A stretch of DNA of 64,000 nt from an uncultured Paracoccaceae bacterium. GTDB lineage: Bacteria > Pseudomonadota > Alphaproteobacteria > Rhodobacterales > Rhodobacteraceae. Location of the stretch: assembly GCA_947492825.1 (NCBI GenBank), contig CANLNT010000001.1:434001-498000 (forward strand). The letters are read 5' to 3'. Each line of letters starts with the position of its first letter. The stretch's first letter is position 1. A model generated the notes under the pieces. The model made no database searches, was not told the origin of the DNA, and saw only the letters and a list, made by a program, of their open reading frames with translations. A program made the position numbers and the translations under genes. Positions 1-64,000 of this stretch are shown one piece after another.

Positions 1-111
1 AGTTCGTCAATTTTGTTGAGAGAACTTAACAAAGAGCGTGTTGTGATCGAGGAACGTCGGTCAATGATCGACGGAGCACCGAATGTTCTAATAAACTCAC
101 ATACACCTTGA
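1..111 (+). CDS. C-terminal end of an unidentified gene (partial)
   Basis: Reading frame 1 is open from the window edge to a TGA at 109-111 and encodes 36 residues, charged and helix-like, ending in VLINSHTP. It would be the tail of a gene that begins left of the window. I do not recognise it. The composition is AT-rich like the rest of the left end. A separate TTG-started frame (108-308, 66 aa) overlaps its end and could be a second gene, a frameshifted continuation or noise. Seen: the open frame only. Confidence is low because 36 codons is weak evidence. Confidence 0.3.
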   Translation, partial: SSSILLRELNKERVVIEERRSMIDGAPNVLINSHTP

Positions 112-611
112 TCCATTTCTGGACGGGTGTCCTGCCTAGAAATGAAGAGGTGACCCAGGTTAAGCTTGAGTTCGATTACACGAAAGGAAGCTTCGAGAAC
201 TTGTATGTCAGGGGTGTTGGAATACGCACACATCAAGAAGAAATAGCACCTTTCTTGGGTGATATGTTCGATTCTGTAACTACGGGTCATATCAGTTTCC
301 TTTGTTGACTGCTGATATGAGCAGGATCCCATAACTTGATGTAAAAGCGTCAACTATTCAAAATAAACACGCATAGATTCTTGGAGCAGGTATTCAAATA
401 CCCCAAAAGGGAGAGCGTTTAAGAATTCAAGAAATTCTTTTTCGACCGAACAAGAGTTGCGACGATATCAACTTATTCCACGATTTCTACTGGCCGCCAA
501 GATGCTCAGGAAGGAACGTTTCACCTAATCTATCTTTACGACAACAGTTGATGAACGTACTTCTGGTTGTGGGTATAGCTCCCACAGCCCGTTGGAGTTG
601 TTCCGGCGTGT
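112..611. other. Gene-poor AT-rich stretch
   Basis: About 500 bases without a convincing gene. A 66-residue frame starting with TTG at 108 (ends 308) has no visible ribosome binding site and no recognised motif; its sequence (FWTGVLPRNEEV near the start) is not obviously non-coding, so a decayed gene remnant is possible. Nothing else was recognised here. Confidence 0.4.
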
Positions 612-648
612 GATCACGATGGACCCTGAGACTATATGGATCGTGATC
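612..648. promoter_or_regulatory. Perfect 9-bp inverted repeat upstream of the 686 gene
   Basis: GATCACGAT (612-620) is repeated in inverted orientation as ATCGTGATC (640-648) with a 19-base spacer, ending 37 bases before the start codon at 686. The half-site centres are about 28 bp apart, close to three helical turns, which fits a dimeric or tetrameric repressor. No matching terminator tail follows. Operator function is inferred. Confidence 0.4.
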
Positions 649-685
649 GGTCTCCCGAGGCTAGATATTGATTGAGGTATTTTGA

Positions 686-1681
686 ATGAGACAACACAAC
701 GCCACCTTCGCCAATTTCATCTGCCGGTTCGGTGACAACAAGGTTCTGTTGGATTACGCCAAGCGTATCGTTATCCCTGCGTTCACCAAGGACACGTATG
801 TCCGCAGTTACGGCAAGAAGACGCACTACCACTTCTATGAAACCGAGCTGATGAACCTTGCCGAATACGATGATGATCCGATCATGGTTCTCGCCGGACG
901 GTTTGTAAAACAGACAGAGCTGACACGTACCCAAATCTACGATGATGAAAAAGGCTTGGTTCAAGATGAGGCTTCCCTGCTGTCAGCCCCTTCAGCGTTT
1001 TTCGTGCTGATCCTGAACAACCACCGGCTCATCTACTTTCCCGAAACACCGCATGCCCCTGACATCAACGCATTTCGCGTCACCGCCGAGCAGTTTCTCC
1101 GTCAGCGGCACAAAGAATACATCGACCGACGATACGAAAAAACCCGTGGTGATGACAAGCCGCCGACAAAGAAATCTCTGTATGAAGCCCACCCACGACC
1201 TTCTTTGGAAGTTGTGCCACTTACTGGCAAAGCAGACATCGCCGGGTTTTTGCGCCGTTTCGAGAAGTTGAAGAAGATCAACTTCCGAGTTGTCAAACCA
1301 AACGACGACCTCCACGCGGGCGATATACTTGGGCAAGTCAGGGAGCTGTCAGACGCGTTGGGTTCGACCAGCACGAAGGTTACAGCGTCGAGTGCCGATG
1401 GCCTCGATATTCCGGCTGCAATCGAGGCGGTGACAGAGGCCACAGGTTCAGGTAATCAGGACGTTAGTGTGTCCGGTGTGGATACTAATGGGAACGCCCT
1501 GTCGGGAAACAACGAGCATTTCAAGCTCAGCGCCGAGATCGAAAGCGTCCCTCTTGTTAAGGCGTCGCTGGTCAAACGACTTGTCGAGAAGTTCAGCCAG
1601 TTGAGGTCGGAAGGCTCGATCAGTGCGCCGAAGGCTGATGCAAATTCGGCGAAGGTTAAGAAACTGAAAAAGCTAATATAA
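686..1681 (+). CDS. Uncharacterised soluble protein, first gene of a two-gene module
   Basis: 331 residues, no signal peptide or membrane segment. A ribosome binding site (ttgagg) precedes the ATG. Residues 1-170 look like a folded alpha/beta domain. Around residues 90-130 is a hydrophobic strand region (APSAFFVLILNNHRLIYF) followed by a helix rich in Arg and Lys. Residues about 235-285 are low-complexity Ser, Thr, Asn and Gly. The tail is Lys-rich (KVKKLKKLI). The stop codon TAA is directly followed by the ATG of the membrane protein gene, so the two are almost certainly co-translated. The segment around the hydrophobic strand reminds me loosely of DUF4747-type proteins, but I cannot verify that. 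AT-rich, next to an integrated element: probably horizontally acquired, and a defence role is possible but unproven. Confidence 0.6.
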   Translation: MRQHNATFANFICRFGDNKVLLDYAKRIVIPAFTKDTYVRSYGKKTHYHFYETELMNLAEYDDDPIMVLAGRFVKQTELTRTQIYDDEKGLVQDEASLLSAPSAFFVLILNNHRLIYFPETPHAPDINAFRVTAEQFLRQRHKEYIDRRYEKTRGDDKPPTKKSLYEAHPRPSLEVVPLTGKADIAGFLRRFEKLKKINFRVVKPNDDLHAGDILGQVRELSDALGSTSTKVTASSADGLDIPAAIEAVTEATGSGNQDVSVSGVDTNGNALSGNNEHFKLSAEIESVPLVKASLVKRLVEKFSQLRSEGSISAPKADANSAKVKKLKKLI

Positions 1682-2350
1682 ATGGATTGGCAAGAGCGAG
1701 TCACCAAGGAAAAGAACCTCGGCGAGGTTTACTGGAAGGCCCGAAAGGTTGGCTCGACGCGGCGTAACTTCGGCGTGGCAGCTTTCGTATGTCTGCTCTT
1801 CGGTATCTTGGCAGTTGTAGACTGGTACTTCGCCTCTGGAGTTTTAACGCTTTCCGCCCTGAACGATCTCATTACCGTAGTAGCCGAGGTTGGCTTTACG
1901 TTCACAACCGCGATTTTAGGTTTCCTGATCGCAGGTTTCTCGATTTTTGCGAGCATCACTCGACCCGAAATATTTGCTGGTCTGGCGAAGCTAGACCACA
2001 AGGACACGGGTCTCTCCAGACTACAGTTCATCTTTTTCAATTTCCTGCTTGTATTCATTCACTACCTCGCATTCTTGGCGATGAGTATAGTTCTGAAATT
2101 AGTCATGCCTCTTGCTCCGGCATTTGTGAATGCCGTGTCGCCAAATGTTCCATCTGCAAGCATAATCGTGTGGTGGTCAGCAGCCAGCATGTTAGCGGTG
2201 TTGCTCGGTTGGCTGACATTCTTGGTCATGCTACTTAAATCGTTCATTTGGAACATCTATCAGGCGGTGCTTGTCGTCATTGTTACCGGAGACGCGATTA
2301 TCGCTCTGGAGAAGAAGTTGGCCAACTCACTAGAGACCAAGGATCAGTGA
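1682..2350 (+). CDS. Uncharacterised multi-pass membrane protein, second gene of the module
   Basis: 222 residues starting with the ATG that immediately follows the TAA of the upstream gene; no separate ribosome binding site is visible, pointing to termination-reinitiation. Hydrophobic segments lie at about residues 30-50, 66-92, 117-142 and 163-205 (the last may be two), giving four or five transmembrane helices, with a charged N-terminus (WQERVTKEKNLGEVYWKARK) and a charged C-terminus. No enzymatic motif is seen. A soluble protein co-translated with a small membrane protein is a common layout in toxin/effector systems and in sensor-membrane effector pairs; that is analogy, not evidence of function. 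Confidence 0.6.
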   Translation: MDWQERVTKEKNLGEVYWKARKVGSTRRNFGVAAFVCLLFGILAVVDWYFASGVLTLSALNDLITVVAEVGFTFTTAILGFLIAGFSIFASITRPEIFAGLAKLDHKDTGLSRLQFIFFNFLLVFIHYLAFLAMSIVLKLVMPLAPAFVNAVSPNVPSASIIVWWSAASMLAVLLGWLTFLVMLLKSFIWNIYQAVLVVIVTGDAIIALEKKLANSLETKDQ

Positions 2351-2573
2351 ATTTGAGCGCCGCAAAAACATAGCTCTGGCAATCATGGTGTACTAGTCAC
2401 TAGTCGCGGTGTGGCGGTAGCACTTTCAGTAATATTAGAGCAAATATTGAAGTCATATGTCTGAAATCGTCGCAGACATACGCAATCAAGCCTATTATCT
2501 TTGGCGGGTTTTATGGTGGGTATGTTTATGTAAGGATATTTCGTTTATTAAAATCAATGATTTAGCGGGGTAT

Positions 2574-2618
2574 TTGGAGGCGAGTACCGGAATCGAACCG
2601 GTGTACACGGATTTGCAA
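2574..2618. repeat. Distal attachment site copy (45-bp direct repeat)
   Basis: Identical over 45 bases to 7731-7775; identity stops exactly at both sides (t versus c before it, g versus t after it). It corresponds to the 3' half of tRNA-Cys on the minus strand and cannot form a tRNA alone. It marks the far boundary of the integrated element. Confidence 0.9.
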
Positions 2619-2649
2619 GACTAGGCATGCCTTTGTAATTACAATAAAG

Positions 2650-2700
2650 AATGTTTAGAACCGGGCTGGTATCGGAGTGAACATAGCGGGAATGTCTAGA
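2650..2700. repeat. Putative integrase arm-type sites, left end
   Basis: aatgtttaga at 2650-2659 and the one-mismatch copy aatgtctaga at 2691-2700 lie 32-82 bases inside the left repeat. Two more copies lie just inside the right repeat (7662-7671, 7674-7683), all in the same orientation. Short direct repeats flanking both cores are typical of arm sites bound by tyrosine integrases; the function is inferred. Confidence 0.45.
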
Positions 2701-3041
2701 AGTGGTTTTTGATCCCTGCGGCCCTTAGCTGCCATCTGATTGACCGTCCGGATGCTGCGCCTTTGACCCACATTCCCACCTTTCGCTACGACCGCATAAG
2801 TTGGATCAGGTCGAACTCACACGACGCTGACAGGGTCGACGCCCAATTAGCCAGCTCGCGGCCCTTTTCAGAACTTCGCGCTACCGTCGCGATGTGGTGT
2901 TTGCAGTCCGCATCGCAGACCTTCGCTTGGGTCACAATGTAGCCAAACCCGCGCACTTCTTACGAAGCAGGTCTTCGTTGAGTTTGCGTATCCAATCGGT
3001 TATCTGGAAAAGGAAAAATCTAGTGTGAGAAAGACCATTTG

Positions 3042-4235
3042 ATGTGGAACTGGGATCAAGGTCGAATGGGTTACTTTCAGTACGATGTGCTGAGAAAGGT
3101 GTCCCGATTTGTGTCTAAAAATCAATGGACTAGAGGCGACTCGACTCTGATCCGTGATGAAACGGGTCTCCCTTTCGCAGCACCTGCAACCCATACGCCG
3201 TGGCGCAACTACTCTCGTATTTTCAAGCTGTGCCTGCTGGTAAGTGAGAAGAATGGCGTAGCTGTTCCCACGCCTGTTGCGCAAATCCTGACACAGGCCG
3301 GTGCTGTTACTTGCGACGAATATCTCCACTTTTTAGTTGAAGCTACCACAGACCCTTCGCCAGCTCTGACTGGCTGGAAAGCAGTCGCAGAAGGTCAAGT
3401 CGTAAGGCACCCACTGTGCTTCGCCCTCAAATATTTACTCGCGAAGGTCGCGGGACTGAACGAGCCGATTACACCGATTTACGAGGTGATCGGAGCGTAC
3501 ATCGACAGTGGGTTGTCCGGCGACGAGGATGATACCGCCTTTCTCGGACTTTTGGCGAAACGCAGCTCTTACGAGCAGATCGGTAAAAATGCAGATCCGC
3601 GACAAGCGCGTGAGAGCATAAAATTTATCTCGCAGATCTCGTATCTGCACAGTGATGGAAGCAACATCATTACGTCACTCAGCCAAGAGGATGCGATGAG
3701 CATCTTTCAGGATATTCACCCTATCTCTGGCCCTCGTGAAGAAGATGGCGATCTTGAAATCCAAAGACTTGCAGCACTGTTCAAGGACGGCAGTGAGCAT
3801 GATTTCTTTGACTACAAAAGCACCATCGTGTCCGATGTTTTGGACAGTGGCTTCTCTGAGGGCAGTAAAGTCAAAAAGACTCATATCGTGATCGAACGAA
3901 ACTCGAAGTTGCGGGACCTCTTTTTTGAACGCAAGCCGACCTCTGTTTGTGACGCATGCAGTATGGATACCAAGAAGAATTACCCTTGGGTGGAACGCGT
4001 CCTCGATCTTCACCACATCCTACCGCTTTCGTCTGGCACTAGGGTGGATTCAAGAACAGGCACAATGCTTGATGATTTGGTGCCTGTTTGCCCAACCTGC
4101 CACAGAGCTATACATCGCTTCTACGATGGCCATCTCAAAGCTGAGGCGAGGAAGGACTTTCTTAACGAAAAGGAAGCCCGCGACATTTATGCCCAAGCCA
4201 AGGGAGAGATAATTAAGGGAGATTGCCATGCTTGA
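3042..4235 (+). CDS. HNH restriction endonuclease (type II-like)
   Basis: 397 residues. The frame opens with TTG-ATG; I take the ATG at 3042 (an in-frame stop lies at 3021). The HNH nuclease is C-terminal: a CxxC pair (C303, C306), DLHHILPL (residues 322-329, with the likely catalytic H325), then DLVPVCPTCHRAIH (345-358) supplying a second CxxC for zinc and the last His. Residues 1-290 have no recognised motif and may hold DNA recognition or a winged-helix region. The gene overlaps the following cytosine methyltransferase by 8 bases, so this is very probably the cleaving partner of a restriction-modification pair. Recognition sequence unknown. Upstream of the cytosine methyltransferase is a common place for this type of HNH enzyme. 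Confidence high for HNH, moderate for type II restriction. Confidence 0.82.
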   Translation: MWNWDQGRMGYFQYDVLRKVSRFVSKNQWTRGDSTLIRDETGLPFAAPATHTPWRNYSRIFKLCLLVSEKNGVAVPTPVAQILTQAGAVTCDEYLHFLVEATTDPSPALTGWKAVAEGQVVRHPLCFALKYLLAKVAGLNEPITPIYEVIGAYIDSGLSGDEDDTAFLGLLAKRSSYEQIGKNADPRQARESIKFISQISYLHSDGSNIITSLSQEDAMSIFQDIHPISGPREEDGDLEIQRLAALFKDGSEHDFFDYKSTIVSDVLDSGFSEGSKVKKTHIVIERNSKLRDLFFERKPTSVCDACSMDTKKNYPWVERVLDLHHILPLSSGTRVDSRTGTMLDDLVPVCPTCHRAIHRFYDGHLKAEARKDFLNEKEARDIYAQAKGEIIKGDCHA

Positions 4236-5445
4236 TACCGCCGTTAGAAAAACCGCTGCATCTGTATCGCTCAAGAAGCAGCGCGAGATTTTTGCATTTG
4301 CAGAGAATGAACGGATAGAACTGGCTGATGCTCTCTCGCACTTTGGGAAATCACTCGATGATCTAATTTACGAACAGTCACGCAAACAGGTTTGGACGGG
4401 TGGCACTCCACGGTCTTTAGAAGATTTCAAAGGCTCTCAACAGCATGTGCCGATGGTTAGCTTTTTCACTGGATGCGGCGGTATTGACCTTGGCTTTGAA
4501 GCTGCGGGCTTCGCGCATGTCGCTGCGTTTGAGTTCAATGAACTGTTCTGCAAAACACTTCGAAAGAACCGTCCGGAGTGGAAAGTGTTTGGCCCGCCCA
4601 CCGACGCTGGTGACGTGTCAAAAGTCTCCGAAGTTATTGCCTCCTTAGAGGCCATAATACCTATCAACTTTGAAGGTATTTTCGCAGGTGGGCCACCCTG
4701 TCAGCCGTTCTCCATCGCTTCCAATCAACGGTTCTCCAAGTCTGGCGCCAACTTCAAACGTGTTGGTTTCCAACATGAGGAAAACGGAAACCTACTGTTT
4801 GATTATGTGTCTGTAATTAAGCACTTTCGACCAGCTTGCTTCCTGATTGAAAATGTCCCTGGCCTGCGTGATCTGGATGGTGGGGAACAGCTCTCTGCGG
4901 CTATCAAGGACCTCAGAAAAGCGGGCTATGAAGTAGAAACGCCGACCGTTCTTAATGCCGCTGATTATAGCGTCCCACAGTTTAGAGACCGCCTATTTGT
5001 AGTTGGGACACGGACTAATCGGTCTATAGTTTTCCCGACACCAGATGAGATGCAATACGGCGCAGGCTCCGTGCTTCCCCAGAAGCAGGGAAAAGCCCCA
5101 AATACGGAAACACGAGCTCACAAACTAGGGTCGGTGCAGCGGTATGCACGTTTGGACTACGGCCAACGTGATCAGCTTGGTAGAGTAGATCGTCTGTCAC
5201 CTTGCCGCCCGTCAAAGACGGTCATAGCAGGTGGAACAAATGGCGGTGGGCGCTCACATTTACATCCAGAAATTCCGCGCACCCTTAGCGTCAGAGAATG
5301 TGCGAGATTACAGACCTTTCCCGACGATTATACGTTCGTTGGACCAACTGCTCGGCAGTTTACACAAGTGGGGAACGCAGTGCCTCCGGTACTTGCTGCA
5401 CAACTTGGATTGTCGATTGCTCGATCTATTTTTGGCGTGAATTAG
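4228..5445 (+). CDS. DNA (cytosine-5-)-methyltransferase
   Basis: 405 residues. All main C5-methyltransferase motifs are present in order: motif I FFTGCGG (79-85) for S-adenosylmethionine, motif IV GGPPCQPFS (154-162) with catalytic C158, motif VI ENVPG (208-212), motif VIII QFRDR (251-255), motif IX RECARLQTFP (356-365) and motif X QVGNAVPP (380-387). The target recognition region lies between about 262 and 350 and is short. A 75-residue N-terminal extension precedes motif I; in several type II enzymes such an extension regulates transcription, which is only a possibility here. Translationally coupled to the HNH gene (8-base overlap), it would protect host DNA at the sites the endonuclease cuts. 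Confidence 0.95.
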   Translation: MLDTAVRKTAASVSLKKQREIFAFAENERIELADALSHFGKSLDDLIYEQSRKQVWTGGTPRSLEDFKGSQQHVPMVSFFTGCGGIDLGFEAAGFAHVAAFEFNELFCKTLRKNRPEWKVFGPPTDAGDVSKVSEVIASLEAIIPINFEGIFAGGPPCQPFSIASNQRFSKSGANFKRVGFQHEENGNLLFDYVSVIKHFRPACFLIENVPGLRDLDGGEQLSAAIKDLRKAGYEVETPTVLNAADYSVPQFRDRLFVVGTRTNRSIVFPTPDEMQYGAGSVLPQKQGKAPNTETRAHKLGSVQRYARLDYGQRDQLGRVDRLSPCRPSKTVIAGGTNGGGRSHLHPEIPRTLSVRECARLQTFPDDYTFVGPTARQFTQVGNAVPPVLAAQLGLSIARSIFGVN

Positions 5446-5888
5446 CCATCAGAAATTGAAACTTGCTTGCGCTTGATAAGGATTCTGAGAGGTTTGACTT
5501 GGATAGTTATGTAAGACTTTCCCTCCGCGCACTTTGCGATAGGCTCAAGTTCCAAGCACTTTATTGCTTTGGGCGCTGAACCGCCTTTTTGGGGGCGCAA
5601 CATTCATGATTTTGGTCTTTTTTTGAATGACGGCTTTCGTGAGACACACGTAGGGACCTAGCAACCGCAATGGCCTACCGCTTTCTGCCCCTTGTCAGTT
5701 GGGCCAGTCAAGAGAAGTTTATCGCTCCATTAATCACCGTTAGCGGCGCTGAGACCGGTTTAGATCGTCTGGAATGGAATAAGTTGCACCCCACCCCCTG
5801 AGCCAAACGTTGTGGTGCCGTGTGGCTCTCTATGGGTTACTTCGCACTTTACGGTACACCTGACCGGAGCGGACCTTGCCTATAGCTT

Positions 5889-5925
5889 CTCATCCCCGTA
5901 GACTTTGTCTATCGGAGGGGATGAG
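5889..5925. other. Two-part hairpin, possible structured RNA
   Basis: Outer stem CTCATCCCC (5889-5897) with GGGGATGAG (5917-5925), and a perfect inner stem TAGAC (5899-5903) with GTCTA (5907-5911) closed by a three-base loop, separated by a small asymmetric internal loop. No T-run follows, so it is not an ordinary terminator. It could fold as RNA on either strand or act as a DNA site. Confidence 0.4.
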
Positions 5926-5954
5926 GAGCGGCTCGTTTACACCCCACTTGGCAT

Positions 5955-6112
5955 TGTATACATTTACTGACAAAGCCGCACAGCATCTTGCCCCACCCAA
6001 CGGGGCGGCCAATATGTCAAGTCCCCACTCCATGTTCGGGGCGAAGTCAATGAGAATTTATTCTGATGTTGCGCGAAGGTCGCGAAATCCCTGTATACAT
6101 CTACTGACAAAG
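5955..6112. repeat. Pair of 21-bp near-identical direct repeats
   Basis: tgtatacatttactgacaaag at 5955-5975 and the same sequence with one change (t to c) at 6092-6112, 137 bases apart. Each contains the palindrome GTATAC. They sit in the non-coding region between the methyltransferase and integrase genes. Protein-binding sites are the likeliest reading, or a trace of duplication. Confidence 0.5.
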
Positions 6113-6273
6113 AATCCGGTTTTCGAGATTAACTTTTTCCGACTTGTTGCCGTGGAATCAGCGGCCCTCTAAATTGTTCTCAGGGTCAGTTTGCATGGGC
6201 GTCTCAGCACATTCAGCCACTTAGGATGCGCGAACTGACTTGAGGATCAGAGGGACCACTTGGTTTGTAAGCG

Positions 6274-6447
6274 ATGGCACGAATGAAGATCGATCAGAAG
6301 GCGCTTGAATTGCTCAACACGTTTGAGCGGGCCGGGAAGGCTGTCGGGAGTGTCACAATTGAAGGTCGAAAGATCGAACTCGTTCTCTCGGCCCCGAAAC
6401 AACCAGATGAATTTGAGAAGGTTGATATGCGATATGACAAAACGTGA
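6274..6447 (+). CDS. 57-aa small protein overlapping the integrase start
   Basis: ATG at 6274 to TGA at 6445-6447; a second ATG at 6283 would give 54 residues. The sequence is charged, with a predicted helix (ALELLNTFERAGKAV) followed by two strands (SVTIEGRKIELVLSA) and an acidic tail (PDEFEKVDMRYDKT). The end overlaps the integrase start by 14 bases, so the two are translationally coupled. From memory, similar very small proteins precede tyrosine integrases in Rhodobacterales elements; the position suggests an accessory or directionality factor, which is inference. No helix-turn-helix motif is obvious. Confidence 0.65.
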   Translation: MARMKIDQKALELLNTFERAGKAVGSVTIEGRKIELVLSAPKQPDEFEKVDMRYDKT

Positions 6448-7438
6448 ACTTCCAAAACACATCTACAAGCAACGTAATGGTTTGTACTTTCAACGGCGCG
6501 GTTGGCCATCGCTGAAAATTCAGAATGAATTCGGTTCTCCTGAATTCTGGCAGGAATACGCATCAATCTTAAGCGGAAAAGAGAAACCTGTGCGGATCGT
6601 ATCGCGAAACTTCGAGGCACTCATCAAGAGCTACAGAAGTTCACCGCGCTATAAGAAACTAAAGCCGCGCACGGCTTTGGACTATGATAAATATCTGGAG
6701 TTCTTTCGTGCCATCATGGCAGACGCAAATCCTTCGATCATGAAGCGAAAAGACGTCATCCGCATGCGTGATGCGAATGCGGAAAAGCCCTATTTTGCAA
6801 ACTACTCGCTTCGCGTTCTAAGAATATTAATGGAACACGCTGTCGATTTGGGTTGGCGTGAGACAAACCCAGCCAAAGGTGTTCCAGAAATCAAAACCGA
6901 TAAGGTCGCCCGTGAACCATGGCCGCGCGAGCTGCTCGATACCTACCGAGCCACTTGCCCGATCGGATCCCGTGAACGCCTTGTGATGGAGCTATGCGTT
7001 GGCACAGGTCAACGCATTGGTGACGTGCTTGAAATGCGGTGGTCTGACATTCACGACGGCGGCTTTGTCATCAAGCAAAACAAGACCAGCAAGGAGCTAT
7101 GGGTTCCCGTTCTTGCAGAACTCCAAGCGGCTCTAGATGCCGCAAGCCGTCATTCGGTCTTCATCTTGACGAACGAGCGTGGCACTAACCGCTGGTCTTA
7201 TCGCGGTGCGTCTCAGGCGGTTCGGAAGGTCAGGGAGGCGATAGGGGCCGTCAAATACGATATCCACAGTTGGCGCTACAACGCGGCGTGTGAGCTGTTG
7301 GAGGCTGGTTGCAATGATGACCTTATCGCAGCTGTGACCGGACAAAGCCCCGCTATGGTTTTGCACTATACCAAGAAGCTTCGGCAGAGGATGAGGGCAG
7401 CTCAGGCTCAGCAGATGCGCTCCGAGCGACGCCACTAG
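6434..7438 (+). CDS. Tyrosine site-specific integrase
   Basis: 334 residues from the ATG at 6434 (MTKRELPKHI); the longer frame from 6305 runs through the 57-aa gene and is not preferred. Residues about 50-150 form the SAM-like core-binding domain and 165-330 the catalytic domain. Catalytic residues visible: R194 (VGTGQRIGD), K220 region in the beta-hairpin (NKTSKELWVP), H278 and R281 (DIHSWRYNA), and tyrosine Y312 (LHYTKK). The usual His/Trp before the tyrosine is replaced by Gln (TGQSP, Q304), a tolerated variation. It reads toward the tRNA-Cys gene about 300 bases away and is the obvious agent of integration at the 45-bp repeat. Confidence 0.93.
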   Translation: MTKRELPKHIYKQRNGLYFQRRGWPSLKIQNEFGSPEFWQEYASILSGKEKPVRIVSRNFEALIKSYRSSPRYKKLKPRTALDYDKYLEFFRAIMADANPSIMKRKDVIRMRDANAEKPYFANYSLRVLRILMEHAVDLGWRETNPAKGVPEIKTDKVAREPWPRELLDTYRATCPIGSRERLVMELCVGTGQRIGDVLEMRWSDIHDGGFVIKQNKTSKELWVPVLAELQAALDAASRHSVFILTNERGTNRWSYRGASQAVRKVREAIGAVKYDIHSWRYNAACELLEAGCNDDLIAAVTGQSPAMVLHYTKKLRQRMRAAQAQQMRSERRH

Positions 7439-7632
7439 TGGAACTCATCTTTCCCTTATTGCTTGCTATTTTGGGGCTTTGGCTGGGCATCTGGCTTTTC
7501 ATCCTCGTTCCTGCCCGCATGGCTGAATGCAGGAATAGAAGCGTCGTGGGGTGGGTGGTAGTGTCTCTCTTGTTCAGTCCAGTTCTCGCGATCATATTGC
7601 TGTGGTTGATCGGCGACCGTGCAGCCCAATGA
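7438..7632 (+). CDS. Small two-helix membrane protein
   Basis: 64 residues starting with GTG at 7438, which overlaps the last base of the integrase stop codon. Two hydrophobic segments (about residues 3-24 and 40-58) flank a short basic loop (RMAECRNRS) and a VVGW motif. It is likely an inner-membrane protein translated together with the integrase. Small two-helix proteins of this pattern are common in Rhodobacterales; no function is known to me. It could be element-encoded or a chromosomal remnant, but it lies inside the right repeat. Confidence 0.55.
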   Translation: MELIFPLLLAILGLWLGIWLFILVPARMAECRNRSVVGWVVVSLLFSPVLAIILLWLIGDRAAQ

Positions 7633-7661
7633 TCCCGCTCTTGAGAACGGAACAAATACAG

Positions 7662-7683
7662 AATGTTTAGACAAATGTTTAGA
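7662..7683. repeat. Putative integrase arm-type sites, right end
   Basis: Two tandem copies of aatgtttaga (7662-7671 and 7674-7683), two bases apart, 48 bases from the right 45-bp repeat. They match the copies near the left end in sequence and orientation. Confidence 0.45.
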
Positions 7684-7730
7684 TCGCACGCGGCCCAGTC
7701 GGGCAGATGTCGCTAAGTCATTGAAAACAC

Positions 7731-7775
7731 TTGGAGGCGAGTACCGGAATCGAACCGGTGTACACGGATTTGCAA
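7731..7775. repeat. tRNA-proximal attachment site (45-bp direct repeat)
   Basis: Identical to 2574-2618. It overlaps the 3' part of the intact tRNA-Cys gene from the anticodon loop to the CCA, plus one base. The edge at the anticodon loop is where many tyrosine integrases make their crossover. Confidence 0.9.
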
Positions 7776-7805
7776 TCCGCTGCGTCACCACTCCGCCAAC
7801 TCGCC
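7732..7805 (-). tRNA. tRNA-Cys (anticodon GCA)
   Basis: On the minus strand the acceptor stem GGCGAGT pairs with ACTCGCC, discriminator U and an encoded CCA (7734-7732). The anticodon stem GCGGA/TCCGT closes a TTGCAAA loop with anticodon GCA. The T-arm carries GGTTCGATTCC. The 3' half is duplicated at 2574-2618 by the integrated element, which restores the gene. Confidence 0.95.
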
Positions 7806-7957
7806 GTCCTGGTGTGAGCGTCGGATATACCAAGGCTTTCTGACGCGCAAGCGCGAGAAGCGGCTGCAAACGGCAACTTGGCCGGATTCCAACATTGCTG
7901 CCTGCAATCCTTTGTGGCATCACACTTTCAACAGATGTGAACGAAAGAGTTTAGATC

Positions 7958-8611
7958 GTGGCAGACTACACAACCCGACGGACAATGATGGTCGACACGC
8001 AGGTGCGACCCTCTGATGTAACAAAATTTCCGATCATCGATGCGATGCTCGATATCCCGCGCGAGGCCTATGTGCCCGACGCAATGCGCGAGGCGGCTTA
8101 TGTCGGTGAAAACCTGACTTTGCCCGGTGGCCGCACCATGTTGGATCCGCGCACCTTGGCAAAGATGTTGGACGCACTGAATATTCAGCCCGATCATGTG
8201 GTGATGGATCTGGGCTGTGGGTTGGGATATTCGACAGCACTTGTGGCGCGTCTGGCCGAATTCGTTGTGGGGGTCGAAGATGATGAGCCCCGTGCTGACG
8301 AAGCTCAGGCGATTTTGTCAGCACATGATGTTGACAATGCGGCCGTCATTTCTGGCCCTCTTGAGGAAGGTGCCGCGAAATCAGGCCCCTATGACACGAT
8401 CCTGATCAATGGTGGTGTCGAAGAAGTGCCGGAAACGATCACCGATCAACTCCGCGAAGGCGGGCACATCGGTGCAATCTTTGCCGAAGGCGCATTGGGC
8501 GTTGTCCGTATTGGCCACAAAGCCGACGGCCGCGTGAACTGGCGGTTTTCGTTCAATGCCGGCGCACCTGTTCTGGATGGTTTCAAAAAGAAGGCGGCTT
8601 TTGCCCTTTGA
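7958..8611 (+). CDS. pcm: Protein-L-isoaspartate O-methyltransferase family protein
   Basis: 217 residues from a GTG start. A class I methyltransferase fold is shown by MDLGCGLGYSTALVARLAEF (about residues 87-106), the S-adenosylmethionine loop, preceded by the family N-terminus (MMVDTQVRPSDVTKFPIIDA) and a region (GENLTLPGGRTMLDPRTLAKML) equivalent to the substrate-binding segment of PCMT. Standard enzymes repair isoaspartyl residues by methylation. This Rhodobacterales branch lies next to tolC and may have a different substrate, since the glycine-serine of the classical loop is here Gly-Leu. First gene right of tRNA-Cys; probably transcribed with tolC, 54 bases downstream. Confidence 0.8.
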   Translation: MADYTTRRTMMVDTQVRPSDVTKFPIIDAMLDIPREAYVPDAMREAAYVGENLTLPGGRTMLDPRTLAKMLDALNIQPDHVVMDLGCGLGYSTALVARLAEFVVGVEDDEPRADEAQAILSAHDVDNAAVISGPLEEGAAKSGPYDTILINGGVEEVPETITDQLREGGHIGAIFAEGALGVVRIGHKADGRVNWRFSFNAGAPVLDGFKKKAAFAL

Positions 8612-8665
8612 TCCGGGAATAGACACCCCACGTAGAGGGTAGGGCGAGACAAGTTGAGGGCTGGA

Positions 8666-10024
8666 ATGACATTACGCACGACGCTGACTTCAATGGCTGC
8701 CCTGATCGGGCTTGCAATCGCGACACCTGCAAAGGCGGAAACGCTGAATGACGCGCTTGTGCATGCTTACGAACATTCGGGCCTGTTGCAGCAGAATCGT
8801 GCCTTGTTGCGCGCAGCAGACGAAGATGTAGCCATTGCCGTCTCTGCCACCATGCCGGTGATCAACTGGTCGATCTCGGCGACCCAGCAGGAACCGCGCG
8901 CGCCGGGCAGCGACTTGATTGCACTGAACGCGGCGATCTCCGGTTCGCTGACGCTTTATGATGGCGGTGCCAACCAGCTTGCGATTGAAGCCCAAAAAGA
9001 GCTGGTGCTTGGTACCCGGCAGTCGTTGCGCAACGTCGAACAGCAGGTGCTGCTACGCGCAATCGAAGCCTACATGAACGTGCGCCGCGATTCAGAGTTT
9101 CTGGCGTTGCGGCAAAACAATGTGCGGGTGATCACCCAGGAATTGCGCGCGGCACAGGACCGGTTTGACGTGGGCGAGGTGACCCGCACGGATGTGTCGC
9201 TGGCGGAAGCGCGGCTTGCCTCTGCCAAAAGCCTTCTGGCCTCGTCGCAAGGCAACCTGGCCCGTTCGATCGAGGAATTTCGCGTGGCCGTGGGTCGTGC
9301 GCCGAACAACCTTCGCCCGGTTGGCCCCGCTCCGGTATCGCGGTCATTGGCAGATGCAAAGGCTTTTGCGATCCGCAACCACCCCAATGTCTTGCGCGCC
9401 CGTCACGCTGTGACTGCGGCAGAGCTGAATATCCGCCGGGCCGAAACAGCATTTGGCCCTAATCTTTCGGCCACAGCGCGCGCTGGCGTGAACCAGGATC
9501 TCGACTATGGACGGGAATTCGGGCTCAATCTGTCTGGTCCAATTTATCAAGGTGGACGTCTATCGGCGCAGGTGCGTCAGTTCATGGCCCGGCGTGATGC
9601 CGAACGGGCCAACCTGCACATCACCAACCACAACACCGAACAAGGGGTGGGCAATGCCTATTCCTTCCTCGAGGTGGCGCGCGCGTCGCGTCAAGCCTCG
9701 GACCAGCAGACGCGTGCGGCGACGGTTGCATTTCGCGGTGTCCGGGAAGAGGCGACATTGGGCGCCCGCACCACGCTAGATGTGCTGAATGCGGAACAAG
9801 AACTTCTGGACGCACAAGCCAACGCCATCTCTGCGCAAGCGGATGAGGTCATCGCGTCATACTCCGTCCTGTCGTCGATGGGTTTGCTGACAGCCCAGCA
9901 TCTGCGCCTGCCGGTGCAGCAGTACGACCCGGCAGCTTACTACAATCTGGTCAAGGACGCGCCGACGGTCACGTCAGAGCAGGGTCAGGCGCTGGACCGT
10001 GTGTTGCGGGCCATTGGCAAGTGA
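8666..10024 (+). CDS. tolC: TolC family outer membrane efflux/secretion protein
   Basis: 452 residues. I choose the ATG at 8666 because tgaggg lies 5 bases upstream; the frame extends to a TTG at 8654. A signal peptide ends at AKAETLND. Two OEP repeats follow, with the long alternating hydrophilic helices typical of the periplasmic tunnel (residues about 25-215 and 225-420) and family motifs GEVTRTDVSLAEARLA and LGARTTLDVLNAEQELLDAQ. It forms the trimeric outer-membrane channel for type I secretion and multidrug efflux. The two RTX proteins at 43-46 kb are plausible cargo for such a channel, although no ABC or membrane fusion partner is in this window. Confidence 0.93.
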   Translation: MTLRTTLTSMAALIGLAIATPAKAETLNDALVHAYEHSGLLQQNRALLRAADEDVAIAVSATMPVINWSISATQQEPRAPGSDLIALNAAISGSLTLYDGGANQLAIEAQKELVLGTRQSLRNVEQQVLLRAIEAYMNVRRDSEFLALRQNNVRVITQELRAAQDRFDVGEVTRTDVSLAEARLASAKSLLASSQGNLARSIEEFRVAVGRAPNNLRPVGPAPVSRSLADAKAFAIRNHPNVLRARHAVTAAELNIRRAETAFGPNLSATARAGVNQDLDYGREFGLNLSGPIYQGGRLSAQVRQFMARRDAERANLHITNHNTEQGVGNAYSFLEVARASRQASDQQTRAATVAFRGVREEATLGARTTLDVLNAEQELLDAQANAISAQADEVIASYSVLSSMGLLTAQHLRLPVQQYDPAAYYNLVKDAPTVTSEQGQALDRVLRAIGK

Positions 10025-10116
10025 ATCAAATCTGAAAAGTTCAAATGCGCGCGCATCTGTTGTTTGGATCGTGTTCTCGGGTTAGGTTTGCCGCGAGGCC
10101 AAAGCAGGAACCCAGA

Positions 10117-11097
10117 ATGTCCGACCCGGTAACAAATGTAGAAATTGAGGACGTGCTGTCGTCTATCCGTCGGCTCGTGTCCGAAGGTGAAAAGCCCCGA
10201 CGCGAAGCGGCTGCCGCCGTAGACGCGCGGAGCGAAACCCCTGAAAAATTGGTGCTGACACCGGCGTTTCGCGTTGATGAGCCGGAAAAGCCTGAGGCTG
10301 CTGCAGAACCGGAAAGCCCCGCGGCCGATGACTTTCTTGTCCTGACCGAATCGACTGAGGTCGAAGAAGAGAATGTCGCCGACGATCCGTCGCCCACCGA
10401 TCGCGCCGACCTTGAGGCGACGATTGCAGAGCTTGAGGCCGCCGTGACCGAGCAACCCGATGAGTGGGAGCCCGATGGCAGCGAGACCGATGACTACAAA
10501 CCCAATTGGGACCGCACGCTGTTCGAGGCTGTGGAAGAGGCTGCTGCAGAGGCTGCAACACAAGAAGTGGGTGCAGGATTGGCCGCTGCAATGGATCGCC
10601 CGACCCATGATGTGAACACTGCTGGCTGGTTCTCGCGCCGTGCTGCTGCTGCCAAACCTGACGTTCAGGAACAAGATGCCATAGCCCACGACGAAACACC
10701 TGAAGAGGCCGAAGAGGACACCGCGGATCACTGGGCTGAGGCTGCACCGACCGCGTCAGACTTGGTGGAAGAGGCCGAAACCCCGGTCGAGGTCGTCGCG
10801 GACGAGGCGATCGCCGTGTCCGAACCCGACGTTGCTGAAACGGAAGAGATGGGGCGCGTTGCGTTCCAGCATCTTGATCGCGCGTTGGTGACCCCAAGTG
10901 ACGATCTGATCGGTAGCACACCCGCTGACCCCGACACACAGGCCGACCAGCCTGAGGATGAAGCTCTGCGCCAAATGGTGCTCGAAATCGTGCGCCAAGA
11001 GCTGAACGGCAAGTTGGGCGAACGGATCACCCGCAATGTGCGCAAGCTGGTGCGACGGGAAATCATGCGCGTGCTGAACGCGCAGGACTTCGACTAA
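10117..11097 (+). CDS. PopZ-like (DUF2497-type) acidic polar organiser candidate
   Basis: 326 residues from the ATG at 10117 ([20 protein letters not shown]); the longer frame from 10045 adds an implausible N-terminus. The layout matches PopZ: a short conserved N-terminal helix ending in [13 protein letters not shown], a very long acidic and Pro/Ala-rich disordered linker, and a C-terminal helical segment ([20 protein letters not shown] followed by [12 protein letters not shown]). In Caulobacter PopZ the N-terminus binds partners and the C-terminus oligomerises at the cell pole. The gene ends tail to tail with cobQ, stop codons overlapping. The assignment rests on architecture and short motifs, so it is a candidate only. 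Confidence 0.55.
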
Positions 11098-12551
11098 GTA
11101 CGAACCTTTGCCGCATGGGCCAATAGGCCTGCAACGTCAAAATGTGCCTCAAGATGATCGGCAAGCGCATCCAGTGTCGCCTCGACGCCTGCATGGTAGT
11201 CCATATCGCTGACGGCCTGACCGAACCGCGCAAGATAGGTGGCCCGGAACGCATCAGCGACAAACAACCCGTGCAAATAGCAACCCATGATCCGCCCATT
11301 GGCGCTTGATGCTCCCGATAGGCGGCCATCAAGGTCAAGCCAGGCGCGGGCCGTGTCAGGGCCATCGGTTTCACCTATGTGGATCTCGTATCCTGCGACG
11401 GCATCACCCGTCGCACGAAAGGTCGCGTTTGACAGTGCAAGCCGCTTTTGCGGCTTCATCACCGTATCCACATCCAGATGACCAAGCCCTGCGACCTCGC
11501 CGGGGGGGCCTTCTATCCCATCTGCGTCAATGATCCGATGACCTAGCATTTGATAGCCACCACAAATGCCCAGCACATGCCCGCCGCGCCGAATGTGCGC
11601 CGTCAGGTCCACATCCCAACCCTGGGTGCGGAAGTGGGCAAGGTCAGCGATGGTCGACTTTGACCCAGGGATCAGCACCAGATCAGCGTCGCCGGGCAGG
11701 GGGCTTCCCGCGCGAACGATCTCGACACTGACCTCTGGAGCGGCCACCAGCGGGTCCAGATCGTCAAAATTCGCGATGCGGTTCAGGTGTGGCACGGCGA
11801 CTTTTATCGGCCCACCTTTGCTGCCAGTGATATCCATGACATCCTCTGCCGGTAACTTCCAGGCATCCGCAAACCACGGCACAATGCCCAGACCCTGCCA
11901 GCCCGTACGGTCGGAGATCACGTGCATGCCGTCGTCGAACAACGATGGATCACCGCGGAACTTGTTGATTGCAAAGGCTTTGATCAGCGCGTTGTCGTCA
12001 GCCGCCAGCACCGCATGGGTGCCGACCAACTGCGCAATGACACCACCCCGATCAATGTCGCCGACCAGAACCACAGGCACACCTGCGGCAGCAGCAAAGC
12101 CCATGTTGGCAATGTCACCGGCCCGCAAGTTCACCTCTGCCGGGCTGCCGGCGCCTTCGATGATCACCAGATCAACCTTCCTGCTAAGTCGGTTGAAACT
12201 TTCCAGGACACGCGGCAGCAGCGAGGGCTTCAGCGCGCTGTACTCTCGCGCCTTGACCGTCGTCAGACGCTGCCCTTGCACGACCACCTGCGCCCCGATC
12301 TCGCTTTCGGGCTTCAGCAGCACGGGGTTCATGTCCACCACCGGGGGCATCCCACAAGCCAATGCTTGCAGGGCTTGGGCGCGCCCGATCTCTCCTCCAT
12401 CTACGGTGACGGCAGCGTTGTTGGACATGTTCTGTGGCTTGAACGGCGCCACGCGCAGACCACGTCGCACGGCCGCCCGTGCGAGCCCGGCCACCAACAT
12501 CGATTTCCCGACATTGGATCCCGCACCTTGGATCATGATCGCCTTGGTCAT
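11094..12551 (-). CDS. cobQ: Cobyric acid synthase
   Basis: 485 residues; the start at 12551 is set by aggaggtgg immediately upstream on the minus strand. An N-terminal dethiobiotin synthetase-like ATPase domain carries [20 protein letters not shown] (nucleotide loop) and the C-terminal class I glutamine amidotransferase domain carries [12 protein letters not shown] with the catalytic Cys, plus a late catalytic His. It amidates side chains b, d, e and g of adenosylcobyrinic a,c-diamide using ATP and glutamine, in the cytoplasm. No other cobalamin gene is adjacent. The B12-dependent reductive dehalogenase near the other end of the window would consume the product. Confidence 0.95.
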
Positions 12552-12602
12552 CTCCACCTCCTGCGCTAGGTCATAAGTGGCAGTGCGCGCGGGGAAAAGC
12601 CA

Positions 12603-13178
12603 ATGATGTCACAAACCCATCTGATTTTCGGGATGGCCGCATTCGGCAAGCCCGAAAACAGCCGCATCACGTTGGCCGCACTTGCTGGTTCTTTCATTCC
12701 CGATGCTTCGCTTTACCTGCTGGCGGGGGCAAATTTGTTCATCTTAAACACGCCACCGCAGGTGGTGTTTGGACAGCTCTATTATTCCGAAAGCTGGCAG
12801 GCAGTTTTTCGGATCGACAATTCGATAGTGCTCTGGGTGATCGCGCTGATGCTGGGGATCATGTTTCGCGCTAAAGTGGTGATCGCGCTTTGCGGGGCGG
12901 CGCTGTTGCACCTGTTTCTGGATTTTCCGCTGCACAACGACGATGCCCGAGCGCATTTCTGGCCGATCAGCGATTGGAAGTTCATCAGTCCGGTCAGCTA
13001 TTGGGACAGCCGCTACTACGGCCATATCGTTGGCCCGGTAGAGGTCGCGGCCTCTCTTGTCGCCTGTGTTTGGCTTTTTGTGCGATTTCGCAAACGGTGG
13101 GAGCGGGGGGTGTTAGCCGTGCTGACCGCCCTGCAATTGGCAGCAGCCGGGGCCTATGTCATGGGCGCCTTCACCTGA
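12603..13178 (+). CDS. YdjM/DUF457-like membrane metal-dependent hydrolase family protein
   Basis: 191 residues with four or more hydrophobic segments. Conserved polar residues in the membrane region include H6 (TTG-free start [10 protein letters not shown]), D34 in SFIPDASLY, and [15 protein letters not shown] around residues 100-115, the pattern of the LexA-regulated membrane hydrolase family that has putative metal-binding His and Asp. Homologues in this group are often mislabelled as CobQ because of their neighbour. Divergent from cobQ, 51 bases between starts. Substrate unknown. Confidence 0.65.
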
Positions 13179-13191
13179 GCGGCAGGCAAAG

Positions 13192-13224
13192 AAAAACGCG
13201 GCCCGAGCAGAGGACCGCGTTTTT
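13192..13224. terminator. Bidirectional rho-independent terminator
   Basis: Stem AAAAACGCGG (13192-13201) with CCGCGTTTTT (13215-13224), 13-base loop, with T-runs on both strands. It lies between two convergent genes (12603-13178 plus and 13258-13581 minus). Confidence 0.85.
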
Positions 13225-13257
13225 CACCATGTCGGTCCGCAGACCTTACGGTGTTGG

Positions 13258-13581
13258 TTAAGCAGCGCGTGCTTCTTGTTCGGCAGCGTTGCGGCGTTCG
13301 CTTTCTTCGCGTGACAGCGCGACAGATGTGCGCACACCTTTGCCCACGAATTCCATCAGGCCCAGCACAACCCGCTCATTGGGGTCGATACCAGCGCAAG
13401 ACAACACCTCACGGCCGTCGCGCGAACGCGCCCAGCGGGCGATCTGTTCGGGGCCGTTGCCGTACTTCTTGTCATCAGCAATTGCGTCGTCCAAAGCAGC
13501 CAAAACCACGGCAGCAAAAAGCTTGCGTGCGCGGTTGCCTTGCTCGTTGTTGAACGCTGTGCCGTCGACGAAATCTTTCAT
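13258..13581 (-). CDS. Conserved Rhodobacterales protein (DUF6280-like)
   Basis: 107 residues, soluble, mostly helical, without signal peptide. Features: KDFVDGTAFNNEQGNRARKL at the start, a DDAIADDKKYGNGPEQIARW segment, and a basic/acidic tail rich in Arg, Glu and Ala. It resembles a short family found broadly in Rhodobacterales, which I recall as DUF6280 but cannot confirm. Its gene faces a bidirectional terminator and is read away from efp, so it is likely monocistronic. No function is known. Confidence 0.6.
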   Translation of the reverse strand: MKDFVDGTAFNNEQGNRARKLFAAVVLAALDDAIADDKKYGNGPEQIARWARSRDGREVLSCAGIDPNERVVLGLMEFVGKGVRTSVALSREESERRNAAEQEARAA

Positions 13582-13805
13582 CAGTTGTCCTTTACTTTTG
13601 CTCTTGTAGTCCCGGCGTGAAGGGCAATATGCCCTAAACAGATCGATTCGGGGGGACAGTTTTCGAATGCCTGCTATGCGTTCTGTGCATAGCTCATCGG
13701 CTGAACACCGCCTATTTAGTCGTCTTGCCAGGTTCCTCCCCGCCAGATATAGGCTGCGTCATCCTTAGATCAACCTTTTGCCATAATTCTGCCACGAAGT
13801 GACCA

Positions 13806-14369
13806 ATGCCCAAAATCAACGGAAATGAGATTCGCCCCGGCAACGTGCTGGAGCATGATGGTGGCCTTTGGGCCGCAGTCAAAGTGGACCACGTCAAACC
13901 CGGCAAGGGTGGCGCTTTTGCGCAGGTCGAACTGAAGAATTTGCGCGATGGCCGCAAGCTGAACGAACGCTTTCGGTCGGCAGACAAAGTGGAGCGCGTG
14001 CGCTTAGATCAAAAGGACCAGCAGTTCCTTTATGAAGCCGACGAGATGTTGACCTTTATGGACAGCGTGACCTTTGATCAGATCGCCTTGCCGTCAGACA
14101 TCCTGGGCGACCGTCGCCCGTTCCTGCAGGACGGTATGGTGGTTCATATCGAATATTACGGTGAAGAGGCGCTGAACGTCACTTTGCCCGCCCGTGTGAC
14201 CTGCAAAGTCGTCGAGACAGAGCCGGTGGTAAAGGGCCAGACAGCCGCCAACAGCTTCAAGCCCGCGATCCTCGACAATGGTCTGCGCGTGATGATCCCG
14301 CCGTTCGTCGGCCAGGACGAAGACATCGTGGTCAATACAGAGCTATTCGAATACGTCGAGCGCGCCTGA
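13806..14369 (+). CDS. efp: Translation elongation factor P
   Basis: 187 residues, the usual length. KOW-like domain I (1-65) contains [20 protein letters not shown] with Lys34 at the tip that reaches the peptidyl transferase centre; many bacteria modify this lysine. Two OB-fold domains follow, ending in the family signature around [22 protein letters not shown]. It relieves ribosome stalling at polyproline stretches. No epmA/epmB modification genes are seen nearby. A strong GC-rich hairpin follows the gene. Confidence 0.97.
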
Positions 14370-14388
14370 TCCAATTGCAGAAATAACT

Positions 14389-14420
14389 ATGACCCGGGCT
14401 GTGTGTGCGGCCCGGGTCAT
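14389..14420 (+). terminator. GC-rich hairpin after efp
   Basis: Perfect 11-bp stem ATGACCCGGGC (14389-14399) with GCCCGGGTCAT (14410-14420) and a ten-base loop. The following sequence has only scattered T residues, so efficiency as an intrinsic terminator is uncertain. It begins 20 bases after the efp stop codon. Confidence 0.65.
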
Positions 14421-14587
14421 GCTGTGTTTACGCGAGTGGTCTGCATAGGGGGTATCGTCGGCGTCCTACGGTGAAACGTGACAGGCGGCATGTCCCCGCC
14501 TGAAATACGTCGCGCCCAATTTGCGCCCAATACCTTAACAATTCGTAACCAATGCAATTTAAGCGTGTCTGGCAGGTCTTGGCTGCT

Positions 14588-15322
14588 TCAATCGTCGATC
14601 CGCAATTGCGCGTCACCGGCTTGCATGTCGTCCGTCGCACGGTCAAAGCGCAGATAGGCCAGACCTTTGTCGCCCGATACGGTATGCAATGTGCCAACTG
14701 TCTTGCCGCCTGCGGTGATCGGATCACCCGGTTTTGCCGTACCATCAATCGTGACACGCGCCAGTCCTTTGCGCAGCGCAGTCTTGTGTTTCATGCGCGC
14801 CACGATCTCTTGGCCGACGTAGCAGCCTTTGCGGAAATCGACGCCATTCAACGCTTCGAACCCCATTTCGAGGATATAGCTGTCTTGCGTCAGTTCGATC
14901 CCGGTTTTTGGGATTGCATGTGCCACGCGAAGTGCATCCCAATCAGCGTCCTGACTGTGATCCTTTGCCCCATAAGCGCGCCAGCCCAAGGCAGGGTGTC
15001 GTGGGTCTTGCAATGCGCCTTCTGGTGCAGCACCGGTGCCACGCGAGACGATCAGCGGTGTCTCTGCGATCTGCACATCGGCCCGCAGGCGATACATATT
15101 CAACCGCTGAAAAAGAGGGGCCGCAAAACCGCTGGCGACGTCGATCAACAACTGATCGCCCGCGCCCACCACAAAGAAATCCGCGATAAACTTGCCCTGC
15201 GGCGTCAACAGCGCGGCATAGACGATCCCATCCCTGGCCTGCGCTACGTCATTGGTGATCAGCCCTTGCAAAAACGTCTCTCGATCATCTCCGGTCAGCG
15301 CCAGAACGGTGCGATCAGTCAT
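14588..15322 (-). CDS. ygfZ: YgfZ/GcvT-like tetrahydrofolate-binding Fe-S assembly protein
   Basis: 244 residues from the ATG at 15322 (MTDRTVLALTGDDRETFLQG). The signature KGCYVGQE of the YgfZ/IBA57 family is present (GVDFRKGCYVGQEIVARMKH), including its invariant Cys. The fold is that of the glycine-cleavage T-protein. It assists maturation or repair of certain 4Fe-4S enzymes, in a folate-dependent manner. The start overlaps the end of the ABC exporter gene by 8 bases, making it the last gene of a three-gene coupled unit (phosphatase, exporter, ygfZ). Confidence 0.9.
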   Translation of the reverse strand: MTDRTVLALTGDDRETFLQGLITNDVAQARDGIVYAALLTPQGKFIADFFVVGAGDQLLIDVASGFAAPLFQRLNMYRLRADVQIAETPLIVSRGTGAAPEGALQDPRHPALGWRAYGAKDHSQDADWDALRVAHAIPKTGIELTQDSYILEMGFEALNGVDFRKGCYVGQEIVARMKHKTALRKGLARVTIDGTAKPGDPITAGGKTVGTLHTVSGDKGLAYLRFDRATDDMQAGDAQLRIDD

Positions 15323-17066
15323 CAGCCTCTCCTTGGGCGAATTGCAGGCGGTGCAGGTCGGCATAAAGTCCGTCTCGGGCGATCAGCGCGTCATGGGTTC
15401 CTGCATCCACCACGCGCCCCTTGTCCATCACAACAATCTTGTCTGCATTGCGCACCGTCGACAAGCGGTGCGCGATCACGAGCGTTGTGCGCCCCTCAGA
15501 CAGCCGCTCAAGGGCTTTCTGCACCACCGCTTCTGACTTGGTATCTAGCGCGCTTGTCGCCTCGTCCAGCAACAGGATCGGCGTGTTGCGCAACAGCGCG
15601 CGGGCAATCGCCACGCGCTGGCGCTGCCCGCCGGACAGGTTCGATCCGCGCGGCCCCGCTGGGCTGTCCAATCCGTCATCAAGTTTGTCTAGAAAATCGC
15701 TGACATGAGCGGCGTCAAGCACATCGCGTAACGCTGCATCTGCCACATCTGTGCGCCCTAACAGGATGTTATCGCGCAGGCTGTCATCAAAAAGCGCGGC
15801 ATCCTGTGCCACGACTGAAAAGAGCCCGCGCAACGCCGCCAGATCCATCGCGTCAACAGCCGTGCCCCCAATTGTCACCGCGCCAGAGGCGGGATCAACG
15901 AGACGGGTCAACACGTTGAACACGGTTGATTTCCCCGCACCTGACGCGCCGACCAAGGCGGTGGTTTTTCCAGCCTCGGCGACAAAGCTCGTGCCGTTCA
16001 GAACCGGCAATTCGCCGTAGGCCAGTTTCACATCGTCAAACACAATTTGGGGCGCGTCTTGAGGTGCACTCGTCGGTGTGGCTGGCGAGGTCAGGGTTGG
16101 CTCTTCTGCCAGTACGCTGCGCACCCGCAAGATGCTGGCCGCCGCGATTTGCCACTGACCGCTCATCAGGCCAAGGCGGCGTAGGGGTTCGAAGGCAAGG
16201 CTCATCGCGGTGAAAAACGACATGAACTCACCAACCGTCTTGGTGCCGTCGATGATCTCTCCGCCGCCATAGATCATCACGCCGAGGAACCCGACGCCGG
16301 TCATGATGTCCACCAGCGCTGGCACAGTGGCCTGACCGGTGGCGGCGCTCACCTCTGATCTGACCCGCTCGTTTGACAAGGCGTCATAGCGGTCGGCCTG
16401 ATAGACCTCCAACCCATTGAGTTTGATGGGATTGATGCCGTGAAAGACTTCGTCCAGCCGGGTGGACATGCGGCCCGCCAATTCGCGTGCCGCAGAGGAC
16501 CGGCGGCGCACATAGGCCTGCGCCAGAAGTGATGGCAGCACCAGAAAGGGAATGCCGATCAGGGCCACAGCGGTCCAGCGCCAATCCACTGATAAGGCCA
16601 CCGAAAACAGCACAATCACTGCAATCAGGTCGCGGCCTACGGCGGTCAAGAGTCCCGCCCATGTGGTGTTGATGAGCGTCACATCGCCTTGCACCCGCTC
16701 GATGAGCGCGCCGGGCGGATTGACCTGGTGGTAGCCTGAATCAAGCCGCATCAGATGGCGCAACAGGGTGCTGCGCATTTCGGCCGCGGCGCGTTGACTG
16801 ACGCGGGTTAGCAAGATGCGCTGGCCTGCGGAACTGATAGCGCGGACGCAAAAAATCACAAGGATTCCCAGCCCGACCCACCAAAGCGCGCTCTGATCGC
16901 CGGCCAGAAAGACGGTGTCGAACATCGGCTGAATCATCCGGCTCAGGACGCCCAGCATCGACCCTTCGATCATCATGAGCAGTACCGCCAGCGCCAACGT
17001 CTTGCGGAACGGGCGCAGATAGTCACGCCACAGCCAACGCAGCAAAGGGCCACTGCGCGCGGTCAT
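15315..17066 (-). CDS. MsbA-like ABC exporter (fused permease and ATPase)
   Basis: 583 residues. A six-helix transmembrane domain occupies residues 1-310. The nucleotide-binding domain follows with Walker A GASGAGKST (373-381), Q-loop near residue 421, signature LSGGQ (477-481), Walker B ILLLDE (497-502) and the H-loop His in VIAHRLS. Half-transporter length; it would work as a homodimer. Closest family feel is MsbA/LmrA lipid or drug exporters; the substrate cannot be read from sequence. It overlaps the upstream phosphatase gene by 4 bases (ATGA) and the downstream ygfZ by 8. Confidence 0.9.
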   Translation of the reverse strand: MTARSGPLLRWLWRDYLRPFRKTLALAVLLMMIEGSMLGVLSRMIQPMFDTVFLAGDQSALWWVGLGILVIFCVRAISSAGQRILLTRVSQRAAAEMRSTLLRHLMRLDSGYHQVNPPGALIERVQGDVTLINTTWAGLLTAVGRDLIAVIVLFSVALSVDWRWTAVALIGIPFLVLPSLLAQAYVRRRSSAARELAGRMSTRLDEVFHGINPIKLNGLEVYQADRYDALSNERVRSEVSAATGQATVPALVDIMTGVGFLGVMIYGGGEIIDGTKTVGEFMSFFTAMSLAFEPLRRLGLMSGQWQIAAASILRVRSVLAEEPTLTSPATPTSAPQDAPQIVFDDVKLAYGELPVLNGTSFVAEAGKTTALVGASGAGKSTVFNVLTRLVDPASGAVTIGGTAVDAMDLAALRGLFSVVAQDAALFDDSLRDNILLGRTDVADAALRDVLDAAHVSDFLDKLDDGLDSPAGPRGSNLSGGQRQRVAIARALLRNTPILLLDEATSALDTKSEAVVQKALERLSEGRTTLVIAHRLSTVRNADKIVVMDKGRVVDAGTHDALIARDGLYADLHRLQFAQGEADD

Positions 17067-17737
17067 ACTGGCAGGACCTTTTTGTTGGCGAAACTGGCTG
17101 CCAATTGCGCGGGGTCATATTCAGTGCGCACCCAGTCGCGGATGCTGATCGAGCCGCGCGATAGGCGCTCGGCATAAAGGTCCAGCATGTGGTCCTGCAC
17201 GCCGGTTTTGGTAAAGCGCAGATGCAGGAAGCGCACTGACAATTGCCGCTGCGCCTCGGCCACCGTGCCGCCCTGATCCAGCACATAAAGGGCAGAGGCC
17301 AGACCGGCCCGATCCGCACCTGATTTGCAATGCATCACAAAAGGGCGGGGGATGGTGTCAAACGCCTCAAGCAGGGCCAACAGGCTGTCGACCGGCGCCG
17401 GTTTCCGGGCCTGCAGATCAACGCTGACAAGGGTCAGGCCAAGGGCTTCGCAGCTTTCAACTTCAAACAGATAAGGCGCGCGCATGCCTTGGCCGCGCAG
17501 GTTCAACACCGCCTTGATCCCCTGATCACGGTAGGCTTGAAGCCGTTTGTGCGTGGGGTGGTTCGACCGGAACACATCGGGGGCGACTTGTCCAAAGTTG
17601 GTCCAGAAGGTGCGCAGGATACCGTGGTCTTTCCAAAGTAGGTACCGGTGGGATCGCGCACGTTGCACCGGGTCGTCGATGTCGCGGCCATACCTGTCGT
17701 CGCGCGTCGTCAGGGTCTGAACAAGTCTGCGCAACAT
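17063..17737 (-). CDS. Dual-specificity/tyrosine phosphatase family protein
   Basis: 224 residues from the ATG at 17737 (MLRRLVQTLT), the start I expect from family members; an upstream TTG at 17785 would add 16. The CX5R phosphatase loop is MHCKSGADRAG (C137, R143), with FWTNFGQVAPDVFRSNHP near the N-terminus typical of bacterial DSP-like phosphatases. The conserved position of a general acid Asp (VDLQA, D107) fits. Phosphoprotein or phospholipid substrate unknown. Its stop overlaps the ABC exporter start, suggesting a joint role in envelope function. Confidence 0.85.
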   Translation of the reverse strand: MLRRLVQTLTTRDDRYGRDIDDPVQRARSHRYLLWKDHGILRTFWTNFGQVAPDVFRSNHPTHKRLQAYRDQGIKAVLNLRGQGMRAPYLFEVESCEALGLTLVSVDLQARKPAPVDSLLALLEAFDTIPRPFVMHCKSGADRAGLASALYVLDQGGTVAEAQRQLSVRFLHLRFTKTGVQDHMLDLYAERLSRGSISIRDWVRTEYDPAQLAASFANKKVLPV

Positions 17738-17884
17738 AAGGGGGCTTTCGGATCGCGATGCGTGATGAAACGGGTCTATGCGCAAATGGGGTCTGTGGGC
17801 AAGTTTGGCAAGCGATTGAGGGTGTTGACGCGGCCGGGCAGGCGGCTAGGGTCCGGGGAAATCACCCCTGATGGATAGCCGCCC

Positions 17885-19060
17885 ATGACCCTTGCCAACG
17901 GACGCCCGTACCTTGCCATTCCCGGCCCATCGGTCGTGCCTGATGCGGTGTTGCGGGCGATGCATCGTGCGTCGCCCAACATCTACGAAGGCGAGCTTTA
18001 TGATGTGACCGACAGCTTGATGCCGGACCTCTGCGCCGTTGCGCGTACCCAACACCATGTGGCGATCTATATTGGCAACGGTCACGCCGCGTGGGAGGCG
18101 GCATTGGCCAATACGCTGTCGCGCGGTGATACGGTGCTGGTGCTGGCCACTGGGCTGTTCTGCAAAAGCTGGGGCGACATGGCGAAGGCCCTTGGCTTGA
18201 ACGTGCAGATCATTGATTACGGCCATGCATCTGATGTCGATCTGGATCAGGTGGCCGCGGCACTTGCTGCTGACAAGACCCATGCGATCAAGGCGGTTTT
18301 GGCGGTGCATGTGGATACTTCAACCTCTGTCCGCAATGACATTGCGGGGCTGCGCACCGTGCTGGATGCGGCCGGACATCCGGCCCTTCTGATGGCCGAT
18401 TGCATCGCGTCTTTGGGGTGTGACCGGTATGAGATGGATGCTTGGGGTGTCGATGTCACTGTCGCGGCCTGCCAGAAAGGGTTGATGACCCCGCCGGGTA
18501 TCAGCCTTGTGTTTTTCAACCACCGCGCCCACGCGGCGCGCGGCGATCTGGTGACCCATTACTGGGACTGGCGCCCAAGGGTAAACCCTGAAGGGTATTG
18601 GCAAAAATTCGATGGCACGGCGCCTACACATCACCTTTTTGGGCTGCGCGCAGCGCTTGATATCATCCATGCCGAAGGAATGGACGCGATCTGGAACCGC
18701 CACGAAAAGCTGGCCAATGCGATCTGGGCCGCGTTCGAGAAATGGTCAGACGAAGGTGAGATGCGGCTGAATATCAGTGACCCTGGCAAACGTTCCCGCG
18801 CGATGACATCAATTGGCACCGGACCCGGGGACGCGGACCGGTTGCGGCAGTGGTGCGAGCACAAGGCGGGCCTAACCCTTGGGATCGGTCTGGGCCGCAC
18901 GCCGGCGGACAGTTGGTTTCGGCTGGGGCATATGGGCCATGTGAACGGGCATATGATCCTGGGTGTGCTGGGCACGATTGAGGCGGGGTTGACCGCACTG
19001 GAGATCCCGCACGGAGGCGGCGCACTGGATGCAGCGGCTGCCGTTATCGCGACCGCGTGA
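17885..19060 (+). CDS. Class V PLP-dependent aminotransferase (serine/alanine-glyoxylate type)
   Basis: 391 residues. Fold type I class V features: PLP-binding Asp in LLMADCIASLG (D172), Schiff-base lysine in VAACQKGLMTPPG (K198), N-terminal PGPSVVPDAVLRAM glyoxylate-transaminase motif, and C-terminal arginine region LTLGIGLGRTPADSWFRLGHMG. Such enzymes move the amino group of serine or alanine to glyoxylate in C1 and photorespiratory-like metabolism; the exact donor is not determined. Convergent with a small membrane protein gene, 3' ends overlapping by 17 bases. Confidence 0.85.
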   Translation: MTLANGRPYLAIPGPSVVPDAVLRAMHRASPNIYEGELYDVTDSLMPDLCAVARTQHHVAIYIGNGHAAWEAALANTLSRGDTVLVLATGLFCKSWGDMAKALGLNVQIIDYGHASDVDLDQVAAALAADKTHAIKAVLAVHVDTSTSVRNDIAGLRTVLDAAGHPALLMADCIASLGCDRYEMDAWGVDVTVAACQKGLMTPPGISLVFFNHRAHAARGDLVTHYWDWRPRVNPEGYWQKFDGTAPTHHLFGLRAALDIIHAEGMDAIWNRHEKLANAIWAAFEKWSDEGEMRLNISDPGKRSRAMTSIGTGPGDADRLRQWCEHKAGLTLGIGLGRTPADSWFRLGHMGHVNGHMILGVLGTIEAGLTALEIPHGGGALDAAAAVIATA

Positions 19061-19223
19061 TGTGCCGCAGGCCAAGATCAATCAGGGCTGAGGTGATGAC
19101 GGCCCAGAGAAATCCGAAAATTGCGGCGATGACCCAAAGCCCCATGAAGAGAATCACCCACAGGGTGCCAAGGAAGGCATTTGTGTAATCCTCGACCCGG
19201 CCGGGGTGTTTGTTGTCGCGCAT
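19044..19223 (-). CDS. Small membrane protein, 59 aa
   Basis: Start at 19223 chosen because gagggagg lies just upstream; a longer reading from 19253 adds ten residues. Sequence MRDNKHPGRVEDYTNAFLGT, then one or two hydrophobic helices (residues about 18-48), then a basic end HITRSR. Similar short proteins with the PGRVEDY motif appear familiar from roseobacters. Function unknown. It lies between two genes and is in line with the aminotransferase gene upstream of it on the minus strand (43 bases). Confidence 0.6.
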   Translation of the reverse strand: MRDNKHPGRVEDYTNAFLGTLWVILFMGLWVIAAIFGFLWAVITSALIDLGLRHITRSR

Positions 19224-19265
19224 GAAGCCTCCCTCACCTTCAAAATAGCGCAAAAGATTGAAAAA

Positions 19266-20381
19266 TCATTGATCTGATCGCGCGGCGGCCAGCGCTTTGG
19301 GCAATGCGGCGGCAAAAGCGGCGATTTCGGCAGCAGGACCACAGCTGATCCGGATGCAGCGATCTTGCGGAGCGACGAAGGGCATGCGGACAAAGATGCC
19401 CTGTTCCACAAGGGATTTCAGCACCTTGCGGGCAAAATCCCCGTCCTGGCCGCAGTCAATGGCGACGAAATTTGTGGCCGAGGGCAGTGGTGTCAGCCCG
19501 TTTTCCAGTGCAATCGCGCCGATCCTGTCGCGGCAGGTGGCGACGCGCGTTTTGACCTCTGCCAGCCAGTCTTCGTCTTGCAGGGCGGCCAATGCAGCGG
19601 CTTGGCTGATGCGCGACATGCCGAAGTGATTGCGGACTTTGTTGAAGGCCATGATGAGGGGTTTTGACCCAAGCGCATAGCCGATGCGGGCGCCAGCGAG
19701 GCCGTAAGCCTTTGAAAAGGTGCGTAATCGGATGACGCGGGGGTCATCGGGTGCAACGGCGGGGGAGGTGCCGTCGGGGGCCAGTTCGACGTAGGCCTCA
19801 TCAAGAATCAGCAGGCAGCCTTGCGGGACGGCAGCGATCATCCGCGCCATGGTTTCGGCACTGTGATGGCTGCCCATCGGGTTGTCGGGATTGGCGATGT
19901 AGATCAGTTTTGCCTGTGTTTCCCGGGCCTTGGCGATCAGGCGGTCGGTGTCCTCGAAGTCACCGGCATAGGGCACACTGTGCAGTTTTCCACCAAACCC
20001 AGCGACGTGATAATTGAAGGTCGGATAGGCACCGGCAGAGGTGACAACGGCGTCGCCGGGCGCAATTGTGAGGCGCACCAAAAGGCCCAGCAGGGTGTCG
20101 ATGCCTGCGTCGATGGCGATGTGAGCGGGGGCGATTCCATGAGTATTTGCAAGGGCTTGGCGCAGGTCATGGTTTTCGGGATCGGCATACATCCAGGCAT
20201 CCTGCGCGGCGTCTTGCATGGCGCGGAGCGCGTGGGGAGACGGGCCAAAGCCGTTTTCATTGGCGCCCAACCGGGCGGTAAAGGTCTGATTTCGTTGCCT
20301 TTCCTGCGCTTCTGGTCCGACGAAAGGGACGGTGGCGGGCAGGGCGGCGGCAAGCGGGGTAAGGCGAGAGTCCTGGGTCAT
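19266..20381 (-). CDS. Histidinol-phosphate aminotransferase-like PLP enzyme
   Basis: 371 residues, fold type I class I/II. Seen: RLGANENGFGPSP (substrate end, 38-50), IANPDNPMG (162-170), LILDEAYVEL (191-200, PLP-binding Asp194 and Tyr197) and LRTFSKAYGLAG (219-230, Schiff-base K224). It fits the HisC family. Because no his genes are near, it may be a second copy acting on histidinol phosphate, aromatic amino acids or another substrate, so I do not give a symbol. Divergent from the 50-aa gene at 20466. Confidence 0.8.
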   Translation of the reverse strand: MTQDSRLTPLAAALPATVPFVGPEAQERQRNQTFTARLGANENGFGPSPHALRAMQDAAQDAWMYADPENHDLRQALANTHGIAPAHIAIDAGIDTLLGLLVRLTIAPGDAVVTSAGAYPTFNYHVAGFGGKLHSVPYAGDFEDTDRLIAKARETQAKLIYIANPDNPMGSHHSAETMARMIAAVPQGCLLILDEAYVELAPDGTSPAVAPDDPRVIRLRTFSKAYGLAGARIGYALGSKPLIMAFNKVRNHFGMSRISQAAALAALQDEDWLAEVKTRVATCRDRIGAIALENGLTPLPSATNFVAIDCGQDGDFARKVLKSLVEQGIFVRMPFVAPQDRCIRISCGPAAEIAAFAAALPKALAAARSDQ

Positions 20382-20465
20382 GGGGAAAGATCACCATGTT
20401 CGCCCCGTGGCTGCAATGGGGCAATGGGATAGGGTGTCATCTGGCCCGAACAAAGGAGAGGCAAG

Positions 20466-20618
20466 ATGTTGAACAGACGTGGTTTTTTGGCAATCACCGG
20501 CGCTGCTGGCGTGGCGCGGTTTGTGCCGGTCGTGGGACGCGAGCGGCGGATTTTGACGCTGGTTTATGACAAGGCATTGGGCGGGATGCGCGCGGTGGAG
20601 AAAGTGGTGTTTCGTTAA
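20466..20618 (+). CDS. 50-aa twin-arginine-like small protein
   Basis: ATG at 20466 behind an excellent ribosome binding site (aaaggagaggcaag). The peptide starts MLNRRGFLAITGAAGVARFV, a twin-arginine pattern (RRGFLA) followed by a short hydrophobic stretch, then ends in LTLVYDKALGGMRAVEKVVF. Followed by a strong terminator. Comparable tiny proteins with an RR motif and a VYDKALGGMRA-like end occur in roseobacters as I recall, so it is probably a real gene. Export by Tat is a guess; the rest after the signal-like part is only about 25 residues. Confidence 0.65.
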   Translation: MLNRRGFLAITGAAGVARFVPVVGRERRILTLVYDKALGGMRAVEKVVFR

Positions 20619-20740
20619 GTGACCGTCACGGCGGCGGCGTTTACCATGATTGAAACAGCGGGGCGGGCCGTTGGTCCGCACGATATTCTGGCGCAACGAT
20701 GCGGCGTTCTGCCCTTTTGACGCGCGCTTGCGTTGCGTCA

Positions 20741-20771
20741 CCCGCCGGAGCTTCCGGCGGGCATATTTTTA
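20741..20771 (+). terminator. Rho-independent terminator after the 50-aa gene
   Basis: Stem CCCGCCGGA (20741-20749) with TCCGGCGGG (20753-20761), three-base loop, then catatttttatt. It is oriented for plus-strand transcripts and also abuts the end of valS on the other strand. Confidence 0.8.
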
Positions 20772-20783
20772 TTCAAAAGAAAG
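20761..20783. repeat. Dispersed 23-bp motif, copy A
   Basis: gcatatttttattcaaaaga followed by aag, ending just before the valS stop codon. It matches 28371-28393 at 20 of 23 positions and is related to the copies at 35485 and 53861. Confidence 0.5.
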
Positions 20784-20785
20784 CC

Positions 20786-23700
20786 TTAGTCGATTTCAGC
20801 CAGTTTTTCGAGCGCGGTGGATAATTGCGCGATTTCTTCGTCTCGCAGCGAAAGATTGTGTTTGGCTTCGGCCACCACTTCATCCGGGGCGGAGGCCACG
20901 AATTTGGGGTTGTTCAGCCGTCCCCGCAGGCCTGTTGCCTCTTTGTTAACTTTTTCCAAGGCTTTGGACAGGCGTGCCTTTTCCGCGTCCACGTCGATGA
21001 TATCGGCCAGCGGCAGGGCAAAGGTGGCCCCCGTTGTCGCAACTGTGATCGACCCTTTGGGGGTGTCGCCCTTGGCGACGCCGGTGATGCGGGCGAGTTT
21101 TTCGATCATTGCCATGTTGTTGGCAAGGGCCGTGTCCGATGCTGCATCGCTATCTGTTTGAACAACCGGGATTTTCAGGCCTGCTGGCACGTTCATCTGG
21201 GCGCGGGCGGAGCGGATGCCTTCGATCAGGGAGATCGTCCAGTTCATTTCGCGGTCGGCATCTTGGTTAACAAGGTCGGCGGCGGTGTAGGTGGGCCAGT
21301 CGGTATGGACCAGCGGCTTGTCCCGTTTGCCCATGATGCCCCAGAGGTCTTCGGTCACAAACGGCATGATCGGGTGGAGCAGGATCACGCATTGGTCGAG
21401 GACCCATGCCATAACCTCTTGCGTTTCCTTCTTTTCTTCCGGTGTGCCGTCGAGCAGCAGCGGTTTGGACAGTTCCACGTACCAGTCACAGACCTTGCCC
21501 CAGACAAAGGCATAAAGCGCGTTGGCGGCGTCGTTGAAGCGGTATTCGGTGAGGGCGGCGTCCACGACTTCACGTGTGCGGGCGGTTTCGCCCACGATCC
21601 AAGCGTTAACAGTTCGGAGGTCATGCACATCTGATGCAGAACCTATGCACATCGTGTCCGCATCAAAAACGCCGTTCATTTCGGCAAAGCGACAGGCGTT
21701 CCAGAGCTTCGTGCCGAAGTTGCGGTAGCCCTTGATCCGGTCTTCTGAAATTTTCAATACACCACCGATCGCGGCCATGGCGGCGTTGGACATGCGCAGG
21801 GCGTCGGCGCCGTATTGGTCGATCATATCGAGCGGGTCGATGACGTTGCCGGTGGTCTTTGACATCTTCTGACCCTTCGCGTCGCGGACCAGTTGGTGCA
21901 GGTAGACGGTGTGGAAGGGGTTCTTCTGTTCCACCGCCTGGGACATCATCATCATCCGGGCGACCCAGAAGAACAGGATGTCCTGCCCGGTGATCAGCAC
22001 ATCGCCAGGGAAGTATTTTTGCAGCTCGGGGGTGTCCTCGGGCCAGCCAAGGGTGCCGAAGGGCCAAAGGCCGGAGGAGAACCATGTGTCGAGGACGTCA
22101 GGGTCGCGGTAGAGAACGAAGTGCGAGGGATTTGGCAAACGATCAACCCGCGAGTCATGCATTTCCCATGCAAGTTCGGAGTCGGGAAGATCGTCCGGGA
22201 ATGGATTTTCTGGCCATCCTTTTTCTTTATGTTCTTTCGTCCATTCCGCGCGAAAACGGTCACGATCATACTCGTGAATATGGACCTTTTCAGACTCCCG
22301 TCCCAATTTCGCCGAGAAGTACTCATTCGCCATTTGTTTGGCTTCAGAAAAGGACGCTGCACAAAACGGCACTGGTTTCGGTCGATCTGATCCATAGGAG
22401 TCAAATGTGCCGCCAACCGCATACCAAACCGGAATTTGGTGGCCCCACCAGAGTTGGCGCGAGATGCACCATGGCTCGATGTTTTCCAGCCAGTGGTAGA
22501 AGACCTTTTCGCCCGACTCAGGCATGATCTTCACTTCGCCGTTCTTCACTGCGTCCAAAGCGGGGCCGACGATTTTGGCGGTGTCGACGAACCATTGGTC
22601 GGTGAGCATCGGCTCGATGACCACTTTGGAGCGGTCGCCGAAGGGTTGCATGATTTTCTTGGCTTCGACGTAGGGGATTTTGGTGCGTGAATCACGCACC
22701 CTACCTTCGTCGTCCTCGGTCAGGTCATAGTCCGGGTTATCGATCATCACGGCGTTGCCTTCGGCGGTGATGTCGGCAACGACGGCCTTGCGGGCTTCGA
22801 AACGGTCGAGACCGCGGTAGGCCTCTGGCACGAGGTTCATCGCGGCGATCATCGCCTCGTCGAAACCCTGTTCGCCGCTGGCGATGGCTTGGGCGGTGGC
22901 GGCCTCTTCGGCGTAGGGTTTGCCGTCGGCGCGCATAGCACCCTTCGTGTCCATCAGGTTGTACATCGGGATGCCGCCGCGCTTGGCGACTTCGTAGTCG
23001 TTGAAGTCATGCGCACCAGTGATTTTCACCGCACCGGAGCCGAAATTCATGTCGGGGTAGGGGTCGGTGATGATCGGGATCAGGCGGCGCTGTGCTTTGG
23101 GACCCACGGGGATTTCGCAGAGCTTGCCGACGATGGGGGCGTAACGTTCGTCATCCTTGTGGACGGCCACGGCACCGTCGCCCAGCATGGTTTCGGGCCG
23201 GGTGGTGGCGATGGAGACATAGTCGCGGGTCTCGCGCAGGGTGACGTTGCCGTCTTCGTCTTTCTCGACGTATTCATAGGTCTCCCCACCGGCGAGCGGG
23301 TATTTGAAGTGCCACATGTGGCCGTCGACCTCGGTGTTTTCCACCTCGAGGTCGGAGATCGCGGTTTCAAAGTGCGGGTCCCAGTTCACGAGGCGTTTGC
23401 CGCGGTAGATCAGGCCCTTGTCATACATGTCGACAAAGACCTTGAGCACGGCCTCGTGGAAGTTGCCGGGCTTTTCGCCTGCGGGGGCGCTGTCGGCGCC
23501 GGACATGGTGAAGGCAGAGCGTTCCCAGTCCATCGAGTGGCCCATGCGGCGGGCCTGTTGTTCGATAACGCCGCCGGAGGCTTGTTTCCATTCCCAGACC
23601 TTGCCGAGGAATTTCTCGCGGCCCATGTCGGTGCGCTTGGGTTCGCCTTTGGCGGCGAGGTCCTTTTCCACCATCAGCTGGGTGGCGATGCCTGCGTGGT

Positions 23701-23950
23701 CGAGGCCGGGCTGCCAGAGGGTGTCAAAGCCCTGCATGCGTTTCCAGCGGATCAGGATGTCCATCAGGGTTTGGCTGAATGCGTGGCCGACGTGCAGGTG
23801 GCCGGTGACATTGGGGGGCGGCAGCATGATGCAATATGTCGCGGCATCGGTGCGGGCGTTGGCCCCGGCCTTGAATGCGCCGGAGGTTTCCCAATCGGCG
23901 TAAATCTGCGGCTCGCGCGTGGCGGCGTCGAATGTCTTTTCCATCGGCAT
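20786..23950 (-). CDS. valS: Valyl-tRNA synthetase
   Basis: 1054 residues, long for the family. Class I signatures: [15 protein letters not shown] (44-58, HIGH motif) and GQKMSKTTG (693-701, KMSKS). The CP1 editing domain is present ([21 protein letters not shown]). The C-terminal coiled coil contains [20 protein letters not shown]. Between [10 protein letters not shown] (501-510) and the conserved DVLDTWFSS (618-626) the protein has about 105 residues where the family usually has roughly half that; this part is Lys/Glu/Asp-rich and its DNA (about 22125-22400) drops to 43-48% GC, much lower than the flanks. It charges tRNA-Val in the cytoplasm. Confidence 0.96.
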
Positions 23951-24226
23951 GGGTCTGGTCCTGTCTGGTTGACCGTCAGATAGCGAATGGGGCGGGGAAG
24001 GAAAAGGGTGTCTGATCCGGTCGAGCGGCGAATGATGCGCGGACAGTTGGGCGGAGCAGAGGGTGTCAATTGCAGCGAGGGCTCAAGTGAAATTTTGCGC
24101 GGCTTAATGTCGTACGGTGTCCTTATGCCCATGAACGACCGGGAACAGTGATCGCTTCAATCAATATCCCTTTTGAAACCCTGATGCCCGAGGGCTTGCC
24201 ATTTGTCGAAGCGTGCGGCGGTTTGC

Positions 24227-24826
24227 TTAGCTGCTTGAAAGCGGGACGCGCACGCCGGGTTGGATTATTGCAGGGTCGTAGGCTGTGCGGGCAAAGACGG
24301 AGCGGACGCGGTCAGCGAAGTGCGACAGCGGCAGGTGGTCATAGGCGGGGTCGAAAGAACTCTGATCCCAGCGTTCGCAGAATTGCGCGCAGTCGTCGAA
24401 ATAGGGGTGGCCGGCATATTGCTGGCGTTTTTCGGGGTCTGCGCCGACGTGTTCGCCGTAGTAGACCAATTGGAAATCACCGTGCTTTTCGACCACCCAA
24501 GTGACCTGTTCACGCACGAAGGGCCGCAGGATCGTGGCGGCGTATTCGTCGTGATTATAGGGGGCGAAGATGTCGCCGATGTCGTGCAGCAGGGCGGCCA
24601 CGATCCAGTCGATATCCGCGCCGTCACGCTCTGCCCGGGTGGCGGCTTGCAGCGAATGACCGAGGCGGGTGATCTGGTAGCCGGAGAGGCTTTCGTCAAG
24701 GCTGACCAATGCGGTCAATAGCCGGTCGGCGGTGCCTTTGGTGTAGGCGACCTCATGCGCGGTCAGGAAGTCATAGTCTTCCTTGTCGCCGTCTTTCATC
24801 GCGGTAAATTTGACGTGGTCCATCAT
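24227..24826 (-). CDS. HD-domain protein (PhnZ/inositol oxygenase-like branch)
   Basis: 199 residues. The metal-binding pattern is visible: LGHSLQAATRAERDGAD (first His), IVAALLHDIGD (HD pair), APYNHDEYAATILRPF (His) and a later ADRVRSVF segment with Asp. This spacing resembles the PhnZ/TmpB branch of HD proteins, which are mixed-valent di-iron oxygenases acting on aminophosphonates, but simple hydrolases share the motifs. No phosphonate genes are adjacent. The start is supported by aaggcaggg upstream. Divergent from the molybdenum hydroxylase gene, 155 bases between starts. Confidence 0.7.
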   Translation of the reverse strand: MMDHVKFTAMKDGDKEDYDFLTAHEVAYTKGTADRLLTALVSLDESLSGYQITRLGHSLQAATRAERDGADIDWIVAALLHDIGDIFAPYNHDEYAATILRPFVREQVTWVVEKHGDFQLVYYGEHVGADPEKRQQYAGHPYFDDCAQFCERWDQSSFDPAYDHLPLSHFADRVRSVFARTAYDPAIIQPGVRVPLSSS

Positions 24827-24981
24827 GTCCCTGCCTTATTACAAAAGCTGCTTCTACCGGTTGCACCCATCTGTTTCCAAGCAGTCTGCGGGGCGCAAAA
24901 TGGTCCGTCTTGTCCCGCAGCGACATCTGGACACGCAGCACAGGGCGGTTAGGGTCGCCTGTGCACATCACGGAGATCGCA

Positions 24982-27282
24982 ATGGAAAAGTTTGGGCGCA
25001 GCCAACCTGTCAAACGCATCGAGGATCTGCGGTTTTTGACCGGTCAGGGGCGTTATGTGGACGACATTGCACCCGAGAGCGCGCTGGTGGCTTATTTCCT
25101 GCGGAGCAGTCAGGGGCATGGCGATCTGACACCGCCTGATCTGGAGGAGGTGCGCGCCATGCCCGGCGTGGTGATGGCCGCAGCCGCCGCGGATTTGGCG
25201 GCGGCAGGTGTGCGGATGGACATTGGCGGAGGTGTGGTCACCAACCGCGATGGCAGCAAGGGGGCCAAGCCGGTGCGGCCGATTTTGGCGCAAGGTCGCG
25301 TGCGCCATGTGGGCGAAGCGGTGGTGATGATCGTGGCCGAAAGCATGGCGCAGGCCAAGGATGCCGCAGAGGCGATCTGGCTGGAGATCGACGACCGCCC
25401 GGCCAAGGTGGATGTGGGCCCCGGCGGTGAGGTGTTGCACGATGAGGCGCCCGACAATGTGGCCTTTGACTGGGGCATGGGCGATGCGGAGGGCACGGCG
25501 GCTGCGATCAACGACGCGGCCCACGTGGTGCGCCTGCGCGCGCCTGACAACCGGATCATCCCCAACAGTATGGAGCCACGCGGCTGCTATGCCGAACCAG
25601 AGGGCGACCGCCTGCATGTTTCGGTCAACGGGCAGGGGGTCTGGGGCACAAAGGGGCCGGTCGCCAAGGCGCTGGGGATGGATGCTGCTGATCTGCGGGT
25701 CACTAACCCCGATGTGGGCGGCGGATTTGGCACCAAGGCTTTCAACTACCCCGAGACCTTCGCCGTGGCTTTTGCCGCACGCACCCTTGGCCGTCCGGTG
25801 CGCTGGATGTCGGAACGAACCGAAGCCATGCTGACCGACAATGCAGGGCGCGATCTGACCACGGAAGTGGTGATCGGCTTTGATACGGATTTGCGGATCA
25901 TCGGCTATCAGTTGGACACGGTTGCCAATATGGGGGCCTATAATTCGGGCTTTGCGCAGAACATCCAGACCGAGCTGTTCAGCAAGGTTTTGACCGGAAC
26001 CTATGATATTCCAAAGGCTTACATGGCGGTGCGGGGGGTCTATACCAACACCACGCCGGTGGATGCCTACCGCGGTGCGGGCCGGCCAGAGGCGATTTTT
26101 GTGCTGGAACGGGCGATGGATCAGGCCGCGCGGCAGTTGGGTGTTGATCCGCTGGAGCTGCGGAAGCGCAACTTTATCCGGCCCGATCAGTTCCCCTACA
26201 CCACGCCCACGGGTGTGACCTATGACGTGGGCGAGTTCAGCGCGCTGCTGGAACGTGCCGCAGAGGTGGCGGATATGCCGGGCTTTGCCGCAAGGAAAGC
26301 GGACAGTGCCGAAGCGGGTCGGCTGCGGGGGATTGGTCTGTGTTACTATATCGAGAGCATCCTGGGCGATCCCAGCGAGACCACAACGGTGGAGTTCACG
26401 CCGGAGGGGGCCAAGATGTTCGTGGGCACCCAATCAAACGGGCAGGGGCATGAGACGGTTTATGCCCACTTCATGTCCGATCAGACCGGCATTCCGGCGG
26501 ATCAGATTGAGATTGTGCAAGGCGACAGCGATCTGATTGCCACCGGCGGCGGCACCGGTGGGTCACGGTCCGTTACGGTGCAGAACACCGCCACGCTGGC
26601 CACGGTCGAGGTGATCGTGGCGGCCTTTGGTGCCTTTCTGGCCGAGGCTGAGGGGGTGGACGCGAGCGATGTCAGCTTTGATGATGAGCGGTTCCGCATT
26701 GCCGGATCGAACCTGACGCCCAGCATGCTGGAGGTGGCCGAGATGGCACGCGCGGCGGGGCGCGATGATCTGATGCGGCATTCCGCGCGGATCACGCTGG
26801 ATGGGCGCAGTTTTCCAAACGGTTGCCATATCGCCGAGGTGGAGGTTGATCCTGAAACCGGGGTCACGCGGGTGGTGCGCTATGCGGTCGTGGATGACTT
26901 TGGCAATCTGATCAATCCGATGCTGGTTGAGGGGCAAATTCACGGCGGGGTCGCACAGGGCCTGGGGCAGGCGCTGACTGAACATGTGGTTTTTGATGAA
27001 GATGCGCAGTTGTTGACCGCGACCTTCATGGACTACGGCATGCCGCGCGCTGATGACATGCCGATGATCACCTTTCAGACGCGCGGTACGCCAAGTGTTT
27101 ACAACCCGATGGGCATGAAAGGCTGTGGCGAGGCGGGCACGGTGGGCGCGCTGGCCGCTGTGACCAATGCGGCGCTGGATGCGCTGTCAGAGGTGGGTGT
27201 GACGGACGTGGCGATGCCGTTTACGCCGCACCGGGTGTGGCGTTGGGTGCAAGAGGCCAAGGAAGACCGTGTCGCTTCGTGA
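24982..27282 (+). CDS. Molybdopterin-binding large subunit, xanthine dehydrogenase/CoxL family
   Basis: 766 residues from the ATG at 24982 (MEKFGRSQPV), with cggag upstream; the longer frame is rejected. Family features: N-terminal RIEDLRFLTGQGRYVDDI, GGGFGTKAF, and AYRGAGR (362-368), the active-site loop of form II (not the AYXCSFR of true aerobic CO dehydrogenase), then GQGHETVYAHF and GGGTGGSRSV, and near the end MGMKGCGEAGTVGA with the conserved Glu that acts as base. It binds molybdopterin cytosine dinucleotide and hydroxylates an aldehyde or heterocycle. No small (2Fe-2S) or medium (FAD) subunit lies adjacent, so electron partners must be elsewhere. Overlaps the DUF2235 gene by 14 bases. 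Confidence 0.88.
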   Translation: MEKFGRSQPVKRIEDLRFLTGQGRYVDDIAPESALVAYFLRSSQGHGDLTPPDLEEVRAMPGVVMAAAAADLAAAGVRMDIGGGVVTNRDGSKGAKPVRPILAQGRVRHVGEAVVMIVAESMAQAKDAAEAIWLEIDDRPAKVDVGPGGEVLHDEAPDNVAFDWGMGDAEGTAAAINDAAHVVRLRAPDNRIIPNSMEPRGCYAEPEGDRLHVSVNGQGVWGTKGPVAKALGMDAADLRVTNPDVGGGFGTKAFNYPETFAVAFAARTLGRPVRWMSERTEAMLTDNAGRDLTTEVVIGFDTDLRIIGYQLDTVANMGAYNSGFAQNIQTELFSKVLTGTYDIPKAYMAVRGVYTNTTPVDAYRGAGRPEAIFVLERAMDQAARQLGVDPLELRKRNFIRPDQFPYTTPTGVTYDVGEFSALLERAAEVADMPGFAARKADSAEAGRLRGIGLCYYIESILGDPSETTTVEFTPEGAKMFVGTQSNGQGHETVYAHFMSDQTGIPADQIEIVQGDSDLIATGGGTGGSRSVTVQNTATLATVEVIVAAFGAFLAEAEGVDASDVSFDDERFRIAGSNLTPSMLEVAEMARAAGRDDLMRHSARITLDGRSFPNGCHIAEVEVDPETGVTRVVRYAVVDDFGNLINPMLVEGQIHGGVAQGLGQALTEHVVFDEDAQLLTATFMDYGMPRADDMPMITFQTRGTPSVYNPMGMKGCGEAGTVGALAAVTNAALDALSEVGVTDVAMPFTPHRVWRWVQEAKEDRVAS

Positions 27283-28297
27283 CTGGGTTTTCGGGCTTGT
27301 CGGGCGCAGGCCGCGACAAGAGACCGGTCAGCCGCGTGATGCGCGCGGCCCTGCGATCCATGTGATCATTCTGGATGGGACGATGTCGTCCCTCAAGCCG
27401 GGGTATGAGACACACGCAGGCCAGACCTACAAGCTGCTGAATGAGGCCGGGCGCGGGGCCAATCTGACAGTTTATTACGAGGCGGGCATTCAATGGCGCG
27501 ACTGGCGGCAGACAGCGGATGTCGCGGCAGGGCGTGGAATCAACCGGCAGATCAGGCGCGCCTATGGGGTTCTGGCCAGCCGCTATCGGCCCGGCGACAA
27601 GATCATCCTGATGGGCTATTCCCGCGGGGCCTATGCGGTGCGGTCGCTGGCCGGGGTGGTGGATATGGTAGGGCTGGTGCGCGCGGAATGTGCCACCGAA
27701 CGGGCGGTGCAGACTGCCTATCGTCACTACGAGGCGGGCGCGACATCAGAGGCGGCGGCAGCGTTCTGGAAAGAGCATTGCCACCCGGAGATCGAGATCG
27801 AGGCGGTCGCGGTCTGGGACACGGTCAAATCGCTGGGGCTGGTGGCCCCCGTGGTCTGGCGTGTCAGCGCCGCGCGCCATGCGTTTCACAACCACGCGCT
27901 GGGCCATGTGGTGCGCCACGGGTTTCATGCGCTGGGGCTGGACGAAACCCGCGTGGCCTACCGACCGGTACTGTGGGAGAGCGACCCCAACTGGGATGGG
28001 CACGTGGAACAGGTTTGGTTTCGCGGCACCCATGGGGATGTGGGCGGGCAGTTGAACGGGTTTGAGGCGGCGCGTCCGCTGGCGAATATCCCGCTGGTCT
28101 GGATGCTGGAGCGGCTGGACGCGTGTGGGCTGCCTTTGCCCGAGGGCTGGCGCGGCCGTTTCCCTTGTGATGTGAGGGCCCCTTCGGTCAGCACCTGGCG
28201 CGGCTGGGGCAAGATCTTTGTCACCCGGCGCAAGCGGGTTGTGGGGGGCGACCCTTCTGAGCGGCTTCATGAAAGTGTCGCGGACCGGGTGATCTGA
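27269..28297 (+). CDS. DUF2235 alpha/beta-hydrolase protein
   Basis: 342 residues from a GTG start overlapping the end of the preceding gene. The DUF2235 pattern is clear: VIILDGTMSSL near the N-terminus, and the nucleophile elbow ILMGYSRGAYAVRSLAG (about residues 112-128, Ser in GYSRG), followed by AVWDTVKSLG and WFRGTHGDVGGQ, the late Asp/His region. Related proteins include phospholipases and type VI secretion lipase effectors. Here the linkage to a molybdenum hydroxylase suggests a metabolic hydrolase acting on a substrate or product of that enzyme; this is inference. Confidence 0.8.
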   Translation: MSLRDWVFGLVGRRPRQETGQPRDARGPAIHVIILDGTMSSLKPGYETHAGQTYKLLNEAGRGANLTVYYEAGIQWRDWRQTADVAAGRGINRQIRRAYGVLASRYRPGDKIILMGYSRGAYAVRSLAGVVDMVGLVRAECATERAVQTAYRHYEAGATSEAAAAFWKEHCHPEIEIEAVAVWDTVKSLGLVAPVVWRVSAARHAFHNHALGHVVRHGFHALGLDETRVAYRPVLWESDPNWDGHVEQVWFRGTHGDVGGQLNGFEAARPLANIPLVWMLERLDACGLPLPEGWRGRFPCDVRAPSVSTWRGWGKIFVTRRKRVVGGDPSERLHESVADRVI

Positions 28298-28305
28298 GGG
28301 CGGGG

Positions 28306-28325
28306 CAGAATTTTGAAAAATTCTG
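28306..28325 (+). terminator. AT-rich hairpin after DUF2235
   Basis: Stem CAGAATTTT (28306-28314) with AAAATTCTG (28317-28325), two-base loop, nine bases after the DUF2235 stop codon. The T-rich part lies within the stem and no T-run follows, so this is a hairpin with only possible terminator function. Confidence 0.45.
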
Positions 28326-28370
28326 GGTGCCCTGCTGCCAGCGTGGCAAGGGTTGGCGCATGTTGGATTT

Positions 28371-28393
28371 GCATATTTTCATTCGGAAGAAAG
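28371..28393. repeat. Dispersed 23-bp motif, copy B
   Basis: gcatattttcattcggaaga followed by aag, in the gap between the convergent DUF2235 and thioesterase genes. Three mismatches to copy A. Confidence 0.5.
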
Positions 28394-28415
28394 ATAGGCG
28401 GTGCCGCAGGGGCTG

Positions 28416-28895
28416 TCAGCCGATCTGCATAATGATGCAGGTGGTTGAGCCGGTGGCATAGAGTTTGCCGGTTTGTGCATCCACAATCTGGCCCGATGCC
28501 ACCCCGGTTGAGCGGCCTGCGTGGTCAATGGTGCCAATCGCAAGCACCTCGGTCCCGAGCGGGATCGTGCGGGTCAGGTTCACCTTGTATTCCAGCGTTG
28601 TGTAGACCGACCCTTGCGGCACTGTTGTCATCACCGCGCAGGCCATGCAGCTGTCAAGCAGTGTGCCGTACCAGCCGCCATGCACGGTGCCGGTGGGGTT
28701 CACATGGTCGAATTGCGGCGTGCCGCGAAATATGACCTTGCCCTCAGAAACCGTATCAACACGATAGTTCAGCAGGCGTGCAATCGGCGGGTGGGGCAGG
28801 GTGCCGTCACGTATCCCGCACATGAAATCGAGGCCCGACATCGACAGGATCTTGTCGTTGTCCGGAAGCTCTGACGGGGATTTGGCGAAGATCAT
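28416..28895 (-). CDS. PaaI-family hotdog thioesterase
   Basis: 159 residues. The hotdog helix motif NPTGTVHGGWYGTLLDSCMA carries the HGG and the catalytic-type Asp, and the following strands (TLEYKVNLTRTIPLGTEVLA, GTIDHAGRSTGVASGQIVDA) match the PaaI group. It would hydrolyse an acyl-CoA or aryl-CoA thioester in the cytoplasm. Lies downstream of metF on the same strand, 33 bases apart, possibly cotranscribed. Substrate not readable. Confidence 0.82.
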   Translation of the reverse strand: MIFAKSPSELPDNDKILSMSGLDFMCGIRDGTLPHPPIARLLNYRVDTVSEGKVIFRGTPQFDHVNPTGTVHGGWYGTLLDSCMACAVMTTVPQGSVYTTLEYKVNLTRTIPLGTEVLAIGTIDHAGRSTGVASGQIVDAQTGKLYATGSTTCIIMQIG

Positions 28896-28928
28896 GATGG
28901 CTCTGGTTTTTGGCCGGAGGCTGCCGCG

Positions 28929-29789
28929 TCAGGCGACGTTTTGCAAGCGGTACTTGGGGGCAATTCCCAGGGCACGGGCCACGTCAAAGGTGAGGCCGGG
29001 TTTGTTGAGCGTGTAGAAGTGCAGATGGTCAACCCCGCCGGTCAGGAGATCATCGCAGAGCTCTGTCGCCAGCGCTGTGGCCAACAGGTCGGTGGTGCCG
29101 TCGCGGGTCGCATTCTCGAACGCCTGGGCCACAACGGCAGGGATGTTCGTGCCGCATTGGGCAGCAAATTTGCGCACGCCGGACCAGTTTTCAACGGGCA
29201 GGATGCCGGGGATGATCGGCGCGGTGATGCCGGCCTTGACGCAGGCATCGCGGAACCGAAAGAAAGTGTCCGCTTCAAAGAAGAACTGTGTGATGGCGGA
29301 TGTGGCCCCTGCGTCGATCTTGCGTTTCAAAAACGCGATGTCTGCGGCTTGATCGGCAGCCTCGGGGTGTTTTTCGGGGTAGGCGCCCACGCGGATGTTG
29401 AATTTGCCGGTTTCAGCCAAGGCCGCGATCAGATCAACGGAAGAAGCAAAGCCCTCGGGGTGGGCGGCAAAGCCATCGCTGCCCTTTGGCGCATCGCCAC
29501 GCAGGGCCACGATGTCGGTGATGCCCGCATCGGCGTAGCGTTCGGCGATGGCCAGGGTCTCTTCCCGGGTTGCGTCAACGCAGGTCAGGTGGGCCGCAAC
29601 CGCAAGGTCAGTGGTCTTGTGCAGGGTGCTGACCGCCTCGTGCGTCAGCTTTCGCGTGGTGCCGCCCGCGCCGTAGGTGACCGAGACGAAGTCAGGGGCC
29701 AATGGCGCCAGCGTGTTGACGCAGTCCCACAGGCGGAACGAGGCTTCGAGGGATTTGGGCGGGAAGAATTCAAAGCTGAGGCGGGGCAT
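28929..29789 (-). CDS. metF: 5,10-methylenetetrahydrofolate reductase
   Basis: 286 residues from the ATG at 29789 (MPRLSFEFFPPKS), with aaaggat upstream; the longer frame enters the metR promoter. FAD-barrel features: SFEFFPPKS (catalytic Glu), VSVTYGAGG, HLTCVDATREE, DIVALRGDAP, and ITQFFFEADTFFRF. It reduces methylenetetrahydrofolate to methyltetrahydrofolate for methionine synthesis. Divergent from metR, with a MetR-type operator between. Confidence 0.95.
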   Translation of the reverse strand: MPRLSFEFFPPKSLEASFRLWDCVNTLAPLAPDFVSVTYGAGGTTRKLTHEAVSTLHKTTDLAVAAHLTCVDATREETLAIAERYADAGITDIVALRGDAPKGSDGFAAHPEGFASSVDLIAALAETGKFNIRVGAYPEKHPEAADQAADIAFLKRKIDAGATSAITQFFFEADTFFRFRDACVKAGITAPIIPGILPVENWSGVRKFAAQCGTNIPAVVAQAFENATRDGTTDLLATALATELCDDLLTGGVDHLHFYTLNKPGLTFDVARALGIAPKYRLQNVA

Positions 29790-29835
29790 GTGACAATCCT
29801 TTTGGAACTTGCTCAAAATCTCACAGGCTGGCATA

Positions 29836-29848
29836 TGAGGCAAATTCA
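29836..29848. promoter_or_regulatory. Putative MetR operator between metF and metR
   Basis: TGAGGCAAATTCA matches the enteric MetR consensus TGAA-N5-TTCA at 7 of 8 defined positions and extends to ATGAG-N5-TTCAT. It lies 47 bases from the metF start and 28 from the metR start in an 87-bp divergent intergenic region. Autoregulation and metF control by MetR, with homocysteine as co-effector, is the known behaviour of the family in enterics. Confidence 0.5.
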
Positions 29849-29876
29849 TAAAACTCAGAAACGTTATGAGGATCGT

Positions 29877-30791
29877 ATGCATATTGAGTTTCGCCACCTG
29901 CGCACGATCAAGGCGATCCATGACACTGGCGGGCTGGGCCGCGCTGCGGATTTGCTGAACATTACGCAGTCCGCGCTGAGCCATCAGATCAAGGGGATCG
30001 AGGATCAGGCGGGGGTGGAGCTGTTTGTGCGGCGCACCAAGCCGCTGCGGCTGTCGGCGGCGGGGATGAAGTTGCTGGCGGCGGCAGAAGAGATCTTGCC
30101 ACGGGTCAGCGCGCTGGAGGCGGAATTCGAAGGGTTGATCGCAGGCAAATCAGGGCGGCTGCATATCGCGATTGAGTGTCACGCCTGTTTTGAGTGGCTG
30201 TTCCCGGTGCTGGAGGCGTTTCGCAAGGCCTGGCCCGATGTGGACGTGGATATCCGCCCCGGCCTGGCCTTTGATGCGCTGCCTGCGTTGCGGCGGGAGG
30301 AGGTTGATCTTGTGGTCTCGTCCGATCCTGAGGATGTCGCGGGCACGCATTTCACGCCGATCTTTGACTATGACGCGGTGTTTGTCGCCGCGGCCCAGCA
30401 TCCGCTGGCGCAAAAACCATTCATTGAGGCTGCGGATTTTGCCGATCAGACGCTGATTACCTATCCGGTGGAACAAAGCCGGTTGGATGTGTTCAGCCAG
30501 CTTTTGACGCCGGCAGGCGTGCAACCGGCCAATCTGCGGCAGGTGGAACTGACGGCGGTGATCCTATTGCTGGTCGCCTCGAACCGGGGCGTTGCGGTGC
30601 TGCCCGATTGGGTGGTGCGGCAAGTGCGGTATAACTCGGATTATGTGACGCGACCCCTGACCAAAGACGGGGTGACCCGACGGCTTTATGCGGCGACGCG
30701 GGCCGAGGATACAGCGTTGCCTTATATGGCGCATCTGATCCGGCTGGCAAAGCAAGAAGCGGTGAAGTTGCAGAGCGAGGCACCAAGGTGA
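29877..30791 (+). CDS. metR: LysR-family regulator MetR
   Basis: 304 residues from the ATG at 29877, gagga just upstream; the in-frame ATG at 29835 would run through the operator. The winged helix-turn-helix is residues 1-60 (HLRTIKAIHDTGGLGRAADL, then QSALSHQIKGIEDQAGVELF) and the effector domain covers 90-300. Divergence from metF and the high similarity of pattern to MetR (ITQSALSHQI) support the name. It probably activates metF and other methionine genes. Its TGA overlaps the GTG start of the next gene. Confidence 0.85.
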   Translation: MHIEFRHLRTIKAIHDTGGLGRAADLLNITQSALSHQIKGIEDQAGVELFVRRTKPLRLSAAGMKLLAAAEEILPRVSALEAEFEGLIAGKSGRLHIAIECHACFEWLFPVLEAFRKAWPDVDVDIRPGLAFDALPALRREEVDLVVSSDPEDVAGTHFTPIFDYDAVFVAAAQHPLAQKPFIEAADFADQTLITYPVEQSRLDVFSQLLTPAGVQPANLRQVELTAVILLLVASNRGVAVLPDWVVRQVRYNSDYVTRPLTKDGVTRRLYAATRAEDTALPYMAHLIRLAKQEAVKLQSEAPR

Positions 30792-31660
30792 TCGCAAAGC
30801 TGGGCATGGCGCTTGGGCTGGGTCTGCTGACTGTCGCCTGTTCGGAGATGTGGTTCTATCACGTGGACCTGACACTCGGGATTTGGGAGGTCTGGCTGTT
30901 TTATGGCATCGCCGCCTATCTGATGATCGCGATGATGCGGCTTTACCGCGTGGGCCGGCCCGGCGCGGTTGTCGCAGTGGGCTTGTTTGGCATCGTGATC
31001 GAAGGGGTGGTTGTTCCGGTTCTGTATGAGGCGGTGCCGTTTTCGATCCTGTGGACGTCGTTGGCCTGGCACGGGTTGTTGACCATTGGCTGCGGGCTGT
31101 TCGGGTTTCGTGCTGTGGCGCGCCGCCCTGGCTTGGCAGTGCCGGTATTTGGTGTGGCGGGGCTGCTGCTGGGGGTCTGGTTGGGGTTCATGTGGGTCGC
31201 AGAGCAGGGCCAGATGGATGTGGCACGGCTGAGCCTGCAGGTCGTGCTGGCCTATGGGATGTTCATCGTCGGCCATATGATTGTGGATCGCGTCGCGGAT
31301 CGGCCTTGGGTGCCAACGCGCGGCGATCTGGTCGTGCTCTGGGGGCTTGTGCTGGCGGTTTGGGGGCTGATGTGGGCGCTGCCGCTCTTTCCGGTCTCGC
31401 TGGTGTTGCCGCTGTTGATCGCGCTGAGTTGGTGGGCCATGGCGCGCGGGGAGAGTGACGCGCCGTGGGACATCAGCGGCGCCGTGCCGTGGGCGGGCTA
31501 TGGCGCTTCGCTGGTCTTGCCCGTCGCGATCATTGGCGGCGCCGTGACCACTGGCGGCGTGATCCCAGAGGTCAACGCCTGGTGGATTTTGGCAACCGGG
31601 CCGGTGGCTGCGATCCTGTGGCTGTGGGCACTGGGCCGATTGGCCTTGCGGCGCGGTTGA
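30788..31660 (+). CDS. Polytopic membrane protein, unrecognised
   Basis: 290 residues, GTG start overlapping the metR stop by 4 bases. Very hydrophobic with eight or nine predicted helices, Trp-rich, with short basic loops (RLYRVGRPG, RAVARRPG, RVADRPWVPTRGD). Residues 1-18 look like a signal or first helix ending in ACSEMWFYHVD. No transport or enzyme motif was recognised. Coupling to metR may be incidental; I do not assign a function. Confidence 0.65.
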   Translation: MIAKLGMALGLGLLTVACSEMWFYHVDLTLGIWEVWLFYGIAAYLMIAMMRLYRVGRPGAVVAVGLFGIVIEGVVVPVLYEAVPFSILWTSLAWHGLLTIGCGLFGFRAVARRPGLAVPVFGVAGLLLGVWLGFMWVAEQGQMDVARLSLQVVLAYGMFIVGHMIVDRVADRPWVPTRGDLVVLWGLVLAVWGLMWALPLFPVSLVLPLLIALSWWAMARGESDAPWDISGAVPWAGYGASLVLPVAIIGGAVTTGGVIPEVNAWWILATGPVAAILWLWALGRLALRRG

Positions 31661-31727
31661 GCGGCGCTTGCGGTGTCGCGGCATTGGGCCTATACGCCCG
31701 GCCTGACCCTTACCCCGGAGAGACCAG

Positions 31728-32516
31728 ATGGCTGGCAGCGCAAACCTCAACGTCATGATGAAGACGGCCCGCAAGGCGGGGCGGCAGCTGGTCAAGGACT
31801 TTGGCGAGGTTGAACAATTGCAGGTCAGCCGCAAGGGGCCGGGCGACTTTGTCAGCCGTGCCGACAGACAGGCCGAAGAGACGATCCGCGAAGACCTGAT
31901 GGCCGCGCGCCCGACTTATGGGTTTCTGGGCGAGGAAGGCACCGAGATCGAAGGCGAGGACCCGACCCGCCGCTGGATCGTGGACCCGCTGGATGGCACC
32001 ACCAATTTCCTGCACGGGCTGGGCCATTGGGCGGTGTCTATCGCGCTGGAACATAAAGGCCAGATCGTTGCGGGTGTGATCTATGACCCTGTCAAGGACG
32101 AGATGTTTTATGCCGAAAAGGGCTTTGGCGCGTTTGTGAACGAGGCGCGGATCAGAGTCTCGGCCCGGCATCGCATGGCGGAGGCCCTTTTTGCGACCGG
32201 CCTGCCGTTTTCGGGCCGCGCAGACCTGCCAGACACGCTGCAGGACCTTGCGCGCATTCTGCCGACTTGTTCAGGCGTGCGGCGCTTTGGGGCGGCGGCG
32301 CTGGATTTGGCCTATGTGGCCGCGGGCCGCTATGACGGGTTCTGGGAACGGCGTCTGCACGCATGGGACATCGCTGCAGGCATTGTGATCGCCAAAGAGG
32401 CGGGCGCCATTGTTGAGCCGCTGAACCCCGCGGGCGACATTTTGGCCGATGGCGAGATCATTGTGGCCAACAGTGACATCTTTGACGCCTTCGCCAAAGT
32501 GGTCCGCAACACCTAA
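31728..32516 (+). CDS. suhB: Inositol monophosphatase family protein
   Basis: 262 residues. Metal-binding motifs of the family: FLGEEGTE, WIVDPLDGTTNFLHG and, near the C-terminus, AWDIAAGIVIAKEAGA. Length and motifs fit SuhB/IMPase, a magnesium-dependent phosphatase of inositol-1-phosphate and related sugars that in enterics also binds RNA polymerase and assists rRNA synthesis. The 3' end overlaps the convergent GFA gene by 3 bases. Confidence 0.88.
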   Translation: MAGSANLNVMMKTARKAGRQLVKDFGEVEQLQVSRKGPGDFVSRADRQAEETIREDLMAARPTYGFLGEEGTEIEGEDPTRRWIVDPLDGTTNFLHGLGHWAVSIALEHKGQIVAGVIYDPVKDEMFYAEKGFGAFVNEARIRVSARHRMAEALFATGLPFSGRADLPDTLQDLARILPTCSGVRRFGAAALDLAYVAAGRYDGFWERRLHAWDIAAGIVIAKEAGAIVEPLNPAGDILADGEIIVANSDIFDAFAKVVRNT

Positions 32517-32875
32517 GCGTCAGAGGGGTGGTTCACACCATCGTTCCAGCCGGGGCCCCGCAGTTCGTCGGGCGTGACGCCGTCAATCGCGCCAAGGTTC
32601 ACGCCAAACTCGGACGTGTTGATACGCCGCCGGTGGTGGGTGTAGATGCCGCATGTCTTGCAAAAATAGTGCTCGGCCGTGTTGGTGTTCCATTGGTAAA
32701 GCGTCAGGTTTTCCGCGCCTTTAGTGATGGTCAAATCGGCCTCTGGCACTGACACCGTGGCGGCAGCGCGGCGGCGGCAAAAGGAACAATCGCAACGCGC
32801 GGCCTCTGACAGGGGTTCGCTGGGTGTGAATGCCAGCACAACAGCGCCGCAGTGGCAGGTCAGGGTGCGTGTCAT
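32513..32875 (-). CDS. GFA/CENP-V family zinc protein
   Basis: 120 residues from the ATG at 32875, coupled (ATGA) to the rhomboid gene. Zinc ligands of the glutathione-dependent formaldehyde-activating fold are visible: LTCHCGAVVL, ARCDCSFCRRR and YFCKTCGIYTHH. Family members include Gfa, which speeds S-hydroxymethylglutathione formation, but most have no shown activity. No formaldehyde dehydrogenase genes are adjacent. Confidence 0.85.
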   Translation of the reverse strand: MTRTLTCHCGAVVLAFTPSEPLSEAARCDCSFCRRRAAATVSVPEADLTITKGAENLTLYQWNTNTAEHYFCKTCGIYTHHRRRINTSEFGVNLGAIDGVTPDELRGPGWNDGVNHPSDA

Positions 32876-33615
32876 CGGCGCGGGACCTTTGGGATGCGTG
32901 TGGTACGGATTGGGTATTTTGCTTCGGGGTGGGGCGGGTGCCCTTCTGTGCGGTCCCAATACGTCATCGCCCCCAGTCGCAGCCACAACGGGATGGTCAG
33001 TACAAACCCGATAACGAACCCGCCCGCATGGGCCCAATAGGCCACGCCGCCACCTGATCCATCGTTGCCGATGCCGTTGAAAAGCTGCAAGGCGAACCAG
33101 ACCGCCAGCATGACCCAGGCGGGGATTGGGATGATGCGGAAGATGATGACAAAGAAGATGAAGATATCAACCTTGGCCTTGGGGAAGAGCAGCAGATAGC
33201 CACCCATGATACCTGCGATTGCGCCTGATGCGCCCACGGTCGGCACTGGGCTGCCCGGGGCCACGGCCCATTGCGCCAGCGCCGCACCGGCACCGCATGC
33301 CAGATAGAAGATCAGGAACGGGACATGTCCCATCTCATCTTCGAGGTTGTCGCCGAAGATAAACAAAAACAGCATGTTACCGGCAAGATGCATAAAGCCT
33401 GCATGCAGAAAGACCGAGGTGACGAGGGTGTGATAACCCTCTCCGCCCGAAATGCGCAGAGGGATCATCGCGTAGTTGAAATAAAGCGCGTTGATCTGCG
33501 CGTTGGTGGTGATGAAGGCCAGCCCAAAGAGCCAGATGCCGATGTTGAGCGCCATCAATGTGTAGGTGACATAGGGCGTGCGGTTGGACGGGTTGTGGTC
33601 GCGGATCGGGAACAT
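32872..33615 (-). CDS. Rhomboid-family intramembrane serine protease
   Basis: 247 residues, six or more hydrophobic helices. The Ser-His dyad is seen: VGASGAIAGIMGGY (S130) and YWAHAGGFVIGF (H196). The HLAGNMLFLFIFGDNLED segment is the conserved HxxxN oxyanion helix. It would cleave membrane-embedded substrates in the inner membrane. Precedes the GFA gene with a 4-base overlap. Confidence 0.92.
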   Translation of the reverse strand: MFPIRDHNPSNRTPYVTYTLMALNIGIWLFGLAFITTNAQINALYFNYAMIPLRISGGEGYHTLVTSVFLHAGFMHLAGNMLFLFIFGDNLEDEMGHVPFLIFYLACGAGAALAQWAVAPGSPVPTVGASGAIAGIMGGYLLLFPKAKVDIFIFFVIIFRIIPIPAWVMLAVWFALQLFNGIGNDGSGGGVAYWAHAGGFVIGFVLTIPLWLRLGAMTYWDRTEGHPPHPEAKYPIRTTRIPKVPRR

Positions 33616-33638
33616 GGGGGGACGGTGCGGGATTGGCG

Positions 33639-33670
33639 CAGGCGCGTCAAGCAGGTGGCTGACGCGCCTG
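33639..33670 (-). terminator. Hairpin between putA and the rhomboid gene
   Basis: Perfect 11-bp stem CAGGCGCGTCA (33639-33649) with TGACGCGCCTG (33660-33670), ten-base loop, in the 81-base gap after the putA stop. No strong T-run follows on the minus strand, so termination may be partial. Confidence 0.55.
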
Positions 33671-33696
33671 GTGCAAGGGCCGATCTGAAGCCCGGC

Positions 33697-36600
33697 CTAC
33701 GCCATCGCCGCCAAAAGCTGCGCGTTGCCGCCAGCGGCTGTGGTGTCGATGCAGACGTGGCGTTCGTGCAGGACGTGGGCGGCATCGGGCTGAGCTGTGA
33801 TCAAGGCGGTGATCGGGCCGGTGCGCTGCGTCAGGGCCTTGGCGTAGGCGGGCGCGGTATCGGCATCGCCCCACCAAAGGGCCGCCGCCAGCGGCAGGGT
33901 GGTCAGCGCGGATGCGGGCAGATTGCCTTGGGCCATCACAGCTGTGCCGCCCAGGGCGGTCACGCTGTCGGCCTGCGCCTGCGCGGCTGCGGGACCGGGG
34001 CCAAGGCAGAGCACCGGGCCACGTGGCATCGCGTGCAGGCGGTTGGATTCGCCCGTAGGTCCGGGCAGATCGCGCACCGGCTGCGGCGCAGGCGGGGTGG
34101 CCGTGTTGAGTTGCCTGGTCAGCGCGGCGATGTCGGCATCTTGGTCGAATTGGCCCGCGGGGGCGGCCGTTGCAGGGGCGGTGAAGCGGGGCAGGTAGTG
34201 CGGGCCGCCCGCCTTGGGGCCGGTGCCGGAAAGGCCCTCCCCGCCAAAAGGTTGGCTGCCGACAATCGCGCCGATCTGGTCGCGGTTGACGTAGATGTTG
34301 CCTGCATTGATCCGCGTGGTCACGGTTTCCACCCGGTCGTCGATGCGGGTGTGCAGGCCAAAAGTCAGCCCGTAGCCGGTGGCGTTGATCGTGTCGATCA
34401 CGTGGTCAAGCGCGTGGGATTTGAAGGTCGCTACATGCAGTACGGGTCCAAAGATTTCGCGGGTCATCTGGGCGATGCTGTCCACCCGGATCACGGTGGG
34501 CGGCACAAAGTGGCCGGTGGCAGGGGCCGGGATTTGGTGCATGATGCGCCCCTCTGACCGGGCGGTCGCGATGTGATCCAGAATGATCTGGCGCGCGGCA
34601 TCGTCGATCACCGGGCCTACATCGGTGGACAATGCCCAGGGGTCGCCCAGCGTCAGCGCATCCATTGCGCCATAGAGCATCTTGAGCAGGTTTTGGGCCA
34701 CGTCCTCTTGCACGTAAAGGCAGCGCAGGGCTGAACACCGCTGACCGGCAGAGCGGAAAGAGGCCAGCAGGATGTCGCGCACGGCATGTTCGGGCAAGGC
34801 AGTGCTGTCGACGATCATGGCGTTGAGCCCGCCGGTTTCAGCGATCAGCGGTGTGCCGGGGGCACAATGAGTGGCCATGTTGGCCGCGATCTTTTGCGCC
34901 GTGGCGGTGGAGCCGGTGAAAGCCACACCATTGATCCGCGCGTCCCCAGTCAGGGCCGCGCCCACCGCGCCATCGCCGGGGAGCAGCTGCAGGCTGGCGG
35001 CTGGGATACCGGCCCGATGCAGCAGAGACACCGCGAAATGGGCGATCAGCGGGGTTTGCTCTGCCGGTTTGGCGAGCACGGCGTTGCCGGCGGCCAGCGC
35101 CGCCGCGATTTGGCCGGTGAAAATCGCAAGCGGGAAATTCCACGGGCTGATGCAGGTCCAGATGCCGCGCGGGGCGGCCCCGGCGTCGATCTGGGCGGCG
35201 TAGTAGCGCAGGAAATCCACTGCCTCGCGCAGTTCAGCCACGGCATCGGGCATGGCTTTGCCAGCCTCGCGCGCCAGAATGGCGAAAATCTCGCCTGCGT
35301 TGGCCTCATAGGCGTCCGCGGCGGCGTTGAGGATGGCGGCACGGTCGGTGGCTGGCGCGTCCCAGATCGCGGCGTGATCCAGCGCTTGGGCGATGTCGGA
35401 GGGGCTGCTGGGTATGACATGACCGACCGTGTCGCCCGGATGGGCGGGGTTCAGCACGGGCTGTTGGTGTGGGACGCTCCGCGGGGGATTATTTTGGCCA
35501 GAAGAAACGAGGGGTGCTGCTGCCCAGACCGTTGTGCGGAATTGCGCGCGAGTTTGTTCGATATTCGCAAGCGTCGGCGCATGGGTGAAGTCAAAGCCGA
35601 TGGAATTCGGGCGCTCTGGTTGGAAAAGGTCAAGCGGTTGGGTGAGATTTGGCAGATCACCGGCGGCGTCAAAGGGGTCAGACGCGACCTCTGACGCCGG
35701 CACGTCTTCGTCGACGATCTGGTTGACGAAAGAAGAGTTTGCGCCGTTTTCCAGCAGCCGCCGCACAAGGTAGGCGAGCAGGTCTTCATGCGCGCCGACG
35801 GGCGCATAGATGCGGCAGCGGGTGCCTTGCGCTTGCAGAACCTTGGTATGGAGCACCTCGCCCATGCCGTGCAGGCGCTGGAATTCGTAATCTGTCGAAT
35901 TGCGCCCCATCGAGCGTGCCAGATCAAGCACGGCGGCCACGGTATGGGCGTTATGGGTGGCGAATTGCGGGTATATCCGGTCAGTCAGACCCAGCAGTTT
36001 GCGGGCGTTGGCGATATAACTGATGTCGGTGTGCGCTTTGGCGGTGAAGACGGGGAATCCGTCCAGTCCTTGCACCTGAGCGCGCTTGATCTCGGCGTCC
36101 CAATAGGCGCCCTTGACCAGCCGGACCATGATCTTGCGGTCCAGCCGTTCGGCCATGTCGTGCAGCGCGTCGATCACCAGCCCGCAACGTTTGCCATAGG
36201 CCTGCACCACGACGCCAAACCCGTCCCACCCGGCAAGAGCGGGTTCGGACAACGCAGCCTCGATCACATCGAGCGACAGCGACAGGCGGTCGGCCTCTTC
36301 CGCGTCGATGTTGAACCCCATGCCCGCCGATTTCGCCAGCACCGCCAGCGACCGCAGGCGCGGCACCAGTTCGGTCATCACGCGGTCGGTCTGGGCGACC
36401 TCATAGCGGGGGTGCAGGGCCGATAGCTTGACCGAAATGCCGGGATTTTCCGCGACAGAGCCGTGACGGCAGTGTTCGGCAATAGCGGCAATCGCGCGGG
36501 AATAGGCCAGATGGTATTGCTGCGCATCCGCGTCGGTGCGGGCCGCTTCGCCCAACATGTCATAGCTGTAGGTAAAGCCTTTGGCCTGCATCCCATCGGC

Positions 36601-37152
36601 GCGTTTCATTGCACTTGTGATCGTCTCGCCCAGGACAAACTGGCGGCCCATCTCGCGCATGGCCCGCGCCACAGCGGTGCGGATCACGGGTTCGCCCAGC
36701 CGTTTGACGGCACCGCGCAAGGCACCGGTCAGCCCCGGCTTTTCGTCATCCAGCACCCGGCCTGTGAGCATCAGCGCCCAGGTCGAGGCATTCACGAGAC
36801 TGGAGGCGGAATGCCCCAGGTGTTTGCCCCAATCAGAGGGCGCGATCTTGTCCTCGATTAGCTCATCCATGGTGTCGGCGTCGGGAACACGCAACAGCGC
36901 CTCTGCCAGACACATCAGCGCGATGCCTTCGTCGGTCGAAAGGCCGTATTCGGCCAGAAACACCTCCATCAGGCCCGGATCAGAGGTCTCGCGGATCTGA
37001 CGGACCAGATCCGTGGCGGCGGCGTGAATACGCGCGCGGTCGACGTCTGACAGGGCGGCTTGCGTCACAAGGTCTGTCACCACCGCGCTTTCGGCGGCAT
37101 ACATGGCCGCGTCGATCTGCTTGCGCAGGGTGGTTTGGGTGTCACGGGGCAT
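33697..37152 (-). CDS. putA: Bifunctional proline dehydrogenase / L-glutamate-gamma-semialdehyde dehydrogenase
   Basis: 1151 residues. The FAD-dependent proline dehydrogenase barrel covers about 60-480 (FNIDAEEADRL, LVKGAYWDAEIKRA, YPQFATHNAHTV, QRLHGMGEVL). The NAD-dependent aldehyde dehydrogenase follows (SPWNFPLAIFTGQIAAALAA, FTGSTATAQKI, IAETGGLNAMIV, SAGQRCSALR with the catalytic Cys). There is no N-terminal ribbon-helix-helix domain, so this PutA does not repress itself; the adjacent putR takes that role. It converts proline to glutamate in two channelled steps, associated with the membrane. The interdomain linker contains a copy of the dispersed 23-bp motif (35485-35507), read as SSGQNNPP. 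Confidence 0.96.
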   Translation of the reverse strand: MPRDTQTTLRKQIDAAMYAAESAVVTDLVTQAALSDVDRARIHAAATDLVRQIRETSDPGLMEVFLAEYGLSTDEGIALMCLAEALLRVPDADTMDELIEDKIAPSDWGKHLGHSASSLVNASTWALMLTGRVLDDEKPGLTGALRGAVKRLGEPVIRTAVARAMREMGRQFVLGETITSAMKRADGMQAKGFTYSYDMLGEAARTDADAQQYHLAYSRAIAAIAEHCRHGSVAENPGISVKLSALHPRYEVAQTDRVMTELVPRLRSLAVLAKSAGMGFNIDAEEADRLSLSLDVIEAALSEPALAGWDGFGVVVQAYGKRCGLVIDALHDMAERLDRKIMVRLVKGAYWDAEIKRAQVQGLDGFPVFTAKAHTDISYIANARKLLGLTDRIYPQFATHNAHTVAAVLDLARSMGRNSTDYEFQRLHGMGEVLHTKVLQAQGTRCRIYAPVGAHEDLLAYLVRRLLENGANSSFVNQIVDEDVPASEVASDPFDAAGDLPNLTQPLDLFQPERPNSIGFDFTHAPTLANIEQTRAQFRTTVWAAAPLVSSGQNNPPRSVPHQQPVLNPAHPGDTVGHVIPSSPSDIAQALDHAAIWDAPATDRAAILNAAADAYEANAGEIFAILAREAGKAMPDAVAELREAVDFLRYYAAQIDAGAAPRGIWTCISPWNFPLAIFTGQIAAALAAGNAVLAKPAEQTPLIAHFAVSLLHRAGIPAASLQLLPGDGAVGAALTGDARINGVAFTGSTATAQKIAANMATHCAPGTPLIAETGGLNAMIVDSTALPEHAVRDILLASFRSAGQRCSALRCLYVQEDVAQNLLKMLYGAMDALTLGDPWALSTDVGPVIDDAARQIILDHIATARSEGRIMHQIPAPATGHFVPPTVIRVDSIAQMTREIFGPVLHVATFKSHALDHVIDTINATGYGLTFGLHTRIDDRVETVTTRINAGNIYVNRDQIGAIVGSQPFGGEGLSGTGPKAGGPHYLPRFTAPATAAPAGQFDQDADIAALTRQLNTATPPAPQPVRDLPGPTGESNRLHAMPRGPVLCLGPGPAAAQAQADSVTALGGTAVMAQGNLPASALTTLPLAAALWWGDADTAPAYAKALTQRTGPITALITAQPDAAHVLHERHVCIDTTAAGGNAQLLAAMA
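35485..35507. repeat. Dispersed 23-bp motif, copy D (inside putA)
   Basis: gggattattttggccagaag followed by aaa, in frame inside the linker between the two putA enzyme domains. Four mismatches to the copy at 53861-53883. Confidence 0.5.
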
Positions 37153-37255
37153 GGCGAATCCTCCATCAATGGTGCTAAATCATACCCTATTGATCGAAGG
37201 CGATTTGATCTGTATTTAGTTCCTGAATAGTCAAATCTACTGATTTTTTGGAGAA

Positions 37256-37750
37256 ATGATGGCCGAACGCACTGACGAATTGGATAATTTCGACCAAAAG
37301 ATACTGGACGTTCTGGCCGTCGAAGGGCGGATCAGTGTAACAGCATTGGCCCACAGGATCGGCCTGTCGAAATCGCCCACGCAGGCGCGGCTGCGGCGAC
37401 TGGAGGAAAGCGGTGTGATCCGGGGGTATCGGGCGCTGTTTGACGCGATCCGGCTGGGGCACGACCACGTCGCCTTTGTCGAGGTCAAGCTGAGTGATAC
37501 GCGCGAAGCGGCGCTGGCGCAGTTCAATGCCGCGGTGATGCAGGTGGCCGAGATTGAGCAATGCCATCTGATCGCGGGGTCGTTTGACTATCTGTTAAAG
37601 GTGCGCACAACCGGGATGACCGGCTATCGCGCTGTTTTGGCAGACAAATTATCGACGCTGCCGCATGTCTCCCACACCTCGACCTATATGGCGATGCAGG
37701 CCGTCAAGGAAGAGGGGCTCTCGCCACGGGCGCCATTGGCGGACAGCTGA
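37256..37750 (+). CDS. putR: Lrp/AsnC-family regulator of proline use
   Basis: 164 residues. The Lrp helix-turn-helix is N-terminal (LDNFDQKILDVLAVEGRISV, then LAHRIGLSKSPTQARLRRLE) and the RAM/AsnC effector domain is C-terminal (VAEIEQCHLIAGSFDYLLKV). It is divergent from putA with 103 bases between starts, the standard PutR arrangement in alphaproteobacteria, where proline converts it to an activator of putA. The intergenic DNA is AT-rich with two ttgatc direct repeats; no perfect operator is evident. Confidence 0.9.
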   Translation: MMAERTDELDNFDQKILDVLAVEGRISVTALAHRIGLSKSPTQARLRRLEESGVIRGYRALFDAIRLGHDHVAFVEVKLSDTREAALAQFNAAVMQVAEIEQCHLIAGSFDYLLKVRTTGMTGYRAVLADKLSTLPHVSHTSTYMAMQAVKEEGLSPRAPLADS

Positions 37751-37786
37751 CTTGACGGCGATGCCGCGCGCGCCAGATCATGCGGC

Positions 37787-38326
37787 ATGAAGTGGATCAT
37801 CGCATTGTGTCTGACGGCCAGCACCGCAGCGGCAGAGGTCTGCCCGGATGCGCCGGATCATGATGCGGCGCTGGCTGGGATCATTGCGGATCTCAAAGTG
37901 TCACGCGGCACGGGCGAGGCGCGCCAGTTAAGCGATCAGCTATGGGCGCTGTGGACGGATGCACCCGACGCGCGGGCGCAGCGGTTGCTGGACCTTGGGA
38001 TGCAGCAGATGGCCGGTGGTTTGCTGGCAAGATCGCAAGAGACACTTGGGCAATTGGTCGACTATTGCCCCGACTATGCCGAAGGCTACAACCAGCGCGC
38101 CTTTGCCGCCTATTTGCAGCAGGATTTCGCGGCGGCGCTTGTTGATCTCGACCGGACGCTTGCGATCACGCCGAACCATGTCGCGGCGATGGCGGGTCGG
38201 GGGCTGACGCTGATGGGCTTGGGCCGTGCGGAAGAGGCGCAGGTGCAGCTGAAGGCGGCTGTGGCCTTGAACCCCTGGCTGAGCGAGCGGGCCCTGATCA
38301 CCGACGATCCGGGCACCGATATCTGA
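37787..38326 (+). CDS. Periplasmic tetratricopeptide-repeat protein
   Basis: 179 residues. A signal peptide (MKWIIALCLTASTAAAEVCP, cleavage near AAA-EV) is followed by helices. Two TPR-like motifs are seen at about residues 100-165 (PDYAEGYNQRAFAAYLQQDF and PNHVAAMAGRGLTLMGLGRA). TPRs act as protein-docking scaffolds; the partner is unknown. It lies 36 bases after putR but is probably independent. Confidence 0.75.
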   Translation: MKWIIALCLTASTAAAEVCPDAPDHDAALAGIIADLKVSRGTGEARQLSDQLWALWTDAPDARAQRLLDLGMQQMAGGLLARSQETLGQLVDYCPDYAEGYNQRAFAAYLQQDFAAALVDLDRTLAITPNHVAAMAGRGLTLMGLGRAEEAQVQLKAAVALNPWLSERALITDDPGTDI

Positions 38327-38376
38327 TCACATCTTGCGGTTGCCCATCGCGCGGGCGGCGCATAGGAATAGCGCGT

Positions 38377-38462
38377 GCCCCCGTGGTGGAATGGTAGACA
38401 CTGGAGACTTAAAATCTCTTGGGCGTATGCCCGTGCCGGTTCGAGTCCGGCCGGGGGCACCA
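38377..38462 (+). tRNA. tRNA-Leu (anticodon UAA)
   Basis: Acceptor stem GCCCCCG pairs with CGGGGGC, discriminator A and an encoded CCA. The anticodon stem GGAGA/TCTCT closes loop CTTAAAA with anticodon TAA. A long variable arm (TGGGCGTATGCCC) marks a class II tRNA, and GGTTCGAGTCC forms the T-arm. Confidence 0.95.
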
Positions 38463-38470
38463 CCGATAAC

Positions 38471-39067
38471 CTAGGATGCTGTGCGGTTGTCCATGCGGCG
38501 GCGACGCAGGGTGGCGAGGCCGAAGAGGCCGCCCAGCAGCAGCGCGCCGCCCGCAGGCGCAGGGACGGCCAATGGCGGGGCGGTGTTGTAGCTGAGTGTG
38601 GCGGTCAGGTTGTCCGAGGGCGCGCCAAGGACGGTGACGCCAAAGCTCATCGCGGCGAGGATATTAACCGTGCCATCCAGCAGAAATCCGTCAAGCTGAG
38701 CGGCAGAGATGCCGATGTTGAGCGTAAATGCGCAGCGCGAGCCGTTGCCTGATCCGCTGTCGGTCCAACCGGGGATCGAGGAGGAGCCGATGCCGTTGCC
38801 GCCACAAGACCAGCGGCCAAAGCCCGTGCCTTCGATTGAGACGTCCATGAATTCGAAGATCGAAGAGCCAAGATCAAGCGTATTGCCCACCAGTGTCAGC
38901 GTGCCACCCGTGCCGTCAGAGGCATCTAGGCCCGCGAAGGAGAACGCCAGGTCCTGACCGTTGCTGGTCATGCTTTGGGTCTGGCTAAAGCTGACCGGCG
39001 CTGCGGCGGCGGGCATGGCAAGCGCCAGCGTTGTCGCGGCCAGTGCCAGGGCAGATTTGAATGACAT
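38471..39067 (-). CDS. Exported protein with VPLPA-type C-terminal sorting signal
   Basis: 198 residues. A signal peptide ends near AAAAPVSFSQ. The body is Gly, Ser and Thr rich with two Cys (WSCGGNG and GSRCAFT). The end has the tripartite VPEID/VPLPA signal: VPAPAG, hydrophobic helix (GALLLGGLFGLATL) and an Arg cluster RRRR, with a short tail. Such proteins in roseobacters are processed by an exosortase-type system and reach the cell surface or extracellular matrix. No exosortase is visible nearby. Its stop lies 8 bases from the tRNA-Leu. Confidence 0.75.
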   Translation of the reverse strand: MSFKSALALAATTLALAMPAAAAPVSFSQTQSMTSNGQDLAFSFAGLDASDGTGGTLTLVGNTLDLGSSIFEFMDVSIEGTGFGRWSCGGNGIGSSSIPGWTDSGSGNGSRCAFTLNIGISAAQLDGFLLDGTVNILAAMSFGVTVLGAPSDNLTATLSYNTAPPLAVPAPAGGALLLGGLFGLATLRRRRMDNRTAS

Positions 39068-39183
39068 CGTGCGAATCCTCGTAAAACTTGACGTATTTCG
39101 CGTTTGTCATATCGGTCGATTGGGGCAGAGCTGCGACGGGAATGCGGCGGAATTGGCCCAAATCGGTACCGTTTTCCCGCAGT

Positions 39184-39930
39184 CTAGCGTGGGGTTGCAC
39201 AGACCATGCGCTGATCGGCCTGATGGCCCCAGTCGCCGATATAGTTCAGCGTCCAGCCATCGCCTGCCATCTCTTTCATAGCGTCAAAGCTGTATTCCCA
39301 CCGTAGGTTTGCGTGGCTTTCGGCGTGGGCATTCTGGGCCTCGTCACCTTCGAAGAAGGTGAATTAGAACCGGCTGTCGGGCTGCGCGATCGGGCGCAGG
39401 TTGGCAAAGCAAAGTGCGATGTCAGCGCGGGTCAGATGGGTAAAGAGCGACTGCGCGATGGCGTAGTCAAAGCCCTCGACAAAACCGAAATCAAAGCCGT
39501 AGCCATAACCGAAGCGGGGTGCTTTGAGGGTTGCGAGGTCAAACAAGAGTTCGTTCTTCAGGCCTGCCGCAACCAAAGGTTCGGAGCCTTCCACGCCGTG
39601 GTAGTGGCCGGTGTCCAGATACGGGATCAGGTATTGCCCCAGCCGGAGGCTGCCACAGGCGATATCAAGGAAACGGTGATTGGGGCGCAGGCCCCGCGAC
39701 ACCAGATAGTGAAATTGGCGCTTGCCGATGCCGTACCACTTTTCGGGCGTGTGCCCGCCGACATAGACCCGGTGGCCCCGGATCGCGACGATATCATCGG
39801 GTGGCAGGTGCAGGTCGCCCTGCCGCAAGGCCCTGATTTCGGCCCCGATGGCGCGCTTGCGCGTGCGCAAAGCTTCGAGTTGCGCGTCGATGTCGTCTTT
39901 TTCGGTGCCGAGGTCTTGCAGGCGGGTCAT
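39184..39930 (-). pseudogene. Class I methyltransferase gene broken by one in-frame stop
   Basis: The open frame from 39930 to a TAA at 39364-39366 encodes 188 residues: coiled N-terminus, a YGIGKRQFHYLVSRGLRPNH segment, then a methyltransferase loop FLDIACGSLRLGQYLIPYLD. Immediately after the TAA the same frame stays open for 59 more codons (start TFFEGDEAQNAHAESHANLR, end MVCATPR) to a TAG at 39184-39186. The continuation is high-quality coding sequence, with the aromatic-rich WEYSFDAMKEMAGDG feature expected of the C-terminus of this family. A single base change (for example TAC or TAT to TAA) explains the break. Either a recent nonsense mutation, a sequencing error, or readthrough. Confidence 0.8.
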
Positions 39931-39998
39931 TGCGTCGAGGCCTTTGAGGAGGGACGGATGCCCCAACCTCTAGTCCTTCCCCCGCGCTGCCAAGCAGA

Positions 39999-40817
39999 TC
40001 AGCCGTCAATCTGCTGGGCAGAATAGGCGATGGCGCGCTGGTAGTTGCCGCTGTCGTTCCAGGCCGACAGGACGCCGAAATTCCGCGTGCCCTGACCAAA
40101 GGGCTGACCGGCCTGCCAGCCGTTTGCGCGCAGCATGTTGGCGGCAGAGGCAAGTGCATCAACCGGGTTGTAGGGATCCGCACGGCCATCCCCGGTGGCA
40201 TCCACGCCAAAGCGTGCCCAATTGCCTGCCAGAAACTGCATATGGCCCAATTCGCCCGAGGGGCCGCCGCGTGTATTTGCGGTGATCACACCACGATCCA
40301 CCAGTTGCATCGCGGCAATGGCATGGGGTTCAAACCGGGGATGACGGCGGCAATAAGAGGCCAGCGTCACAGCGGACCCAACCACCGGGGAATTGCCCAG
40401 ATAGCCGCCCCACGACGTCTCGAGCCCCCAGATCGTCACAAGGATTGAGCCGGGCACACCGTATTGCCGTTCAAGTGCGTCAAAGACGTTCTGATTCTGG
40501 GTCATCTTGCGTTTGGCGGCGCTGACAAATGCACCGGCGGTAGATTGGGTACGCTTTGCAAGGAACTCTGCCGGGTCACCGTAGCTGACACCGGTCTGGG
40601 ACGAGGGGCGCGATTCGAACCGCCACGTGATATCCGAAAGTCCTGCCGATGACAGCGCCTGCATTCCTGCGCCGCCAACGCCCGCATTCGCGGCGTCCTG
40701 TGCCAGCGCGTTTTTGTAGGCACCAAAGCTGGCCTTGTCGGTAATGCAGCCTGCGGCATGGGCGGCGGGTGCTGCAAAGGCGGTAAGTACGGCGAGGAGG
40801 GGAAGGGTGCGGAACAT
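39999..40817 (-). CDS. Lytic murein transglycosylase (MltB-like, SLT_2)
   Basis: 272 residues. A signal peptide (MFRTLPLLAVLTAFAAPAAH) without lipobox leads to a periplasmic enzyme. The catalytic motif is VTIWGLETSWGGYLGN with Glu133, and GHMQFLAGNWARFGVDATGD matches the MltB family. It cleaves peptidoglycan glycan strands to 1,6-anhydro-muropeptides during wall remodelling. The usual C-terminal peptidoglycan-binding domain is absent, so this is the short form. Confidence 0.9.
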   Translation of the reverse strand: MFRTLPLLAVLTAFAAPAAHAAGCITDKASFGAYKNALAQDAANAGVGGAGMQALSSAGLSDITWRFESRPSSQTGVSYGDPAEFLAKRTQSTAGAFVSAAKRKMTQNQNVFDALERQYGVPGSILVTIWGLETSWGGYLGNSPVVGSAVTLASYCRRHPRFEPHAIAAMQLVDRGVITANTRGGPSGELGHMQFLAGNWARFGVDATGDGRADPYNPVDALASAANMLRANGWQAGQPFGQGTRNFGVLSAWNDSGNYQRAIAYSAQQIDG

Positions 40818-40946
40818 CTGGAACTCTTCTTTGAATAATGTTTCCGGGACATTAACACGGAACGGCTGCTATCCAATATCAGTTGAACGTGGAGCGCGGA
40901 ATGGTGCCGGAAGTGGTATCGCAGGGCCGGTCTTGATAATGACCGG

Positions 40947-41498
40947 TTAAGGCAAAAGGCCCGCGCGCGCGATCAGGTCTAGTGCCGCGTCCTTGGGCGA
41001 AAGGTCGGTGACGTCAAGGTGGATCGCGGTGGGGTCATCATGCCCCAGAAGGACATGGTTGGCGCGGTGATCTCGCAGGATGCCGGGGTCGGTCAGTTTG
41101 CGCGCCTCGACCCGGCCGGGGCCGGTCAGGCGGCGCATGTTTTCGGCCTCTGTCATGTTGAGGATCACGCGGATCAATGGCGCTTGGCGGGCCTTGGCGA
41201 GCGCGATGACATCGGCAAAGAGGCGCTCTTCATAAGGATCGTCAGAGACGGCGTCGGTCAGGACGAGTGCGGAGGTCGCGGGCAGATCAGCGGCGGCGGC
41301 AAAGGCAACATCGCGCGACTGCTGGCGCAGTGCGCGGTTTTCTGGCGTGCCCCGATCGTAGAGGGCGAGGGCGGTGTTCATCAGGGTGTGGTTGTCCAGC
41401 AGCCGCGCACCGATCTTCGGGGCCAGTGTGCGCGCGATGGTCAGCTTGCCCGAACCCGACCAGCCGTTGATGTGGATGATCGGGGCAACATCAGTCAC
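40947..41498 (-). CDS. P-loop nucleotide kinase-like protein
   Basis: 183 residues from a GTG at 41498, overlapping the metG stop by 8 bases. Walker A is GWSGSGKLT; the family resembles shikimate and related small-molecule kinases (a lid rich in Arg around [14 protein letters not shown]). The Walker A Ser/Thr is reached after Leu, an unusual spacing (GSGKLT). Substrate unknown. Coupled to metG. Confidence 0.65.
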
Positions 41499-43197
41499 GG
41501 GTGCCCGCGAATGTTTCGGCCCATTCGGCGCGTTGATCGTCAGTGATCTTGGCAAACAGGTTCTCTGGCACGGTAAACGCATGGCCCGGTTTAAGTACGT
41601 CCAAGGCCGTCGCCACATCCGTGGGCCAGGCGTCGTCGGTGTTCATTGCGTCCAGCATCGTGCGGGACATCGTGGGGATGAAGGGGGCCGAGAGGATGCC
41701 GTAGAGGCGGATCAGGTTCAGGCCCAGACGGACCTGACCGGCGGCTTTTGCCTCATCTTCCTTGATGGTGGACCACGGTGCCTCTGCCTGCAGGTATTCG
41801 TTGCCTGCCACCCAAATGGCGCGCAATGCAGCGGCGGCTTTGCGCACTTCGATGGCATCCATATGTGCCTGATATTGCGCGACTTTCTCGGACAAATCCG
41901 CGATCAACGCCTGTTCGGCGGGGCCGTAAGCACCGTCTGGCACGGCCTCGGAAAACTTCGAGCGGCAGAACTTGGTGATGCGGCTGACAAAGTTGCCCAG
42001 CACGTCAGCGAGGTCTTTGTTGACGTCAGTCTGGAACGCCTCCCAGGTGAATTCGGCGTCAGAGCTTTCGGGCGCATGGCTGAGCAGCCACCAACGCCAG
42101 ACGTCAGCGGGCAGGATGTCCAGCGCCTGATCCATGAACACGCCGCGCCCGCGCGAGGTGCTGAACTGGCCGCCGTCGTAGTTGAGGTAGTTGAACGATT
42201 TGATGTAATCGACCAGCTTCCACGGTTCCTGACTGCCCAGAATGGTCGCCGGGAACGACAGGGTGTGGAACGGCACGTTGTCCTTGCCCATGAACTGGGT
42301 GTAGGTCACGTCGTCCGCGCCCTTGTCGGTGCGCCACCAGCGTTCCCAGTCGGCGCCTTTGCCCGCGTCCTGCCATTCCTGCGCACAGGCGATGTATTCG
42401 ATGGGTGCATCAAACCAGACGTAAAAGACTTTGCCTTCCATGCCGGGCCAGTCCTGATCGCCCTGCTTGACCGGGATGCCCCAGTCAAGGTCACGGGTGA
42501 TGCCGCGATCTTGCAAGCCGTCGCCATCGTTCAGCCATTTCTTGGCAATCGAGGTGGTCAGCACGGGCCAGTCGGTTTTGCTGTCGATCCATTTCTGCAG
42601 GTCGTCACGCATGGTGGATTGGCGCAGGTACAAATGCTTGGTCTCGCGCACTTCCAGATCGGTGGCGCCCGAGATGGTCGAATGAGGTTCAATCAGGTCG
42701 GTTGGGTCAAGCTGCTTGGTGCAATTGTCACATTGATCGCCACGGGCGGACGTGAAGCCGCAGTTGGGGCAGGTGCCTTCGATATAGCGGTCGGGGAGGA
42801 AGCGCCCGTCGGTGTGGGAATAGACCTGTTCCTCGGTCACTTCGCGGATCAGGCCGACGTCGTGCAGGCGCCCGGCAAAGGCCTGCGTCAGTGCATGGTT
42901 CTGCGGGCTGGAAGACCGGCCAAAGTGGTCGAACGACAGCCCAAAATCATCTGCAATGCGGGCCTGAACGCTGTGCATTTCGGCGCAGTAGTCCGCGACT
43001 GGCTTGCCCGCTTTGGCGGCGGCCAGCTCTGCCGGGGTGCCGTGTTCATCTGTGGCGCACAAAAACAGCACCTCATGCCCGCGCATCCGCAGATAGCGCG
43101 CATAAAGGTCAGCAGGCAGTTGGCTGCCCACAAGGTTTCCAAGGTGCTTGATCCCGTTAATATATGGGATCGCCGATGTGATGAGGTGCCGGGCCAT
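41491..43197 (-). CDS. metG: Methionyl-tRNA synthetase
   Basis: 568 residues from the ATG at 43197. The HIGH-like motif is [18 protein letters not shown], the zinc-binding insert has four Cys ([17 protein letters not shown]), and the KMSKS position reads QFSTSRGRG, a variant common in this MetG branch. The helical anticodon domain is C-terminal. It charges tRNA-Met and initiator tRNA. No C-terminal Trbp111-like dimer domain is visible. Confidence 0.95.
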
Positions 43198-43366
43198 GTC
43201 GTGTCCTTTAAACTTGGCGCTAGATACCCCCGCAATCCGGTCTTTGCCAGTGTTGCCTTTGCGCGTGCGAAACACTCTGTTTCCGCCTTGTGGATTGCAA
43301 CCTGAAGCTGTCCAGCGTTAGCCATGCCACTGGGGGCGCAATGATTTGCGCAAAGGTTTGATTTAC

Positions 43367-44731
43367 ATGGCAGTTATTGTCCCCACCTCCGGCACAGAGA
43401 CCATCACCCATGCGGCGGGCGATACTGTTGTGATCAAGGACGGAGTGTCCATCACCACCAATCTGGCCTTGGGTATCGGAAGCTTTGCTGCCGATCTGAC
43501 ACTGCGCCATCGCGGGACGATTGCGGCCACGGACGCTGAAGGTATCTATCTGGGGGCGACAGGCTTTGACGCCTGGATCAATGCCACAGGATCGGTCAGC
43601 GGGTTTCATGGCGTCACGATCCGGGGCGGGCAGGGCCGGTTTATCAATGATGGCGATATCTATGGCGAGAACGTTGGTGCCTATCTGCATGGCGCGACGG
43701 ATGTCGACTTTGTCAACCGCGGTGAGATTCGCGGCGTCTCGTCGGCGATGGCTGTCTGGCAAGGCGCAAGCGATAGCGTGATACGTAATTTTGGCCTGAT
43801 TGAGGGCACAGAGACCTTTAGCGCCGGGGTCAGTTTTGATTCCACGGTTTCCAATGTCCAACTTATCAATGCCGGGACAATCCGGGGTGAAGGGTTTGGC
43901 GTTTCATTTCAGGGCGATGGTGCCAGCCTGTCCAATACCGGGCTGATCGAGGGGGCTGTCGTGATGGGCGGGCATTTCGGTCTAACGATCACAAACCGGG
44001 GTGACATCCTGACCGCAGGCACTGGAACGGCGGTGATCTATACGTTTTCAGATACCCAAGACGACACGATCAAGAATTTCGGCACGCTGGGCGGCGACAT
44101 CAGCCTGCTTGGCGGGGACGACTATCTGTTCAACGCCGGGGGTGCGGTGATCACCGGTGAGGTTGATATGGGCGCGGGCGATGACATCGTGTTCCAGCGC
44201 GGCGGCGCTGCTGACACGGTCTTTCTGGGCGCGGGGCGCGACGTCTATAACGGGGCGCTGGGCGGACGCGCCTTGGTGGCAGGCGAGAGTGGAGATGATC
44301 GGATCATCGGCGGTGCGGGGGACGACGGATTGGACGGCGGCGACGGTGCGGATGCGATCAAAGGCAATGCGGGTGCCGATAACATCGCAGGCCGCGAAGG
44401 CCGGGACGTGATGTGGGGCGGGGCGGATGCTGACCAGTTCTTTTACTACGACGTCACCGACAGCCTGATGGGCCGCGACCCGGATGTGATCCGCGATTTT
44501 GAGACAGGGGTGGATCAGATCAACCTGCAGTTCCTGCCAGTTGGACCACTTGCGTTCAACGGCACCGGGGCCTTCACCGGCGGCGGGCAGGGGTCGATCC
44601 GCTATATTGAGCGCGGCGCGGGTGGGGTCGATCTGCGCATTGATGCGGACGGGAATGGGACGGCGGACATGCGCATCCTGATCCTGGGCAGTGACAGCCT
44701 GACGGTCGATGATTTTGTGCTGGCGCTATAA
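43367..44731 (+). CDS. RTX-type calcium-binding repeat protein, first of a tandem pair
   Basis: 454 residues from the ATG at 43367 (MAVIVPTSGTETITH). Residues about 20-270 form short repeats of the INAGTIRGEG / ISNTGLIEG type, expected to fold as a right-handed beta-helix. Residues about 290-370 carry RTX nonapeptides (GGAGDDGLDGGDGADAIKGN, then GADNIAGREGRDVMWGGADA), which bind calcium. The C-terminal domain (VIRDFETGVDQINL, end LGSDSLTVDDFVLAL) is the type I secretion signal pattern. No signal peptide. Probably exported through an ABC/TolC system and laid down outside the cell. Confidence 0.85.
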   Translation: MAVIVPTSGTETITHAAGDTVVIKDGVSITTNLALGIGSFAADLTLRHRGTIAATDAEGIYLGATGFDAWINATGSVSGFHGVTIRGGQGRFINDGDIYGENVGAYLHGATDVDFVNRGEIRGVSSAMAVWQGASDSVIRNFGLIEGTETFSAGVSFDSTVSNVQLINAGTIRGEGFGVSFQGDGASLSNTGLIEGAVVMGGHFGLTITNRGDILTAGTGTAVIYTFSDTQDDTIKNFGTLGGDISLLGGDDYLFNAGGAVITGEVDMGAGDDIVFQRGGAADTVFLGAGRDVYNGALGGRALVAGESGDDRIIGGAGDDGLDGGDGADAIKGNAGADNIAGREGRDVMWGGADADQFFYYDVTDSLMGRDPDVIRDFETGVDQINLQFLPVGPLAFNGTGAFTGGGQGSIRYIERGAGGVDLRIDADGNGTADMRILILGSDSLTVDDFVLAL

Positions 44732-44742
44732 CGGAACCGGAT

Positions 44743-46092
44743 ATGACAAATTATACATTCGCTGATGTCGAGGACTACGTCGAAATCGGGTCTGGCGACT
44801 ATGTCAAAGTCCTGGATGTCTACGGGAAAGATCCGGACCAACCGCTCTTGTTCCAAATGACAGGACAAGATTCGCTGCTCCACAATTACGGAACCCTTTA
44901 TGGGGGCGCACTTGGCGCTGGACTTGAGATTGACGGTGCGGGGCATCGGGTCGTCAATTTTGCTGGCGCATGGATCGGGGGAACCGTTGGGATCGACTAC
45001 TCTGGGTCACACGGCCAAATCGTCAACTACGGCACGATCTTTTTCGGCAGCGAAGGAGTGTTGTTCCACGATGCAATATCGAGCGTTTTTGACAACCGCG
45101 GCAGCATATATCGAAGTGGCGATGGCGTGGCACTAAGCGGAGAAAATGTCGATGTGACCATCCGCAACAGCGGGATCATTGAAAGCTACATAGGAATGTC
45201 GATTGAGGGTCAGACCGAAGGGGTCCGGCTGTCTAACAGCGGGACAATTGACAGCGATCAAACCGGGATCGCGGTTGCTGCAGGCTCAAACGACGTCGAA
45301 ATCTACAACAGCGGACTGGTGACAGGCTTGGTTGGCATCAGATCGCATGCGTCCGGCAGGGTCATCAATGAAGGCTCGATTAGCGCACGCAACGCCATTG
45401 TGAACCTCAATGAAGATACTGAATTTGTTGTGATCAATCACGGGGCAATTTACGGGGACATTTCGATACGGTCTCAAGACTTTGCGGCGACAAATACAGG
45501 GACTATTGGAGGCACCATGTTTCTCTCGCTCGGCAACGATCTTGTACGTAACAGCGGCGACCTTGGGGTTGTTCATCTTTACAGCGGAAATGATCGCTAC
45601 ATTGCAACGGGTATGGGTACTGCAAAAGAGGTCAATGGTGGCAAGGGCAACGACATCCTGAAAAGTGCGGATGCCGCGACGGTCCTAAACGGCGGCAGCG
45701 GGCAGGACAAGATTTACACCGGCGCGGGCGGTGGCACGCTTCACGGCGGTGCCGGGCGCGACTTGTTGTTTGGCGGCGATGGCGCGGATGTGTTCTTGTT
45801 TGACGACGTGGCTGACAGTGCTGCGGCACAGCCTGACGTCATCATCGGGTTTGAACGCGGTGTTGATGTCATCAACCTTGCTGGCGTCGCGGCGATGCCG
45901 CTGGCGTTTGATGGTACGGATGCGTTGCGCGGGGGCGGGCAAGCGTCAGTCAACTATGTCCAGCGCGCGGATGGGCATCTGAATGTCTGGGTCGACGCCA
46001 ACGGCGATGGCAGCCGCGACATGCGGATTGTGGTCAAGGACACGGACGCGCTGGATTGGGACGACTTTGGGTTGGATCCGCTGATCGTCTAG
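44743..46092 (+). CDS. RTX-type calcium-binding repeat protein, second of a tandem pair
   Basis: 449 residues, 11 bases after the previous gene. Same plan: beta-helix repeats (VNYGTIFFGSEGVLF, IRNSGIIESYIG, LSNSGTIDSDQTG), then RTX repeats (GGSGQDKIYTGAGGGTLHGG, GAGRDLLFGGDGADVF), then a secretion-signal end (VIIGFERGVDVINLAG, DTDALDWDDFGLDPLIV). The pair probably arose by duplication, with the N-terminal halves diverged much more than the C-terminal ones. Its stop overlaps the convergent MFS gene by 4 bases. Confidence 0.85.
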   Translation: MTNYTFADVEDYVEIGSGDYVKVLDVYGKDPDQPLLFQMTGQDSLLHNYGTLYGGALGAGLEIDGAGHRVVNFAGAWIGGTVGIDYSGSHGQIVNYGTIFFGSEGVLFHDAISSVFDNRGSIYRSGDGVALSGENVDVTIRNSGIIESYIGMSIEGQTEGVRLSNSGTIDSDQTGIAVAAGSNDVEIYNSGLVTGLVGIRSHASGRVINEGSISARNAIVNLNEDTEFVVINHGAIYGDISIRSQDFAATNTGTIGGTMFLSLGNDLVRNSGDLGVVHLYSGNDRYIATGMGTAKEVNGGKGNDILKSADAATVLNGGSGQDKIYTGAGGGTLHGGAGRDLLFGGDGADVFLFDDVADSAAAQPDVIIGFERGVDVINLAGVAAMPLAFDGTDALRGGGQASVNYVQRADGHLNVWVDANGDGSRDMRIVVKDTDALDWDDFGLDPLIV

Positions 46093-47315
46093 TCCTTCGT
46101 CCGACTTTTCCCCAAGAGTCGACCAATGCCAAAAGATGTGCGCGGCGCATAGACATAGCGGGTGCGGTCCGAAGGGGCGGCGCGGACGCGCATCCGCAGC
46201 AGGCTCCATGCGACCAGCATCAGGTGTGAGACAGCCAGCAGTACAAACAGCGACGCTGGCCCAAAGGCCGCGATTAGCACCGATGCGCCGTAGGGGGCCG
46301 CAATCGCACCCACGGCGTAAAAGAACATCAGCGCGGCGGAAAGTTCGACCCGCTGATCGTCAGTGGCGTGGTCGTGGGCATGGGCCGCACTGACCGAATA
46401 GATCGGGAAGGACGTCAGCCCAAAGACCGCCGCTGACAGCATCACACCTGCTGTCCCGGTTGCGGCCAACGCGATTGTCATGACGCTCGACAGGGCAGAG
46501 GCGACGGACAGGGCAATCAGCACATAGCGCCGGTCATACCGGTCCGCCAACCAGCCGGCGGGCCATTGCGCAAGCGCGCCTCCTGCCACAAAAGCGGCAA
46601 GGAAGTAGCCGATCTGGCTGGCGGCCAACCCGACCTCCTGCCCATAAATCGGCCCAACCATGCGAAAGGATGCGCTGGACAGGGCTGCCACCAGAACGCC
46701 ACCCACCGCGAGCGGCGAGATTGACCATCCCAAACCGGGCCGCAGGCGTGTCGCATCTGGCGTGGCGGGCTGTGCAGCACGGGTCAACGCCAGTGGCAAA
46801 AGCGAGGCGCAGCAGATCACGGTCAGCAGGTTATAGGCGACTGGGGTGTCCAAAACGGCCAGCACACCGATCATGAACTGCGCGATCAGGCTGGCGGTGA
46901 TGTCGACCACGCGGTAGCTGCCCATGGCGCGGCCCCGCGTTTCATTGGTGACCTTGGCCTGCAACCATGCCTCAATCACGGTGTAACAGCCCGCGATGCA
47001 GATGCCCGAAAACACCCGGAAGAGCGCCCACCAATAGGGGCCAGCGACCACAACGTGGGCGGCCAGCCCAATTGCCCCCATTGCGGTACAGATCGCATAG
47101 GCGCGGCTGTGGCCCACAGTGCCCATCAGGCGCGGCACCCACCAGCAGCCGATAAAGAACCCAAAGAAATGTGCAGAGCCCAGAAAGCCAACCTGTGCTG
47201 TGGAAAAACCAAGCGCCAGCCCGGTCAGCGCATCCAGCGGGCCAACCCCGCCGGATGAAAACTGCAACAACCCGGCAGAGAGAAACAGGGCGGCGAATGA
47301 GATGAGCATGCGCAT
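46089..47315 (-). CDS. MFS transporter (YcaD-like)
   Basis: 408 residues with twelve predicted helices. Family hallmarks: GFLGSAHFFGFFIGCWWVPR in the first half, ADRYDRRYVL (loop 8-9, equivalent to the A-motif), and AHAHDHATDDQRVELSAALM. Related proteins are predicted to export amino-acid-like or drug compounds; substrate unknown. Convergent with the RTX gene. Confidence 0.85.
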   Translation of the reverse strand: MRMLISFAALFLSAGLLQFSSGGVGPLDALTGLALGFSTAQVGFLGSAHFFGFFIGCWWVPRLMGTVGHSRAYAICTAMGAIGLAAHVVVAGPYWWALFRVFSGICIAGCYTVIEAWLQAKVTNETRGRAMGSYRVVDITASLIAQFMIGVLAVLDTPVAYNLLTVICCASLLPLALTRAAQPATPDATRLRPGLGWSISPLAVGGVLVAALSSASFRMVGPIYGQEVGLAASQIGYFLAAFVAGGALAQWPAGWLADRYDRRYVLIALSVASALSSVMTIALAATGTAGVMLSAAVFGLTSFPIYSVSAAHAHDHATDDQRVELSAALMFFYAVGAIAAPYGASVLIAAFGPASLFVLLAVSHLMLVAWSLLRMRVRAAPSDRTRYVYAPRTSFGIGRLLGKSRTKD

Positions 47316-47450
47316 AAGTGCTTGATGCGCCTCTGCGGTGGGGGATGCTAGGACTTATTCGACGTCTGTGCGTCGGTTTTGACCCCTCGACCCTTGTCAC
47401 CACCTCGCGGGGCATTAGGGTTTGCCCGACGCAGGAAAGGACCCCGCCCG

Positions 47451-48497
47451 ATGAAAATGATCCCCCTTGGCCGTACCGACATCATGGTCAGTGACTGGTG
47501 CCTTGGCACGATGACCTTTGGCAACCAGACCCCACAGGCGGATGCACACACCCAGATCGACATGGCGCTGGAGGCTGGGATCAATTTTCTGGACACCGCA
47601 GAGATGTATCCAGTGAACCCGGTCAGCGCTGAGACAGCAGGTAATTCCGAGCGGGTGATTGGCGAATGGCTGGCCAAGACCGGCCGGCGGGATGAGGTGG
47701 TGATTGCCACCAAGGTCAGCGGCGACAACCCCGGCTGGGTGCGTGACGGCAAGGGATATGACAGCAAGGTCATCCCAGAAGCGATTGATTTTTCGCTCAA
47801 AAAGCTGAAAACCGATTATATCGACCTTTACCAGATGCACTGGCCGATGCGTGGGTCTTATATGTTCCGGCAGAACTGGACCTATGACCCCAGCGGCCAG
47901 AACCGGCAGCAGACGATGGACCACATGGCCGATGTGTTGGGCGCGCTGGGCGATGCCGTGAAGGCTGGCAAGATCCGGGCCATTGGCATGTCAAACGAAA
48001 GCGCCTGGGGCATGACGCAGTGGTGCCGGATTGCTGAGGAAATGGGCCTGCCGCGGATGGCAAGCGTGCAAAACGAATATTCGCTGCTGTGCCGTCTGTA
48101 CGATACCGACATGGCGGAAATGGCCGTGAACGAGGATATCACGCTGTTGTCCTTTTCGCCGCTGGCCGCCGGTATCCTGACGGGCAAGTATCAGGGCGAT
48201 GTGACCCCGCCTGCCAGCCGCCGCGATGTCGGCGACGGGCGCTTGGGCGGGCGGATGACGCCGCGCACACTGCCCACCACGCAGGTCTATCTGGATGTGG
48301 CCGCCAAGCATGGGCTGGACCCGGTGCATATGGCGATGGCTTGGCAGCGGACGCGGCCATTTCCGATCTCTGCGATCTTCGGGGCCACGACAACCGCGCA
48401 GCTTCAGCATCTGCTGGCGGGCGACGCGGTGGCGCTGTCGGACGACGTGCTGGCCGAAATTGATCTGGCCCATCGCGCAAGCCCGATGCCCTATTAG
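47451..48497 (+). CDS. NADP-dependent aldo/keto reductase (Tas-like)
   Basis: 348 residues from the ATG at 47451, preceded by aggaaagg. The AKR tetrad is visible: FLDTAEMYP (Asp, Tyr), IATKVSGDN (Lys), and YQMHWPMR (His). The long insertions and the NPVSAETAGNSE segment match the Tas/YghZ subgroup. It reduces small aldehydes or ketones with NADPH; the physiological substrate is unknown. 3' end overlaps the GNAT gene by 4 bases. Confidence 0.88.
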   Translation: MKMIPLGRTDIMVSDWCLGTMTFGNQTPQADAHTQIDMALEAGINFLDTAEMYPVNPVSAETAGNSERVIGEWLAKTGRRDEVVIATKVSGDNPGWVRDGKGYDSKVIPEAIDFSLKKLKTDYIDLYQMHWPMRGSYMFRQNWTYDPSGQNRQQTMDHMADVLGALGDAVKAGKIRAIGMSNESAWGMTQWCRIAEEMGLPRMASVQNEYSLLCRLYDTDMAEMAVNEDITLLSFSPLAAGILTGKYQGDVTPPASRRDVGDGRLGGRMTPRTLPTTQVYLDVAAKHGLDPVHMAMAWQRTRPFPISAIFGATTTAQLQHLLAGDAVALSDDVLAEIDLAHRASPMPY

Positions 48498-48973
48498 GGC
48501 GGTGGTGCCGCAACGGGTTCGGCCTCTGACAACAGCCATTTGAACCTTGGGTGGTGCTGGGTAATCTCTTCCCAGCCCATCGCGCGATAGGCCGCCTGCG
48601 CGGCACTGTTGTCGGGGTCGGTGCCGATGGTCATGCGAAAGCACCCCTGCCGGGTCGCCACGGCGCGCGCAGCTTCAACCAGCGCGCGGCCCACACCGCG
48701 ATTGCGGTGGGTTTCCACCACATAGAGGTGCTGGATATCCAGCGTGCGTTCTGCTGAATGCAACCGGATATGCGGCAAAAGGCCCGCGTATCCGACAACC
48801 TGATGGGCGTCATGGGCCAGAAGCGCCGTGGCAGGCGCGCCGGGGTCAAAGAAGAAGCTTTGCAGCTCTTCCAGTGTGACGGTCGCGGTGTCGCCGTGAA
48901 ATGCTGACAGTGCGCGTACGAGGCGCAAAATCTCGGGCAGATCAGCCAGTCGGGCAGGGGTAATGTTGGTCAT
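48494..48973 (-). CDS. GNAT-family N-acetyltransferase
   Basis: 159 residues from the ATG at 48973 (MTNITPARLADLPEILRLVR). The acetyl-CoA loop motif A is LYVVETHRNRGVGRALVEAA (Q/RxxGxG/A pattern). No substrate information. Upstream on the same strand a terminator and a 16-codon ORF suggest that its transcription may be attenuated. Confidence 0.85.
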   Translation of the reverse strand: MTNITPARLADLPEILRLVRALSAFHGDTATVTLEELQSFFFDPGAPATALLAHDAHQVVGYAGLLPHIRLHSAERTLDIQHLYVVETHRNRGVGRALVEAARAVATRQGCFRMTIGTDPDNSAAQAAYRAMGWEEITQHHPRFKWLLSEAEPVAAPPP

Positions 48974-49010
48974 CTCTTGGTCCTTGTATCGGGTCACAGG
49001 ACCGCCCAAC

Positions 49011-49033
49011 AAAAAGCCGCCCTGCGGCGGCTT
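49011..49033 (-). terminator. Intrinsic terminator upstream of the GNAT gene
   Basis: On the minus strand, AAGCCGCC (49033-49026), loop GCAG, GGCGGCTT (49021-49014), then TTT and further T and G. The terminator is oriented toward the GNAT gene, 38 bases before its start, and follows the small ORF at 49066-49116. Confidence 0.8.
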
Positions 49034-49065
49034 GGGTCAATCACATATCAAAGCAAACCCGCCGC

Positions 49066-49116
49066 CTAATGTGGCGCGGTAAAATAAGGGGCTGCGATGC
49101 GGATGCGATCTGTCAT
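49066..49116 (-). CDS. Candidate 16-aa leader peptide
   Basis: ATG at 49116, TAG at 49066-49068, sequence MTDRIRIAAPYFTAPH, with aagg six bases upstream. It lies in front of the terminator at 49011-49033 and a second GC-rich sequence (ggcggcggg) that could pair with part of that terminator. A TTGACA hexamer lies at 49152-49147. The layout is that of a leader-peptide attenuator or of a small RNA with its own terminator. No amino acid is strongly enriched, which speaks against classical amino-acid sensing. Confidence 0.35.
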   Translation of the reverse strand: MTDRIRIAAPYFTAPH

Positions 49117-49210
49117 GGCGACCTTGTGACCGATTGGGTGGCGCTGTGTCAACATGGCTTGTCAGATGGGCGGGAATCGCGGACGGTCGCCTAAACAGGG
49201 GAGGGTCCAG

Positions 49211-50119
49211 ATGCCACTCAACATGAACAGAGAGGTCTTTGTGACCTGCGCGGTCACCGGGTCAGGCAGCACGCAAGACCGCAGCCCGCATGTGCCGCGC
49301 AGCCCGCAACAGATTGCCGAAAGTGCGATTGATGCCGCCAAGGCTGGTGCGGCGGTGGTGCATTGCCACGTACGCGACCCCGAGAGCGGTGCGCCATCGC
49401 GTCGGTTAGAGCTTTACCGTGAAGTCACCGACCGCATTCGCGCCGCCGAAGTGGATGTGGTGCTGAACCTCACCGCGGGCATGGGCGGTGATATCGTGTT
49501 TGGTGGCACCGAAGCGCCGCTGCCCACGGTTGCAGGCACCGATATGGTGGGGGCCACAGAACGGGTGGCCCATGTGGCCGAATGTCGGCCAGAGATTTGC
49601 ACGCTGGATTGCGGGACCATGAACTTTGCCGAGGCCGATTACGTGATGACCAACACGCCCGGCATGCTGACCGCGATGGGGCGAATGATGACCGAATTGG
49701 GTGTGAAGCCCGAGATCGAGGCGTTTGACACCGGGCATCTGTGGTATGCCAAGCAGTTGGTCAAGGACGGTGTGCTGGAACCCGGCGCGCTGGTGCAACT
49801 GTGCATGGGGGTGCCCTGGGGCGCGCCGGATGATCTGAACACGTTTATGGCGATGGTCAATAATGTGCCCGACGACTGGACGTTCAGCGCCTTTGGGCTG
49901 GGCCGCAGCCAGATGCCCTATGTCGCGGCAAGCGTCTTGGCAGGGGGCAATGTGCGCGTGGGGCTAGAGGATAACCTGATGCTGGATCGCGGCGTGCTGG
50001 CCACGAATGCGCAACTGGTCGAACGCGCGGTGGGGATCATTGAAAACCTTGGTGCGCGGGTCATCGGCCCCCAAGAGGTGCGCGAAAAGCTGGGTCTGAC
50101 CAAGCAGGCCCCGGTGTGA
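49211..50119 (+). CDS. Beta-keto acid cleavage enzyme (3-dehydrocarnitine type)
   Basis: 302 residues from the ATG at 49211, ggggaggg upstream. BKACE (DUF849) hallmarks: VFVTCAVTGSGSTQDRSPHV, AAVVHCHVRDPESGAPSRRL (zinc His pair HCH), DVVLNLTAG, and EIEAFDTGHLW, with LCMGVPWG in the C-terminal half. Its operon partners are carnitine dehydrogenase and a fused thioesterase, so the substrate is very likely 3-dehydrocarnitine, cleaved with acetyl-CoA to betainyl-CoA and acetoacetate, as CdhC does in pseudomonads. First gene of a five-gene unit with overlapping ends. Confidence 0.9.
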   Translation: MPLNMNREVFVTCAVTGSGSTQDRSPHVPRSPQQIAESAIDAAKAGAAVVHCHVRDPESGAPSRRLELYREVTDRIRAAEVDVVLNLTAGMGGDIVFGGTEAPLPTVAGTDMVGATERVAHVAECRPEICTLDCGTMNFAEADYVMTNTPGMLTAMGRMMTELGVKPEIEAFDTGHLWYAKQLVKDGVLEPGALVQLCMGVPWGAPDDLNTFMAMVNNVPDDWTFSAFGLGRSQMPYVAASVLAGGNVRVGLEDNLMLDRGVLATNAQLVERAVGIIENLGARVIGPQEVREKLGLTKQAPV

Positions 50120-50658
50120 AGCGGCTTTTTGCACTGATGATGCTGGCCGCCTGCGGGGCCGCGCCCGATGAAGACGTGGGCGGATTGTTCGAGGTTTATC
50201 GCGACACCGATGTGCCGATTGCCAGCAAGGCGTTGTTTGAGCCCGCAAAATACCTTGGCACCTGGTACGAAGTCGCGCGCTATCCGGTGCCGTTCGAGGC
50301 GGGGTGCCGTGGCGTGACCGCGGAATATGGCGCCTTGCCGGATGGGCGGATTTCGGTGCGCAACACCTGTCGCGGCGCGGATGGCGCGGTGCGGTCGGTC
50401 ATCGAAGGCACGGCGACCATTGTCGGGCCGGGGCGGTTAGAGGTGTCGTTCCCCTCTGTCCCGTTTGGTGCTGCGGATTACTGGGTGCTGTGGACGGATG
50501 AAACCTATCGCACCGCCGTTGTGGGCGCGCCCAACGGGCGGTCTGGCTGGATCCTGAACCGCGATCCGGTGATCCCTGCGGACAGGTTGAAGGCCGCCCG
50601 CGAAGTGCTTGATTTCAATGGCTATGATCTGTCGCGACTGATGGAGGTGCAGGGATGA
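50116..50658 (+). CDS. Lipocalin-family lipoprotein
   Basis: 180 residues, GTG start overlapping the BKACE stop. Lipoprotein signal MKRLFALMMLAACGAAPDED with lipobox LAAC (Cys13). The lipocalin motif GTWYEVARYPVPFE and the following GCRGVTAEYG, plus WVLWTDETYRTAVVGAPNGR, match the Blc/bacterial lipocalin family. The mature protein would sit on a membrane in the periplasm. Its location inside a carnitine operon suggests a role in handling a lipidic (acyl) substrate or the membrane effects of its use; function is unproven. Confidence 0.85.
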   Translation: MKRLFALMMLAACGAAPDEDVGGLFEVYRDTDVPIASKALFEPAKYLGTWYEVARYPVPFEAGCRGVTAEYGALPDGRISVRNTCRGADGAVRSVIEGTATIVGPGRLEVSFPSVPFGAADYWVLWTDETYRTAVVGAPNGRSGWILNRDPVIPADRLKAAREVLDFNGYDLSRLMEVQG

Positions 50659-52112
50659 TTGCAGCAATCATTGGCGGTGGCGTGATTGGCGGCGGCTGGG
50701 CCGCGCGGTTCCTGTTGATGGGGTGGGATGTACGGGTCTTTGACCCCGACCCAGAAGCGCAGCGCAAGATCCGCGAAGTGCTGGACAATGCGCGCCGGTC
50801 GCTGCCGGGCCTGTCGGATGTGGACCTGCCTGCCGAAGGGGCACTGACCTTTCATGACACGATGTCGGATGCGGTTGCAGGCGCTGCGTGGATACAGGAA
50901 AGCGTTCCGGAACGGATCGAGCTGAAACACAAGGTGTATCAGGCACTTCAGACCGCGTGTGATCCGGGTGCTGTGATCGGGTCGTCAACCTCTGGCTTTA
51001 AACCCAGCGAGCTGCAGGACTGCGCCACGCGGCCCGAACAGATCGTCGTGACCCATCCGTTTAACCCCGTCTATCTGTTGCCGTTGGTGGAACTCGTGGC
51101 GACGGATCGCAATTCGCCCGCCCTCGTGGACAAGGCCGCCGAAATCCTGACCGGGATCGGGATGCATCCGCTGCGGGTGCGCAAGGAGATTGACGCCCAT
51201 ATCGCGGACAGGTTCCTGGAGGCCGTCTGGCGCGAGGCGCTGTGGCTGATCAAGGACGGCATCGCCACCACCGAAGAGATCGACGATGCGATCCGCTATG
51301 GCTTTGGCCTGCGCTGGGCACAGATGGGCCTGTTCGAGACGTACCGCGTGGCGGGGGGCGAAGCAGGGATGCGGCATTTCATGGCGCAGTTTGGCCCGGC
51401 GTTGCAGTGGCCGTGGACCAAGCTGATGGATGTGCCAGAGCTGACAGATGATCTGATCGACAAGATTGCGGATCAGTCGGATGCGCAATCGGGGATGCAT
51501 TCGATCCGCGAACTTGAACGGGTGCGCGACAACAATCTGGTGACCATCCTGCGCGGGCTGAAAGCGCAGGACTGGGGGGCGGGCAAGTTGCTGAATGCGC
51601 AGGATGCGCAAGTGAACAACCTGCCAGAGGTGCTTGATAATATTGCAGATTTGAGGGCCTCTGTTGTGACGGTAGCGCGTGCCGTCCCGCTGGATTGGAC
51701 GGACTACAACGGGCATATGAACGAGGCGCGGTATTTGCAGGCCTTTGGCGATGCCACCGATAAGCTGATGGCGCTGGTGGGGTGTGATGCGGATTATATC
51801 GCCAGCGGTGGCAGCTATTTCACCGCCGAGACACATATCCGCCATCTGGACGAGGTGCATGCCGGCACCCGGATCAGGATTGAGACGCAGGTGATTGCCG
51901 GTGCGGGCAAAAAGCTGCACCTGTTTCATAAGATGTATGATGGCGCGCGGTTGCTCGCGACGGGTGAACATATGCTGATCCACGTCAGCCTAGAGACGCG
52001 GCGCGCCAGCGAGCCTGATGCGCGTGTGGCAGTGCCATTGGCGCGGATTGCGGCGGCACATGCTGATTTGCCGCTGCCGGATGGGGCGGGTGCGGCGATT
52101 GGCACACGATGA
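50655..52112 (+). CDS. lcdH: L-carnitine dehydrogenase fused to a betainyl-CoA thioesterase
   Basis: 485 residues, ATGA overlap with the lipocalin gene. The N-terminal 3-hydroxyacyl-CoA-dehydrogenase-like part has the NAD loop IIGGGVIGGGWAARFL (residues 4-19), the GSSTSGFKPSEL and HPFNPVYLLPLVEL motifs. It oxidises L-carnitine to 3-dehydrocarnitine. The C-terminal part from about residue 335 is a hotdog 4HBT-type thioesterase (VPLDWTDYNGHMNEARYLQA). This fits hydrolysis of betainyl-CoA from the BKACE step to glycine betaine plus CoA. Fusion of the two is known in some alphaproteobacteria. Confidence 0.92.
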   Translation: MIAAIIGGGVIGGGWAARFLLMGWDVRVFDPDPEAQRKIREVLDNARRSLPGLSDVDLPAEGALTFHDTMSDAVAGAAWIQESVPERIELKHKVYQALQTACDPGAVIGSSTSGFKPSELQDCATRPEQIVVTHPFNPVYLLPLVELVATDRNSPALVDKAAEILTGIGMHPLRVRKEIDAHIADRFLEAVWREALWLIKDGIATTEEIDDAIRYGFGLRWAQMGLFETYRVAGGEAGMRHFMAQFGPALQWPWTKLMDVPELTDDLIDKIADQSDAQSGMHSIRELERVRDNNLVTILRGLKAQDWGAGKLLNAQDAQVNNLPEVLDNIADLRASVVTVARAVPLDWTDYNGHMNEARYLQAFGDATDKLMALVGCDADYIASGGSYFTAETHIRHLDEVHAGTRIRIETQVIAGAGKKLHLFHKMYDGARLLATGEHMLIHVSLETRRASEPDARVAVPLARIAAAHADLPLPDGAGAAIGTR

Positions 52113-52867
52113 GCCGTGTGCTGATCACCGCCGGGGCTGCGGGCATCGGATTTGCCATGGCAGAGGGGTTTGCCGCCGCAGGGCATGACGTCTGGGTGAC
52201 GGATGTTGATCTGGGGGCGCTGGATACTTGCCCCGGTGCCTGGAACCGCACTCATGCGGACGCCTGCGATGAAGGCAAGATGCGGGATTTATTCCGCCAA
52301 ATCAAAACGCAATGGGGTGGTCTTGATGTGCTTTGCGCCAATGCTGGCATCGCGGGGCCGACAGCGGCGATTGAGGATGTGGCCCTGTCGGATTGGCAGC
52401 GCTGCGTGTCGGTGAACCTGGAAGGTGCGTTTCTGGCGACGAAGCACGCAGCCCCGGTGATGAAGGCACATGGCGCGGGCGCGATCATCTATACTGCGTC
52501 GACTGCAGGCATTTATGGCTACCCCAACCGCGCGCCCTATGCGGCGGCAAAGTGGGGGATCATCGGGCTGATGAAAACCGCAGCGATGGAACTGGGCCCG
52601 CATGGGATTCGCGCCAATGCGATCTGCCCCGGTGCGGTGGAAGGGCCGCGGATGGAAGGTGTGCTAACGCGCGAGGCGGCAGCCAAGGGCATGACTCGTG
52701 ATCAGGTCTATGAAGGCTATGCAGCGGGCACCTCGATGCGGACATTTGTCAGTGCTGCAGATATCGCGGATATGGCGGTCTTTTTGGCCTCTGACGCGGC
52801 GCGACGGGTCAGCGGGCAGGTGATTGCGGTTGACGGCAACACGGAAAACCCTGATCCCAAGCCCTGA
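52109..52867 (+). CDS. SDR-family oxidoreductase
   Basis: 252 residues, ATGA overlap with lcdH. Seen: ITAGAAGIGFAMAEGF (NAD-binding glycine loop), LCANAGIAG, Ser in IYTASTAGI, and the catalytic YAAAK, followed by NAICPGAVEGPRMEGVL. A classical SDR acting on a hydroxyacid or ketone. In this operon it may reduce acetoacetate-derived product or act on a different carnitine stereoisomer; both are inference. Confidence 0.88.
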   Translation: MSRVLITAGAAGIGFAMAEGFAAAGHDVWVTDVDLGALDTCPGAWNRTHADACDEGKMRDLFRQIKTQWGGLDVLCANAGIAGPTAAIEDVALSDWQRCVSVNLEGAFLATKHAAPVMKAHGAGAIIYTASTAGIYGYPNRAPYAAAKWGIIGLMKTAAMELGPHGIRANAICPGAVEGPRMEGVLTREAAAKGMTRDQVYEGYAAGTSMRTFVSAADIADMAVFLASDAARRVSGQVIAVDGNTENPDPKP

Positions 52868-53769
52868 TGGAACCCTGGATATTTGTCACGCTTGGCGCGG
52901 CCACGGCACAGATGCTGCGGTTTATGCTGCAAAAGATGCTCCGCACGGCGACGCTGTCGACGGCGGGGTCGACGTTTGCGCGGTTCATCTATTCCTCACC
53001 CCTGGTGCTGGTGATTGCGGTGACCTATGCGCAGATGACCGGGCAGGCCCGCCCCAGCTTTGACGCCGGGTTCTGGGGCTTTGCAATTGTGGGCGGCATC
53101 AGCCAGATCGTGGCGACCATGTGTGTGGTGGCAATTTTCACGCAACGCAATTTTGCAGTGGGCATCACGTTCAAAAAGACCGAAGTGCTGTTGGCCGCAG
53201 CTATGGGGCTGATCGTGTTGGGTGAAGGTGTCACGATGTGGGCGCTGGTGGCGATCCTGATTGGGCTGGGGGGTGTCCTGCTGCTGAGCGATCCGCCCGA
53301 TGCAACAGGCGCATGGCACACACGTATTTTCAACAAGGCGGCAGGGCTGGGGCTGTTGTCTGGTGCGCTTTTTGCGGTTTCGGGCGTGGCCTATCGCGGG
53401 GCATCAACGGGGTTAGAGACGGGCGATACGTTTTTGCGCGCGATTGTGACGCTGGCCTGCGTCACCGCATTTCAGACCGCGATCATGGCGGTCTGGCTGG
53501 TCTGGCGCGAAAAGGGCGAGATTGGGCGCGTGCTGGCGGCGTGGCGGGTCGCCGGATTGGTGGGAATCACGTCGATGCTGGGGTCAATTGGCTGGTTCGT
53601 GGCCTTCACGATGCAGACCGTGGCATTGGTCAAGGCGGTTGGACAGGTGGAATTGTTGTTGTCTCTGCTGGCGGGGTGGCTGGTGTTCGGCGAGGTGATC
53701 AGCCGCCGGGAATGGCAGGGGTTGGCGCTGATCTTGTGTTCGATCCTGCTGTTGGTGCTGGTGGTCTGA
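52867..53769 (+). CDS. EamA/DMT-family transporter
   Basis: 300 residues; the ATG shares one base with the SDR stop codon. Ten hydrophobic helices in two five-helix halves, with typical loops (FKKTEVLLAAAMGLIVLGEG, and FTMQTVALVKAVGQVELLLS in the second EamA half). Probably a metabolite exporter or importer of a small polar compound. Last gene of the carnitine unit, so uptake of carnitine or release of a by-product is plausible but not shown. Confidence 0.85.
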   Translation: MEPWIFVTLGAATAQMLRFMLQKMLRTATLSTAGSTFARFIYSSPLVLVIAVTYAQMTGQARPSFDAGFWGFAIVGGISQIVATMCVVAIFTQRNFAVGITFKKTEVLLAAAMGLIVLGEGVTMWALVAILIGLGGVLLLSDPPDATGAWHTRIFNKAAGLGLLSGALFAVSGVAYRGASTGLETGDTFLRAIVTLACVTAFQTAIMAVWLVWREKGEIGRVLAAWRVAGLVGITSMLGSIGWFVAFTMQTVALVKAVGQVELLLSLLAGWLVFGEVISRREWQGLALILCSILLLVLVV

Positions 53770-53860
53770 GGTTTCAACAAAAGGAGCGGCTGCGCCGCAC
53801 ATCATTGATTTGTGCGCGGCCGCACGCGCCTTGCAGGGGCCAGCCCCCGCAAACACCCCC

Positions 53861-53883
53861 GGGATATTTTTAGCCAGAAGAAG
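53861..53883. repeat. Dispersed 23-bp motif, copy C
   Basis: gggatatttttagccagaag followed by aag, overlapping the last codons and stop of the NUDIX gene. On the minus strand it supplies the peptide end SSG-stop. Confidence 0.5.
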
Positions 53884-54544
53884 TGGACAGCGGGTGTCGA
53901 CCGTTGAGCCTTGAGACAAGATGCGCCTCGTCATTGTTGCGAAAAAACGGGATATCAGTCAGCGGGCCGGGGTTTGCCAGATGACTGGCAAGCTCGCCCA
54001 AGACGACCTGCGTGATAAACGGCAGATCGAAGTTGCGCGCGTCGCGGACGGGGATCCATTGCAGGTGGCGCAATTCGTCTTCGGCACGTGAAAAGTCATC
54101 GGGGTCGGTGGTCAGGTCATCGGCTGCGGCCAGAAAAAAGCGTGCATCAAAGCGGCGCGGGCGCCCCTGCGGCGTGACAGCGCGAAAGAAGAAACTGAGG
54201 GCGGCGGCATGGGGGATATGGCCGCTGGCCGCAAAACCGCGCCAGCCTTGCGGCGGATCAGGCCAGGGCGCGGGGTGGCCCAGGCATTGCCCGGTTTCTT
54301 CCCAAAGCTCTCGGATGGCGGCGGCGGCAAGGGTGGTAGGTGCAAGTGCCGACTCTGCTGCCAGTTGGCCTGCGATGTGGCCCTGCAACGGTGAGGTGGG
54401 GACGGTGGCATCAACCGTGTCAACAGCCCCGCCGGGAAAAACGAATTTGTTTGGCATGAAGGCCGCAGTCGCGCCACGTTGCCCCATGAGCACCGCGTTG
54501 TCGCGCAGCACGATGATGGTGGCCGCGTCGCGGATCGCGGTCAT
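53870..54544 (-). CDS. NUDIX hydrolase (RppH/NUDT-like with extended insertion)
   Basis: 224 residues from the ATG at 54544, overlapping the DUF983 stop (ATGA). The Nudix box is split by an insertion: VFPGGAVD, then about 35 residues, then AIRELWEETGQCLG (REUxEExGU). This layout matches the NUDT19/CoA-diphosphatase-like group. It would hydrolyse a nucleoside diphosphate derivative such as a CoA ester. The end lies in a copy of the dispersed motif. Confidence 0.85.
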   Translation of the reverse strand: MTAIRDAATIIVLRDNAVLMGQRGATAAFMPNKFVFPGGAVDTVDATVPTSPLQGHIAGQLAAESALAPTTLAAAAIRELWEETGQCLGHPAPWPDPPQGWRGFAASGHIPHAAALSFFFRAVTPQGRPRRFDARFFLAAADDLTTDPDDFSRAEDELRHLQWIPVRDARNFDLPFITQVVLGELASHLANPGPLTDIPFFRNNDEAHLVSRLNGRHPLSTSSG

Positions 54545-54930
54545 GGGGCCGTGCCGAAGCCATGCATGCGTTTGGCCCATTGGATGGCAACCACCATGCC
54601 CTTCATCCGGGGCAACAGGAAAAGTGACATCACGACCGCAAGTGTGGTCAGGACGGTTGCCATCACCCACGGCTCTGGCCGCAGCTGGCTCCACATCAGG
54701 TGCATGACGAACCCCATGATGTGACCCACAAGCAGGATGGTCAGGTAGGCAGGGCCATCATCGGCGCGGTGGTGGTGCAGCTCTTGTCCGCACTGGGTGC
54801 AGGTTGGGGTTACCTTGAGGTAGCCCGCAAACAGCGCACCTTCGCCGCAGCGCGGGCAGCGGCAGCGCAGCCCGTTCCAGATTGCGGGTTTCACTGGGCG
54901 GTCGGTGTCTGGTGATGCAGTATCGGTCAT
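54541..54930 (-). CDS. DUF983 family membrane protein
   Basis: 129 residues. A CxxC-CxxC zinc ribbon (CRCPRCGEGALFAGYLKVTP, then CTQCG) is followed by two transmembrane helices (residues about 60-78 and 88-108). This is the DUF983 pattern, sometimes linked to cytochrome oxidase or heme processes in Rhodobacterales; no function is established. Transcribed ahead of the NUDIX gene. Confidence 0.9.
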   Translation of the reverse strand: MTDTASPDTDRPVKPAIWNGLRCRCPRCGEGALFAGYLKVTPTCTQCGQELHHHRADDGPAYLTILLVGHIMGFVMHLMWSQLRPEPWVMATVLTTLAVVMSLFLLPRMKGMVVAIQWAKRMHGFGTAP

Positions 54931-55104
54931 ATCTCACCCTATCAATATTGATCCCCAGATGCGCCTGATTTGTCGCAATTGAAAGGGGATTGCGTGGCCT
55001 GTGCGCAGTTGACGCGGAGTTAGTTGCATTTTTTGCGACGGAAGTGGCGGCGCCCCTCGTTTGACATGCATCGACAGGCAAGATGCCACAACAAAAAGGA
55101 ATGA

Positions 55105-55587
55105 ATGATGAAGACGCAAATCTTGATGATCGCGATTGCTGCGGGTCTGACGTTGAATGCCGTACCGGCGGCGGCGCAGGATCGGGCAGACCGCCCTGAC
55201 TTTGCCACGTTGGATGCCGATGGCGACGGGATGCTGACGCTGGAAGAGATGCAAGCCGCAGGTGCCGCACGTTTTGCGGAAGCTGATGCCGATGGCGACG
55301 GGGCCTTGTCCGCTGAAGAGCTGACCGCGCAAATGTCCGAGCGGGCCGCGCGCGGTGCAGACCGGATGATCGAACGGTTGGACGAGAACGGCGACGGCCT
55401 GTTGCAGCAGGCCGAGATGCAGGACAGCCGCATGACGGATCGTGCAGAGCGCATGTTCGCCCGTGCCGATGCCGACGAAGACGGTAGCATCAGTGCCGAA
55501 GAGTTCGAGGCCGTCAAAGAGCGGATGGGCAAGCGCGGCGGTGGCAAGCGAGGTGGCAAGGGCCACGGGCATGGTGGCCGCGGCTAA
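55105..55587 (+). CDS. Exported EF-hand calcium-binding protein
   Basis: 160 residues. A signal peptide (MMKTQILMIAIAAGLTLNAV, cleavage near AAAQ) is followed by four canonical EF-hand loops: D37-E48, D61-E72, D93-E104 and D122-E133 (each DxDxDG-type). The C-terminus is a Gly/Lys/His-rich tail (GGGKRGGKGHGHGGRG). A likely periplasmic calcium sensor or buffer; the basic Gly/His tail may bind another metal. Upstream of the ECF sigma gene and read in the same direction. Confidence 0.92.
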   Translation: MMKTQILMIAIAAGLTLNAVPAAAQDRADRPDFATLDADGDGMLTLEEMQAAGAARFAEADADGDGALSAEELTAQMSERAARGADRMIERLDENGDGLLQQAEMQDSRMTDRAERMFARADADEDGSISAEEFEAVKERMGKRGGGKRGGKGHGHGGRG

Positions 55588-55663
55588 GACCGGGGCATTG
55601 GCGGGCGCGGGGGGCTGGCCGCGCGCCCGTTGCCGTGCGGCAACGAAGCCGATACGTCTGGTG

Positions 55664-56245
55664 ATGATGACCATGCCCCTGACAGAGATGACAGATGCCG
55701 ACCTGCTGCGCGCCTACGCGGGCGGGACGGCGGCGGCGGCAGAAGAGCTTGCGCGGCGATTGCTGCCCGGTGCATTGGCGCAGGCCACGCGGATGCTGGC
55801 AGACCGTGCGGCGGCAGAGGATGTGGCGCAGGATGCGATGATGCGGCTGTGGCGACAGGCCAGCGATTGGCGCAGTGGCGAGGCGCAGGTCAGCACCTGG
55901 CTTTACCGTGTGGTGTCAAACCTGTGCATTGACCAGTTGCGCAAACGCAAACGCAATATGCCGCTGGATGCGGTGGCTGATCCTGCTGATCCAGCCGAAA
56001 GTGCGGCGGATCAGTTGCAAACCCGGACCCGGATGCAGGCGTTGTCCGCTGCATTGGCGACGTTGCCGGACCGGCAGGCGCAGGCCGTGGCTTTGCGGCA
56101 TCTGGAGGGGCTGTCCAACCCCGAAATCGCCGAAATCATGGACATTAGCGTGCGGTCAGTAGAAAGTCTGACCGCGCGGGGGAAACGTGCGCTGGCCGCC
56201 CAATTGGCTGGGCGCCGCGCAGAGTTGGGATATGACGATGTCTGA
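55664..56245 (+). CDS. ECF-type RNA polymerase sigma factor
   Basis: 193 residues from the ATG at 55664, GTG immediately before it also possible; the longer frame from 55442 is rejected. Region 2: LADRAAAEDVAQDAMMRLWR, TWLYRVVSNLCIDQLRKRKR. Region 4: ALRHLEGLSNPEIAEIMDIS (helix-turn-helix) and SVESLTARGKRALA. It would direct transcription of its own cluster. Next come a membrane protein and a periplasmic sensor, the layout of an extracytoplasmic stress sigma-factor module. Its stop overlaps the next gene. Confidence 0.9.
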   Translation: MMTMPLTEMTDADLLRAYAGGTAAAAEELARRLLPGALAQATRMLADRAAAEDVAQDAMMRLWRQASDWRSGEAQVSTWLYRVVSNLCIDQLRKRKRNMPLDAVADPADPAESAADQLQTRTRMQALSAALATLPDRQAQAVALRHLEGLSNPEIAEIMDISVRSVESLTARGKRALAAQLAGRRAELGYDDV

Positions 56246-56597
56246 GACGGACAACAAAGATGAGGCCTTGGCGGATGCCGTGTTGCGCGATGTTGCGTGC
56301 ATAGCACCGGCACCTGATGACGCGCTGATGGCCCGCGTGATGGCGGATGCAGCACGCGCGCCCGAGTTGAAGGATCACGCAGCGCGCGGCAGCATCTGGG
56401 CGCAACTTGTCGCATCCATTGGCGGCTGGCCTGCTGCAGGTGGGTTGGCGCTTGCCGGCATCGCGGGACTTTGGGTCGGCGTTGCACCGCCCGCCAGTAT
56501 CGAGGACGCAGCGGCGGGCCTGTTTGGTACAACGGATACCGTCACCCTGTGGGACGACGGTGGAATATTTGCGGAAGAGGGGCTGACAGATGGCTGA
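56232..56597 (+). CDS. Single-helix membrane protein, probable anti-sigma factor
   Basis: 121 residues starting at 56232 (or 56238), overlapping the sigma stop codon by 14 (or 8) bases. N-terminal cytoplasmic part of about 60 residues (acidic and helical), one transmembrane segment (WPAAGGLALAGIAGLWVGVA, about residues 64-84) and a short periplasmic end. The size, topology and position fit an anti-sigma factor. No zinc (HxxxCxxC) motif is seen, so it is not of the ZAS type. Proteins in this place are often mislabelled as dihydroorotate dehydrogenase, for which nothing in the sequence speaks. Confidence 0.65.
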   Translation: MTMSETDNKDEALADAVLRDVACIAPAPDDALMARVMADAARAPELKDHAARGSIWAQLVASIGGWPAAGGLALAGIAGLWVGVAPPASIEDAAAGLFGTTDTVTLWDDGGIFAEEGLTDG

Positions 56598-57054
56598 TCC
56601 GGCACGCCCGCGTCGGCGCCCGATCTGGCGCATTGTGTTGGTCTTGTCGCTGGCGCTGAACCTCGCCGTGGTGGGCATGGTCGCAGGTTTCGCGTGGCGC
56701 GGCGGCAAACAGGGACCACCGCGTGGTGTCGAGCTGTCGCTTGGCCCGGTGGGGCAGGCGCTGTCGCAACAGGACCGGCGCGCTATTCTGCAAAGCTTGC
56801 GTCAGAACCGCGATTTGCGGCCCGGCCGCGATGGTGCGGGCATGGCGGGGATAGACGAGATGATTGCGGCCTTGCGCGCGGACCCCTTTGATCCCGTGGC
56901 CTTTTCTGAGACGTTGAATATCCCTCAAGCGCGCCAGCAAAAGCTGAAAGACGCCGCCCGCGCTGCATTGACAGAACGGGTGACGGAGATGTCGGCGCAA
57001 GAACGTGCCGCCTTTGCAGAGCGGATTACAGACGCAACACGGCGGCGGCGTTGA
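56590..57054 (+). CDS. CnrX/Spy-like periplasmic metal or stress sensor
   Basis: 154 residues. One N-terminal helix (IWRIVLVLSLALNLAVVGMV, 12-31) anchors it, followed by a periplasmic helical domain rich in Arg, Ala and Gln (QDRRAILQSLRQ, LKDAARAALTERVTEMSAQE), the pattern of the heavy-metal-resistance/Spy-CpxP fold. In CnrYXH the CnrX sensor controls the anti-sigma factor CnrY and sigma CnrH; the same three-part layout exists here. Its start overlaps the anti-sigma gene end by 8 bases. Confidence 0.75.
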   Translation: MADPARPRRRPIWRIVLVLSLALNLAVVGMVAGFAWRGGKQGPPRGVELSLGPVGQALSQQDRRAILQSLRQNRDLRPGRDGAGMAGIDEMIAALRADPFDPVAFSETLNIPQARQQKLKDAARAALTERVTEMSAQERAAFAERITDATRRRR

Positions 57055-57055
57055 T

Positions 57056-58462
57056 CTAGGCGGCGGATGACCAGACGCTGACCGCGTCGCGCCCGGCAGA
57101 TTTGGCGGAGTATAGTGCGGCATCGGCCCGTTCGAAAACTTGCCCCAAGGCTGTGTCATCAGCGGCCTGATCCATCGCATCGCTGTGCACAGCAATCCCG
57201 ACCGAGGCAGTCACCGTCAGCGGGTCATAACCGCGGCCCATGCTGAAAGGCGTGCCACCGATCAGTTTGCGCAGGCGCTGTCCGATCTTTTCGGCGTTCA
57301 GGATGTCAGTGTCCGGCAGCGCCACAAGGAATTCTTCTCCTCCGATGCGGGCGACCAGTTCGCCGTTTTGCATGGCCGATTGAAGACGTTTCGACAACTC
57401 GCGCAGGACGCGGTCGCCACCGGCATGACCAAAGCGGTCGTTGATGGTTTTGAAGTGATCAAGGTCAATCATAATCAGCGCATAGGGCTGCCCGCTGTCG
57501 CGCGAATGACGCGCAAGGCGCTGCAAATGCGCCTCTGCGTGGCGGCGATTTGACAGGCCGGTCAGCGGATCCGTTACAGCAGCCTGCAACCCTTCGCGGA
57601 CGCGGGCGCGCAGGCGATCCTCAAACGTTTTGCTGCGGATCAGGCGTTGCGTGCGCAATACCAGTTCTTCGCGCGGGGCCCCTTCAAAGATGATGTCAGC
57701 CGCTCCCAGATCTAGCAGCATGGCGGCCAGTTCTGTGTCACCTTCGCGGACGATAACCAATTGAGCGGCATGGCGCGTCTGGTCGCGGGCGCGGAAGTCG
57801 CAGACCATCTGCAACAGTCCCGCCTGTTCGATCATGCCATCGGCCCCGTTGACCACCAACACATCCGGTGTGCCACGGCTAAGCATTGTTGCAAACTGTC
57901 GCGCGCCGGAAATCAGCTGCACAGGCTGTTTCAGGCCGTCCTGCAGTTCATTGAGGAAGGTAAAGCCTGACACGGCATTGTAGCTGACCACCGACACCCG
58001 CGCCGGTGCAAGGCGCGGTGCGGCGTCTTCTTCAAAGCCAAAGGCGCTGCCATGCCCAGTGCTGTCGCGGTGCAACAAATCAAAATTGGCATTCCGGCGG
58101 CGGAGCAGGCTGCGCACCCGGCTGAGCAGCAGCGCATCGCTGATCGGGCGGGGCAGGACATCATCCGCACCGGCGTCCAGCGCGCGAAACCGTGCGCGGG
58201 CGGTTTGGGTGGATCCGGTCGAGACGATTGCAACATCGCGGGTCGTGCTGCTGTCACGCAGCGCACGACAATAGGCGTAACCTTCTTCCATTTGATCCTG
58301 CAGGTTCATCAGGATCAGATCAGGTTTGGCGCGGGCGATCAGGTCTGTGGCCTCAGTGAAAGTTTCGCAAGTGTCGACCATATATTGCGCCGCCATCATC
58401 TTTACCTTCAGAACGATGCGGTTGGTCGCCACATGGTCGATGATCAATATGCGTCCGGACAT
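57056..58462 (-). CDS. PleD-type diguanylate cyclase with degenerate first receiver
   Basis: 468 residues: REC1 (1-120), REC2-like adaptor (about 150-285) and GGDEF (about 300-460). The cyclase active site is intact (RIGGEEFLVALPD). REC1 is degenerate: the acidic pair at 9-10 reads DH, the phosphoacceptor at 53 is Asn (DLILMNLQD), and the usual KP pair is RP. The product-inhibition I-site (RxxD, located nine residues before GGEEF in PleD) reads QxxE. So the enzyme probably makes c-di-GMP without phosphorylation control or product feedback. Confidence 0.9.
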   Translation of the reverse strand: MSGRILIIDHVATNRIVLKVKMMAAQYMVDTCETFTEATDLIARAKPDLILMNLQDQMEEGYAYCRALRDSSTTRDVAIVSTGSTQTARARFRALDAGADDVLPRPISDALLLSRVRSLLRRRNANFDLLHRDSTGHGSAFGFEEDAAPRLAPARVSVVSYNAVSGFTFLNELQDGLKQPVQLISGARQFATMLSRGTPDVLVVNGADGMIEQAGLLQMVCDFRARDQTRHAAQLVIVREGDTELAAMLLDLGAADIIFEGAPREELVLRTQRLIRSKTFEDRLRARVREGLQAAVTDPLTGLSNRRHAEAHLQRLARHSRDSGQPYALIMIDLDHFKTINDRFGHAGGDRVLRELSKRLQSAMQNGELVARIGGEEFLVALPDTDILNAEKIGQRLRKLIGGTPFSMGRGYDPLTVTASVGIAVHSDAMDQAADDTALGQVFERADAALYSAKSAGRDAVSVWSSAA

Positions 58463-58549
58463 GATGGACCTTTAGAATCTGTTTACCGTCACTCGCCACA
58501 TTGGTGTGCATTGGTTAATAATGTGTTTCCGTAGAGGTAAGGAAACAAG

Positions 58550-58828
58550 ATGAGCCCCGAATCCGCCCAAACGATCGCCCTGCAGGCCCTTGGCTGGCTG
58601 GTCAGCAATGAAGAGCTTTGCCCCACGTTTATGGGGGCAACGGGCACATCAGTGGATGATTTGCGGGCCCGCGCGGGAGAGCCTGATTTTCAGGCCTCTG
58701 TCCTGGAATTTCTGACCATGGACGACGCCTGGGTCATGGCATTTTGTGACACGGTAGGGTTGAAATACGAAGACCCCTTAACAGCGCGTTATGCCTTGCC
58801 CGGTGCCGAACAGGTTCACTGGACCTGA
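58550..58828 (+). CDS. DUF3572 family protein
   Basis: 92 residues: ESAQTIALQALGWLVSNEEL, a short helix bundle, then FLTMDDAWVMAFCDTVGL. The DUF3572 pattern is typical of alphaproteobacteria and frequently sits beside a PleD-like gene. No function known. The gene ends inside the 3' end of the convergent SRPBCC gene, overlapping by 13 bases. Confidence 0.88.
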   Translation: MSPESAQTIALQALGWLVSNEELCPTFMGATGTSVDDLRARAGEPDFQASVLEFLTMDDAWVMAFCDTVGLKYEDPLTARYALPGAEQVHWT

Positions 58829-59373
58829 AGCGCCTCTTCGATCCGCGACAAAATCCGCGCGGCTTCTTCAGGCACAGATTTGTTCCAGCGGCGGGTCTTG
58901 AGCCATCCCGGCTTGGTGCTGGTACGCGCGGTGATGGACAGATCAACCAGGGTGCCACCTTTGAGCGGACTGAAGTCAAAGGTGATTTCTGTGATGATCG
59001 GCGGGTTGCCGTAGGTTTTGTCAAAAAGTCGGTCCAATCGCGCTGGCACGTCGCTGTCCACGGGCGGCAGGCGTTCGGCGGGGTTGTAGGGCAAGAACCG
59101 GTCGGGGCGATGGGCCACGGTCAATTTCAATGGGCGGTCTGCGGTCAACGTGGTTTCGGTCATTTCAAGGTCAACGGTGCCCCAGCTAAAGCGCGCGACC
59201 ACCTGATATCCCGCCTCGCCGGGGGAACCCCAGACCGGGGTTGTTGACAACAGCCCGCCCGGCAGATGCGGGTCCACCGCCTGTTCGGGGGGCTGGATGG
59301 CTGCATCAAAGACCGCAGCACATGGGGCTTCAAAGCGGTATTGGCAGTGATATGTCAGGTGATGCAGGCTCAT
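58816..59373 (-). CDS. SRPBCC-like lipid-binding fold protein
   Basis: 185 residues from the ATG at 59373, overlapping (ATGA) the stop of the reductive dehalogenase gene. It begins SLHHLTYHCQYRFEAPCAAVFDAA and contains alternate beta strands and a final long helix (EEAARILSRIEEALQ), which is the START/SRPBCC shape with a deep hydrophobic pocket. Because it is co-translated with the dehalogenase, it might bind an aromatic substrate or its product; this is inference. Confidence 0.65.
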   Translation of the reverse strand: MSLHHLTYHCQYRFEAPCAAVFDAAIQPPEQAVDPHLPGGLLSTTPVWGSPGEAGYQVVARFSWGTVDLEMTETTLTADRPLKLTVAHRPDRFLPYNPAERLPPVDSDVPARLDRLFDKTYGNPPIITEITFDFSPLKGGTLVDLSITARTSTKPGWLKTRRWNKSVPEEAARILSRIEEALQVQ

Positions 59374-62300
59374 CTGTCGAGCTTGAGGATGCCGCCAGGA
59401 TGTGCGGCGCGGCTTTGGCACAGGATCATCGCGGATTTGCGTTGATCCTTGGACAGCACAAAGTCGCGGTGTTCGACTTCGCCCGAGAGAACGCCGCACT
59501 TGCAGACACCACACAGCCCGTCGCTGCACTTCAGATCGACATGCTCGCCCATGCGGATCAGCGCGTCACTTGCGGTTTCATCGGCGCTGACAGCAATCTG
59601 TCGGCCATCGCGCAACTCCAGCGTGAAGGGGTGGTTTTCATAGTCGGGTGTTTCGGGGACGGCGAAGTATTCCAGATGGCGCGCGTCTTCGGGAAAGCCG
59701 TTGGCGGCGGCGGTCGCGATGACCGCATCCATGTAGGCGTCCGGCCCGCAGGTATAGACATGCGCGCCGTCGCGGTAACGCAGCAACGTATCAAGATTTG
59801 CGCGGGAGCCGTTGGCGGAGCAGTGGATATGCACCTTGTCGGCCCAGGGCACCGCTGTCAGCGCTTGTAGAAAACCGGCCTGATCGCGGGATTTAATGCT
59901 GTAATGCAGCTCAAAACCAACACTTTTCCGATGTAGCGCATGAGCCATCGCAATCATGGGGGTGATGCCGATGCCGCCGCCCATTAGCAGGCTGTGAGAG
60001 GCCGTTTCATCCAAGGGAAAGTGGTTGATCGGATGGCTGACAAAGACACGTCGACCCTTGGTGAAGATCCGGTGCATCAGCTTTGAGCCGCCGCGCCCCC
60101 GATCTTCGCGCAGCACAGCGATTTGATAGCAGGACCGGTCGGCGGGATCAGAGCAGAGCGAGTATTGGCGGAAGAATTCGGGCGCCACCAAAACGTCGAT
60201 ATGCGCGCCCGCGGTTGCTGGCGGCAGGTCCGCGCCATCGCTGCGGCGGAAGGTATAAAGCGTCACATCGGCCGACATCTGATCGACCGCGTCGATCACC
60301 ACCGGGATCACCGGGCTGGGCGTGGTGTCGGCGGTGTAGACGTGTTCAGGCGGCGTGCCATTGGCGCGGCGACGCTGGTGTTCGGCAGCCGGGATCATCG
60401 CCTTGTAGGCCGCGATGCCGGCCTCGCGATCCATCGGCGCGGGCCAGGGGTGCGGCGGCGGTGCCAGCGGGGCAGGGTAGACGGCCAACGTCTGGTCTTC
60501 GAACCGCAAATCTAGGTCAGTCTGCAACTCGCGCTGGTTCACCGGATGGGGCGAAGGGCGGTAGGCCCCGTCATCGACCATTTCCAAATCCCACCACCAC
60601 TTTTTCACCGGGTTGATGCGCCCCTTGCCGACCAAATCATCCAGCTTTGCCAGGGCCTTGGCCGATGCAGGTGCGGTCATGGCCAGTTTGCGAAACGGCT
60701 CTTCGGCAAACAGCCCTTCCAGGTTCCACGGGCAGGTTTTCATGCAGCGCCCGCACATCGCGCCGTTCTTTTGGCTGACCCGGTAAGTGGTGCATTTCTG
60801 GCTGTCGGATTTCCAAATCTCATAGCCATTGAACATCAGCTTTGGCCCCGCCGTGATCGCGCCAGAGGGGCATTCGCGGGCGCATTTGTTGCAAGCCTCG
60901 CAGAACTTTTGCAGGCCGAAATCAATCGGCTTGTCGTGGGTCATGGGCATGTCGGTCGTGACCACGCCGGATTTCAGCCGGGGCCCAAGGAACGGATTGA
61001 GGATCACCTCTCCGATCCGGCTGACTTCGCCCAGACCGGAAAGCAGCAACAAGGGCGGGTGCAGTACTTCATCATCCATCACCGAATGCACGCGGGCGGT
61101 GTAGCCAAGGTTGCGCAGATGCTGCGCCAGCACCCCACCCAAAAGCGAGAACCGCAAGTAGGCCCGCATGGATTGCGCACAGGCGATCCAGTCATCGCCC
61201 GATGCGCCCTCCATCGTTTCGTGGCCCTGATCCACGATCATCGAGATCGCATTTTTGTGATAGGGAACAATGGGTTCGCCAGCTGCATCGTGGCTGTAAT
61301 AGGCCCAGTCGGGACAGGCCGAGAGGCCCACTGCATCCACACCCAGAAAGTAGAGTGCGGCCTTGATGTTGTCGGCATTGCGCGCTGCGTCAGTGGTAGA
61401 GGGGTGGCGCGGTCCGGCCTCTCCATCCTGGAGCAGGACAAAGGCCCCCAGCGACGGGCGAAAGGCAAAGGCGGCAGCAGATTTGCGCACGTAATTGCCG
61501 TTCTTGGTGGCCTCTTGCACCTGTTTGCCCATGTCGCCGAACAATCCGCGTGCAAATAGGTTTGCCCGTTTGGGCACCCGCGCGACATTGGCCGTGTCGA
61601 TATAGGTTGTGGGGTCACCCACCCGTTTGAGCGTTTCAAACGGGTGTGGACCATCGGCAAACTGGCGTTGTGCAAAGGGGTCGCGGGTGCGGGCGGTCTT
61701 AGCGTGGTTGCCAAGACTAGCGGTATAGCTGACAGGTGGCTTTGCGTGTGGCGACAGGGGTTTATCGGCGGCAAAGGCCAGGTTGGTGGTGATGGCAGCC
61801 AGCCCATAGCGGTCGCCGGTAAAGGGATTGGTCAGCCATTTGCCGCGCTGCAACAGCCCCGCGGACAGCCCAAGCGCGTCCAGATGCACGTCGCTGGCCG
61901 CCATCGAATGCGCGCGCGCCTCGAACCCCAAGGTGCGGATGTAGCTGGCCAGCGTAACGGCGGTTTCCATGCCGCGCAGGCAGGCGCGCTGCGCCTGTGC
62001 GCCCACGATCCAGCCTGCGCCGGGTTCGTCATGTTCGGGATCGCGCGGCATGTCATAAAGAAACACCAAGGCGTGGCTGTGGTGGCGGCACTCAACCGGG
62101 GGCCGCGCCATGTTTTCGCGCAGCCCCGCCATGATCACGTCGATGCCTGCGGCCAGCGACTTGGGCTGCATGGTACGCAGCTTGTCCGCCAACCGGTCCA
62201 CGTCGGGGTTGATCAGGGGCGTATCCAGCCAAGCCTCTGCCGGGATTTCGCAGGTGCCGACCATGCTCGCGTCACAATAATAGCCGAATGATTTCAGATG

Positions 62301-62555
62301 ATTGGCGCGTTCCGTCAGGTCCTTTGGGATCTCGGCCATCTCGGCCTTGATCAGCCCGTCACGGGTTGCGTCCAGCATCGCCTGATAGTCCTGCATCGCG
62401 TTCACGATGCTGGTTGGGTCATCGGGACGGCGAAAGGACAGGCCGGTCATGGGTGCCAGTCCACGCAGATCAACGCTGTCCGCACGGGCCAGTTTTTCCA
62501 GTGGGAATGGCCCCAGATGGAACGGACGGTTGCGGTATGAACGAAGCTTTGGCAT
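59370..62555 (-). CDS. Self-sufficient reductive dehalogenase fused to a ferredoxin reductase and ferredoxin
   Basis: 1061 residues. The B12-dependent reductive dehalogenase module covers about 1-660. Two 4Fe-4S motifs: C552, C555, C558, C562-P and C588, C601, C604, C608-P. The B12 loop has GLGEVSRIGEVILNPFLGPR (508-527). An internal duplication is visible: residues 182-267 and 456-543 align over their whole length (WIxxAQxxRAxLR, LRNLG/IRTLG, ARxHS, LNPF/LTNPF). The C-terminal part is a flavin reductase (RQYSLCSDPADRSC, GGGIGITPMIAMA) and a 2Fe-2S ferredoxin (C1010, C1015, C1018, C1046). Such fusions, like the Nitratireductor enzyme NpRdhA and BhbA, are oxygen-tolerant catabolic enzymes that use NAD(P)H to remove halide from halogenated phenols. 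No Tat signal and no membrane anchor protein (RdhB) are present. Coupled to an SRPBCC gene. Confidence 0.92.
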   Translation of the reverse strand: MPKLRSYRNRPFHLGPFPLEKLARADSVDLRGLAPMTGLSFRRPDDPTSIVNAMQDYQAMLDATRDGLIKAEMAEIPKDLTERANHLKSFGYYCDASMVGTCEIPAEAWLDTPLINPDVDRLADKLRTMQPKSLAAGIDVIMAGLRENMARPPVECRHHSHALVFLYDMPRDPEHDEPGAGWIVGAQAQRACLRGMETAVTLASYIRTLGFEARAHSMAASDVHLDALGLSAGLLQRGKWLTNPFTGDRYGLAAITTNLAFAADKPLSPHAKPPVSYTASLGNHAKTARTRDPFAQRQFADGPHPFETLKRVGDPTTYIDTANVARVPKRANLFARGLFGDMGKQVQEATKNGNYVRKSAAAFAFRPSLGAFVLLQDGEAGPRHPSTTDAARNADNIKAALYFLGVDAVGLSACPDWAYYSHDAAGEPIVPYHKNAISMIVDQGHETMEGASGDDWIACAQSMRAYLRFSLLGGVLAQHLRNLGYTARVHSVMDDEVLHPPLLLLSGLGEVSRIGEVILNPFLGPRLKSGVVTTDMPMTHDKPIDFGLQKFCEACNKCARECPSGAITAGPKLMFNGYEIWKSDSQKCTTYRVSQKNGAMCGRCMKTCPWNLEGLFAEEPFRKLAMTAPASAKALAKLDDLVGKGRINPVKKWWWDLEMVDDGAYRPSPHPVNQRELQTDLDLRFEDQTLAVYPAPLAPPPHPWPAPMDREAGIAAYKAMIPAAEHQRRRANGTPPEHVYTADTTPSPVIPVVIDAVDQMSADVTLYTFRRSDGADLPPATAGAHIDVLVAPEFFRQYSLCSDPADRSCYQIAVLREDRGRGGSKLMHRIFTKGRRVFVSHPINHFPLDETASHSLLMGGGIGITPMIAMAHALHRKSVGFELHYSIKSRDQAGFLQALTAVPWADKVHIHCSANGSRANLDTLLRYRDGAHVYTCGPDAYMDAVIATAAANGFPEDARHLEYFAVPETPDYENHPFTLELRDGRQIAVSADETASDALIRMGEHVDLKCSDGLCGVCKCGVLSGEVEHRDFVLSKDQRKSAMILCQSRAAHPGGILKLDR

Positions 62556-62605
62556 GTCGCGGGCACCGTCCCTTTGAGGGACAGAAGTGTCAAGCGAGGG
62601 CCGGC

Positions 62606-63304
62606 ATGATTTCAGGTGTGATTTTCGACAAGGACGGCACGCTGTTTGATTTCAACGCGACTTGGGGCGCTTGGTCGGCGGGCATGATTGCGGCAGAGGC
62701 GGGCGGCGACCCGGATCTGACTGCGCAGCTGGCCGATGTGCTGGGCTATGATCTGAACGGCCGCGTTTTCCGCCCCGGATCAATCGTGATTGCCAGCACC
62801 GTGCAAGAGGTGGCCGATGCCATCCTGTCAGTCGTGCCGGGGGACCGTGCGGCCCTGTTGCAGCGGATGGATGCCCACGCCGGACAGGTCGGGCAGGTGG
62901 CGGCCGCGGACCTGCCGGAACTGATCGGCGCATTGGATGCGATGGGTCTGAAGCTTGGCATTGCGACCAACGACAGCGAGGCCCCCGCGCGGATGCATCT
63001 GGATCGGGCCGGAATCGTGCAGGCTTTTGATTTTATTGCCGGTTACGACAGCGGATTTGGCGGCAAACCAGCACCGGGGCAATTGCTTGGGTTCTGTGCG
63101 GCGACCGGGCTGGACCCCGCAGCCTGTGTCATGGTCGGCGACAGCACCCATGATCTGCGCGCAGGGCGGACGGCAGGGATGCGTACCGTTGGTGTTCTGA
63201 CCGGCCCGGCACCGGATGCGGAACTGGCCCCTCTTGCCGACGCGGTATTGGCATCCGTTGCGGAATTGCCGGGTTGGATCACGAGTGTGAACAAAAACGA
63301 CTGA
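62606..63304 (+). CDS. HAD-superfamily phosphatase (phosphoglycolate phosphatase-like)
   Basis: 232 residues from the ATG at 62606, gaggg upstream; the longer frame is rejected. Motif I FDKDGTLFDF (D8, D10), motif II in IATNDSEAP, motif III Lys in GFGGKPAPGQL and motif IV MVGDSTHDLRAGRTAGM. This is the Gph-like group with an alpha-helical cap. Divergent from the reductive dehalogenase gene. Substrate unclear: phosphoglycolate or another small phosphate ester. Confidence 0.87.
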   Translation: MISGVIFDKDGTLFDFNATWGAWSAGMIAAEAGGDPDLTAQLADVLGYDLNGRVFRPGSIVIASTVQEVADAILSVVPGDRAALLQRMDAHAGQVGQVAAADLPELIGALDAMGLKLGIATNDSEAPARMHLDRAGIVQAFDFIAGYDSGFGGKPAPGQLLGFCAATGLDPAACVMVGDSTHDLRAGRTAGMRTVGVLTGPAPDAELAPLADAVLASVAELPGWITSVNKND

Positions 63305-63372
63305 ATTTGTCGCAAAAACAGCATCCATGCGCTGTGCCATTTGCCAAATTGCCCGCAACGGAGGGCTTGAAA

Positions 63373-64000
63373 ATGGCAGACACACCCAGACGACGCGGCG
63401 GCGGGCGCGCAGGTAATGCAGCGCGGCGCGGACAGGCCAGCATCAGCCAGATGCCCTGGCGCATTCCGGTCAACACCGACCGCCCGACAGAGCCTTTGGC
63501 CCCCGAGGGTGTGCAGGCGATCCACGATGGCGCGATGCGTATCCTCGAAGAGATCGGGATTGAGTTTCTGAACGAAGAAGCCATCGAGATTTTCAAAGAG
63601 GCGGGCTGCAAGGTTGACGGCACCAACGTCAAGATGGGCCGCGACTGGGTGATGGAAATGCTGGGCCACGCCCCCAGTCAGTTCACAATCACCCCGCGCA
63701 ATCCTGACAAACAGATCACCATTGGTGGCAAGCATATCCTGTTTGGCAATGTCTCTTCGCCGCCCAATTATTTTGATCTTGAGATCGGAAAAAAGGTCTC
63801 TGGCAGCCGCAAACAATGCGCGGATTTGCTGCGGCTGACGCAGTATTTCAACTGTATCCATTTTGCGGGCGGCTATCCGGTGGAACCGGTCGACGTGCAC
63901 GCCTCTGTCCGACATCTGGATGTGGTGCACGACAAGATGGTGCTGACCGACAAAGTGGCCCATGCCTATAGCCTTGGCAAAGAGCGGGTCGAAGACGTGA
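63373..64000 (+). CDS. Trimethylamine methyltransferase family protein (MttB-like), partial
   Basis: The ATG at 63373 is preceded by ggaggg; the frame stays open through the window end (209 codons seen). It begins ADTPRRRGGGRAGNAARRGQ, then has the MttB-superfamily features ILEEIGIEFLNEEAIEIFKE, and ITPRNPDKQITIGGKHILFG, GGYPVEPVDVHASVRHLDVV. The rest lies beyond the window. Non-pyrrolysine members of this family demethylate glycine betaine, proline betaine or carnitine, and this organism makes glycine betaine from carnitine through the 49-53 kb operon. The pyrrolysine position was not reached, so the subtype is open. Confidence 0.88.
   Translation, partial: MADTPRRRGGGRAGNAARRGQASISQMPWRIPVNTDRPTEPLAPEGVQAIHDGAMRILEEIGIEFLNEEAIEIFKEAGCKVDGTNVKMGRDWVMEMLGHAPSQFTITPRNPDKQITIGGKHILFGNVSSPPNYFDLEIGKKVSGSRKQCADLLRLTQYFNCIHFAGGYPVEPVDVHASVRHLDVVHDKMVLTDKVAHAYSLGKERVEDV

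Follow-up and report, generated by a model that had tools for sequence, protein, structure and literature searches.

A predicted self-sufficient reductive dehalogenase in a Paracoccaceae genome and the SRPBCC gene overlapping its end

Introduction

A class of reductive dehalogenases (RdhA) with a duplicated B12 domain and, in most cases, a fused phthalate dioxygenase reductase (PDOR) has already been described, and that account terms the N-terminal copy vestigial and states that it cannot bind cobalamin (PMC10463259). A member of this class, JtRdhA from the marine bacterium Jhaorihella thermophila, is reported there to carry out aerobic, NADPH-coupled debromination and deiodination of bromo- and iodophenols (PMC10463259). 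BhbA is encoded in Comamonas sp. 7D-2 by plasmid pBHB, which is typed as conjugative, and the context of its gene includes protocatechuate 4,5-dioxygenase, transporter-component and IS genes. A short-type marine debrominase, Ros_A3X954 from Roseobacter sp. MED193, has been described as losing its activity in oxygen (PMC13101508). The window analysed here is a stretch of 64,000 nucleotides from an uncultured Paracoccaceae bacterium, and contains an rdhA gene whose product is compared below with these enzymes.

Domain organization and conserved residues of RdhA

The features of the locus are given in Table 1. The initial annotation had described a 1061-residue RdhA with a B12 repeat, two 4Fe-4S clusters, a flavin reductase and a 2Fe-2S domain, and the open reading frame and the domain searches agree with that description. 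The RDH model TIGR02486 scored 199.5 bits against a cut-off of 160.35, and Fer4_16/Fer4_7 (residues 551–610) and Fer2 (residues 982–1049) were above their Pfam cut-offs. The PDB search matched NpRdhA with an E value of 2.7e-160, while the C-terminal PDOR fusion was supported by phthalate dioxygenase reductase (2pia, residues 753–1051, E 4e-51) and by 6kbh (E 4e-56). The query for the PDB and Pfam/TIGR searches lacked Met1, so that the residue numbers from these searches are one low. The Pfam profile PF13486 found no match in the host genome and none in 14 control genomes, and is therefore uninformative. An AlphaFold model of the whole protein, built from 16 close rows, had a pLDDT of 61.6 with much of the catalytic core below 50; the structure prediction that the initial annotation had suggested was uninformative for the core, and the model was discarded as support for any core claim.

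Table 1. Features of the locus. Gene coordinates are those of the window and domain positions are residues of RdhA; the allotment of cysteines to each RdhA cluster, and FMN as the flavin, are taken from relatives.
Feature	Position	Strand	Remarks
PleD-like response regulator/GGDEF protein	57056..58462	(-)	PF00990, PF00072
DUF3572 protein	58550..58828	(+)	PF12096, E 1.3e-31; convergent, overlaps SRPBCC gene end by 13 nt
SRPBCC (START/Bet v 1-like) protein	58816..59373	(-)	185 aa; ATG overlaps rdhA stop by 4 nt (ATGA)
rdhA	59370..62555	(-)	1061 aa; ATG start, no internal stop
N-terminal vestigial B12-like module	about 80–285
B12 catalytic core	about 385–550
Two 4Fe-4S clusters	Cys 552/555/558/562 and 588/601/604/608
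FMN/NAD reductase domain	about 745–970
Plant-type 2Fe-2S ferredoxin domain	Cys 1010/1015/1018/1046
HAD phosphatase (gph-like)	62606..63304	(+)	PF13419/PF00702; divergent, 50 bp from rdhA start

BhbA is 48.7% identical to window RdhA over residues 3–1060 and shares the full-length architecture and identical catalytic and cluster residues, but has serine at positions 355 and 459 where the window protein has tyrosine and cysteine. By its published description, JtRdhA is likewise a self-sufficient RdhA-PDOR fusion with a duplicated B12 domain, and its catalytic residues are the same as those of the window enzyme (PMC10463259). NpRdhA (PDB 4ras, 6zxu) is 45% identical to window RdhA in the B12/Fe-S part, where 505 residues align; unlike the window protein it is described as having no fused reductase (PMC10463259). 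Its residues Y426, K488, R552, S422, M423 and F291 are retained in window RdhA, the first three as Y466, K528 and R592, while its pocket residues F290, F310, P311, A419 and N452 correspond to Leu, Tyr, Val, Cys and Val in the window protein. Tyr466, Lys528, Arg592, Ser462, Met463 and Phe334 are identical in all 99 aligned RdhA rows, as are the eight cysteines of the 4Fe-4S clusters, and the four 2Fe-2S cysteines are identical in the 98 rows having that domain. The window gene belongs to a chromosomal clade A (46 rows), with a second group forming clade B (49 rows). The pocket residue Cys459 is cysteine in 43 of 46 clade A rows and valine in every clade B row, so that this residue at the second-halogen pocket is diagnostic of the clade and offers a testable handle.

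No twin-arginine motif was seen by eye in the N-terminus of window RdhA (MPKLRSYRNRPFHLGPF), and the neighbouring genes, considered for a membrane anchor, read as gph, DUF3572 and pleD. Ros_A3X954, a marine Roseobacter debrominase, is described as lacking a TAT signal (PMC13101508). Its published 4Fe-4S motif positions (283–294 and 337–345) indicate a shorter type of enzyme, which rules out the full-length MED193 protein in our alignment (L095) as the tested debrominase (PMC13101508). Since this short-type enzyme is reported to be inactivated by oxygen, oxygen tolerance of window RdhA should not be assumed.

The domains, residues and homology of RdhA, together with the gene overlap, are directly established. 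They point to an enzyme of the BhbA/JtRdhA type, a reductive dehalogenase both catabolic and self-sufficient, that would act on ortho-bromo and ortho-iodo phenols with cobalamin in the second B12 module, a reading from sequence to which we give a probability of about 0.87.

The SRPBCC gene at the end of rdhA

The domain arrangement of RdhA is already published and comes as no surprise. The less familiar element is the SRPBCC gene that overlaps the end of rdhA here and in a few relatives. An AlphaFold2 model of its product, from a four-row alignment, had a pLDDT of 86.9 and a pTM of 0.80, and its best Foldseek match was 3put (E 1.1e-7, probability 1.00). Among the matches listed, 3put, 3otl and PR-10 structures of the SRPBCC/START/Bet v 1-like type had the same helix-grip fold at a probability of 1.00, and SRPBCC/Bet v 1-like structures were 10–16% identical to the window protein in the 50 Foldseek matches listed. 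Sequence searches of Pfam, NCBIfam and the PDB found no match for the window protein. When seven relatives were scanned against Pfam, L035, L085 and L052 were above the cut-off of PF10604, G108 (24.9) and G699 (13.5) fell below that cut-off of 27.4, and L067 and G030 gave no match. The SRPBCC protein that had been annotated beside rdhA is borne out, with the helix-grip fold assigned from the predicted model and its Foldseek matches and the gene overlap confirmed by the ATGA junction.

The window rdhA is flanked by gph, DUF3572 and pleD genes, and these are conserved flanks of the clade A locus. The gph-like gene lies within 3.2 kb upstream of rdhA in 41 of 46 clade A loci, a DUF3572 gene lies downstream in 38 (36 of them within 2.4 kb, centre to centre) and the PleD-like gene lies within 3.5 kb downstream in 34. 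Divergent SRPBCC genes were found near rdhA in seven of the 46 clade A loci (two by iterated profile alone) and in none of the 49 clade B loci; the 39 clade A loci where none was found include L066, whose sequence ends 37 bases past rdhA. The first SRPBCC profile detected L035 (E 3.9e-13), L085 (4.2e-5) and L052 (0.0039), whereas L062 and L067 were absent at E values up to 10 and were admitted at the third round, their SRPBCC nature being given by the iterated profile alone. The counts for the two clades rule out a fixed partner of the whole RdhA family.

There is close to an even chance that the SRPBCC gene has a function of its own and lies beside rdhA by accident or through a tie to the locus, with no partnership with RdhA. 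That none was found in most loci would fit this explanation, as would the rarity of SRPBCC relatives in genomes at large, which were found in 3 of 295 family genomes and in 1 of 385 class genomes, that of the window itself. SRPBCC genes also occur without rdhA, in G108 between gph and DUF3572 and in G030 elsewhere, and the SRPBCC protein changes much more quickly than RdhA, being 32% identical between the window and G699 where RdhA is 78% identical. However, the SRPBCC gene overlaps the rdhA stop by 1–11 nt in each of the seven downstream junctions that were examined, which come from four lineages; leaving out the profile-only L062 and L067 gives five junctions, three lineages and a clade A count of 5/46. 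A further copy lies directly upstream of rdhA in L085, and every SRPBCC family match in 98 rdhA loci is within 1.3 kb of rdhA, which also argues against a chance neighbour.

A more doubtful proposal is that clade A rdhA and the SRPBCC gene, which evolves fast, recur together as a module of two translationally coupled genes, in which the SRPBCC protein might deliver poorly soluble halophenols or remove the product and, with Cys459, tune the substrate range. That it carries the hydrophobic substrate of RdhA, as first suggested, is a guess. The identity ranks of SRPBCC and RdhA agree (rho 0.77 over 10 gene pairs, with none of 5000 permutations as high), but the agreement was rejected as a sign of co-evolution because close pairs drive it and the other SRPBCC pairs are at 9–32% identity, so that vertical descent and repeated recruitment are indistinguishable. 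A literature search limited to CC0, CC BY and CC BY-SA papers found none that pairs a reductive dehalogenase with an SRPBCC protein. If functional, the overlapping gene would represent a new accessory of reductive dehalogenation.

Proposed reaction of RdhA

The cofactors, electron path, reaction and substrate class proposed for RdhA are drawn from its relatives. Electrons from NAD(P)H would enter at the FMN of the C-terminal phthalate dioxygenase reductase domain and pass through the 2Fe-2S cluster and the two 4Fe-4S clusters to base-off cobalamin in the second B12 module. A halophenol seated by Ser462, Lys528 and Arg592 would then lose its ortho-bromo or ortho-iodo substituent to the cobalt, with Tyr466 as the putative proton donor, and phenol and halide would be released. 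The vestigial first module would replace the second subunit of the respiratory dimer. Homology supports both earlier suggestions, that the reductive dehalogenase works as a single chain driven by NAD(P)H and that brominated phenols are likely substrates. We know of no biochemistry on this clade.

The same fold and electron path might instead belong to a B12/Fe-S reductase that removes a non-halogen group, as in QueG-like epoxide reduction. QueG shares the fold and chemistry of RdhA, and its model TIGR00276 matched weakly, at 23.4 bits where the cut-off is 200. This alternative is improbable, as the RDH model exceeds its cut-off on window RdhA and the halophenol-binding Ser, Lys, Arg and Tyr are invariant in all 99 rows, BhbA included.

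For the reductive dehalogenase, the most likely role would be detoxification of natural marine bromophenols or opening them to catabolism, although this purpose is a guess, and named relatives suggest that the host is marine and aerobic. A CobN match above cut-off in the host genome is in keeping with cobalamin synthesis by the host. The scan of the rdhA neighbours recognised no gene for aromatic-ring catabolism. The 4-hydroxybenzoate hydroxylase model TIGR02360 did not reach its cut-off of 538.7 bits in the genome, where its best score was 30.5, so that a role in growth is unproven.

The duplicated B12 module

Comparison of residues 80–285 with residues 385–550 using hhalign gave a probability of 99.8 and a pairwise E value of 4e-29 over 158 columns at 28% identity, while seven control region pairs reached a probability of at most 0.1; the comparison excluded row L066 and rows that were half gaps. 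Loss of B12 residues was looked for in the second module, and the catalytic Tyr, Lys and Ser were intact in all 99 rows. In the first module Tyr and Lys are lost in 99/99 rows and Ser in 96/99, the Tyr position being occupied by Cys, Ala, Gly or Ser and the Lys position never by Lys. This module retains parts of the GDDW motif (Gly in 98, the second Asp in 74 and Trp in 98 of the 99 rows). The duplication noted earlier is thus a genuine repeat, but the catalytic residues survive in the second module alone and two working modules are not indicated. A two-centre enzyme with cobalamin bound by both modules is barely tenable, for although the repeat is strong and GDDW parts persist, the N-terminal copy lacks Tyr and Lys and the equivalent domain of NpRdhA reportedly binds no cobalamin (PMC10463259).

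Distribution in the order

Among 380 genomes sampled from the order, taken as Rhodobacterales, 184 had RdhA matches at an E value of 1e-100. The enzyme is ordinary for its lineage, and fused, reportedly oxygen-tolerant B12-dependent dehalogenases are common in this order.

Classification and distribution of RdhA

The protein encoded by rdhA is an ordinary member of an already described enzyme class. The NCBIfam model for reductive dehalogenases (RDH) scored 199.5 bits against a cut-off of 160.35, and the Fer4 and Fer2 domains were over their Pfam cut-offs. The closest PDB chain to the B12/Fe-S part was NpRdhA (E about 1e-160), while residues 752–1051 were closest to self-sufficient P450s and phthalate dioxygenase reductase. 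The background to the analysis is the corrinoid mechanism in general, the fold of QueG and the motifs that mark FMN and 2Fe-2S binding sites. The initial annotation of a self-sufficient reductive dehalogenase was mostly correct, but its novelty is smaller than was claimed.

Features at the rdhA locus (window positions)
Feature	Position	Strand	Details
SRPBCC gene	58816..59373		185-aa product
rdhA	59370..62555	minus	1061 aa, stop-free ORF
MTTB, trimethylamine methyltransferase family	63373-63999, runs off window	plus	PF06253, E 2e-68; beyond gph

Matches to RdhA spanning residue 1–6 to 1060 or 1061 were found in 16 of 61 genomes (its own, counted here, and 60 relatives). Across the order, 184 of 380 sampled genomes had a match with an E-value no higher than 1e-100, and those matches that were listed ran from residue 1–8 to 1058–1061. 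At least 542 relatives were confirmed in the genome collection, and the best 80 of these, which were kept, came mostly from Rhodobacteraceae, Paracoccaceae or Roseobacteraceae, with exceptions that include Oricola and a Hyphomicrobiales bin; on this basis the order of the window is assumed to be Rhodobacterales. A 99-row tree, built by a quick method with 27 of 96 inner forks open, separated a 46-row clade containing the window protein (clade A) from a 49-row clade (clade B), each with a support of 99. RdhA members were present on eight plasmid records; the window gene nevertheless seems to have resided on the chromosome of its lineage for a long time and not to be a recent plasmid gain. Roseobacter sp. 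MED193 carries a full-length fused RdhA in addition to the shorter debrominase tested in PMC13101508. A genome from another family of the class (G037) contains an NpRdhA-type RdhA (L017) whose open frame of 767 aa gave no match to a reductase domain.

Catalytic and pocket residues

Residues Y426, K488, R552, S422, M423 and F291 (NpRdhA numbering) were kept in all 99 aligned rows, BhbA among them; PMC7565698 gives their roles as hydroxyl binding and proton transfer. In the same paper NpRdhA A419 lines the second-bromine pocket, and this residue is Cys459 in the window RdhA. Among the 46 clade A rows, 43 have Cys at the equivalent position, two have Ser and one has Thr; it is Val in clade B (49/49) and Ser in BhbA. 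Compared with NpRdhA, the window pocket is further changed at F290 (Leu), F310 (Tyr), P311 (Val) and N452 (Val). Because these pocket positions differ, fine substrate preference would be expected to differ by clade, a prediction from the alignment. For JtRdhA, PMC10463259 reports brominated and iodinated phenols as substrates with no dehalogenation of the chlorinated compounds tested, as well as activity in air at an NADPH:product ratio of 1.

Internal duplication of the B12 module

Profile comparison with hhalign matched the N-terminal B12-like module (residues 80–285, first copy) to the B12 catalytic core (385–550, second copy) with a probability of 99.8; the 158 aligned columns were 28% identical, and the E-values of this comparison are single-pair values. 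Seven control pairs gave a probability of 0.1 at most. The repeat originally recognized at residues 182–267 and 456–543 was borne out, both blocks lying inside this match. The Tyr, Lys and Ser of the second copy were present in 99/99 rows. In the first copy the Tyr466 equivalent was Cys (77/99), Ala (18/99), Gly (3/99) or Ser (1/99), the Lys528 equivalent was Lys in 0/99 rows and the Ser462 equivalent was Ser in 3/99. Its core GDDW motif contained the Gly in 98/99 rows, the second Asp in 74/99 and the Trp in 98/99, with the first Asp gone. Judged residue by residue, the first copy would no longer be functional. This degenerate copy corresponds to the vestigial duplication described in PMC10463259, which reportedly lacks cobalamin binding and mimics the dimer interface of the respiratory enzymes.

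The SRPBCC neighbour

The SRPBCC-gene product gave no sequence match in Pfam, NCBIfam or PDB. Its predicted structure (pLDDT 86.9, pTM 0.80) had the helix-grip fold of START/Bet v 1-like proteins (Foldseek probability 1.00), and because of this modelled fold the original SRPBCC assignment is right. The end of the gene overlaps the convergent DUF3572 gene by 13 nt (window 58816–58828).

The protein was found in 3 of 61 genomes, its own included, by plain sequence search, in 3/295 family genomes and 1/385 class genomes (its own) with the first profile, and in 7/390 genomes of the order with a 4-row profile. An iterated profile run against ORFs of at least 90 aa at 98 rdhA loci matched at 7/46 clade A, 0/49 clade B and 0/3 other loci, where in four clade A loci the contig ends within 700 bases after rdhA (in L066 after 37) and genes could be missed. 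All seven matches shared the strand of rdhA; five lay at its 3' end, another was 1.28 kb downstream (L052) and the last just upstream, between the MarR gene and rdhA (L085).

An order-wide census with a 10-row profile gave matches in 10/380 genomes, and in 7 of these the E-value was below 1e-50. Among the seven, the gene was beside rdhA in G000, G688, G699, G820 (the genome of locus L035) and G829, and present in G108 and G030 with no rdhA. The remaining three matches were weak; in G959 and G172 rdhA was on a different contig, and G771 was not among the genomes with rdhA; G000 and G688 had an additional weak match elsewhere. In G108 the SRPBCC gene lies between gph and DUF3572, at the site of the missing rdhA (L133:7689–10748); most clade A relatives show the opposite, with rdhA present and the SRPBCC gene absent.

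In 7/7 downstream junctions examined (window, G001, G699, G820, G829, L062 and L067) the SRPBCC gene overlapped the stop of rdhA, the overlap being 1, 4 or 11 nt, with some doubt over the TTG start of G699. The overlap is thus real and recurrent, but the gene is optional. The recurrent overlapping gene is new as far as known, and was the one item covered by the literature search.

Gene neighbourhood

A gph-like HAD gene was found within 3.2 kb upstream of rdhA in 41/46 clade A rows and in 0/52 other rdhA loci. DUF3572 was downstream in 38/46 clade A loci and pleD within 3.5 kb in 34/46; gph and PleD serve here as gene labels. A MarR regulator gene was upstream on the same strand in 29/46 clade A loci (for example L031:2988–3458) and adjoined rdhA in 28, while among the 52 loci outside clade A a related MarR occurred only in L026, on the opposite strand. 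The window's own branch is without the MarR gene, and its rdhA–gph gap is 50 bp. Where it is present, the MarR gene apparently forms an operon with rdhA, and the regulator is a candidate halophenol sensor. This marR–rdhA locus is, as far as known, new, and so is the division into two clades with the pocket residue that marks it.

The MTTB methyltransferase family has corrinoid-dependent members, and at the window locus its gene lies close to that of a corrinoid dehalogenase; many clade A loci retain the gph–MTTB pair in the vicinity of rdhA. At one locus (L116, genome G011) gph adjoins DUF3572 with no rdhA between, and a clade B rdhA lies some 4–5 kb off.
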